This document shows, one piece after another, positions 1-32,254 of a DNA stretch of 32,254 nucleotides (within the stretch, counting starts at the first letter, position 1; each line of letters starts with the position of its first letter). The position numbers were made by a program, and so were the translations under genes. The stretch is taken from assembly GCF_016901955.1 (NCBI RefSeq), contig NZ_JACJLC010000028.1, positions 1 through 32,254 on the forward strand, written 5' to 3'. Under the pieces are notes generated by a model that saw only the letters and a list, made by a program, of their open reading frames with translations, was not told the DNA's origin and searched no databases. This stretch comes from Pseudoflavonifractor phocaeensis (lineage in GTDB: Bacteria > Bacillota > Clostridia > Oscillospirales > Oscillospiraceae).

Positions 1-101
1 ATCCACCGCTTAGACTTTAAGCATATCTGCATTCTTCGCCCGCTCTTAGGGGGCTTGGTTTTGTGCGTCCTTTTTCGGAATGGTACTTAGATTACAATGT
101 T
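1..101. other. Left-edge segment with no recognisable gene
   Basis: This segment lies just downstream of cbiG on the minus strand. On that strand a short open frame could begin near position 32, but it has only a weak ribosome site and no recognisable start such as that of CbiH/CobJ. I see no tRNA, hairpin terminator or clear repeat. The cobalamin operon may continue to the left, but nothing here shows it. Confidence 0.3.
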
Positions 102-1088
102 TCAACCTTTCCTTCCCGCCACCGCCACGGTGACGCCGTTTTTCGCCAGCTTGGGCACCAGGATGGTCCCCCCGGCCCGGACCGCCGCCCGCTCACACAC
201 GTTGTCCACTCCGGTGACGGTTTTTACAAACGCAGAGGGAGTGAACTTCCCCTCCGCCGCTGCCAGCTCCTCCGCCGAATAGACGGACAGGGGCAGGTCA
301 TGGGCGGCGCAGAAGACCAACAGGCCGGGCTCCTTCTCCTTTAAATCTATGGTAGCCACCCGCTCCACGGCGGCAGGCTCATGGCCGGTGAGGGCCTCAT
401 TCACCGCCGCCTGAATGGCTGCCGCATTTGTTCCCTTCTTGCAGCCGATCCCCAGGATCAGCCCCTTGGGAGCCAGCCGTAGGGTCCGGGGGAAGGGCCC
501 TTCCCCGGTCTTCCAGGTGACCCACACCCCAAGCTCCGCCGGGCCTTCCGCCAGTCCCTGGGGGCAGGGGTGGCCGAAGTCGCTGGCAAAGCCCACCGGC
601 TTCCCTTCCAGCAGAGCGGCGGACACCTCCTTGGCTAGCGTCCGGTCTGTAATGACCATATCCCGCCCCCTGGCCCACACGTCCACGGCAAAGAGGCCGT
701 TGACGTCTGTGGCGGTGGAGATGGCCGCCTGGCCGCCGGTGAGAGCCTCCACCCGGAGGGCCAGCTCATTGGCCCCGCCCACGTGGCCGGAGAGGAGGGG
801 AATGACGAACCGCCCCGCCTCGTCCACGCTCACCACGGCGGGGTCGGTGAATTTATCCTTCACATGGGGGGCAATGGCCCGGACGGCGATGCCGCAGGCT
901 CCCACGAAAATGAGGGCGTCCTTTTCCCCCCACATCCGCGCCGTCCAGCCCTCCAGGCTGTCGTATGCCTCCGCCCCAACCTCAGCGGCAAACCGGGCGG
1001 GCACGTGGAGGGAGGCGTCCAGCGCCTTCGCCAGCACCTTTCCCAAGGCCGCCCCCTGGCGGGTAAAGGCCAGAATGGCCGCTGTCAC
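102..1088 (-). CDS. cbiG: Cobalt-precorrin-5A hydrolase CbiG
   Basis: CbiG opens the delta-lactone of cobalt-precorrin-5A, releasing the two-carbon fragment as acetaldehyde, in the anaerobic (cobalt-early) branch of cobalamin synthesis. It is cytoplasmic. The 328-residue protein has the usual CbiG layout: an N-terminal domain, a central core with GACGIAVRAIAPH at about 63-75 and LSGHVGGANELA at about 99-110, and a C-terminal domain beginning LILGIGCKKGT at about 210-220. The start is GTG at 1086-1088. It overlaps the TGA of cbiF by four bases (GTGA), a typical sign of translational coupling. It is the last visible gene of a cbiD-cbiF-cbiG unit. The family assignment is secure; the reaction follows from family knowledge. 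Confidence 0.95.
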   Translation of the reverse strand: MTAAILAFTRQGAALGKVLAKALDASLHVPARFAAEVGAEAYDSLEGWTARMWGEKDALIFVGACGIAVRAIAPHVKDKFTDPAVVSVDEAGRFVIPLLSGHVGGANELALRVEALTGGQAAISTATDVNGLFAVDVWARGRDMVITDRTLAKEVSAALLEGKPVGFASDFGHPCPQGLAEGPAELGVWVTWKTGEGPFPRTLRLAPKGLILGIGCKKGTNAAAIQAAVNEALTGHEPAAVERVATIDLKEKEPGLLVFCAAHDLPLSVYSAEELAAAEGKFTPSAFVKTVTGVDNVCERAAVRAGGTILVPKLAKNGVTVAVAGRKG

Positions 1089-1840
1089 TTGCTGGCCTCC
1101 CGGAACTCGTGGGTGAAGGTGGGGTCGTACAGCTTGGATCTTTCGTATTTTTCGCCCAAGAAATTACCGATTGTGATCAGCGCCGTCTTGGTAACGTGGT
1201 TTTCCCGGGCGGTCTTTGCCAGGGTGGACACGGTGCAGCGGTACACCTTCTCCTCCGGCCAGGTGGCCTTGTACACGATAGCCGCCGGGGTGTCGGGGGC
1301 ATAGCCGCCCGCCGCCAGTTCTTTTTCCACATCCTCCAGCAGACCGGTGGACAAAAAGAGCACCATGGTGCAGCCGTGAGAGGCCATCTTCCGCAGCTGC
1401 TCTCCCTCGGGCACCGGCGTGCGGCCCGCCATGCGGGTGATGATCACCGACTGGGATACGTCGGGCAGGGTATACTCGGCCTGGAGGGCAGCCGCCGCCC
1501 CGGAGAAGGAGGACACGCCGGGGGTTACGTCGTAGGAAATTCCTAGTTTATCCAGCTCGTCCATCTGCTCCCGGATAGCCCCGTAGAGGGAGGGATCGCC
1601 GGTGTGGAGCCGAACCGTGATACCGCCTCTTTCCTCGGTGGTCTTCATGACAGCGACAACCTCTTCCAGGGTCATTTTGGCGCTGTCGTATACCTGGCAG
1701 CCCGCTTTTTTGTAGTCCAGCAGGACAGGGTTCACCAGGGAGCCGGCGTAGATGATGACGTCGGCCTCTCCCAGCAGTCTGGCCCCCCGGACGGTGATCA
1801 GATCGGCCCCGCCAGGGCCCGCACCGATGAAATGTACCAT
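1085..1840 (-). CDS. cbiF: Cobalt-precorrin-4 C11-methyltransferase
   Basis: CbiF uses S-adenosylmethionine to methylate C-11 of cobalt-precorrin-4, giving the substrate that CbiG then hydrolyses. The 251-residue protein has the tetrapyrrole methylase fold. The SAM-binding loop GAGPGGADLIT starts at residue 6, HTGDPSLYG is at about 79-87, and VTPGVSSFSGAAAAL follows. The length fits the family. The ATG start is preceded at close spacing by GGAGGAA. The start lies only nine bases after the end of cbiD, and the end overlaps cbiG, so the three are co-transcribed. Related SAM methylases (CbiL, CbiH) are possible in principle, but the position next to cbiG and cbiD supports CbiF. Confidence 0.93.
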   Translation of the reverse strand: MVHFIGAGPGGADLITVRGARLLGEADVIIYAGSLVNPVLLDYKKAGCQVYDSAKMTLEEVVAVMKTTEERGGITVRLHTGDPSLYGAIREQMDELDKLGISYDVTPGVSSFSGAAAALQAEYTLPDVSQSVIITRMAGRTPVPEGEQLRKMASHGCTMVLFLSTGLLEDVEKELAAGGYAPDTPAAIVYKATWPEEKVYRCTVSTLAKTARENHVTKTALITIGNFLGEKYERSKLYDPTFTHEFREASK

Positions 1841-1849
1841 AAGTTCCTC

Positions 1850-2980
1850 CTATACCCGGTGGAGGGCCAGCAGCCGGTCCGCCCCCGATGTTTTTCCCAA
1901 AATACCGTATTGATTGGAAAAGAAGACCGCCTCAATCTCCAGCTCCGGCCCCGCCCGGTGGCGGAGCTGATCCTCCAGTGCCGCCCCAACAGAGACCATC
2001 ACCGGCTCCAGCAGGCCGGCCTTTTTCAGCAGCTCCACCCCTGCATCGGTAGTGGGACTGTCAAACAGAGCCCGGAGCAGCTCCGGCGAGCCGCCCGCCA
2101 GAGCCGCGTGGGCAGTGAGGGTTTCCCGCCGCCCGTCGGCCACCCGGGAGTGGGTATTCATGCCGCCTGCCGCCACCTTGACCAGCTTACCCAAGTGGCC
2201 CACCAACAGCAGAGAGGAAAACCCCAGTCCGGCGGCGTGGTCGATGGCAGCGCCAATATAATTGCTGCATGTACACCGATAGGTCAGTTCCAGACCCAGC
2301 ACCTGCGTTGCAAAGGCATCCCCGTAGTTGCCGGGTGTGACCAGCAGGTCTTTTACCCCGGCGGCCCTGGCCATATCCTGCTCCAGATAGAGGGAGTCGA
2401 TGAGGGCAGCCTCGCTCATGGGCCGGACGATGCCGCTGGTGCCCAAAATGGAAATGCCCCCCACGATGCCCAGCCGGGGATTGAAGGTATGCGCCGCCAG
2501 TTTCTCCCCCTGGGGCACATAGATGGTCACTGTCAGTCCATCCGCGCAGCCGGCTTCAGCCATGACACGCTCCACTTGGGTGGCGATCATCCGCCGGGGG
2601 ACGGAATTGATGGCGGCTTGCCCCACGGGCTGATCCAGACCGGGCCTGGTGACCCGGCCTACTCCAACGCCGCCGTCGATGGCAACACCGGGAGCAGTCC
2701 TCCGTTCCACTCTGGCGCAGATCAGCACCCCGTGGGTCACGTCCGGGTCATCTCCCCCGTCCTTCCGCACGGCGCAGGAGGCCCAGTTTTCTCCGGCGGC
2801 GTGCTCCAGCAGCTCCGCCTCCACTTTGACCCCCGCCGGGGTGTCCACCTGTACGGAAGGGATTGCCTCCCCGGTGAGCAGCAGCCGGGCAGCTCCCGCG
2901 GCTGCTGCGGCAGCGCAGGTACCGGTGGTATAGCCGCAGCGCAGCCGTTGTTTCCCCACCGGGATATAGAGCTCCAGCAC
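1850..2980 (-). CDS. cbiD: Cobalt-precorrin-5B C1-methyltransferase CbiD
   Basis: CbiD methylates C-1 of cobalt-precorrin-5B, the product of CbiG. The 376-residue protein begins with the diagnostic region CGYTTGTCAAAAAAGAA (about residues 15-31). It also has the glycine-rich GGVGVGRVTRPGL and the later GTSGIVRPMSEAALI segment typical of CbiD. I chose the GTG start at 2978-2980 because a strong AAGGAGGG lies eight bases before it. It is the first gene after the cobalamin riboswitch and its terminator, so the whole cbiD-cbiF-cbiG unit should be switched off when cobalamin is plentiful. The remaining corrin-ring genes are not in this window. Confidence 0.95.
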   Translation of the reverse strand: MLELYIPVGKQRLRCGYTTGTCAAAAAAGAARLLLTGEAIPSVQVDTPAGVKVEAELLEHAAGENWASCAVRKDGGDDPDVTHGVLICARVERRTAPGVAIDGGVGVGRVTRPGLDQPVGQAAINSVPRRMIATQVERVMAEAGCADGLTVTIYVPQGEKLAAHTFNPRLGIVGGISILGTSGIVRPMSEAALIDSLYLEQDMARAAGVKDLLVTPGNYGDAFATQVLGLELTYRCTCSNYIGAAIDHAAGLGFSSLLLVGHLGKLVKVAAGGMNTHSRVADGRRETLTAHAALAGGSPELLRALFDSPTTDAGVELLKKAGLLEPVMVSVGAALEDQLRHRAGPELEIEAVFFSNQYGILGKTSGADRLLALHRV

Positions 2981-3118
2981 CGGTCACGCCCTCCTTAAAC
3001 AAATCAGCTTTTAAAAAGCCCCACAGGATCCGCGCCCCCAGGCGAAAAAAACGAAACCTGTTCAGCCTACTGCAACCCACTGGAAAAAGTGGCGTCTATG
3101 CCACCTTTTCAATAATTC

Positions 3119-3151
3119 AAAAAAGCCCCTCCCGGGTGGGAAGGGCTTTTT
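3119..3151 (-). terminator. Intrinsic terminator linked to the cobalamin riboswitch
   Basis: Read on the minus strand this is a 13-bp stem (AAAAGCCC arm, one U-G pair) closed by a short loop and followed by six T residues. It sits about 45 bases after the riboswitch and about 140 bases before cbiD. This is the expected expression platform for control by premature termination. Confidence 0.85.
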
Positions 3152-3196
3152 GCGCCAAACCATGCCGTGCCTCTCCACCTCAGAGCCACGTTGTCT

Positions 3197-3362
3197 GTAT
3201 CTTCGCAGCGGGTCTCCTGGCTTGCGCTTCCTCCTCCGGCACTCCTTCTCAGCCCCGTCGGGCCAATGGTTCACGCGCCTTTGTCCACGCTTACAGTAGA
3301 GGTAAGACTGCGCCGGATTCTCACCGGCTTCCCCTGTGCGGCACTGCCGCGACTGCGGATAC
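3197..3362 (-). ncRNA. Cobalamin riboswitch
   Basis: On the minus strand this segment shows the conserved core AGGGGAAGCCGGTGAGAATC and the CTGTAAGC region. The B12 box AAGCCAGGAGACC lies at 3211-3223. The closing P1 stem pairs GTATCCGCAG (3353-3362) with CTGCGAAGATAC (3197-3208). An open frame of 102 codons crosses it on the same strand and is an artefact. The element precedes a terminator and cbiD, so ligand binding should reduce cbiDFG transcription. Confidence 0.95.
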
Positions 3363-3379
3363 GGATTCATTTCTCGGTC

Positions 3380-3408
3380 ATTATATCAGCGGTAGGTGAA
3401 AAAGTAAA
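3380..3408 (-). promoter_or_regulatory. Sigma-A promoter of the riboswitch-cbiDFG transcript
   Basis: The minus strand carries TTTACT (3403-3408), a 17-base spacer and a perfect TATAAT (3380-3385). The spacing places the transcription start a few bases before the riboswitch P1 stem. Confidence 0.75.
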
Positions 3409-3444
3409 GGCAATTTTTTGTCACAAATGTGCATACGCCGTCTG

Positions 3445-5898
3445 TCAGCACTCCTCCGGCTCCTCTTCCCGGCGTCTCATCTGGCGAAGCTTGTCCCACA
3501 AGATAGCCCCTAACTCAAAAGCCTTGAGGATCACGTGCATCACCGGATAGGCTAGACCCATGAACACCGCCAGCACCATACCACTTTTCAGGTCCAGGGG
3601 GCTGATGCCAAAGCTGGAGCCAAACCAGACAATGGACACCACCGAGGCCCCGGTCATAGCGATCATCAGAACCCGCCGTTTCCAGTCGAAGGGCTTACAG
3701 ACCTGGAAGAGCACCATCAATCCGATAGTCACCAGCAGGATGGCGGACATGGAAGATAGCTGGTCGGTGGTAAAGCCAAACACCACGTAGAAGGCTACCA
3801 CACCCAGTACAATAATCAAATCGGTCAAGCCTCCGGGCAGGGCCGCCCGGAACACATTGCTCAGGAATTTACCCTTGACCAAGGCGTGGTTGGGCTCCAG
3901 GGCCAGGAAGAGAGAGGGCACCCCGATGGTGACGGCGCTGAGGAAGGAAATTTGCAGCGGAGTCACCGGATAGGGGAAGGTGGCGAACAGGGAGATGATG
4001 GACAGGAAGAAGGAAAAAATATTCTTCACCAGGTAGAGGGCAGCAGCCCGCTGGATGTTGTTGATGACCCGCCGGCCCTCGGCCACCACCTTGGGCATGG
4101 CGGCAAAGTCAGAATTCAGCAGCACCAGCTGAGCGGCGTGGCAGGCGGCTTCAGCGCCGGATGCCATGGCGATGCCGCAGTCGGCGTCCTTCAGGGCCAG
4201 CACGTCGTTGACCCCGTCGCCGGTCATGGCAACGGTATGGCCCGCCCGCTGGAGGGCCCGCACCAGCTTCCGTTTCTGGTCGGGGGTGACCCGGCCAAAC
4301 ACGGTATACTGCCGCACTGCCCGGTCCATATCCTCCTCGCTGCGGAGGGTTGCGGCATCCACATAGCGGTCCGCCCCCTGGATGCCTGCCTGGCGGGCCA
4401 CCTCGGCTACCGTCACCGGGTTGTCCCCGGAGATGACCTTCACGGCCACCTTCTGCTGCGCAAAGAACTGGAAGGTCTTAGGGGCGGATTCCCGCACCCG
4501 ATTGGCCAGCAGCACCAGGGCCATAGGGCACACCCGGGCGGGGTCCAGCCCCTTCTGGTCGGGGGTACCCTTGTATTCCGCCGCCAGCAACACCCGGTAG
4601 CCCTTGGCGGACCAGGGATCTACCTCCTCCTTCAGGTCCCCGTACCGATAACCCAAAATAAACTCGGGGGCTCCCACCACATAGGCTCCATGTCCGGCAA
4701 AGACGGCGGCGCTCCACTTGGTGGCGGAGGTGAAGGGAATGGTGGTCTGGACGTGCCAGGCCGAGTGTCCGTGGAATTTTTTCTGCATGGCCCGGGCGGT
4801 GTCGTTGTCAGCCTCCACCGCCTGGTAGAAGGCGTTCAGGATCTCGGTCACCTGGGTCTCAGCGTACTGGTCCTCGTCCAGGTACACCACCTCCCCCACC
4901 TCCATGCGGGGCTCGGTGATGGTGCCCGTCTTGTCCACGCACAGCACGTCCACCCGGGCCAGGGTCTCGATGCAGTTCATATCCTGGGCCAGCACCTTGC
5001 CTTGGGCCAGACGGATCATGCTCACCGCCAGGGCCACACTGGTCAGCAGATACAGGCCCTCGGGGATCATGCCGATGAGGGCGGCCACGGTGGACACCAC
5101 CGTTTCCTGGAAGGTGCGTCCCACGATAAAGTATTCCTTGGCGAAGAGAGCGATGCCAATGGGGATAAGCAGGATACCGATGACCCGGATCAGCTTGTCC
5201 AGAGAGGACATCATCTCGCTCTTGCCCACAGTCACATCCTTTTTGGCCTCCAGGGTGAGCTTGGCGGCATAGGAGTCGGCACCCACCCGATCCAGCCGGG
5301 CCCGGCAGCGACCTGCCACCACAAAGGAACCGGAAAGCAGCTGGTCTCCGGGATTTTTCACAATGGCGTCGGCCTCGCCGGTGATAAGGGCCTCGTTGAC
5401 CTGGACCTGCCCTGCCAGGACAGTGGCGTCGGCGGGGATCTGATCCCCGGAGGCCAGCTCGGCCACGTCGTCCCGCACCAGATGGGCGGCGGGCACCGAG
5501 CCCAGATGGCCCTCCCGTATCACATTGGCCCTGGGGGCAGCCAGCAGATTCAACTTGTCAATGGTCTGCTTGGAGCGCAGCTGCTGAAAGATGCCGATGC
5601 AGGTGTTGGCAATGGCGATGAGCAGGAAGAGCAGATCCTCCACCGAGCCCACGATGATGAGCAGGGCGGCCAGAATGATAAAGATAAAATTAAAGAAGGT
5701 GACCACGTTTTCCCGGACAATCTGCCCCACCGTTTTGGTGGGAGACTCCACCGGGTCATTGGCCCAGCCATTTTGCTGCCGTTCCTTTACCTGAGCCATG
5801 GTCAGGCCCACGTTGGGGTCCGCGCTGACCCGTGGCACCTCCCGCCGGGGCCTGGGTCCCTCGGGGAGGGCGGTACGCTGTTTTTGCTTGCCTTTCAT
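3445..5898 (-). CDS. P-type cation-transporting ATPase, CtpE-like (probably Ca2+)
   Basis: This 817-residue membrane protein is a P-type ATPase that would move a cation using ATP. Visible parts, in order: an N-terminal cytoplasmic segment, a first membrane pair at about 66-105, an actuator domain with ITGEAD at about 172-177, membrane helices at about 236-295 with IPEGLYLLTS at 278-287, and the phosphorylation motif DKTGTIT at 322-328. Then follow a nucleotide-binding domain, TGDGVND at 559-565, and about six C-terminal helices. The family consensus is DKTGTLT, so this protein has Ile at that Leu. The PEGL-LLTS motif resembles the CtpE group, for which calcium uptake has been reported in mycobacteria. 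The substrate here is an inference. The ATG start has only a weak ribosome site (GAGGG) but follows a good promoter. It is probably a single-gene unit. Confidence 0.85.
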   Translation of the reverse strand: MKGKQKQRTALPEGPRPRREVPRVSADPNVGLTMAQVKERQQNGWANDPVESPTKTVGQIVRENVVTFFNFIFIILAALLIIVGSVEDLLFLLIAIANTCIGIFQQLRSKQTIDKLNLLAAPRANVIREGHLGSVPAAHLVRDDVAELASGDQIPADATVLAGQVQVNEALITGEADAIVKNPGDQLLSGSFVVAGRCRARLDRVGADSYAAKLTLEAKKDVTVGKSEMMSSLDKLIRVIGILLIPIGIALFAKEYFIVGRTFQETVVSTVAALIGMIPEGLYLLTSVALAVSMIRLAQGKVLAQDMNCIETLARVDVLCVDKTGTITEPRMEVGEVVYLDEDQYAETQVTEILNAFYQAVEADNDTARAMQKKFHGHSAWHVQTTIPFTSATKWSAAVFAGHGAYVVGAPEFILGYRYGDLKEEVDPWSAKGYRVLLAAEYKGTPDQKGLDPARVCPMALVLLANRVRESAPKTFQFFAQQKVAVKVISGDNPVTVAEVARQAGIQGADRYVDAATLRSEEDMDRAVRQYTVFGRVTPDQKRKLVRALQRAGHTVAMTGDGVNDVLALKDADCGIAMASGAEAACHAAQLVLLNSDFAAMPKVVAEGRRVINNIQRAAALYLVKNIFSFFLSIISLFATFPYPVTPLQISFLSAVTIGVPSLFLALEPNHALVKGKFLSNVFRAALPGGLTDLIIVLGVVAFYVVFGFTTDQLSSMSAILLVTIGLMVLFQVCKPFDWKRRVLMIAMTGASVVSIVWFGSSFGISPLDLKSGMVLAVFMGLAYPVMHVILKAFELGAILWDKLRQMRRREEEPEEC

Positions 5899-5943
5899 GT
5901 CGCTGCCCTCGCTGCTGCCGTTGCGGCAAATTTGATGGTTTCC

Positions 5944-5972
5944 ATTATATCTGATATTAACAGGCTGTACAA
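5944..5972 (-). promoter_or_regulatory. Promoter of the P-type ATPase gene
   Basis: The minus strand has TTGTAC (5967-5972), a 17-base spacer and TATAAT (5944-5949), about 45 bases before the ATPase start. Confidence 0.7.
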
Positions 5973-6041
5973 GTGGAGCAAAAAAATCTTAAGCAATTCT
6001 TTCCTCTTTCCTTACTATACTAAAGGGAAGGAGGGGATCAG

Positions 6042-6299
6042 ATGGATCTCAAGCTGGATAAATCCCAGGCAGCTCTCCGGCTGGCCCTGTGCGGCGGCGG
6101 AGCCGCCCTGTTGTACGCCGGGGCGCTGAGACTGCCCGCCCTGGAAAAGCACCGGGCCTGGCTGGAGGCCCACCGGGTGGAGACCATTGCCGCCGGGGCC
6201 GCGGTGCTCTTCGGGCTGTCCCTCACCCTTGCCCCGCTTGCCTCCGGGGAGTCAGGGACGGAAGAGCCGGAACTGGCGGGCTATGAGCCGGTGGAATGA
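6042..6299 (+). CDS. Small hydrophobic protein of unknown function
   Basis: This 85-residue protein is not recognised. It has two likely membrane segments, at about 12-29 (LALCGGGAALLYAGALRL) and 49-66 (IAAGAAVLFGLSLTLAPL), joined by a short charged loop, and an acidic C-terminal tail. The start is well supported by AAGGAGGGG at 6028-6035, seven bases before the ATG. A TATACT at 6016-6021 could be its -10 box, but a clear -35 is lacking. It diverges from the P-type ATPase and converges on the ROK kinase gene, so it appears to be a monocistron. A small membrane or sporulation-associated protein is possible; nothing in the sequence decides it. Confidence 0.6.
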   Translation: MDLKLDKSQAALRLALCGGGAALLYAGALRLPALEKHRAWLEAHRVETIAAGAAVLFGLSLTLAPLASGESGTEEPELAGYEPVE

Positions 6300-6333
6300 A
6301 AAAAACGGGCCCGCCGTGTATTCGGCGGGCCCG
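6299..6333 (-). terminator. Terminator of the ROK kinase gene
   Basis: An 11-bp perfect stem (CGGGCCCGCCG arms, 6306-6316 and 6323-6333) with a six-base loop is followed on the minus strand by seven T residues, just after the kinase stop codon. No T-run follows on the plus strand. Confidence 0.85.
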
Positions 6334-6339
6334 GGGGCC

Positions 6340-7290
6340 TTATCGGAACAAGGGCAGCAGGGCGGCGCCAATGATCCCGGCGTCGTTTCCCAGAGCAGCC
6401 CGTACCAGTCGGGTGCGGTGGACGCTGTTGCGGGCGTAGTCCTCCCGGTTAAGGATATAGCGCACCGGGGCCATCAGGGTCTCTCCCTGGGCGGAGGGGC
6501 CTCCACCGATGCAGAAAACCTCAGGCTGGAAAATATTCACCAGGCTGGCCACTCCGCAGCCCAGGTAGTCCACGTACTCGTCGATGATCATACCCCCGGC
6601 AGCGTCACCAAGAGCGGCGGCGTCAAAGGGAGTACGGCCGTTGACTCCCTCCAGGGTGCCGGCCAGCTCCCACAGCTTGGAGTCCCGATGCTCCTCCATC
6701 ACCTGCCGGGTGCGCTTGATGAGGGCGGTGGCGGAGCAATAGGCCTCAAAGCAACCCTTCCGGCCGCAGGTACACTGCCGGCCGCCGTGCTCGATGACAA
6801 AGTGGCCCACCTCCATGCCGGCGTAGTTAAAGCCGGTATACAGCTTGCCCCCCAGCACGGCGCCGCCGCCGATGCCGGTGCCCAGGGTAATGGCCACCAT
6901 GGAGCTGCTGCCCTTGGCGGCTCCGGCGGCAAACTCCCCCAGGGCGGCGGCATTGGCGTCATTTTCCAGATAGATATCCTTGTGCAGCCGCTCCTCCACC
7001 AGGGAAGCCAGGGGCACGTTGCGGAAGTCCAGGTTAGACCAGTAACGGATCACCCCGGTGTCCGGCTCGATGGTGCCGGGGGAGCCAATGCCCACCGAGG
7101 CAATATCCGCCATGGACAAGCCCGTCTTTTCCACGGCCGCGGCGGAGGCGGCAGCCATCTGGTCGGCTACCTGATAGGCGGGCACGTCCCGGGGGGTGGG
7201 CAAACTGGCTTTGCCCAGGATCACACCTTCCTCATCCACCACGGCGGCGGCCACATTGGTACCGCCCAGATCAATTCCCAAATAGTACAT
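6340..7290 (-). CDS. ROK family sugar kinase (probable glucokinase)
   Basis: ROK kinases phosphorylate hexoses, most often glucose, with ATP in the cytoplasm. The 316-residue protein has the N-terminal phosphate loop GIDLGGTNVAAA (5-16) and the catalytic aspartate in LENDANAAA (D111). It also has the LGTGIGGG loop (136-143), the sugar and zinc motif EVGHFVIEHGG (160-170), and the zinc cysteines of CTCGRKGC (173, 175, 180). I start at ATG 7290 because GGGGAGG lies just before it; a longer frame begins 57 bases upstream without a ribosome site. It is a single gene with its own promoter and terminator. Glucokinase is the common role of this subgroup, but other hexoses or N-acetyl sugars cannot be excluded. 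Confidence 0.88.
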   Translation of the reverse strand: MYYLGIDLGGTNVAAAVVDEEGVILGKASLPTPRDVPAYQVADQMAAASAAAVEKTGLSMADIASVGIGSPGTIEPDTGVIRYWSNLDFRNVPLASLVEERLHKDIYLENDANAAALGEFAAGAAKGSSSMVAITLGTGIGGGAVLGGKLYTGFNYAGMEVGHFVIEHGGRQCTCGRKGCFEAYCSATALIKRTRQVMEEHRDSKLWELAGTLEGVNGRTPFDAAALGDAAGGMIIDEYVDYLGCGVASLVNIFQPEVFCIGGGPSAQGETLMAPVRYILNREDYARNSVHRTRLVRAALGNDAGIIGAALLPLFR

Positions 7291-7320
7291 ATTCCGACCT
7301 CCCCAATTTGCTTTGCCTTG

Positions 7321-7349
7321 ATTATAAAGCACAAGCTCCTGCCGCACAA
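7321..7349 (-). promoter_or_regulatory. Promoter of the ROK kinase gene
   Basis: The minus strand has TTGTGC (7344-7349), a 17-base spacer and TATAAT (7321-7326), about 30 bases before the kinase start. Confidence 0.7.
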
Positions 7350-7352
7350 GAG

Positions 7353-7376
7353 AAAAAACGACGCCGGACGGCGTCG
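7353..7376 (-). terminator. Terminator of the glycosyltransferase-flippase operon
   Basis: A 7-bp perfect GC-rich stem (GGCGTCG/CGACGCC, 7359-7376) is followed on the minus strand by six T residues, shortly after the flippase-like gene. Confidence 0.8.
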
Positions 7377-7403
7377 CTTTTCATGTCTGGTTTGCCCGGT
7401 TGC

Positions 7404-8474
7404 TCAGGTAACCGCTGATCCCCGGGCCCGCTTAGGGCAGGCGGGGGGGCCCTCCGCGTTCCTCCGACGGACCCACAGGTGGACCACCAGAGTGATGACC
7501 CCGCTGAGCACCATAAAGGAGTAGAAGCTGATCCCCCGGGAGACCAGCACGGCGGGGGTCACCAGCTCCGCCCCAAAAAACAGGGTGAAGCCCCGCAGGA
7601 AGCCCCCCTCGGAGGCTCCCACCGCCCCGGGCAGGGGCAGAGAGCCCACCGCCAAAGTAAGCAGCGCCTGAGCCCCCAACAGCTCCAGCACGCCGTACCC
7701 GCTCAGTCCAAAAGCCCGGTAGACCATATAGGGCACGCTGAACAGGGCACCCAGCTGAAGGATGGAGCAACCCAGCAGCCGGAAGGGCAGGGTGGGGTTA
7801 CGGCGCAGGCATTCGGCGCCGCTGCGGTAGTCCTCCATCTGCCGCTCCAGTTTTTCCTCCGCCTTGGCCCGATTGCGCACCAGGCGGACCTTTACCAGCA
7901 GGTTGAGCACCCCGGAGCAAATCTTTCGGGCAGCGTTTGGCAGGAACATCAGACAGAGCATCCCGGCGGTGAGGGCCACATTGACCAAGATCCCGTATAC
8001 CAACAGGATGGCCATACCGCCTCCCATCTCCACCAGCAGCCAGGGGTAAAGCACAGCAGCAAGCCCAGCCAGCAGCAGCAGGGTAACCTGATAGCACATA
8101 GACAGCAGCAGCATGTTCAGGGTCCCATGGGCAGCGGATACTCCATCCCGGACCATGCAATATACCTGGGCCGGCTGGCCTCCGGTGGCCGAGGGGGTAA
8201 TGGCACTGAAATAATATCCGGCGAAGGAATAGGACAGGCAACGAAGCAGGCCGGTCTCATACCCCAGACAGGGGAGAATCTGTCGGGTGCAGGCGGCCTC
8301 GCTGGTCATCATCAGCAGCATCAAAGCCATCCCGCCAATGATCCAGCCCGGCCTGAGCTGCCCCAATACTGATCCCAGCCTGGTCAGGGGCATATCCCGC
8401 AGCAGGATCCAGAAGGTGGCCACCATCAGCACCACCAGTATGAGCATTCCGATCCGGCTCCGCTTAGTTCCCAT
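7404..8474 (-). CDS. Flippase-like integral membrane protein (LPG synthase TM/YbhN family)
   Basis: This polytopic membrane protein of about 356 residues has roughly eight hydrophobic segments. It carries the two motifs typical of the lysylphosphatidylglycerol-synthase transmembrane family: SATGGQPAQVY in the N-terminal half and LPLPGAVGASEGGF in the C-terminal half. It lacks the soluble aminoacyl-transfer domain of MprF, so it is the stand-alone flippase-like form. I favour ATG 8474, which overlaps the upstream stop as TGATG and has GAGGTG eight bases before it; a GTG at 8483 in the same frame is the alternative. It is coupled to a glycolipid-type glycosyltransferase, so moving or positioning a glycolipid across the membrane is a reasonable inference. 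The actual substrate is unknown. Confidence 0.82.
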   Translation of the reverse strand: MGTKRSRIGMLILVVLMVATFWILLRDMPLTRLGSVLGQLRPGWIIGGMALMLLMMTSEAACTRQILPCLGYETGLLRCLSYSFAGYYFSAITPSATGGQPAQVYCMVRDGVSAAHGTLNMLLLSMCYQVTLLLLAGLAAVLYPWLLVEMGGGMAILLVYGILVNVALTAGMLCLMFLPNAARKICSGVLNLLVKVRLVRNRAKAEEKLERQMEDYRSGAECLRRNPTLPFRLLGCSILQLGALFSVPYMVYRAFGLSGYGVLELLGAQALLTLAVGSLPLPGAVGASEGGFLRGFTLFFGAELVTPAVLVSRGISFYSFMVLSGVITLVVHLWVRRRNAEGPPACPKRARGSAVT

Positions 8475-9574
8475 CAGGCACACACCTCACTCATCCGGGC
8501 CGCGGTGGCCACAATGTCGCACATCCGCTCCTGGCACAGCATCTCTTTCAGCCGCCCCATGTTGGCCGTCATCTGGTCCAGGGCCTGGTCGTCATAGATC
8601 AGCGCCCGGATGGCCTGCAGGCAGCGGCTGCTCTCCTTCTGGGCCACCCGCCCAATGCCCTGGTCCACCAGGAACCGGGCGTTTTTCCGCTCCTGCTCCA
8701 AGAAAGGCTCCCAGGCCAGGATGGGCAACTGGGAAAACAGAGCCTCAAAGGTAGTGATACCTCCGGGCTTGGTGAGCAGCAGATGGGACCGGGACATATA
8801 CTCGTACACCCGGTCGGTGAACCCCACTACCTCGATGTTTTCATACTTGCCGCTGAGCCGTTCAAACAACTTCTGGTTACGGCCAGTGATAATGGTGGTA
8901 TGTACCCCAGGCATGGCATTCAGTGCCTCGTAGAAGGAATCCTTCCGGGGCATCAGCCCCAGGCCGCCCCCCATAATAAGCAGCTGGCGGGGCGCGTCCT
9001 TCCCCCGGGTCTGTTGGGACCGGGGGCGAGCGGAGAGAAATTCCGCCCGGACAGGGATCCCGGTGACACAGATCCGATCCCGGTCCACTCCCTTGTCCAC
9101 CAGCTTGTCCCGAACCTGCAGGCTGCCCACCAGGTAGCAATCGGTGCCCTGGCAGATCCACTCGGAGTGGGCCGAGATATCGGTGACGCAGGTGATCAGG
9201 GGCAGCTTTTTCCCGGTGACCTTCTTATAACGGGACACCACCTGGGCACAGAAGGGGTGGGTAGCGATGACCACGTCGGGCCGCTCCGCCTCCAGCAGAC
9301 CGGTAAGCTTTTCCACAAAGTGACCGGCAAAATGCAGATGGGCGGGAGCATTTTCCTTCAGCTTGTAATAGGCGTTGAACAACGCCGGTCCGCAGGTGAC
9401 CAGCAGATTATAGCCCTTGTATACCGCATCGGACAGTTCAGGCATGGCATAGTCCATCAGGTCCTCAATGTGCACCCGGGCGCCGGGGTAGGCCTCCACG
9501 ATCTGTTGGGCCAGGGATCTGGACGCGGACCAGTGGCCCATGCAGAACCGCCCCGTCAGGATCAAAATATTCAC
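8474..9574 (-). CDS. MGDG-synthase/UgtP-type glycosyltransferase
   Basis: The 366-residue protein belongs to the family of monogalactosyldiacylglycerol synthases, processive diacylglycerol glucosyltransferases (UgtP) and MurG-like enzymes (GT28). The N-terminal acceptor domain starts NILILTGRFCMGHWSASRSL, with a conserved Gly-His at 13-14. The C-terminal nucleotide-sugar domain has IMGGGLGLMPRKD and LTKPGGITTFEAL, followed by the PILAWEPFLEQE segment. It most likely builds a membrane glycolipid from diacylglycerol and a UDP-sugar. I start at GTG 9574 because AAAGGAGG lies eight bases before it; the open frame extends 40 codons further upstream without a ribosome site or homology. It is the first gene of a two-gene operon with the flippase-like protein. 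Confidence 0.87.
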   Translation of the reverse strand: MNILILTGRFCMGHWSASRSLAQQIVEAYPGARVHIEDLMDYAMPELSDAVYKGYNLLVTCGPALFNAYYKLKENAPAHLHFAGHFVEKLTGLLEAERPDVVIATHPFCAQVVSRYKKVTGKKLPLITCVTDISAHSEWICQGTDCYLVGSLQVRDKLVDKGVDRDRICVTGIPVRAEFLSARPRSQQTRGKDAPRQLLIMGGGLGLMPRKDSFYEALNAMPGVHTTIITGRNQKLFERLSGKYENIEVVGFTDRVYEYMSRSHLLLTKPGGITTFEALFSQLPILAWEPFLEQERKNARFLVDQGIGRVAQKESSRCLQAIRALIYDDQALDQMTANMGRLKEMLCQERMCDIVATAARMSEVCA

Positions 9575-9608
9575 GGAGCTTCCTCCTTTGGTGTGCTCAC
9601 AGCAATCC

Positions 9609-9624
9609 ACACTAATGTTAGTGT
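9609..9624. promoter_or_regulatory. 16-bp palindrome in the glycosyltransferase promoter region
   Basis: The sequence ACACTAATGTTAGTGT has perfect 7-bp arms around a 2-bp centre. It lies 35 bases before the GTG start of the glycosyltransferase in an AT-rich patch with a possible minus-strand TACAAT box at 9627-9632. It has the form of a TetR- or MarR-type operator. No regulator gene is adjacent, so this remains a suggestion. Confidence 0.4.
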
Positions 9625-9697
9625 ATATTGTAACCCCTATTTTTTTAGAAATTAGGATGCACTTTCTTAAAATCTTATTAAGATATGGCGACAAGCC

Positions 9698-10222
9698 TCA
9701 TTTCCATCGCCGGAGCATGGGCGGCAGTGGCTCCCCGCCGGCGGTGCAGACCGCCCCCCGCCAGCCCGGGCCTCCGTAAGACATGAACCGCAGGCCATCC
9801 AGCTCTCCCTCTTGACCAGGGCGCAGCAGAGGGATCCGGATGTCCCGGGGAGCGGTGCGCAGGCCGGTGCCCAGGCACTTTACGCGGGCCTCCTTCAGGG
9901 TCCACAGCGTGTAAAGATTCTCCCAACCTCCGCCCTGGCCGGTATACCATTCAAATTCCGTCCGGGAGAGGACATAGCGATCCAGCCCCGGCCGCCTTGG
10001 CCGCAGCTCCTCCACGTCCACTCCCAAAGGTGCCTCACCCACGCCGCACAGGGCCAGCTCTCCGCTGTGACTCAGATTGAAATGGACCTCCGGGTGGTCA
10101 GGAAACCAGGGCTTGCCCTGGGGGGCCCGGGCCACCGGCGGCAGTCCCGCCCAGCCCCTGCTCTCCCCCAGCATCTCCGCCAGCAGATCCCAAACCTCTC
10201 CCCTGCCCAGCCACAGCTCCAT
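9698..10222 (-). CDS. 4'-phosphopantetheinyl transferase (Sfp type)
   Basis: The enzyme moves the phosphopantetheine arm of CoA to a serine of a carrier protein. The 174-residue protein shows the Sfp signature: FNLSHSGELA at 48-57, then GVDVEE at 67-72 with the magnesium ligands D69 and E71, and WTLKEARVKCLGTGL at 107-121 with W107, K110 and E111. At 174 residues it is shorter than the usual ~220 for Sfp; the N-terminal part before FNLSHS is abbreviated. The ATG start is preceded by AGGAGGAAACGCC. No polyketide or non-ribosomal peptide genes are nearby, so the likely target is the fatty-acid carrier protein. The leader contains a terminator-like hairpin, which suggests regulation. Confidence 0.87.
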   Translation of the reverse strand: MELWLGRGEVWDLLAEMLGESRGWAGLPPVARAPQGKPWFPDHPEVHFNLSHSGELALCGVGEAPLGVDVEELRPRRPGLDRYVLSRTEFEWYTGQGGGWENLYTLWTLKEARVKCLGTGLRTAPRDIRIPLLRPGQEGELDGLRFMSYGGPGWRGAVCTAGGEPLPPMLRRWK

Positions 10223-10238
10223 GGCGTTTCCTCCTCAG

Positions 10239-10275
10239 AAAAAAGCGGCGCCCGCCGTGGAGCAGGGCCGCTTTT
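10239..10275 (-). terminator. Terminator-like hairpin in the leader of the phosphopantetheinyl transferase gene
   Basis: On the minus strand a perfect 9-bp stem (AAAAGCGGC at 10267-10275, GCCGCTTTT at 10241-10249), with further GC pairing inside, is followed by a T-run at 10239-10244. It lies after the promoter at 10289-10317 and directly before the ribosome site, so it could act as an attenuator. Confidence 0.6.
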
Positions 10276-10288
10276 CCGTCTTTTCCAT

Positions 10289-10317
10289 AGTATACCGGAC
10301 CGGCGGGACAGGCGCAA
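10289..10317 (-). promoter_or_regulatory. Promoter of the phosphopantetheinyl transferase gene
   Basis: The minus strand has TTGCGC (10312-10317), a 17-base spacer and TATACT (10289-10294). The resulting leader of about 60 bases contains the hairpin at 10239-10275. Confidence 0.65.
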
Positions 10318-10357
10318 CTGTTTTCTCCCTATCTCTCTTATGGTAACCGGTTCCGCC

Positions 10358-10386
10358 TTGCGTCCGCCGCCGGTTTGGGGTAGAAT
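10358..10386 (+). promoter_or_regulatory. Promoter of the two-component system
   Basis: TTGCGT (10358-10363), a 17-base spacer and TAGAAT (10381-10386) lie about 33 bases before the response regulator start. Confidence 0.65.
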
Positions 10387-10419
10387 ATGCTGTATCCTGG
10401 TACCTTGGGAGGGACGAGT

Positions 10420-11118
10420 GTGTATACCATTTTGATCTGCGACGACGACAGGGATATCGTCTCCGCTCTGGATATTTATCTTACCAGCGAGGGCTACCGC
10501 ACCGTCAAAACCTATGACGGTCGGGAGGCTCTGAAGGCGGCGGAGGAACAGCCGGTGGACCTGGTCCTGATGGATATCATGATGCCCGGCATAGACGGTA
10601 TCCGGGCCACCGCCAAGCTGCGGGAGCACAGCAACCTGCCCATCATCCTGCTCACCGCCAAAAGTGAGGATGCCGACAAGGTGCTGGGGTTGAACATCGG
10701 GGCAGACGACTACATCACCAAACCCTTTAACCCCATCGAAGTCATCGCCCGGGTACGCAGCCAGCTACGGCGGTACACCAGCCTGGGAGGGAGGGCCGCA
10801 GAGGAGGCGGGACCTCACGTGTTGACCAATGGAGGCATCCGGCTGGACGACGGGGCCAAGTCGGTGACGGTGGACGGAGAGCCGGTGTCCCTCACCCCGC
10901 TGGAATACAATATCCTGCTCCTGCTGCTGAAAAACCCCGGCCGGGTCTTTTCCACCGCCCAGATCTACGAGATGGTATGGAACGACACCTCCGTGGGCTC
11001 GGAGAGCACGGTAGCCGTCCATATCCGGCATTTGCGGGAGAAAATCGAGATTGACCCCGCCAGCCCCCGCTACATCAAGGTGGTGTGGGGACTGGGCTAT
11101 AAGATGGAAAAGCTCTGA
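10420..11118 (+). CDS. OmpR/PhoB-type response regulator
   Basis: This 232-residue transcription factor has a receiver domain at 1-120 and a winged-helix DNA-binding domain at about 135-230. Receiver residues are D9 and D10 (acidic pocket), D52 in LVLMDIMMPG (phosphorylation site), T79 and K101. The C-terminal domain has the usual LTPLEYNILLLLLKNPGRVF, HIRHLREKIE and WGLGYKM segments and resembles VanR-like regulators. I use GTG 10420 because GGGAGGG is close upstream and the receiver fold begins immediately after it; an upstream in-frame ATG at 10387 overlaps the promoter. It is followed 26 bases later by its sensor kinase. Targets are unknown. Confidence 0.93.
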   Translation: MYTILICDDDRDIVSALDIYLTSEGYRTVKTYDGREALKAAEEQPVDLVLMDIMMPGIDGIRATAKLREHSNLPIILLTAKSEDADKVLGLNIGADDYITKPFNPIEVIARVRSQLRRYTSLGGRAAEEAGPHVLTNGGIRLDDGAKSVTVDGEPVSLTPLEYNILLLLLKNPGRVFSTAQIYEMVWNDTSVGSESTVAVHIRHLREKIEIDPASPRYIKVVWGLGYKMEKL

Positions 11119-11144
11119 CCCGCCACACAAAGGAGAGGTGGACC

Positions 11145-13244
11145 GTGAAACAACTGTTGAACAAGCTGGCGGCCAAGGCACTTCTCTTTCTGCTGGCTCT
11201 GGGCACCGGCGTGGGGGGCTTCTGGGCCACCCTATTCATATTCTCCCAGTGGGACACCCTGTGGACCGGCGTGGGCTACTACTCCAGCAACTCCTGTGCC
11301 CAGGCCATGGAGAACCGCTATCTCCAGGCCCAGGAGCTCGCCCGGCTGCTCCAATATCAAGCCTGGGGAGCCCCCCTGTCCTACCTGGACCATCAGCGGA
11401 TCAGCGACCTGAAATCCGCCCTGGACGGGTCGCGCACCAACTTCCGCTTCTCCGTCCGCCACAACGACACCGGCGCCCTGCTCTACGACAACCTGGACGA
11501 TGGCGCGGTGATCGAGGGCAGCGTCCACACCGTCACCCGAGGCTCGGTGCCGGTGATCTATGACGAGGACGACAGCCACAGCAAGGACTACTACGTGTGG
11601 AACGGGGAAAAGCAGTACTACCTGCTGTATGTGGTGCTGTCCGACGGCACCGAACAGCTGCTCACCCCCGCCGACGCCGCTCTGGCCGCCCAGTACGGTT
11701 ACACCTTCACCGGCTACACCTGGAACTACCAGCTGTCCCAGGACAGCCGCCTGATGTACATCGAGCTGGCCATCGAGTACGGGGTGGCCGACCCCCTGAC
11801 CGTGGAGGACGAGTTCTGGGAGGGGTTGGAGGATTTCGGGGAGTACGCCCGCTACCTTCCCGCCCTGGCCATCCTGACCGTAGTGCTGGACGCGGCCTGC
11901 GTGCTGCTTACCCTGCTGCTGTGCAAAACGGCGGGACGCCAGGCCGACGGCTCCCCCGCCCCTCTCAGCCGGTTTGACCGGATCCCCCTGGATCTGCTGC
12001 TCCTCCTGGACGCCGGTGCCATCCTGCTGCTGCTCGTCGGCGGCGCCCCCCTTACCACCGCCCTCAATGCCACCGGGCCTGCCACCGACCTTGTGGTGGG
12101 ACTGGCCTGCATATCCAGCGGTATCGGCCTGTGTCTGCTTTCCCTGCTGCTCACCCTTATCGTCCGGGTACGAGCCGGGCACCTGTGGCGAAATACCCTG
12201 ATCCGGCGACTCATCTTCTCTCTCCACGCCCTGCTACGCACCATCTCCCACTCCTGGCCCATGACCCGCCGGGTGATCGTTCTGTTCCTGCTCTATCTGC
12301 TGGGCTCCTATCTCACCAACCTGACGGTGATCCTGGCCCCGGTGTACCAGGGGGCGGTTTTGTGGCTGGTGTGCCGCTGGGCCATCCAGTGGCGGCGGGT
12401 ACGCCAGGGTACCGAGGAGATCCTGGGAGGCGACCCCGCTTACAAGATTGACACCCGGGGGATGTACGTCGATCTGGCCCAGCACGCCCGGCAGCTCAAC
12501 GACCTGGGCGGCACCATCAGCCAGGCGGTGGAGGAGCGCATCCGCAGCGAGCGGTTCCGGGCGGAGCTCATCACCAACGTTTCCCACGACCTGAAAACCC
12601 CTCTTACCTCCATCCTCAACTATGTGGATCTGATGAAAAAGCGGCCCATCGACGACCCGCAGGCCCAGTCCTATCTGGAGGTGCTTTCCCGCAAGAGTCA
12701 GCGGTTGAAAAAGCTTACCGAGGACCTGGTGGAGGCCTCTAAGGCCTCCACCGGGACCCTGACCGTCCGTCTCGAACGGCTGGGACTGGTGCAGCTGGTC
12801 CAGCAGGCCCTGGGGGAATTTGAGGACCGGTTTGCCCTCAGCGACCTGAAGGTGGTGGCCGAGTATCCGGAGCGGGAGGTATGGGTGCTGGCCGACGGGC
12901 ACCAGCTGTGGCGGGTCATCGATAACCTGCTATCCAACTGCAACAAGTACACCCTGGAGGGGACCCGCATTTATCTGGGCATTTCCAGCCGGGACGGCCA
13001 GGGGGTATTCGTGGTGAAAAACATCTCCCGGCAGCAGCTGAACATCCCGCCCCGGCAACTGATGGAGCGCTTCGTCCGGGGAGATTCCTCCCGGGCCACC
13101 GAGGGCTCCGGCCTGGGGCTGTCCATCGCCCGCAGTCTTACCGAGCTACAGCACGGCACCTTTGTCATCGACATCGACGGGGATCTGTTCAAGGTCACCG
13201 TATCCATCCCCCTGGCTCCCGATCCGGAGCCGCCCCAGGAATAG
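11145..13244 (+). CDS. Membrane sensor histidine kinase
   Basis: This is the 699-residue partner of the preceding response regulator. A first membrane helix (about 8-33) leads to an external sensor region of about 200 residues. At least four more membrane segments follow (about 237-263, 281-300, 317-343, 376-415), then a linker and the kinase core. The phosphorylated histidine is H481 in NVSHDLKTPLTSI. The N box is VIDNLLSNCNKYT (N594, N598) and the G2 box is GSGLGLS (654-660). The usual DxGxG G1 box is replaced by a VVKNIS segment, a form seen in several clostridial kinases. The start is GTG 11145 behind AAGGAGAGGTG. The extra internal membrane helices make it larger than a simple VanS-like sensor. 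Its signal is unknown. Confidence 0.92.
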   Translation: MKQLLNKLAAKALLFLLALGTGVGGFWATLFIFSQWDTLWTGVGYYSSNSCAQAMENRYLQAQELARLLQYQAWGAPLSYLDHQRISDLKSALDGSRTNFRFSVRHNDTGALLYDNLDDGAVIEGSVHTVTRGSVPVIYDEDDSHSKDYYVWNGEKQYYLLYVVLSDGTEQLLTPADAALAAQYGYTFTGYTWNYQLSQDSRLMYIELAIEYGVADPLTVEDEFWEGLEDFGEYARYLPALAILTVVLDAACVLLTLLLCKTAGRQADGSPAPLSRFDRIPLDLLLLLDAGAILLLLVGGAPLTTALNATGPATDLVVGLACISSGIGLCLLSLLLTLIVRVRAGHLWRNTLIRRLIFSLHALLRTISHSWPMTRRVIVLFLLYLLGSYLTNLTVILAPVYQGAVLWLVCRWAIQWRRVRQGTEEILGGDPAYKIDTRGMYVDLAQHARQLNDLGGTISQAVEERIRSERFRAELITNVSHDLKTPLTSILNYVDLMKKRPIDDPQAQSYLEVLSRKSQRLKKLTEDLVEASKASTGTLTVRLERLGLVQLVQQALGEFEDRFALSDLKVVAEYPEREVWVLADGHQLWRVIDNLLSNCNKYTLEGTRIYLGISSRDGQGVFVVKNISRQQLNIPPRQLMERFVRGDSSRATEGSGLGLSIARSLTELQHGTFVIDIDGDLFKVTVSIPLAPDPEPPQE

Positions 13245-13253
13245 AATAACAAG

Positions 13254-13300
13254 CGCCGCCTTTCCCTGGCCGTCAGGCTGGAAAAGGCGGCGTTCCTTTT
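13254..13300 (+). terminator. Terminator after the histidine kinase gene
   Basis: A 12-bp stem (CGCCGCCTTTCC paired with GGAAAAGGCGGCG, one bulged A) is followed by TTCCTTTT. It lies 10 bases after the kinase stop. Confidence 0.8.
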
Positions 13301-13311
13301 GTCCTGTGCCC

Positions 13312-13746
13312 TTAGTGGCAGGCACAACAGTGGTCACCCTCATCGCAGGGCAAACGGAGGGCCTCCGGCACCGCCTCCCCCTTGCGGCGGTAGTAGTCGG
13401 CCAGGGCTGCCTTGATGGCCTCCTCCGCCAGCACCGAACAATGCATCTTATAGGCGGGCAGGCCGTCCAGGGCCTCTGCCACCGCGGCGTTGGTGAGCTC
13501 CATAGCCTCCCCGATGGTCTTGCCCTTGATCATCTCAGTGGCCATGGAGGAGGTGGCGATGGCGGAACCACAGCCAAAGGTCTTGAACTTTACGTCGGAG
13601 ATCACATCCCCGTCGATCTTCAGGTACATCTTCATAATATCCCCACACTTGGGGTTGCCCACCTGGCCCACCCCATCAGCGTCGGCGATCTCCCCCACGT
13701 TCCGGGGGTGCTCAAAATGGTCCATGACCTTGTCAGAATACAACAT
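13312..13746 (-). CDS. nifU: Fe-S cluster scaffold protein NifU/IscU type
   Basis: The scaffold accepts sulfur from the cysteine desulfurase and assembles a 2Fe-2S or 4Fe-4S cluster. The 144-residue protein has the three ligand cysteines in GNPKCGD (C34, with D36), FGCGSA (C59) and MHCSV (C103). The C-terminus carries an extra cysteine-rich tail, CDEGDHCCACH (C134, C140, C141, C143), which the basic IscU fold does not need. I start at ATG 13746 because the AAGGAG ribosome site lies just before it; the ATG 18 bases upstream would place that site inside the gene. It follows nifS with a 19-base gap in one operon. Confidence 0.93.
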   Translation of the reverse strand: MLYSDKVMDHFEHPRNVGEIADADGVGQVGNPKCGDIMKMYLKIDGDVISDVKFKTFGCGSAIATSSMATEMIKGKTIGEAMELTNAAVAEALDGLPAYKMHCSVLAEEAIKAALADYYRRKGEAVPEALRLPCDEGDHCCACH

Positions 13747-13765
13747 GTGATATTCTCCTTCCAAA

Positions 13766-14965
13766 TTACAGTTCCCAGGTAGGTTTCTCGGCGTCCCTAT
13801 CCCATACCGGGGACATTTCCCGAAGATAGGCCACTACGTCGGGGATCTCGTTCAGCATAGCATCCACATCGGCCTGGGTATTGTCCCTCCCCAAAGAGAG
13901 GCGGAGGGAACCGTGGGCAACGGCGTGGGGCAGACCGATGGCCAGCAGTACGTGGGAGGGGTCCAGAGAGGCCGAGGAACAGGCCGAGCCGGAGGAGGCG
14001 CAGATGCCCCTGGCGTCCAGATGGAGCAGCAGGGCCTCTCCCTCCACCCCCTCAAAGACAAAGGAGGCAGTGCCGGGAAGCCGTTTCTCCCGGTGTCCGG
14101 TGAGTCGGGTATAGGGCAGGCCCTCCAGACCGGCGATGAGCTTGTCCCGCAGGGCGGCCAGCCGGGCGGATTCCTCCGGCATATGCTCCACCGCCTCCTT
14201 CAGGGCAGCGGCCATACCCACCGCCCCGGGCACATTCTCAGTTCCGGACCGGCGGCCCTTCTCCTGGCCGCCTCCCTGAATGAGGGCGGGGAGCCGCAGG
14301 GACTTTTTCACGTACAGGGCGCCGATCCCCTTGGGACCGCCAAACTTGTGACCAGACAGGGAGAGCAGATCCACGTTCCAGGCCTCCACATCCACAGGGA
14401 TGTGTCCCACCGCCTGGACCGCGTCGGTGTGGAAGAGGATCTGATGAGCCCGGGCAATGGCCCCGATCTCAGCAATGGGCTGAATGGTGCCGATCTCATT
14501 GTTTGCGGCCATGACAGAGATCAGGATGGTATCTGGCCGGATGGCCGTCTCCACCGCCGCCGGGTCCACCAGGCCGTCCCCATCCACCGGCAGGTAGGTG
14601 ATGGACCAGCCCTGCTTCTCCAGGTACTGGGCAGTATGGAGGACGGCGTGGTGCTCTATGGCGGAGGTGATGATATGGCCGGTCCGCTTTCCCTTCAGGG
14701 CCATCAGCTGGGCCACCCCTCGGAGGGCCCAGTTGTCCGCCTCAGTGCCGCCGGAGGTGAAGTAGATCTCCTCCGCCTTGGCGTTGAGACAGGCGGCCAC
14801 CTGGGCTCTGGCCATCTCCAGATCGCTCTTGCCCTCCTGGGCAAAGCGGTACAGGCTGGAGGGATTGCCATAGGCAGTGGTGAAGTGGGGCAGCATGGCC
14901 TTCAAGGCCGTATCGGTAACCGCGGTGGTAGCCGCGTGGTCAGCATAGATCATGTGGCGGGACAT
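13766..14965 (-). CDS. nifS: Cysteine desulfurase NifS/IscS type
   Basis: This PLP enzyme removes sulfur from cysteine and passes it as a persulfide to the scaffold NifU. The 399-residue protein shows YADHAATTAV at the N-terminus, TSGGTEADNWA at 70-80, AIEHHAVL at 102-109, and HTDAVQAVG at 179-187. The PLP lysine is in SLSGHKFGGPKG (K207) and the catalytic cysteine is in SSGSACSSASLDPSHVL (C329), so it belongs to the group with a long active-site loop. AAAGGAG precedes the ATG. It leads the nifS-nifU operon from a near-perfect promoter. No iscR gene is adjacent, unlike many isc operons. Confidence 0.95.
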   Translation of the reverse strand: MSRHMIYADHAATTAVTDTALKAMLPHFTTAYGNPSSLYRFAQEGKSDLEMARAQVAACLNAKAEEIYFTSGGTEADNWALRGVAQLMALKGKRTGHIITSAIEHHAVLHTAQYLEKQGWSITYLPVDGDGLVDPAAVETAIRPDTILISVMAANNEIGTIQPIAEIGAIARAHQILFHTDAVQAVGHIPVDVEAWNVDLLSLSGHKFGGPKGIGALYVKKSLRLPALIQGGGQEKGRRSGTENVPGAVGMAAALKEAVEHMPEESARLAALRDKLIAGLEGLPYTRLTGHREKRLPGTASFVFEGVEGEALLLHLDARGICASSGSACSSASLDPSHVLLAIGLPHAVAHGSLRLSLGRDNTQADVDAMLNEIPDVVAYLREMSPVWDRDAEKPTWEL

Positions 14966-15011
14966 TTGACATCGCTCCTTTCAATCCCCTTATTTCCTAT
15001 CTGTTTACTAG

Positions 15012-15040
15012 ATTATACGGCGGCTTCCCACCTTTGTCAA
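15012..15040 (-). promoter_or_regulatory. Consensus sigma-A promoter of nifS-nifU
   Basis: The minus strand has a perfect TTGACA (15035-15040), a 17-base spacer and a perfect TATAAT (15012-15017), about 45 bases before nifS. Confidence 0.9.
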
Positions 15041-15109
15041 GAGATATCTCTGGTTTTTTCTCCTCCTACCTCTTTTGGCCCGTCGCCCTACAAACCGTCC
15101 CCTTTCCCG

Positions 15110-15138
15110 TTGACGGCAGAGGCCCGGGATGCTATAGT
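15110..15138 (+). promoter_or_regulatory. Promoter of the AI-2E family transporter gene
   Basis: TTGACG (15110-15115), a 17-base spacer and TATAGT (15133-15138) lie about 36 bases before the ATG at 15175. Confidence 0.75.
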
Positions 15139-15174
15139 GATACCAATCTATGCTACAAAAGATTGAGGTCTACT

Positions 15175-16308
15175 ATGGACAAAAAACTTTTGAAATCCAT
15201 TCTGCTCATCATTACCTATTCGGTGCTGCTGGTCATGGTTCTGGCCCGGCTTGACGTGGTAACGGGGACCCTGAAGTACCTTCTGGCGGTGTTTCGCCCC
15301 CTGATCATCGGCTTTTGCCTGGCCTTCATCCTGAACCGTCCCTGTCAGTTCTTTCAGCGGCTGTACAGCCGGGGCCTGGACAGCACCAGGCTCAAGGGAG
15401 CCGCCCGGCCTCTGGCGGTGGTCACTTCCTATCTGGTGCTCATTCTCCTGATCGTAGCCGTCTTTTCCTTTGTGGTGCCCAAGCTGGTGGAGAGCATCCA
15501 GACCTTTATCCTCAACCTGAGCGGCTACATCTCCAACGCCCAGGACTCCATCAACGCTCTGCTGGCCTACTTCCATCTGGATATGGAGCAGCTGGACCTG
15601 TCCTCTCTGAACGACACCCTCCGAAAGCTGCTGGATCAGGCCCTCACCTTCCTGTCCGGCCTGGGTCCACAGCTCATTGAACTCACCACCAGCATCGTGT
15701 CCATTCTGGTGACCGGCGTGCTATCCCTGGTGTTTTCCATCTATATGCTCTCCGGCTGGGACAAATTGCTGGCCCAGTGCCGCCGGCTGATGAAGGCCTA
15801 TATGCCCGTGCGGGTGGCCGGTCCCCTCTCCTCCGTATTGGAGCTTACCGCCGCTACCTTCACCAAATTCGTCACCGGCCAGCTTATCGAGGCCTGCATC
15901 CTGGGTTCTCTGGTCTCGGCAGGGATGCTGTTCATCCAGGCCGACTACGCTCCCCTCATCGGGGTCACCGTGGGAGCCTCCGCCCTGGTGCCGGTGGCAG
16001 GCGCCTATATCGGAGCCATCCTCTCCGCCGTCCTGCTGTTGATGGTCTCCCCCCTGAAAGCTCTGATCTTCCTGCTCTTCCTGGCAGTGCTCCAGCAGAT
16101 CGAGGGCAACGTGATCTATCCCCGGGTGGTGGGCTCCTCCCTGGGCCTGCCCGGGCTATGGGTTCTGGCCGCCGTCACGGTGGGAGGCAGCCTGCTGGGA
16201 CTGGTGGGTATCCTCATCAGCGTGCCCATCGCCTCTATCCTGTACACCCTTCTTCGCCGGGACCTCCACAAACGGCTGGCCCACCCCGTTCCCCGTGACC
16301 TCTCCTGA
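15175..16308 (+). CDS. AI-2E family transporter (PF01594-like)
   Basis: This 377-residue membrane protein has about eight helices. Two N-terminal ones (about 5-25 and 33-55) and one at about 80-105 precede a soluble amphipathic stretch. Several C-terminal helices follow, with the family-typical LVPVAGAYIGAI and LQQIEGNVIYPRVVGSSLGLPGLWVL segments. Family members have been linked to autoinducer-2 export or to sodium/proton exchange and osmotic functions, so the substrate is uncertain. I place the start at ATG 15175, after GAGGT and downstream of a good promoter; the open frame extends 47 codons upstream across the promoter. It is a single gene ending in a terminator. Confidence 0.88.
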   Translation: MDKKLLKSILLIITYSVLLVMVLARLDVVTGTLKYLLAVFRPLIIGFCLAFILNRPCQFFQRLYSRGLDSTRLKGAARPLAVVTSYLVLILLIVAVFSFVVPKLVESIQTFILNLSGYISNAQDSINALLAYFHLDMEQLDLSSLNDTLRKLLDQALTFLSGLGPQLIELTTSIVSILVTGVLSLVFSIYMLSGWDKLLAQCRRLMKAYMPVRVAGPLSSVLELTAATFTKFVTGQLIEACILGSLVSAGMLFIQADYAPLIGVTVGASALVPVAGAYIGAILSAVLLLMVSPLKALIFLLFLAVLQQIEGNVIYPRVVGSSLGLPGLWVLAAVTVGGSLLGLVGILISVPIASILYTLLRRDLHKRLAHPVPRDLS

Positions 16309-16314
16309 CGCTCC

Positions 16315-16348
16315 GCCCCGGACAGGCCCAGCCTGCCCGGGGCTTTTT
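16315..16348 (+). terminator. Terminator after the AI-2E family gene
   Basis: A stem of GCCCCGG and CCGGGGC, extended inside by CAGGC/GCCTG pairing, is followed by five T residues, seven bases after the stop codon. Confidence 0.85.
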
Positions 16349-16425
16349 GGGGTATTCCATATTTCCCCCGGACAGGCAACCTTTCCTCCTCCGCCGCATA
16401 CCCATCTGTGAAGGAGGTGTGTGCC

Positions 16426-17607
16426 ATGTCCCGTCTGCTGGCCAGGGCGGCGATCCGCGACTTTTTACTGGGTCTGGCGCTGCTGTGCGCCACTCTGGCC
16501 CTGCTGTTCTACCCCAAGCCCGCCATGGATGCCGCCCGGAGCGGACTCCAGCTGTGTTACAACGTGATCATCCCATCCCTCTTCCCCTTTTTCGTTTTGT
16601 CCTCCCTGGTGGTGGAACTGGGGCTGGCGGACTATCTGGGGCGGCTGCTGGAAGGGATCATGCGGCCCCTGTTTCACGTAGGGGGCGCATGCGCCTCCGC
16701 CTTCGCCCTGGGCTTCATCGGGGGCTACCCGGTGGGAGCCAAGACCGCCATCAGCCTCTATGAGCGGGGCATGTGCTCCCGCACCGAGGCGGAACGGCTT
16801 CTGGCCTTTTGCAACAATTCCGGTCCCGCTTTTATCCTGGGCGTGGTGGGCGCGGGTATTTTCGCCAGCAGCGCGGTGGGGGTAACCCTCTACCTGGCCC
16901 ATGCCCTGGCTTCGGTGTGTGTGGGACTGCTCTTCCGCTTTTATAAGGCAGGAGAGGATACCGGAGCGCACAGATCCGCGCCCCGGTTTCAGGCCAAGCG
17001 CCTGTCGGCGGCCTTTACCGGCTCAGTGAAAAGCGCCTTCCTGTCCACCCTGAACATCTGCGCCTTTGTGGTGTTTTTCACGGTGGTCATCCAATTGCTC
17101 ATCCGTTCCGGCTTTCTTCCCGGTCTGGCCCAGGCCGTGGGCACTCTGTTGGCCCCCTTTGGCATGACCCCTGAGTGGGCCCAACGGTTGCTCACCGGCA
17201 TGCTGGAGGTATCATCCGGGGTATCCACCCTGACGGAGGGGGCCACCCTCAGCGGCCGGCTCACCATGGCCGCCTTCATGCTGGGGTGGGCGGGGATCTC
17301 AGTCCACTGCCAGGTGCTCTCCTTCATCGGAGACAGCGGCCTGTCCCCGGGCACCTACCTGGTGGGCAAACTTCTCCACGGCGGTCTGTCCGCCCTGTTC
17401 ATCGGTACGCTGCTCAAGCTCTTCCCCCTCACCGCTCCAGTGTCCAACTACCTGGCTGACCAGGTGGCGGGCATTGCGGGTATGGAATTCCACGGGGCCC
17501 TTACCGTCTCGATTCTGTCCGCCTGGCTGATTTTTGTAGGCTTTCTCCTGGCCGCCGCCCTGGGCGCCCGAAAAAAGCCTGGAAAAAGCCGGCGGAGCGT
17601 GTTATAA
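16426..17607 (+). CDS. ylbJ: Sporulation integral membrane protein YlbJ
   Basis: YlbJ is a polytopic membrane protein needed for normal endospore formation; it is made in the mother cell in Bacillus. The 393-residue protein has a nucleoside-recognition (gate) type core with about eight to ten membrane helices. The motif FALGFIGGYPVGAKTAISLY lies near residue 100, LLAFCNNSGPAFILGVVG follows it, and the second half repeats this organisation with LEVSSGVSTL. I use ATG 16426 because AAGGAGGTG lies seven bases before it; an ATG-like start 18 bases upstream would contain that site. No clear sigma-A promoter precedes it, which would fit a sporulation sigma factor. Confidence 0.88.
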   Translation: MSRLLARAAIRDFLLGLALLCATLALLFYPKPAMDAARSGLQLCYNVIIPSLFPFFVLSSLVVELGLADYLGRLLEGIMRPLFHVGGACASAFALGFIGGYPVGAKTAISLYERGMCSRTEAERLLAFCNNSGPAFILGVVGAGIFASSAVGVTLYLAHALASVCVGLLFRFYKAGEDTGAHRSAPRFQAKRLSAAFTGSVKSAFLSTLNICAFVVFFTVVIQLLIRSGFLPGLAQAVGTLLAPFGMTPEWAQRLLTGMLEVSSGVSTLTEGATLSGRLTMAAFMLGWAGISVHCQVLSFIGDSGLSPGTYLVGKLLHGGLSALFIGTLLKLFPLTAPVSNYLADQVAGIAGMEFHGALTVSILSAWLIFVGFLLAAALGARKKPGKSRRSVL

Positions 17608-17608
17608 T
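17580..17608 (+). promoter_or_regulatory. Possible promoter of the small Cys protein gene
   Basis: TGGAAA (17580-17585), a 17-base spacer and a perfect TATAAT (17603-17608) overlap the end of ylbJ. The -35 box is weak. Confidence 0.5.
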
Positions 17609-17661
17609 ACAGGATGCTGAATTTGATGTTCCGTTCCTCACGAGAGGACAGGAGGGATACC

Positions 17662-17871
17662 ATGTTGTTCCAAAAAGACATCGAGCCCCGCTGTATGTAC
17701 TGCCAGCGGGGGACCAAGCTGGACGAGGACCAGATCCTCTGCGTAAAAAAGGGCGTGGTCTCCCCCGGGGAGAGCTGCCGGGCCTTCAAGTACGACCCTC
17801 TCAAGCGGGTCCCCACCCCGCCGGTGACCCTGGATCTGGACAAATTGAAGGACGAGGATTTTTCCCTGTGA
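17662..17871 (+). CDS. Small cysteine-containing protein of unknown function
   Basis: This 69-residue cytoplasmic protein has CMYC (residues 12-15), then ILCVKKGVVSPGESC, a spacing that suggests a small metal-binding or zinc-ribbon-like knuckle. An acidic C-terminal tail follows (TLDLDKLKDEDFSL). I use ATG 17662 because AGGAGGG lies just upstream; a longer frame starts at 17614. It is transcribed after ylbJ, probably also from its own TATAAT, and ends directly at a strong terminator. I do not recognise a named family; the tight gene signals and defined promoter argue that it is real. Confidence 0.7.
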   Translation: MLFQKDIEPRCMYCQRGTKLDEDQILCVKKGVVSPGESCRAFKYDPLKRVPTPPVTLDLDKLKDEDFSL

Positions 17872-17909
17872 AAAATGGGCCTGCTGCCAATGCAGCAGGC
17901 CCATTTTTT
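17871..17909. terminator. Strong bidirectional terminator
   Basis: A perfect inverted repeat (TGGGCCTGCTGC/GCAGCAGGCCCA) with a 4-base loop is flanked by A-runs and T-runs on both sides. It overlaps the stop codon of the small Cys protein and serves the plus strand. It could also stop minus-strand transcription leaving spmB. Confidence 0.9.
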
Positions 17910-17965
17910 GTCTGGCACGAAAACGCCGGGCTTCTACCTCCACTTTTCACGCTCCGCTCCTCCCT

Positions 17966-18487
17966 CTATCCTCCATAAAAAATGACCCGCACCGCCCAGG
18001 CCGCCCCAATAAACCCGGCCAGATCGGCACACAAGGCAGCGGGGATGGCATAGCGGGTCTTGACGATGCCCGCTGCCCCGAAGTACACCGCAACAGTATA
18101 AAAGGTGGTCTCGGTAGATCCCAGCATGACGGCGGCGGTGCGCCCCACCAGAGAGTCCGGCCCGTAAGTGGAAATGAGCTCCGCCCCCACTCCCAGAGCA
18201 GCGGAACCGCTCACCGGGCGCACCAGCAGCAGGGCCACTGTCTCCGGCGGGATGCCCAGGGCAGATAACACCGGGGCCAGAGCCTGGGCCGCCAGCTCCA
18301 GGGCCCCGGAGGCGCGAAGCATATACACCGCCGTCAGCAGCCCCACCAGGGCTGGAACGATGCGGATCAGCACGCCCAGCCCCTCCTCCGCGCCAGCCAG
18401 CAGGGCGCTGTACACATCCACGCCCCGGGCCATGCCCAGCAGGGCCACGCCCCCCAGGATAAAGGGCACAAGCATGGTCACAAACAC
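17966..18487 (-). CDS. spmB: Spore maturation protein B
   Basis: SpmB acts with SpmA in dehydrating the spore core; both are membrane proteins of the nucleoside-recognition domain type. The 173-residue protein starts MFVTMLVPFILGG and has about five hydrophobic segments. It carries the SpmB-like VRPVSGSAALGV and LGSTETTFYTVAVYFG motifs. The open frame runs 63 codons further upstream inside spmA. I prefer GTG 18487, six bases after GGAGGGG, giving a length close to Bacillus SpmB; TTG 18493 and GTG 18481 are alternatives. The stop of spmA lies at 18490-18492, so the two genes are translationally coupled. Confidence 0.9.
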   Translation of the reverse strand: MFVTMLVPFILGGVALLGMARGVDVYSALLAGAEEGLGVLIRIVPALVGLLTAVYMLRASGALELAAQALAPVLSALGIPPETVALLLVRPVSGSAALGVGAELISTYGPDSLVGRTAAVMLGSTETTFYTVAVYFGAAGIVKTRYAIPAALCADLAGFIGAAWAVRVIFYGG

Positions 18488-18489
18488 CT

Positions 18490-19068
18490 TCAACCCCTCC
18501 AGATCCGGGCCATGAGCTTTGCTGCGGCTATCCCTACTGTCACCGACAGCAGGGAGGCCAGCCACACCGCCGGCAGAATGTCGAAAGGCGTTCCACAGCC
18601 CGCGGCCATCCGCACTCCCGCTACGGTGGTGGGGATGAGCTGAATGGAGGCGGTGTTGCACACCACCAGCATGCACAGCTCGTCCGAGGCCACGCCGGGG
18701 CTGCGGCGGCTCATCTCCCGGGCGGCCTGAAGGCCCAGGGGGGTAGCGGCGTTGCCCAGTCCCAGCAGATTGGCCGATACGTTAGCGGAGACACAGTCCA
18801 TCACCTTCCGATCCCCCGCGAAGGAGGGGTAGAGCTTCCCCAGCAAGGGGGCCAGCAGCCTGGACAGCAGGGCCGACAATCCGGAGCGTTTCATGATCTC
18901 CATGACCCCCATCCACAGGCAGAGCACTCCCGCCATGGACAAGCAGAGCTCCACCGCGGCAGCCGCTCCTTCCAAAGCCGCCCCGCTCACCGCCTGACCG
19001 TTACCAGTGGCCAGACCGCACACCACCGACGTCACTACCATGGCCGTCCAGATCGCCGCCATCGCCAT
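18490..19068 (-). CDS. spmA: Spore maturation protein A
   Basis: This is the partner of SpmB in spore core dehydration. The 192-residue membrane protein has about five helices. It shows the typical SANVSANLLGLGNAATPLG segment and CNTASIQLIPTTVAG, both hallmarks of SpmA. I use ATG 19068 because GGAGGAGGG lies immediately upstream; the open frame extends 30 codons further without a ribosome site. It is the first gene of spmA-spmB and diverges from the AbrB-like gene. No sigma-A promoter is evident on this strand, consistent with sporulation-specific transcription. Confidence 0.92.
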   Translation of the reverse strand: MAMAAIWTAMVVTSVVCGLATGNGQAVSGAALEGAAAAVELCLSMAGVLCLWMGVMEIMKRSGLSALLSRLLAPLLGKLYPSFAGDRKVMDCVSANVSANLLGLGNAATPLGLQAAREMSRRSPGVASDELCMLVVCNTASIQLIPTTVAGVRMAAGCGTPFDILPAVWLASLLSVTVGIAAAKLMARIWRG

Positions 19069-19188
19069 ACTTCTCCCTCCTCCATTTTCCTCCAACGGCA
19101 CATGCCATCTATACGGCGCTTCCCAACCAAAAATACCCAGCATATATTCAAATATCATTTAAAATATGTGAAGTTTCTGTGACATGGG

Positions 19189-19216
19189 TTGACAGTTCAA
19201 TACGATATGTTATAAT
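19189..19216 (+). promoter_or_regulatory. Promoter of the AbrB-like regulator gene
   Basis: A perfect TTGACA (19189-19194), a 16-base spacer and a perfect TATAAT (19211-19216) lie about 63 bases before the start codon. Confidence 0.85.
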
Positions 19217-19279
19217 TGTGTCAGTTTCTAGTTAATGAAGGGAATAATTGGGAACATATAGGGAAAGGAAGTAGCTTTT

Positions 19280-19522
19280 ATGAAGTCAACTGGGATCGTA
19301 CGTAAGGTAGATGAGCTGGGCCGTATTGTACTCCCCATCGAGCTCCGCCGCACCCTGGACATTGCGGAGAAGGACTCCCTGGAGATCTATGTGGACGGCG
19401 CGTCCATTGTGCTGAAAAAATATCAGCCTGCATGTATTTTTTGCGATGATGCAAGAGATGTAGTAAACTTTAAAGGGAAAAACGTGTGCAAAAATTGCAT
19501 CCAGGAGCTCCAGCTCAAGTAA
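19280..19522 (+). CDS. AbrB/SpoVT-like transcription regulator with zinc-ribbon tail
   Basis: The 80-residue protein has an N-terminal swapped-hairpin AbrB domain (STGIVRKVDELGRIVLPIEL, about 3-22, and a second strand to about 48). A short C-terminal part has two CxxC pairs, CIFC and CKNC, that probably bind zinc. Such small AbrB-like proteins in clostridia act as transition-state or sporulation regulators that bind DNA as dimers or tetramers. The ATG is preceded by AAAGGAAG. It has its own consensus promoter and a very strong terminator, and it lies next to spmA-spmB. The targets are unknown. Confidence 0.9.
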   Translation: MKSTGIVRKVDELGRIVLPIELRRTLDIAEKDSLEIYVDGASIVLKKYQPACIFCDDARDVVNFKGKNVCKNCIQELQLK

Positions 19523-19533
19523 GGCTCTCCAGG

Positions 19534-19582
19534 AAAAAAGGGAGACTCCCACCGCGCCACGCGGTGGGAGTCTCCCTTTTTT
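19534..19582 (+). terminator. Very strong terminator after the AbrB-like gene
   Basis: A perfect 23-bp inverted repeat with a 3-base loop has an A-run before and a T-run after it. The A-run could also let it stop transcripts on the other strand. The remaining 150 bases up to 19741 hold no gene that I can see. Confidence 0.92.
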
Positions 19583-19741
19583 CCTTGTTTTGTAAGATTA
19601 AGGCGATTAACACAGGTAAATCTCTTGAGAACCATTTTGAGGGAATTCCCCTGCATATTTCCCTTTTCCGGCAAAATGCGACTATTTTTTTCGCCTATTG
19701 ACAAATCCTTACCCTTGTTCAAATTATACTTTTTGTAATAT

Positions 19742-20599
19742 TCAATTCCCCTCATTAAGCCTGTCCCGACTCTGCTCCACCGCCTGGCCGTACAGCTCAT
19801 TTTTTGGCAAGCCGGTGGCCTTGGCCACCTGCCGGCAAGCGTCCTTCAGGGACAGTCCCTCCTGCCGCAACCGCTCCACCCGCTCCAGGGCCTCCTCCAG
19901 GGTGGGGAGTTCGGCATCCTCCTGGGTCGCACCCTCCACCACCAGCACGAACTCCCCCCGGGGCGGGTTTTCCTGATACCAAGCTGACGCCTCCCCCAGG
20001 GTGGTGCGGCGCACCTCCTCATGGAGCTTGGTCAGCTCCCGGCATAGAGAGATGCGCCGGTCCGGTCCAAAAGCCTCAGCCAAGTCGGCCAGGGTGGCGG
20101 TCAGCTTGTGGGGGGCCTCGTAGAAGATCATGGTGCGCCGCTCCCCCGCCAGCTCCTCCAGATGGGCCCGGCGGTTTTTCTTATTCATGGCCAGAAAGCC
20201 TTCAAAGGTAAACCGGCCAGTGGGCAACCCGGACACCGACAGGGCGGTGACCAGGGCACAGGGGCCGGGGATGGCCACCACCTCCACCCCGCTGGCGGCA
20301 CACAGACGCACCAGGTCCTCCCCCGGGTCGGACACCGCTGGGGTGCCGGCGTCGGTGACCAGAGCGCAGCTCTCCCCGGCCAGCAGACGGCCCAGCACCG
20401 CCTGGCCTCCCGCCTCGGTGTTGTGGCGGTAGTAGGACACCATGGGCTTTTTGATGCCCAGGTGGTTGAGCAGCTTCAGAGACACCCGGGTGTCCTCGGC
20501 GGCAATGAAGTCCACCGCCGCCAGGGTGTCCGCCATCCGCTGGGAGATGTCCCCCAGATTGCCGATGGGGGTGGGTACGAGATATAAAATTCCGGCCAT
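19742..20599 (-). CDS. rsmI: 16S rRNA 2'-O-ribose C1402 methyltransferase RsmI
   Basis: RsmI methylates the ribose of C1402 in the decoding centre of 16S rRNA with SAM. The 285-residue protein has the tetrapyrrole-methylase fold and the RsmI hallmarks: YLVPTPIGNLGDIS at 6-19, AAEDTR at about 33-38, LVTDAGTPAVSDPG at about 80-93 and FYEAPHKL. The C-terminal helical region is complete. The ATG is preceded by CGGAGG, which overlaps the TAA of the upstream methylase gene; the gap is four bases. It is the last gene of the XRE-XRE-Nudix-TrmN6-RsmI operon. Confidence 0.95.
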   Translation of the reverse strand: MAGILYLVPTPIGNLGDISQRMADTLAAVDFIAAEDTRVSLKLLNHLGIKKPMVSYYRHNTEAGGQAVLGRLLAGESCALVTDAGTPAVSDPGEDLVRLCAASGVEVVAIPGPCALVTALSVSGLPTGRFTFEGFLAMNKKNRRAHLEELAGERRTMIFYEAPHKLTATLADLAEAFGPDRRISLCRELTKLHEEVRRTTLGEASAWYQENPPRGEFVLVVEGATQEDAELPTLEEALERVERLRQEGLSLKDACRQVAKATGLPKNELYGQAVEQSRDRLNEGN

Positions 20600-20603
20600 T
20601 GCC

Positions 20604-21248
20604 TTACCTCCGGTCTGTCAGTTGTACGGGCAGGATCTCCAGCCCCGGCCTGCCCTGGCGCACCGCCTCCACCAGCACGGCGGAGGGCGGGGTATCCGCC
20701 CGGTGCTGGAGCAGGGCCAGCCGCTTGGGCTCCAGCCCGTGGGTGGTAAGGGCGGCGAAGAGCTCCGCCAGCCGCTCCGGTCGGTGGACCAGGGCGAACC
20801 GCCCTCCGTTTTTCACCAGCCGCCCGGCGGCGGCGCACCAGTCCTCCAGGGCAGCCTCCTCCGTCCGGGCGGAGCCGCCGTCCGCCCCGCTGCCCGCCTT
20901 GAAATAGGGCGGGTTGGCCACCACCAGGGAAAAACCCCCGGCGGGCAGGGTTTTGCACACCTGCCGGAGGTCTCCGGTGATAATTTCCCCCGCCAGGCCG
21001 TTCTGGGCCAGGTTGTGCCGGGCCAGGGCGCTGTCTGCCGGGTCCTGTTCCACTCCGGTCAGCGCCAGCGGGGCCGCTCGGGCGGCCAGCAGCAGCAGCA
21101 GGGCTCCCGCCCCGCAGCCCAGATCGCACACCTTGTCCCCCCGGCGCAGAGTGGCAAAGGCGGCCAGGGCCAGGCTGTCCTGCCCCAGGGGAAAACAGGT
21201 GTCCGACTGGTCATAGCGGTAGGGCCCCAGCTGCTCCGGGGCTCTCAC
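20604..21248 (-). CDS. TrmN6-like tRNA1(Val) adenine N6-methyltransferase
   Basis: The 214-residue SAM-dependent methylase has DLGCGAGALLLLLA (42-55, SAM binding), an acidic VEQDP (66-70), and the catalytic ANPPYFK (111-117) of amino-methyltransferases acting on adenine. The family includes TrmN6 (YfiC), which modifies A37 of tRNA1(Val). Neighbouring rsmI is a common partner in Firmicutes. The GTG start overlaps the Nudix stop codon by four bases (GTGA). The exact RNA target is inferred from the family. Confidence 0.85.
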   Translation of the reverse strand: MRAPEQLGPYRYDQSDTCFPLGQDSLALAAFATLRRGDKVCDLGCGAGALLLLLAARAAPLALTGVEQDPADSALARHNLAQNGLAGEIITGDLRQVCKTLPAGGFSLVVANPPYFKAGSGADGGSARTEEAALEDWCAAAGRLVKNGGRFALVHRPERLAELFAALTTHGLEPKRLALLQHRADTPPSAVLVEAVRQGRPGLEILPVQLTDRR

Positions 21249-21856
21249 TTCATGCCCTCCATCAGGTTGCGGACGATGCGGCCGGTGAGCCCCCAGATGG
21301 GGTGGCCCGGCCAGGGGTACACCGGCACGATGGTCTCCCCGCTCCGCCAGCGGTAGCCCTGGGGAAAGCCGATGCGGTCATAGGGGAAGTCCTCCCCCAC
21401 CTGGGGCTTGAGCTCATAGGAGTAGACCTCCGCCGGGTGGGCCTCCAGCCAGCTCACCGGCACCAGGAAGGTCTCCTTCACCTCCGCCCGGCTGGGGGAG
21501 AGGGCGGCCAGCCCCGCCTGGGAGATCACCCCCAGGAAGGGGTGCATCACGAACCGGCCGGGGTGGACCACCAGGTCCAGGGGGTTCACCAGCTGGATCT
21601 CCTCCGGCGGGACGGACAGCTCCTCAAAGGTCTCCCGCAGGGCGCACTGGGCCGGGGTCTCCCCAGGCTCCAGCCCGCCGCCGGGGAAGCACACCTCCCC
21701 GGGCTGGTGGTCCAGGGTCTCCGCCCGCACCTCAAAGAGGAGGCTGGGCCCCTCCGGGCATTCCACCAGGGGCACCAGCACGGCGTACTCCCGGGTCACG
21801 TCCTGCACCTTGGGCACATGGCCCGTCCACCGGGCCTGAAACTCCGCAATGGTCAT
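21245..21856 (-). CDS. Nudix hydrolase, probable CoA pyrophosphatase type
   Basis: The 203-residue protein has the Nudix box GGLEPGETPAQCALRETFEE (from residue 60), with E66, R74, E75, E78 and E79 in place; the usual late glycine is serine (S81). Upstream is a HQPGEVCFPGG segment like that of NudL/CoA diphosphatases, and the C-terminal IWGLTGRIVRNLM also fits that group. It would cleave CoA or a similar nucleoside diphosphate derivative. The start codon overlaps the upstream XRE gene by four bases (ATGA) and the end overlaps the methylase gene, so it is tightly coupled within the operon. Confidence 0.87.
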   Translation of the reverse strand: MTIAEFQARWTGHVPKVQDVTREYAVLVPLVECPEGPSLLFEVRAETLDHQPGEVCFPGGGLEPGETPAQCALRETFEELSVPPEEIQLVNPLDLVVHPGRFVMHPFLGVISQAGLAALSPSRAEVKETFLVPVSWLEAHPAEVYSYELKPQVGEDFPYDRIGFPQGYRWRSGETIVPVYPWPGHPIWGLTGRIVRNLMEGMK

Positions 21857-22077
21857 GTTCTCTCTTCCTTCCGGCCCAGCAGATAGTCCGCCGAGACCTG
21901 AAAATAATCGGCCAGCTTCATCAGCGTCAGAGAGGGCACGTTGATATATCCGTACTCCATCCGCTGATAGTGGCGGTCTGTGCAGCCCAGGAACCGGGCC
22001 ATTTCCACCTGGGTCCTATGCTTTTCCCGGCGCAGTTCCTTCAACCGCTTCCCAAAGGGCTCCATGAGCTTTTCCAT
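21853..22077 (-). CDS. XRE-family regulator, copy 1
   Basis: This 74-residue helix-turn-helix protein has the five-helix Cro/C1 fold: LKELRREKHRTQVEMARFL, a recognition helix near TDRHYQRMEYG, and a C-terminal LADYFQVSADYLLGRK. It is 45/74 identical without gaps to the gene just upstream, so the two arose by tandem duplication. It overlaps the Nudix gene (ATGA). It may start at the ATG at 22077 or at the internal ATG four codons later; the ribosome site is weak, so it may depend on coupling to copy 2. The target is unknown; autoregulation of this operon is plausible. Confidence 0.87.
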   Translation of the reverse strand: MEKLMEPFGKRLKELRREKHRTQVEMARFLGCTDRHYQRMEYGYINVPSLTLMKLADYFQVSADYLLGRKEERT

Positions 22078-22097
22078 CTTACACTCTATCCCTCAGC

Positions 22098-22322
22098 CTA
22101 CAGCTTCTCGTCCTTCCGTCCCAGCAAATAGTCCGCCGAGACCTGAAAATAGTCGGCCAGCTTGATGACCAGCGTGGCGGAAATATTGATGTGGCCATAC
22201 TCGATTTTCTGATAATGCCGCTCCGTCACGTCCAGAAAGTCCGCCATTTCCTTTTGGGTCTTTCCCTTTTCCCTGCGCAGCGGCTTGAGCCGCTCCGCCA
22301 GGCTGGGCAGAATGATTTCCAC
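22098..22322 (-). CDS. XRE-family regulator, copy 2
   Basis: This second 74-residue XRE helix-turn-helix protein shares with its neighbour the LRREK-TQ-EMA-FL and LADYFQVSADYLLGRK segments. The differences concentrate at the N-terminus and in the recognition helix region (DVTERHYQKIEYGHI), so the two may see different operators. The start is GTG at 22320-22322 behind GGGGAG. It is the first gene of the operon and faces a divergent small gene across a shared AT-rich promoter region of about 80 bases. Confidence 0.87.
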   Translation of the reverse strand: MEIILPSLAERLKPLRREKGKTQKEMADFLDVTERHYQKIEYGHINISATLVIKLADYFQVSADYLLGRKDEKL

Positions 22323-22335
22323 GCCGTCTCCCCCC

Positions 22336-22364
22336 TTGACACATTATCATAATTCGTATATAAT
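22336..22364 (+). promoter_or_regulatory. Consensus promoter of the small divergent gene
   Basis: A perfect TTGACA (22336-22341), a 17-base spacer and a perfect TATAAT (22359-22364) read towards the gene at 22400. The spacer also contains a minus-strand GATAAT (22343-22348) that could serve the XRE operon, so the divergent promoters probably overlap and could be co-regulated. Confidence 0.85.
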
Positions 22365-22399
22365 AGCATCATCAAATTTCGTGTTTTGGATGTGTGGGT

Positions 22400-22621
22400 A
22401 TGAATGACTTTTTACAATTTCTCTACCGCTCCTACATACAGCCCTATCTGTCCGGCCTGCCCCGGGATGACGGGGATCTGTTCCGGGAAAGCCTGTGCCT
22501 GGGCGATCAGACGGAGGAGACTATGAAGGATGTGGAGGCGGTGGTGGCCTTTGCCGCCGCCCACGCCTTCCTGCTGGGGCTGCGCACCGGGGCCGGCCTG
22601 AACCAGAACGGCGCCCTGTAG
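22400..22621 (+). CDS. Small protein of unknown function, divergent from the XRE pair
   Basis: This protein of about 73 residues starts MNDFLQFLYRSYIQPYLSG and is predicted mostly helical, with an acidic middle (TEETMKDVEAVV) and a C-terminal AHAFLLGLRTGAGL helix. The end faintly recalls small helical proteins of the DUF6809 type, but I would not name it on this basis. The ATG at 22400 has only a weak ribosome site; an in-frame GTG lies six bases upstream. A perfect promoter precedes it. Its stop codon TAG is formed by the first bases of the REP-like element, so the C-terminus may have been trimmed or set by insertion of that element. Confidence 0.6.
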   Translation: MNDFLQFLYRSYIQPYLSGLPRDDGDLFRESLCLGDQTEETMKDVEAVVAFAAAHAFLLGLRTGAGLNQNGAL

Positions 22622-22684
22622 GGGCGGCTATCAGCCGCCCGCCGGCCCGCCCCAAGGCGGGCGGGGACAGAGCCCCGCCCCTAC
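22618..22684. repeat. REP/MITE-like inverted repeat between convergent genes
   Basis: This 67-bp GC-rich element is bounded by perfect 10-bp inverted ends (GTAGGGGCGG at 22618 and CCGCCCCTAC at 22675). It has internal hairpins (CCCGCC-CCAA-GGCGGG and CGGCTATCAGCCG). It supplies the TAG stop of the plus-strand gene and abuts the TAG stop of nrdG. Elements with such ends look like dispersed intergenic repeats; copy number cannot be judged here. Confidence 0.65.
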
Positions 22685-23205
22685 TATGATTCTGGCCGGG
22701 TGAAGTGGGCCAGGGGATCGGGCCGCTGCCACAAAACCACCTGCCCGGCGGCCTGGCTCCGGGGCACGTCAATGAGCCGCTGGTTGGTGGAGCCCCGGAA
22801 GAGGGCGTCGTAGGACTTCAGGTTCTCCACAAAGGGCCCGTCCACCAGTACGTCGGTGGCTGCCAGCAGGGCCTGGGCCTCCGGCATTTCCAACAGGATC
22901 TCGTAGGTATACCCGGTATAGGTCCACACGTTCAAACCCTTCTCCCGGGCCAGACGGGCCAGCGCCGCACACTCCGCCGCCTGGTCGAAGGGCTCCCCAC
23001 CGGACAGGGTAAGCCCGTCGGTGAGGGGATTGGCAAACAACCGCCCGGCCAGCTCCTCCACAGCAATCTCCTGCCCTCCGGCGGGGTCGTGGGTATCCGG
23101 GTTGTGGCAGCCGGGACAGTGATGTGGGCAGCCCTGGGTAAAGACTGTAAACCGCAGGCCTGGTCCGTCCACGATGGAGTCGGACACCAGGTTGGCAATA
23201 CGCAT
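22684..23205 (-). CDS. nrdG: Anaerobic ribonucleotide reductase activating protein NrdG
   Basis: NrdG is a radical-SAM enzyme that puts the glycyl radical on NrdD so that deoxynucleotides can be made without oxygen. The 173-residue protein has the CxxxCxxC cluster motif CPHHCPGC (C26, C30, C33), the GPGLRFTVFTQG segment before it, TLSGGEPFDQ and VDGPF. I start at ATG 23205 because AAGGAG lies just upstream; an ATG 18 bases further is less likely. No nrdD gene is in the window. It follows the chromate-type transporter genes after a hairpin and may be transcribed separately. Confidence 0.93.
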   Translation of the reverse strand: MRIANLVSDSIVDGPGLRFTVFTQGCPHHCPGCHNPDTHDPAGGQEIAVEELAGRLFANPLTDGLTLSGGEPFDQAAECAALARLAREKGLNVWTYTGYTYEILLEMPEAQALLAATDVLVDGPFVENLKSYDALFRGSTNQRLIDVPRSQAAGQVVLWQRPDPLAHFTRPES

Positions 23206-23224
23206 CTTGTTTCTCCTTAGCATG

Positions 23225-23261
23225 AGCGGGAGGGCTTACACAGCCCTCCCGCTGTATTTTT
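23225..23261 (+). terminator. Hairpin between the transporter genes and nrdG
   Basis: A perfect 12-bp stem (AGCGGGAGGGCT arms, 5-base loop) is followed by GTATTTTT on the plus strand only. On the minus strand, where the neighbouring genes lie, no T-run follows, so there it may protect or separate transcripts rather than terminate strongly. Confidence 0.5.
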
Positions 23262-23267
23262 GCGGCG

Positions 23268-23831
23268 TTAGAACTGGAACAGAACTCCGATGACCGCCGA
23301 AATGGCAATATAGACAATGGGATGGAGTTTCTTCAGGGGCTTGCACTGGAGGCAGAGGAAAATAACCACTGCCAGCAGGATAGCCTTCCAGTGGAAAAAC
23401 TCCGCCGTACCGAAGGTGGCCCCGGTATTCACCAGAGCGATGGCGCACACCTCCGCCAGGGCTGCCGCAATCAAAGCGGTGGAGGCGGGGCGGATGCCGT
23501 AAAATACCCCGTCCACCCCCCGGCTCTCCCGAAACTTTTTCAAAAAGCCGGCGATGATGAGGATGACGATAATGGAGGGACACACCAGCCCCAGGGTGGC
23601 AATGACCCCTCCGATGATGCCGCCTGTGTGAAAGCCCACATAGGTGGCCATGTTCACCCCCATAGGGCCGGGGGTAGACTCGGAGATGGCGATCATATTG
23701 GCCAGATCGCCAGAGGAAAACCATCCGGTTCGGGCCCCCATGTCCGTGAGGAAGGGTACGGTAGCCAGCCCACCGCCGATGGCGAACAGGCCGGTCTTGA
23801 AGAACTCGAAAAAGAGCTGAAGATAGATCAC
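23268..23831 (-). CDS. Chromate-transporter family protein, second half (ChrA-like)
   Basis: The 187-residue protein is a single-domain (short) CHR family transporter with about six membrane segments. The family motif FFKTGLFAIGGGLATVPFL is near residue 10, and MIAISESTPGPMGVNMATYVG follows. Such proteins work as pairs; the partner is encoded immediately upstream. The GTG start at 23831 overlaps the partner's TGA (GTGA) and is preceded by GGGAGGG. Chromate export is the family name function, but in anaerobic gut bacteria the natural substrate may be another anion such as sulfate. Confidence 0.87.
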   Translation of the reverse strand: MIYLQLFFEFFKTGLFAIGGGLATVPFLTDMGARTGWFSSGDLANMIAISESTPGPMGVNMATYVGFHTGGIIGGVIATLGLVCPSIIVILIIAGFLKKFRESRGVDGVFYGIRPASTALIAAALAEVCAIALVNTGATFGTAEFFHWKAILLAVVIFLCLQCKPLKKLHPIVYIAISAVIGVLFQF

Positions 23832-24424
23832 GGGTTCAGCCCTCCCTTGGCAGCCCGGATACACAGCCCGGCCACCCCTGCCGCTACCACCAGCACAATG
23901 GGGGAGCACACAAAGCCCATCACCGCCGCCAGAGCGGTACCCTCCGGGAAGGGGACAAAGTTTCCCACCACCGCCAGCACCAGCACCACCGCAAAAATAC
24001 ACAGGGTGGGCAGGTCCATGACGGTGCTTTTGCGCAGCTTGAGGACACTGGACAGGATGAGGGCACACACGCAGGCCCGCACCCCGTTAAAGGCGTGGAC
24101 CACCGCCGGCAGCTCAGCAAAATTTTGTAAAAAGGCGGCAATAAGCATGATGACCACCAGACAGGGGAACACCAGCCCCAGGGTAGCCGTCACCCCGCCG
24201 GGGGCGCCTTTCTTCTTGTGTCCCACAAAGGTGGCGGTATTGACGGCAATGATTCCGGGGGTGCACTGGCCGATGGCAAAGTAATCAGACAGCTCCTCCT
24301 CCCCCACCCAGCCCCGCTTTTCCACCAGCTCCCGCTGGAGGATGGGCAGCATGGCATATCCTCCGCCAAAGGTACACACGCCAATCTTGGCGAAGGTCCA
24401 GAACAGATCCACGTATAGGTTCAC
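23828..24424 (-). CDS. Chromate-transporter family protein, first half (ChrA-like)
   Basis: The 198-residue short CHR protein carries FAKIGVCTFGGGYAMLPIL at about 11-29 and FAIGQCTPGIIAVNTATFVG near residue 49, with about six membrane helices. It pairs with the following gene to form a two-subunit transporter. The GTG start at 24424 is preceded by GGAGGGG, and that ribosome site lies inside a duplicated copy of the nadE 3' end. Coupling to nadE therefore probably existed before the insertion at 24489-24664. The substrate is uncertain. Confidence 0.87.
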   Translation of the reverse strand: MNLYVDLFWTFAKIGVCTFGGGYAMLPILQRELVEKRGWVGEEELSDYFAIGQCTPGIIAVNTATFVGHKKKGAPGGVTATLGLVFPCLVVIMLIAAFLQNFAELPAVVHAFNGVRACVCALILSSVLKLRKSTVMDLPTLCIFAVVLVLAVVGNFVPFPEGTALAAVMGFVCSPIVLVVAAGVAGLCIRAAKGGLNP

Positions 24425-24431
24425 GTCAATT

Positions 24432-24488
24432 CAGCCCCTCCAGTTCCTCCAGCCACAGGGCAGAAACAGCGTCGGAGGGCATCCGCCA
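24432..24488. repeat. Direct repeat A: duplicated nadE 3' end
   Basis: These 57 bases are identical to 24665-24721, the end of the nadE coding region. On the minus strand this copy still encodes the NadE C-terminal residues WRMPSDAVSALWLEELEGL, followed by Asn and a TGA. The ribosome site of the transporter gene lies within it. Confidence 0.9.
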
Positions 24489-24664
24489 GTCAGCCCCATG
24501 AAAGCAAACTTTCATGGGGACCCCATTTCTTTTTACTTCCTCGGCGGGAGTAAATCCCGCCTGCGGCAAGGCTTTTCCACGTCGCGGAAAAGCCTTGGGC
24601 ACGCCAAAGGCGCGGCTCGCTTTCACTCGCGGGCGATTGGCGGCTAAAACCATATTCATCATTC
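24489..24664. mobile_element. Hairpin-rich 176-bp insertion between two copies of the nadE end
   Basis: This segment separates the 57-bp direct repeats; the whole unit is 233 bp. It contains three stem-loops: 11-bp arms at 24494-24504/24509-24519, 7-bp arms at 24543-24549/24555-24561 and 12-bp arms at 24567-24578/24586-24597. It has no transposase. A 13-bp stretch at 24631-24643 is the inverted complement of 24716-24728 inside nadE. On the minus strand it is open in a frame that joins the second copy of the NadE tail. This looks like a non-autonomous palindromic element with a long target duplication, or a recombination product. Confidence 0.6.
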
Positions 24665-26581
24665 CAGCCCCTCCAGTTCCTCCAGCCACAGGGCAGAAAC
24701 AGCGTCGGAGGGCATCCGCCAATCGCCCCGGGGGGACAGGGACACCGACCCCACCTTGGGTCCATCGGGTAGGCAGGATCGCTTGAACTGCTGGACAAAG
24801 AACCGGCGGTAGAAGTTGTTCAGCCACTTCAGCAGGGTGGCCCGGTCATAGGCCCGCCCAAAGGCCTGCTCCGCCAACCGCAGCACCTTCCGGGGGGAGA
24901 AGCCCCACCGGATGGCGTAGTAGAGGTAGAAGTCGTGGAGCTCATAGGGCCCCACCAGATCCTCGGTCTTCTGGGCAATCTGCCCATTGATGGCGGGGAG
25001 CAGCTCGGGGGACACAGGGGTGTCCAGGATATCGGTGAGCACATCGGACAAAGCCTGATCCTCCTCCGCCTTGTCCCCGGCCACATAGCTCACCAGATGG
25101 CGCACCAGGGTCTTGGGGATGGAGCCGTTGACCCCGTACATGGACATATGATCTCCATTATAGGTAGCCCAGCCCAGGGCCAGCTCGGACAGGTCCCCGG
25201 TACCCACCACCAGGCCGTCGTTCTGGTTGGCAATATCCATAAGCACCTGGGTGCGTTCTCTGGCCTGACCGTTTTCAAAGGTCACGTCATGGTTGTCCAT
25301 GGACTGGCCGATGTCCCGGAAGTGCTGGCGCACCGCCTCCCCAATGTCGATCCGCTTCAGGGTGGCCCCCAGCCGGCCCGCCAGCTCCACGGCGTTGTCC
25401 CGGGTGCGGTCAGTGGTGCCGAAGCAGGGCATGGTAACGGCAATGATGTCGCTGGCCGGCCGGTCCAGCAGGTTCATGGCGATGGTGGTAATAAGGATGG
25501 CCAGGGTGGAATCCAGGCCGCCGGACAGGCCAACCACCGCCGTTTTGGCGTGGGTGTGCTCCAGCCGCTTTTTCAGGCCCAGAGCGGCGATCTTCAAAAT
25601 CTCCTCGCACCGCTCCGCCCGGTCGTCCTTGTCCTGGGGCACGAATGGAGTGGGCGAGACCGGCCGGGTCAGGTGGGTGTCCCCCACCGGCATCTGGAAG
25701 CCAATCCGCCAGAGGGTCTCCTCTTCCGCGTGCTGGAAGGTAGTCATCCGTTGGCGCTCATAGGCCAGCCGGTCTACATCGATCTCGCTGATGGTGAGAC
25801 CAGTGGCAAACCGCCGCTCGACCAGGATGGTGCCGTTCTCAGCGATGATATTGTGGCCGGTAAACACCAGATCGGTGGTGGACTCTCCCTCCCCGGCGTC
25901 GGCGTACACATAGCCGCACACCAGCCGTCCGCTCTGGCCGGATACCAAGCCCCGGCGGTAGGAAGCCTTGCCCACCAGCTCGTTGGAGGCGGACAGGTTC
26001 AGGATGAGGGTGGCTCCCGCTCGGGCGGCCCGGATGGAAGGGGGTTCGGCAGCCCACAGGTCCTCGCAGATCTCTACTCCGATAACCAGATTGGGCATCT
26101 CCTCACAGGCAAAGAGGTGGCCGTCGGAAAGGGTGACCTCCTGGCCGCACAGGGTGATGGTGGCATCCAGTCCCGCCCCCGGGGCAAACCACCGCTGCTC
26201 GTAAAATTCCCCGTAGTTGGGCAGGTGGGTCTTGGGCACCAGGCCCAGGATCTCTCCGCTCTGTATAACCGCGGCGCAATTATACAGTTTATTATCCCAC
26301 TTGCTGCGAACCGGCAGGCCCACCGCCGTGATCATGTCCAGATTTTTGGTGGCCTCCAGGATGGTGGCCAGGCCCTCCTCAGCCCCCCGCAGCAGGGTGG
26401 GCTGGAGAAACAGGTCCCCGCAGGTGTAGCCAGTGAGGCAGAGCTCCGGCAGGGCCAACACCTTCACCCCCTGCTTGTCGGCCTCCCGCATCATGGTAAA
26501 GATCTGCTCGGCGTTATACCGGCAGTCGGCCACCCGGATCCTGGGCGTGCCCGCCGCCACTTTCACAAATCCATCGCGCAT
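24659..26581 (-). CDS. nadE: Glutamine-dependent NAD+ synthetase
   Basis: The enzyme makes NAD+ from deamido-NAD with ATP, using ammonia released from glutamine. The 640-residue protein has an N-terminal nitrilase-type glutaminase domain with the triad E46 (LPELCLTGY), K117 (PKTHLPNYGEFYE) and C172 (VEICEDLW). A C-terminal synthetase domain carries the PP-loop SGGLDS at 353-358, and VVGTGDLSELALGW and KTLVRHLV follow. I start at ATG 26581 because AAAGGAGG lies ten bases before it. The C-terminus (DWRMPSDAVSALWLEELEG) is present in full and is duplicated downstream on either side of a 176-bp element. It leads the operon with the CHR transporter pair. Confidence 0.96.
   Translation of the reverse strand: MRDGFVKVAAGTPRIRVADCRYNAEQIFTMMREADKQGVKVLALPELCLTGYTCGDLFLQPTLLRGAEEGLATILEATKNLDMITAVGLPVRSKWDNKLYNCAAVIQSGEILGLVPKTHLPNYGEFYEQRWFAPGAGLDATITLCGQEVTLSDGHLFACEEMPNLVIGVEICEDLWAAEPPSIRAARAGATLILNLSASNELVGKASYRRGLVSGQSGRLVCGYVYADAGEGESTTDLVFTGHNIIAENGTILVERRFATGLTISEIDVDRLAYERQRMTTFQHAEEETLWRIGFQMPVGDTHLTRPVSPTPFVPQDKDDRAERCEEILKIAALGLKKRLEHTHAKTAVVGLSGGLDSTLAILITTIAMNLLDRPASDIIAVTMPCFGTTDRTRDNAVELAGRLGATLKRIDIGEAVRQHFRDIGQSMDNHDVTFENGQARERTQVLMDIANQNDGLVVGTGDLSELALGWATYNGDHMSMYGVNGSIPKTLVRHLVSYVAGDKAEEDQALSDVLTDILDTPVSPELLPAINGQIAQKTEDLVGPYELHDFYLYYAIRWGFSPRKVLRLAEQAFGRAYDRATLLKWLNNFYRRFFVQQFKRSCLPDGPKVGSVSLSPRGDWRMPSDAVSALWLEELEGLE
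24665..24721. repeat. Direct repeat B: nadE 3' end in the intact gene
   Basis: This is the partner of the 57-bp repeat at 24432-24488 and lies inside the intact nadE gene, coding for its last residues before the stop at 24659-24661. Confidence 0.9.
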
Positions 26582-26620
26582 AGATGGCGCCTCCTTTGGA
26601 ATCATTCTCTTTCAGGGCTT

Positions 26621-26649
26621 ATCATACCCCAATCCGCCGTCGATTGCAA
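26621..26649 (-). promoter_or_regulatory. Promoter of nadE
   Basis: The minus strand has TTGCAA (26644-26649), a 17-base spacer and TATGAT (26621-26626), about 40 bases before the nadE start. Confidence 0.65.
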
Positions 26650-26683
26650 CGTTCTCCCGCCCGTTCCTTTAGGCTTTGAATGT

Positions 26684-26716
26684 AAAACGGGCGCGGCGTT
26701 CCACACGCCGCGCCCG
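26684..26716 (-). terminator. Terminator of the HxlR regulator gene
   Basis: A perfect 12-bp stem (CGGGCGCGGCGT arms) with a 5-base loop is followed on the minus strand by TTTTAC, just after the regulator stop codon. Confidence 0.8.
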
Positions 26717-26722
26717 GGGCCG

Positions 26723-27184
26723 TCAATATCGATTATCTGTGGTCCGCCCCTTCCGCTTCTGCTCCGGGGTAAAGTCGTTGGCATCCATGATGTCCTGGAG
26801 CTTTTCCACATACTTGCTGGAATTGTGGACCACAAAGGCGTCGCTGTCGATGGGGATACCCTGCTCGTCCATCTGACGGATGCTCCAGATGTACAGCGCG
26901 TCCAGGGCTGGGATCAGCTCCTCCCCACTGGGGGTGAGCACATACTCCACCTTGGGCGGAATGGTATCGTAGGAGATCCGGCGGATAAGCCCCGCGTCCG
27001 TCAATTCCTTCAACTGCTGGCTGAACACCTTCTCTGAAATGGGCAGCGCCTTCAGCGTCTGGTTGAACCGGATGCTTCCATAGGTATGTATCTCATGGAG
27101 AATGGTCATTTTCCACTTGCCGCCAATACACTGCAGCACATAGTGATATGGGTTGGTAGGCTCTTTAAAATGATCGCTCCACAC
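26723..27184 (-). CDS. HxlR-family winged-helix regulator
   Basis: HxlR (DUF24) proteins are dimeric regulators, several of which respond to phenols, quinones or aldehydes. The 153-residue form has the family core: HYVLQCIGGKWKMTILHEI near residues 14-32, RFNQTLKALPISEKVFSQQL, then the wing AGLIRRISYDTIPPKVEYVLT. A tail of about 50 residues beyond the usual end is rich in charged residues. In many members a Cys-Pro precedes the first helix; here the pair is Asn-Pro (NPYHY), with a Cys later at about C19, so thiol sensing of the YodB type is not assured. I prefer GTG 27184 after AAAGAGGG; GTG 27223 gives 166 residues. It diverges from the phloroglucinol-type operon and probably controls it. 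Confidence 0.9.
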   Translation of the reverse strand: MWSDHFKEPTNPYHYVLQCIGGKWKMTILHEIHTYGSIRFNQTLKALPISEKVFSQQLKELTDAGLIRRISYDTIPPKVEYVLTPSGEELIPALDALYIWSIRQMDEQGIPIDSDAFVVHNSSKYVEKLQDIMDANDFTPEQKRKGRTTDNRY

Positions 27185-27324
27185 GGACAGTACCCTCTTT
27201 CTTTGCTGGATTTTACATATCACGTTTCTGTATCTGGTCGGCTACTATCATATCATACCACCAGCCCCGCCCACAAGCGGCTCTTTGCCGCAGCCCCTTC
27301 CTGTGCGCCAAATTTTTCACAATA

Positions 27325-27345
27325 TTTTTGTACATACTGCACAGT
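27325..27345 (+). promoter_or_regulatory. Candidate operator, copy 1
   Basis: TTTTTGTACATACTGCACAG at this position begins a 21-base sequence with 18 matches to 32076-32096, and the similarity extends into the flanks (CCAAATTTTT before it, T-rich and TAAA after it). The core TTGTAC-N5-GCACA is an imperfect palindrome, as expected for a dimeric regulator. Confidence 0.5.
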
Positions 27346-27426
27346 TTTCATTTAAACTAGCCGGTCTATTGTGTGTTTTATATGAAACCCGTGCACTCCC
27401 GTTGGGCGGTTTTTACAAAAAATTGC

Positions 27427-27446
27427 CACTTACTTTTCAGTAAGTG
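27427..27446. promoter_or_regulatory. Candidate HxlR operator palindrome
   Basis: CACTTAC and GTAAGTG form perfect 7-bp arms around TTTTCA. Operators of DUF24/HxlR regulators such as YodB are of similar TTAC/GTAA type. The site lies between the divergent regulator and the operon. A further ACTTAC half-site occurs at about 27465-27470. Confidence 0.5.
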
Positions 27447-27474
27447 CGAACCTCACAGTTACCTACTTACATAA

Positions 27475-27490
27475 TTGTACGTATTGCACA
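27475..27490 (+). promoter_or_regulatory. Candidate operator, copy 2
   Basis: TTGTACGTATTGCACA matches the core of copy 1 at 13 of 16 positions and forms the imperfect palindrome TTGTAC-N5-GCACAA. It lies about 105 bases before the cupin start and overlaps a possible -35 box. Confidence 0.5.
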
Positions 27491-27595
27491 AATACCAGCC
27501 CTTCGCTACACTATAACCAGACAAAATGCTGAGGGTCAGCAAGAAAACAACCAGACGTCCTAACAACCAATTTTATTAAAAGGAGCGGATTTCAA

Positions 27596-27946
27596 ATGGT
27601 CAAGCGTACTGTGGAAGAACTGAAGTCTTACGAGGCTGCCGGCCACTTCAACATGGTGGCGATGCGCATCCACGGCAAGGAGGAGACCGGTGCCGAGAAG
27701 TTCTGGGTGGGCGTGTCCACCTTCCTGCCCGGCGGCGGCGCTGAGTGGGCCTACGAGGACAACCCGCTGGAGAAGGTCTACTACGTGCTGGAGGGCGAGA
27801 TGACCGTCACCGACAAGGACGGCAAGAAGTACGTCATCCACAAGGATGAGTCCATCTCCTTCCCCCCCAACGAGGGCCGCGGCCTGCTGAACGAGAGCAA
27901 CCTCCCCGCCCGGATGCTGGTCATCATCAACTACCCCAACGCCTGA
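27596..27946 (+). CDS. Cupin-domain protein, first gene of the phloroglucinol-type operon
   Basis: This 116-residue single-domain cupin has a clear beta-barrel pattern: FLPGGGAEWAYEDNPLEKVYYVLEGEMTV spans residues 43-71 and DESISFPPNEGRGLLNESN 84-102. The family motif normally supplies two His and one Glu from the first part and one His from the second. Here the His positions are occupied by other residues, so a classical metal site appears to be missing. ATG 27596 follows AAAGGAG. The gene is 53 bases before the SDR gene, has the same extreme codon bias, and is surely co-expressed. It has no step in the known four-enzyme route. It could be an isomerase, tautomerase, binding protein or sensor; this is open. 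Confidence 0.85.
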   Translation: MVKRTVEELKSYEAAGHFNMVAMRIHGKEETGAEKFWVGVSTFLPGGGAEWAYEDNPLEKVYYVLEGEMTVTDKDGKKYVIHKDESISFPPNEGRGLLNESNLPARMLVIINYPNA

Positions 27947-27999
27947 GCTCATCCCCTTGTTCCTGAAACGCTTTACATATTATAAGGAGGAAGATCGTC

Positions 28000-28809
28000 A
28001 TGGTTCCTGTTCAGAAGTCTTTTGTTGAAAATATGTTCTCCGTGAAGGACAAGGTGGCTCTGGTCACCGGCGCCACCGGCGCTCTGGGCTGCGTGCTGGC
28101 CAAGGCTTACGGCTACGCCGGCGCCAAGGTCTTCATGACCGGCCGCAACGACGCCAAGCTGAAGGCCCTGGAGGACGAGTTCAAGGCCGAGGGCATCGAC
28201 TGCGCTTACTTCGTGGCCGACCCCGCCAAGGAAGAGGACGTGGACGCTCTGGTAAAGGCCTGCGTGGCCAAGTACGGCTGCATCGACATCCTGGCTGTGT
28301 CTCACGGCTACAACAAGCCCCAGAACGTGCTGGATCAGTCCGTGGCCGACTGGCAGTACATCATGGACGCCGACTGCAAGAGCGTGTACATCGTCACCAA
28401 GTACGTGGCCCATCAGATGGTGGCTCAGTACGAGGCCGACAACACCAAGCGCGGCAAGATGGTCATCGTTACCTCTCAGCGCTCCAAGCGCGGCATGGCC
28501 GGCTACACCGGTTACTGCACCTCCAAGGGCGGCGCCGACCTGATGGTGTCCTGCCTGGCCTGCGACCTGTCCGCCAAGTACCACATCAACGTCAACTCCA
28601 TCTGCCCCACCGTGTTCCGCTCCGACCTGACCGAGTGGATGTTCGATCCCGAGTCCGCCGTGTACAAGAACTTCCTCAACCGTGAGCCCATCGGCCGCCT
28701 GGGCGAGCCCGACGACTTCGTTGGCTACGCTCTGTTCCTGTCCTCCGACGCCTCCAACTTCATCACCGGCAGCAACTGCGACTGCTCCGGCGGCTACCTG
28801 GTGGTGTGA
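28000..28809 (+). CDS. Short-chain dehydrogenase/reductase, probable phloroglucinol reductase
   Basis: The 269-residue SDR has the cofactor loop TGATGALG (23-30), R49 after the second strand (favouring NADPH) and the catalytic pair in YCTSK (Y172, K176), with S159 before it. The usual NNAG is replaced by LAVSHGY (about 98-104). The C-terminal [26 protein letters not shown] is typical of the classical SDRs. In the proposed route it would reduce phloroglucinol to dihydrophloroglucinol, the step that breaks aromaticity. ATG 28000 is preceded by AAGGAGG. The assignment rests mainly on the neighbours; by itself it would be annotated only as an SDR. Confidence 0.78.
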
Positions 28810-28839
28810 TTCCGGTTACGGAAAGGACGGCGAAACCCA

Positions 28840-29769
28840 ATGAAAACCATTAAAAATATCCTGATCTGCGGCGCGGGCATGATGGGTAAGAACATCGGCT
28901 TCGTGTTCGCCTCCAATCCCGATTTCCAGGTGGGCATGTACGACCTGTACCCCACCGACGTGGAGGCCGGCATCCGTACCAACACCAAGCAGCTGGTGGA
29001 CAAGGGGGTCCTCACCGAGGAGGAGCTGGCCGACCGGCTCTCCCGGATCTCCTTCACCAACGACATCGACAGCGACATCGTCAAGAACGCCGACTTCGTC
29101 ATCGAGGCCGTGTTCGAGGACATGAAAATCAAGCGGGAGACCTTCGCCAAGCTGGAGGCCCGCTGCGCTGAGGACACCATCTTCTGCACCAACTCCTCCG
29201 TCATGAGCCCCAGCGAGATTTCCGCTGAGCTCAAGCACCGGGAGCGCTTCGTGGGCACCCACTTCTGGAACCCCGGCCACCTGATTCCCCTGGTGGAGGT
29301 GGTGAAATCCGATGCCTCCTCCGACGAAGTGGCTCAGACCGTCATGGAAGTGCTTCGCTCCGTGGGTAAGAAGCCCGTGCTGTGCAAGAAGGACGTGCCC
29401 GGCTTCATCGCCAACCGTATGCAGCACGCCCTGTGGCGTGAGGCTATCTCCATTGTGGAGAACGGCATCGCCGATGCCGCCACCGTGGACGAGGCGGTCC
29501 GCTACTCCTTCGGTCTCCGTCTGCCCCAGCTGGGCCCCATGGAGAACGCCGACATGGTGGGCACCGACCTCACCTTCAACATCCACAACTACATCCTCCA
29601 GGACCTGGAGGATTCTCACAAGCCCTCTCCCCTGCTGGAGCGGCTGAAGAACGAGGGCAAGATCGGCTTCAAGACCGGCGAGGGCTTCCAGAAGTGGACC
29701 CCCGAGCAGGCTGCCAAGGCCAATGCTGATCTGAACGAGTACCTGATCCGGATGCTCTACGGCAAGTAA
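28840..29769 (+). CDS. 3-hydroxyacyl-CoA dehydrogenase-like enzyme, probable 3-hydroxy-5-oxohexanoate dehydrogenase
   Basis: The 309-residue protein has an N-terminal NAD-binding domain (GAGMMGKNIG, 11-20; D35 at the end of the second strand points to NAD). The catalytic His-Glu pair is in HFWNPGHLIPLVEVV (H141, E153). The helical C-terminal domain has VPGFIANRMQHALWREA. The HFWNP form differs from the HFFNPAP of butyryl-CoA-type enzymes and resembles relatives that oxidise free beta-hydroxy acids, such as carnitine dehydrogenase. In the route it would oxidise 3-hydroxy-5-oxohexanoate to 3,5-dioxohexanoate (triacetate). It starts 30 bases after the SDR gene, with GGAAAGGA upstream. Confidence 0.78.
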   Translation: MKTIKNILICGAGMMGKNIGFVFASNPDFQVGMYDLYPTDVEAGIRTNTKQLVDKGVLTEEELADRLSRISFTNDIDSDIVKNADFVIEAVFEDMKIKRETFAKLEARCAEDTIFCTNSSVMSPSEISAELKHRERFVGTHFWNPGHLIPLVEVVKSDASSDEVAQTVMEVLRSVGKKPVLCKKDVPGFIANRMQHALWREAISIVENGIADAATVDEAVRYSFGLRLPQLGPMENADMVGTDLTFNIHNYILQDLEDSHKPSPLLERLKNEGKIGFKTGEGFQKWTPEQAAKANADLNEYLIRMLYGK

Positions 29770-29820
29770 GCTGTCCGGTCCATTCCAAGCACTGTATTAT
29801 CATCAAGGAGGTAACCCATC

Positions 29821-30834
29821 ATGGGCAAGACTGTTTTTGTTGACCTGACCCATCCCTTTGGCGCTGAGATCCCCCGCTGGCCCTACTTTGATAAGCCCGA
29901 CATCGTGGGCGCCCACTCCATGGCCAAGGGCGGCGTGCTGACCCAGCGCATCACCTGCACCATGCACACCGGCACTCACTGCGACGCTCCCCGTCACGTC
30001 ATGGAGTATGAGTTCGACGGCCGCCGGGCCCGTTACTCCGACGAGATGCCCATCGACGCCTACACCGGTCAGGCTGTTGTGCTGAAGATCGACATCGAGC
30101 CCTGGGGCCTGATCACCGACAAGCACCTGGACGCCGCCTGCGAGAAGTACGGCATCAACCAGGCTGACCTGGAGGGCAAGGTTGTCTGCCTGAACACCGG
30201 TATGCACCGCCTGTTCGACGACTCCAAGGCCTACTATCACTATGCCGCCGGCACCGGTGTTGAGGCTGGTAAGTGGTTTGTCAAGAACAAGGTCAAGTGC
30301 GTGGCCATGGACAGCCAGGCTCTGGACCACCCCCTGCACACCGCCATGGGCAACAACGGCATGACCCGCATGAACCTGCTGGGCGCCACCGGCCGTCCCA
30401 TCACCGAGGAGTACAAGGAGCTGTTCGGCGAGGAGGCCTATGCCAAGTTCGACAAGGACGAGTACATCCGCATCTACGGCCAGAAGGCTTACGACGAGAT
30501 GTATGGCGATCTGGAGAACATCGGCGTTTGGGGCACCTGGGAGCCCTGCCACAAGGAGATGCTGGGCCATGGCATCGTGGGCGTTGAGAACCTGGGCGGC
30601 GACCTGGACAAGATCCCCGCTGGCGTGTGGTTCCGCTTCAACTGCTTCCCCCTGCGTTGGTACATGGGCGACGGCTCCATGGCCCGCTGCAGCGCCGAGA
30701 TCGACGAGGACCTGCTGCTGAAGGACGTTCCCACCCGTACCTACAAGTACGGCGGCACCGGCTACGGCGAGGCCGAGGGCAACGGCGACAGCGGCCTGGA
30801 GTACATCCAGAAGCTGTTCAACCGCAACAAGTAA
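29821..30834 (+). CDS. Cyclase-family hydrolase, probable dihydrophloroglucinol cyclohydrolase
   Basis: The 337-residue protein belongs to the cyclase/kynurenine-formamidase family (PF04199), shown by HTGTHCDAPRHV at 49-60. There H49, H53 and D55 are the expected metal ligands and H59 the catalytic histidine. It is longer than typical formamidases (about 210 residues) and has a tryptophan- and aromatic-rich C-terminal half. In the route it would hydrolyse a carbon-carbon bond of the cyclic 1,3-diketone dihydrophloroglucinol to give 3-hydroxy-5-oxohexanoate. ATG 29821 follows AAGGAGGTAACCCATC. Other cyclic diketone or lactam substrates are possible if judged from this gene alone. Confidence 0.78.
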   Translation: MGKTVFVDLTHPFGAEIPRWPYFDKPDIVGAHSMAKGGVLTQRITCTMHTGTHCDAPRHVMEYEFDGRRARYSDEMPIDAYTGQAVVLKIDIEPWGLITDKHLDAACEKYGINQADLEGKVVCLNTGMHRLFDDSKAYYHYAAGTGVEAGKWFVKNKVKCVAMDSQALDHPLHTAMGNNGMTRMNLLGATGRPITEEYKELFGEEAYAKFDKDEYIRIYGQKAYDEMYGDLENIGVWGTWEPCHKEMLGHGIVGVENLGGDLDKIPAGVWFRFNCFPLRWYMGDGSMARCSAEIDEDLLLKDVPTRTYKYGGTGYGEAEGNGDSGLEYIQKLFNRNK

Positions 30835-30878
30835 TTTTGTCTCCACCTAATACTTTCCCTTCCCTATACACCAGCCAA

Positions 30879-30914
30879 GCGCAAAGCGGCGGGCAGTCGC
30901 CCGCCGCTTTGCGC
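30879..30914 (+). other. Hairpin between the cyclohydrolase and BKACE genes
   Basis: A perfect 15-bp stem (GCGCAAAGCGGCGGG arm) with a 6-base loop lies in a 121-base gap. It is not followed by a T-run, so it is more likely an mRNA-stabilising or processing element, or a partial terminator, than a true operon end. Confidence 0.6.
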
Positions 30915-30955
30915 CATATCCCCCACACCCTACTGAGAAAGGACTTTGAGTTATC

Positions 30956-31804
30956 ATGGCCGATCTGAAGAACAAGACCATTATTACCGTGGCCACCACC
31001 GGCGCCTGGCCCACCAAGGAAAACAATCCCAACGTGCCCATGACCCCCGCTGAAATCGCCGAGGACGTGTACGCCTGCTGGAAAGCCGGCGCCGCCGTCG
31101 CCCACCTGCACATGCGGGACGACCAGGGTAAGGGCACTATGGACAAGGAGAAGTTCCGCCAGACCGTGGAGCTGCTGCGGGCCAACCACCCCGACTGCGA
31201 CATCATCCTGAACATGACCACCTCCGGCGACCTGAACGCCACCGACGAGACCCGCCAGATCCACCTGAAGGAGCTGCGCCCCGAGATGGGTTCCTACGAC
31301 TGCGGCTCCATGAACTGGCTGCACACCTCCCTGTTCCTCAATCCTCCCGCCTTCCTGGAGGAGCTGGGCAAGAATATGCAGGAATGGGGCGTAAAGCCTG
31401 AGATCGAGGCCTTTGACCCCGGCATGATCGCCAACGCCCAGTACTATCTGAAGAAGGGCGTACTCAAGGGGCCCCTGCACTTCCAGTTCTGCATGGGTTG
31501 CGCCAACGGCATTCCCGGCTCTATGAAGAACCTGATTTTCATGAAGGAGACCATGGAGTCCCTGTGCCCCGGCTCCACCTGGAGCTGCTTCGGCGTGGGC
31601 CACTCTGCCATGACCATGCTGTACGGCGCCGTGGCCCTGGGCGGCCACATCCGCGTGGGCATGGAGGACAATGTCATGTACTCTAAGGGCGTTCTGGCGG
31701 ACAGCAACGTGCAGTTCGTGGAACGGGCTCGCCGGGTCATCGAGGAGTTCGGCAAGCAGGTCGCTACTCCCGCCGAGGCCCGCGAGATCCTCAGCCTGAA
31801 GTAA
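30956..31804 (+). CDS. BKACE-family enzyme, probable triacetate acetoacetate-lyase
   Basis: Beta-keto acid cleavage enzymes (formerly DUF849) react a beta-keto acid with acetyl-CoA to give acetoacetate and a new acyl-CoA. The 282-residue protein has the N-terminal TVATTGAWPT, the metal-binding HLHMRD (H50, H52), GCANGIPGS near 181-189, and the C-terminal GGHIRVGMEDN (229-239, with H231, R233 and E237). With 3,5-dioxohexanoate as substrate the products are acetoacetate and acetoacetyl-CoA, ready for thiolysis or butyrate formation. ATG 30956 has a weak, distant AAAGGA. It is the last gene of the operon, after a gap with a hairpin. Related members act on 3-keto-5-aminohexanoate or dehydrocarnitine, so the substrate is inferred from context. 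Confidence 0.8.
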   Translation: MADLKNKTIITVATTGAWPTKENNPNVPMTPAEIAEDVYACWKAGAAVAHLHMRDDQGKGTMDKEKFRQTVELLRANHPDCDIILNMTTSGDLNATDETRQIHLKELRPEMGSYDCGSMNWLHTSLFLNPPAFLEELGKNMQEWGVKPEIEAFDPGMIANAQYYLKKGVLKGPLHFQFCMGCANGIPGSMKNLIFMKETMESLCPGSTWSCFGVGHSAMTMLYGAVALGGHIRVGMEDNVMYSKGVLADSNVQFVERARRVIEEFGKQVATPAEAREILSLK

Positions 31805-31824
31805 AATATATCCTTTCCCTTGCC

Positions 31825-31862
31825 ACGGGGCCTGTTGCGGACAAGCAACGGGCCCCGTTTTA
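31825..31862 (+). terminator. Terminator of the phloroglucinol-type operon
   Basis: A 14-bp stem (ACGGGGCCTGTTGC arm, one U-G pair) with a 6-base loop is followed by TTTTA, 20 bases after the last stop codon. Confidence 0.88.
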
Positions 31863-31965
31863 TCGGCCATTTGTCTTTTCTGTCCAGATAGCCCTCTGTG
31901 AGGCTGCCAGCGGCTTTCTGCCGGGTTTTTACCCGCTTCTCGTCCCCCTGGCCGCTTTGGAATTG

Positions 31966-32010
31966 CCGTCTCTGACGCCCGCCTGAGAGCCGTCAGAGAC
32001 GGTGTCTTTT
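31966..32010 (+). terminator. Second hairpin after the operon
   Basis: A perfect 12-bp stem (CCGTCTCTGACG at 31966-31977, CGTCAGAGACGG at 31991-32002) is followed by TGTCTTTT. It could be a back-up terminator. Confidence 0.65.
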
Positions 32011-32075
32011 CCTCATTTTTTTACTTTCACCTCTGCAACAGCCGGAAATCCCCCTCTCCCAAATTTTTAAGCCTG

Positions 32076-32096
32076 TTTTTGTGCATACTTTACAGT
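32076..32096 (+). promoter_or_regulatory. Candidate operator, copy 3
   Basis: This 21-base sequence (core TTGTGCATACTTTACAG) matches 27325-27345 at 18 positions. Its flanks also match: CCAAATTTTT stands about 6-8 bases before both copies, and a T-rich stretch with TAAA follows both. It lies about 110 bases before the promoter at 32203. Confidence 0.5.
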
Positions 32097-32202
32097 CTGT
32101 TTTTAAAATCCTTTGTTCCTTTTATTTGCTCGTCAAAAGTTTAACTAATGTCTACTGAATAACAGAAAAAGCCTTATATATCAAGCTATAGAAGGCGTTT
32201 TA

Positions 32203-32211
32203 TGGTATAAT
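32203..32211 (+). promoter_or_regulatory. Extended -10 promoter element at the right edge
   Basis: TGGTATAAT is an extended -10 box; no good -35 hexamer stands 17 bases upstream, so an activator may be needed. The predicted start falls within the inverted repeat GGTGCAAGG (32213-32221)/CCTTGCACC (32246-32254). Confidence 0.5.
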
Positions 32212-32254
32212 AGGTGCAAGGAAAAGAGGGAAAATGCGCAAAAAACCTTGCACC

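Follow-up and report, generated by a model that had tools for sequence, protein, structure and literature searches.

A phloroglucinol cluster encoding phloroglucinol reductase (PGR), (S)-3-hydroxy-5-oxohexanoate dehydrogenase (TfD), dihydrophloroglucinol cyclohydrolase (DPGC) and triacetate acetoacetate-lyase (TAL) has been characterised in Clostridium scatologenes, the four enzymes having been reconstituted and their steps demonstrated (Zhou et al. 2023, PMC10470551). That paper describes the cluster as apparently conserved in Flavonifractor plautii, Eubacterium ramulus and E. oxidoreducens, and E. ramulus as a reported phloroglucinol degrader. Among open-licence PMC papers searched for dihydrophloroglucinol gene clusters, it is the only one on the pathway by title.

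The window, the whole 32,254-nucleotide stretch of DNA analysed here, comes from a genome of the same genus as the Flavonifractor strains and contains five consecutive plus-strand ORFs at 27596-31804. These encode a cupin (27596-27946, 116 aa), a short-chain dehydrogenase (SDR; 28000-28809, 269 aa), a hydroxyacyl dehydrogenase (28840-29769, 309 aa), a PF04199 cyclase (29821-30834, 337 aa) and a BKACE protein (30956-31804, 282 aa), with successive gaps of 53, 30, 51 and 121 nt. The Pfam matches all exceed the gathering score (PF07883 Cupin_2; PF13561/PF00106 SDR; PF02737 and PF00725 3HCDH; PF04199 cyclase; PF05853 BKACE). Coordinates and matches together bear out the first-pass annotation, which had described a five-gene cluster on one strand with short gaps, and both motifs that it named are present: HTGTHCDAPRH spans residues 49-59 of the cyclase, and HFWNP starts at residue 141 of the dehydrogenase.

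PGR, DPGC, TfD and TAL all occur together at 27596-31804, and on the sequence evidence we put the probability at about 0.9 that the locus gives this Flavonifractor an entire operon for catabolising phloroglucinol anaerobically, probably under HxlR control. The earlier proposal that the four chemistries form one phloroglucinol pathway gains support, all four enzymes matching the set in PMC10470551 and carrying the marker residues that were checked. The pathway itself, as the annotation conceded, is not new, having been published for C. scatologenes; its novelty had nevertheless been rated too high, both pathway and F. plautii occurrence being in print (PMC10470551), and the locus adds a member to a known pathway.

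Relationship to described clusters

The C. scatologenes cluster and the operon described here have the four enzyme families and the checked marker residues in common, and each is accompanied by a regulator and a transporter. The present operon differs in having a cupin gene before PGR and an HxlR-type regulator; the family of the C. scatologenes regulator is not named in the accessible text of PMC10470551, and the words 'cupin' and 'HxlR' are absent from its main text. The E. ramulus cluster (loci L143 and L147) has PGR, TfD, DPGC and TAL in the order of the window, with 74-82% identity to the window proteins (62% for TfD) and an intercistronic hairpin as in the window, whereas its cupin is diverged (33-35%) and on the other strand and its HxlR relative lies about 6 kb downstream.

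In 60 of 80 named cyclase-bearing loci (the best 80 of 242 DPGC relatives, a set partly overlapping the other loci examined), two E. ramulus genomes among them, each of the four enzymes has a match scoring 55 bits or more, which argues that the gene cluster is not a chance association; the loci behind this and the other counts are related to one another, so the counts are not independent. TfD is only 32-33% identical in a few of the complete loci (L100, L114). Several of the 20 incomplete loci are cut by contig ends, and TfD and TAL are both absent from the fetched flank of L077, L079, L082, L084, L117 and L119.

Codon usage and the cupin gene

The codon adaptation index (CAI) is 0.69-0.85 across the five operon genes, compared with 0.31-0.55 for a background of 22 other window genes, the names of which were read from the ORFs. 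The reference genes rpsL, rpsG, fusA and tuf score 0.70-0.78, self-scoring favouring these genes. As far as codon usage predicts it, this implies high expression of the five genes, and if so phloroglucinol use would be mainstream, heavily expressed metabolism in the genus, not a side activity. High CAI is not confined to the operon: among ten hand-picked genes on other contigs a thiolase reaches 0.67 and a second cyclase 0.79, with the others at 0.35-0.60. At fourfold sites, the operon genes are 69-82% identical to those of An112 and AGMB03687, compared with 76-88% for rpoB and the ribosomal and elongation genes and 62-73% for four neighbouring genes. Since the operon values lie near those of the ribosomal and elongation genes, its conservation fits expression, and a recent horizontal acquisition of the operon as a unit was rejected as the cause, DPGC excepted.

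The cupin gene (27596-27946, plus strand) encodes a PF07883 protein modelled with high confidence (AF2 mean pLDDT of 93.3). A fold search returned general cupin matches only, among them the single-domain cupins TM1459 and RemF (TM-score of about 0.8 by query length), to which the window cupin is 19-23% identical; the top-scoring NCBIfam model, which describes a mycobacterial beta-galactosidase cupin, falls below cut-off. The HxH...E and H ligands of metal-dependent cupins are missing: no His occurs in residues 45-67 or 84-99, which cover both cupin motifs as matched by eye. E59 is invariant in 34/34 sequences.

Of 66 eligible loci, 47 have the cupin gene immediately 5' of PGR and 19 do not; in two of the 19, both E. 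ramulus, a diverged cupin is on the opposite strand. Two readings of the protein's role were weighed. That it is a passenger or sensor outside the pathway chemistry falls a little short of an even chance. In its favour are the 19 loci without the gene at that position, the lack of histidine in the motifs of the window protein, and the four-enzyme reconstitution of PMC10470551, in which the cupin was not included. Set against this, two diverged cupin types adjoin PGR across loci, and a CAI of 0.76, near the 0.78 of EF-Tu, argues for abundance. The second reading, which we hold only tentatively, is that the cupin is an abundant metal-free helper that would bind phloroglucinol or dihydrophloroglucinol and speed the keto-enol change needed by PGR or DPGC, perhaps as a non-metal accessory of the reductase step that helps phloroglucinol, or the dihydro product, to tautomerise; the larger share goes to a passenger, a sensor or some other kind of binding protein. 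If the cupin is such a helper, diverged cupins would serve other reductase modules, for example the SDR-cupin pairs seen in L051/L052 and L163. Judged from ORFs, two of three distant cupin paralogues (L162, L164) have no SDR alongside. Among open-licence PMC papers, none by title links a cupin to the anaerobic phloroglucinol pathway.

The four enzymes and alternative pathways

The closest solved structure to the SDR (28000-28809, plus strand) is 5g4k/5g4l, which we take to be the PGR of Clostridium sp. ATCC BAA-442; it aligns over the whole length at 491.7 bits, the runner-up scoring 121 bits, and differs by a 5-residue gap and scattered substitutions. The window protein has YCTSK from residue 172, and its TGRN from residue 47 aligns with the TGRN of 5g4k. 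The NADPH motif is given as TR(S/N) in PMC10470551, and the window motif has one intervening residue. The protein is predicted to be an NADPH-dependent PGR, which would convert phloroglucinol to dihydrophloroglucinol.

The cyclase (29821-30834, plus strand) combines PF04199 and its metal motif with W20 and Y22 in place of the Ile and Leu of isatin hydrolase, and both residues have identical numbering in the window protein and in PMC10470551, where printed numbers were compared. W20, Y22, H49, H53 and D55 are invariant in 15/15 aligned sequences, and the enzyme would open the ring of dihydrophloroglucinol to (S)-3-hydroxy-5-oxohexanoate by the Mn2+-dependent hydrolysis expected of a DPGC. The dehydrogenase (28840-29769, plus strand; PF02737 and PF00725) retains the active-site Ser, His and Asn of the 3HCDH fold as S120, H141 and N192, corresponding at a constant offset of two to C. 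scatologenes residues 122, 143 and 194 as printed in PMC10470551, and is the predicted TfD, which would oxidise (S)-3-hydroxy-5-oxohexanoate to triacetate. A TfD is also expected to have lost the equivalents of the CoA-binding residues Lys56 and Asn221. In the BKACE protein (30956-31804, plus strand; PF05853, 360.2 bits) W18 aligns to the Glu of the lysine-fermentation Kce 2y7d, the Trp-for-Glu14 replacement expected of TAL. This enzyme would convert triacetate and acetyl-CoA to acetoacetate and acetoacetyl-CoA, both of which would enter butyrate fermentation.

The same kinds of enzyme might instead ferment lysine, break down carnitine or inositol, or cleave a different cyclic diketone, given that SDR, hydroxyacyl dehydrogenase and BKACE are broad families and that a distinct SDR-cupin-BKACE cluster exists in AGMB03687 (L163). 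Counting against the TAL assignment, the NCBIfam lysine Kce equivalog (300.6 bits) outscores the 3,5-dioxohexanoate BKACE model NF053538 (216.9 bits), neither reaching its cut-off (382 and 430 bits); among the matches listed (for the SDR, 25 of 219), each of the five proteins stays below the cut-off of every NCBIfam model. A lysine-fermentation or carnitine role was rejected, however, because Kce falls under its cut-off and its amino-group-binding Glu is Trp here, while the carnitine dehydrogenase models lie far under theirs. The invariant W20/Y22 and the identical gene set of E. ramulus also speak for the phloroglucinol pathway, leaving another pathway improbable. Slightly less probable still is that phloroglucinol is a minor substrate and its relatives (methylphloroglucinol, acylphloroglucinols) the main natural ones: cyclase and dehydrogenase paralogues elsewhere in the genome (C268/C270) and in the related loci L051 and L052 indicate a diversified family, but the window enzymes are part of the main conserved cluster and the genome's phloretin-hydrolase-family enzyme would give phloroglucinol.

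That enzyme (PF18089, 269.5 bits), encoded elsewhere in the genome beside a gene for a 663-aa Oxidored_FMN/FAD enzyme, supports the suggestion of flavonoid A-ring use, since it would probably free phloroglucinol from the A ring. In the gut, degradation of the A ring yields short-chain fatty acids and provides a diet-to-butyrate route.

DPGC itself has apparently been swapped in place within the operon. The allele at 29821-30834 is unlike that of several other Flavonifractor, and the evidence for replacement consists of steps in DNA identity together with an AU test. The starred branches of the DPGC tree would by themselves be compatible with a single origin; two origins are required by the AU test, for a group picked after the identities had been seen, with eight Flavonifractor rows labelled and the Flavonifractor-named L117, L119 and L138 left unlabelled. 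For TAL, 6/8 labelled rows qualified.

Regulatory sequences and flanking element

An HxlR-family regulator gene (26723-27223, minus strand; PF01638, 82.7 bits) is divergent from the operon, an arrangement found with respect to cupin/PGR in 44 of 49 loci having a relative. Between the two lie a perfect palindrome, ACTTACTTTTCAGTAAGT (27428-27445), and a near copy with 1 mismatch, ACTTACATAATTGTACGT (27465-27482), the probable HxlR operators 1 and 2. The pattern TTACY-N4-6-RGTAA, allowing at most 1 change, occurs in 30 of the relatives' 44 intergenic regions, whereas single-base shuffles gave a mean of 6.9 and a maximum of 15; the 14 regions in which it was not found include those of L099, L126 and L128, Flavonifractor loci with a degenerate box. 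A similar palindrome precedes an MFS gene on another contig (C285). HxlR probably acts at the twin palindromes upstream of the cupin gene, and at the like palindrome before the MFS gene, sensing phloroglucinol or an intermediate. A consensus promoter scan found no operon promoter beside the operators.

A 21-nt box, TTTTTGTRCATACTNNACAGT, occurs at 27325-27345 and again at 32076-32096 (both plus strand). Allowing up to 3 mismatches, a search of the 3.5-Mb genome returned these 2 sites only, the search pattern having been derived from the two sites themselves, and a box with 3-4 differences lies upstream of an MFS gene in An82 and An112. Palindromes and box together give a sequence basis to the 'shared operators' proposed in the first-pass annotation. 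Open-licence PMC papers yielded none linking HxlR to phloroglucinol and little on the control and accessory parts of the pathway (cupin, HxlR), and the HxlR operators, the cupin and the hairpin described below are direct targets for studying how the pathway is switched and balanced.

The 121-nt gap between DPGC and TAL contains an intercistronic RNA hairpin (30879-30914, plus strand) with a 16-bp stem and no U tract, and a hairpin is present there in 33 of 46 loci, with single-base shuffles as control. It probably stabilises the upstream mRNA, which would set PGR, TfD and DPGC above TAL. Reading the hairpin as a terminator was rejected for most loci, very few of the tails, read by eye, having a U tract. 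Such a tract is present in L141, and the tails of L090 and L092 are T-rich.

Finally, the contig edge (32140-32254) is the end of a repeated, insertion-sequence-like element recognised by its copies and inverted ends. C247 and C15 each carry a terminal copy that is 99% identical over 114 nt, and the inverted ends match between the window and C285, the element having probably inserted before the transporter gene.

A known phloroglucinol pathway in a five-gene operon

Five consecutive + strand genes (27596-31804) encode a cupin, a putative phloroglucinol reductase (PGR; SDR), (S)-3-hydroxy-5-oxohexanoate dehydrogenase (TfD; 3HCDH), dihydrophloroglucinol cyclohydrolase (DPGC; PF04199 cyclase) and triacetate acetoacetate-lyase (TAL; BKACE), separated 5' to 3' by 53, 30, 51 and 121 nt, with an HxlR-family gene upstream and divergent (26723-27223, - strand). 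The first-pass annotation had this layout and its coordinates right. Each of the five proteins exceeds the Pfam gathering score of its family (Cupin_2, SDR, 3HCDH, PF04199 cyclase, BKACE). Against NCBIfam none is over cut-off among the matches listed, the BKACE reaching 300.6 bits with the model for lysine-fermentation Kce and 216.9 bits with the 3,5-dioxohexanoate model, both below cut-off. The closest solved structure to the SDR is 5g4k/5g4l, which we take to be the phloroglucinol reductase from Clostridium sp. ATCC BAA-442; the structure entries bear a generic name only.

PMC10470551 characterises PGR, DPGC, TfD and TAL of Clostridium scatologenes and reconstitutes with them the conversion of phloroglucinol into acetoacetate and acetoacetyl-CoA. 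According to that paper, E. ramulus, E. oxidoreducens and F. plautii also appear to have kept the cluster. Residues it names recur here: W20 and Y22 in DPGC, the Ser, His and Asn of TfD with numbering shifted by two throughout, and Trp replacing Glu in TAL. The proposed phloroglucinol pathway is supported as a sequence-based assignment. It is a known pathway, correctly recognised in the first-pass annotation, and the genus is already reported to carry it.

The window is contig C191 of a 3.5-Mb genome. In a family search, 48 of 300 genomes had the cyclase at E 1e-60 or better. Among 80 named loci (the best 80 of 242 DPGC relatives; 55-bit cut-off), all four enzymes are matched in 60, the cupin in 51 and HxlR in 49. 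On contig C91 of the same genome a phloretin-hydrolase-family gene adjoins one for a 663-aa Oxidored_FMN/FAD enzyme, a pair that would fit an upstream flavonoid route. Contigs C268 (L054) and C270 (L053) of this genome carry a second partial set that may serve a related substrate: a BKACE 84% identical to TAL, a second PF04199 cyclase (38-55%, fragmentary at contig edges), additional 3HCDH (28%) and MFS (47%) genes, an HpaB-family gene and a sigma-54 activator. Separately, L051 and L052 carry a second cyclase cluster (cupin 36-37%, SDR 31%, TfD 55-56%, DPGC 68-69%) in which no TAL match was found.

Relative to rpsL, rpsG, fusA and tuf from this genome (themselves 0.70-0.78), CAI is 0.76 for the cupin, 0.81 for PGR, 0.69 for TfD, 0.85 for DPGC and 0.69 for TAL; 22 other window genes give 0.31-0.55. 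Ten genes chosen on other contigs span 0.35-0.79, headed by the second cyclase, so strong codon bias is not limited to the operon. At fourfold sites, the operon genes match three relatives about as closely as ribosomal and elongation genes do, and in most cases more closely than four neighbouring genes.

The cupin, candidate operators and transporter

Targeted searches of open-licence PMC papers found neither a cupin-pathway nor an HxlR-pathway link in print. Among 73 loci with PGR at least 50% identical, 66 were eligible (700 nt upstream present, near-full start); a same-strand cupin lies directly 5' of PGR in 47 (gap 14-246 nt, median 41) and was not found there in 19. The E. ramulus cupin is diverged (33-35%) and on the other strand, and L077 and L082 have another diverged cupin at the usual position. 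Related cupins adjoin an SDR in L051/L052 and L163; none was found adjoining in L162 or L164 (ORFs judged by eye). L163 (AGMB03687 contig C14, 5939-14001) is another catabolic cluster, running SDR, cupin, BKACE, ECH-family, thiolase, CoA-transferase pair, MFS and dehydrogenase (thiolase, transferase, MFS and last dehydrogenase assigned from sequence by eye). The window cupin gave a good AlphaFold2 model (mean pLDDT 93.3), with TM1459 the top Foldseek match, then RemF and auxin-binding protein. Neither of its cupin motifs contains histidine, 12 columns including H17, E59 and N99 are invariant across 34 cupin sequences, and we read it as a probable non-metal cupin.

The palindrome ACTTACTTTTCAGTAAGT at 27428-27445 is a candidate operator, as is a copy with one mismatch at 27465-27482; the genome has four sites within one mismatch, these two included (reversed-pattern control: two per strand). 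TTACY-N4-6-RGTAA with at most one change occurs in the intergenic regions of 30 of 44 relatives (single-base shuffles: mean 6.9, maximum 15) and was not found in those of 14. TAL is followed by an MFS gene, with similar repeats in its promoter (by eye), in An82, An112, AGMB03687 and L129, and relatives of this gene occur in 21 of the 80 named loci. The source genome's own copy (93% identical) lies on C285, its promoter containing CTTACCTCTTGGTAATC. Both the window and C285 carry the inverted ends TAATGTCTACTGAA(T/C)AAC, pointing to a possible insertion of an element between TAL and the transporter gene; the window end (32140-32253) recurs at 99% identity at the termini of C247 and C15.

Probable replacement of DPGC, and the DPGC-TAL hairpin

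Across DPGC (29901-30800, 100-nt steps) the window is 94-100% identical to An82 and 73-95% to AGMB03687, An112, L129, L131 and An10, the three middle steps (30301-30600) being 85-95% to all five; in the flanking PGR, TfD and TAL, most steps show 85-100% identity with AGMB03687, An112, L129 and L131. Constraining eight Flavonifractor rows to group is rejected for DPGC (AU test, p 1.7e-66) and, more weakly, for PGR (p 0.012). In the TAL tree a branch with support 96 separates six Flavonifractor rows from the rest. We read DPGC as probably replaced in place in the window lineage. Other operon genes also seem to have been exchanged between lineages, since PGR of L115 and L119 is only 84% and 68% identical beside cupins at 93-96%.

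The DPGC-TAL gap contains a hairpin stem (30879-30914). At 33 of 46 loci this gap has a stem of at least 11 pairs (median 15; shuffled mean 5.5), compared with 3/43, 3/53 and 0/45 for the other gaps, which are shorter (medians 32, 55 and 41 nt against 92 nt). The stem sequence varies between genera.

Elsewhere in the window

A 71-nt direct repeat (24426-24496 and 24659-24729; 93% identical) overlaps the 3' end of a NadE-like gene. A cobalamin riboswitch (RF00174, 90.4 bits) lies at 3190-3372 on the minus strand, close to apparent cobalamin-synthesis ORFs.
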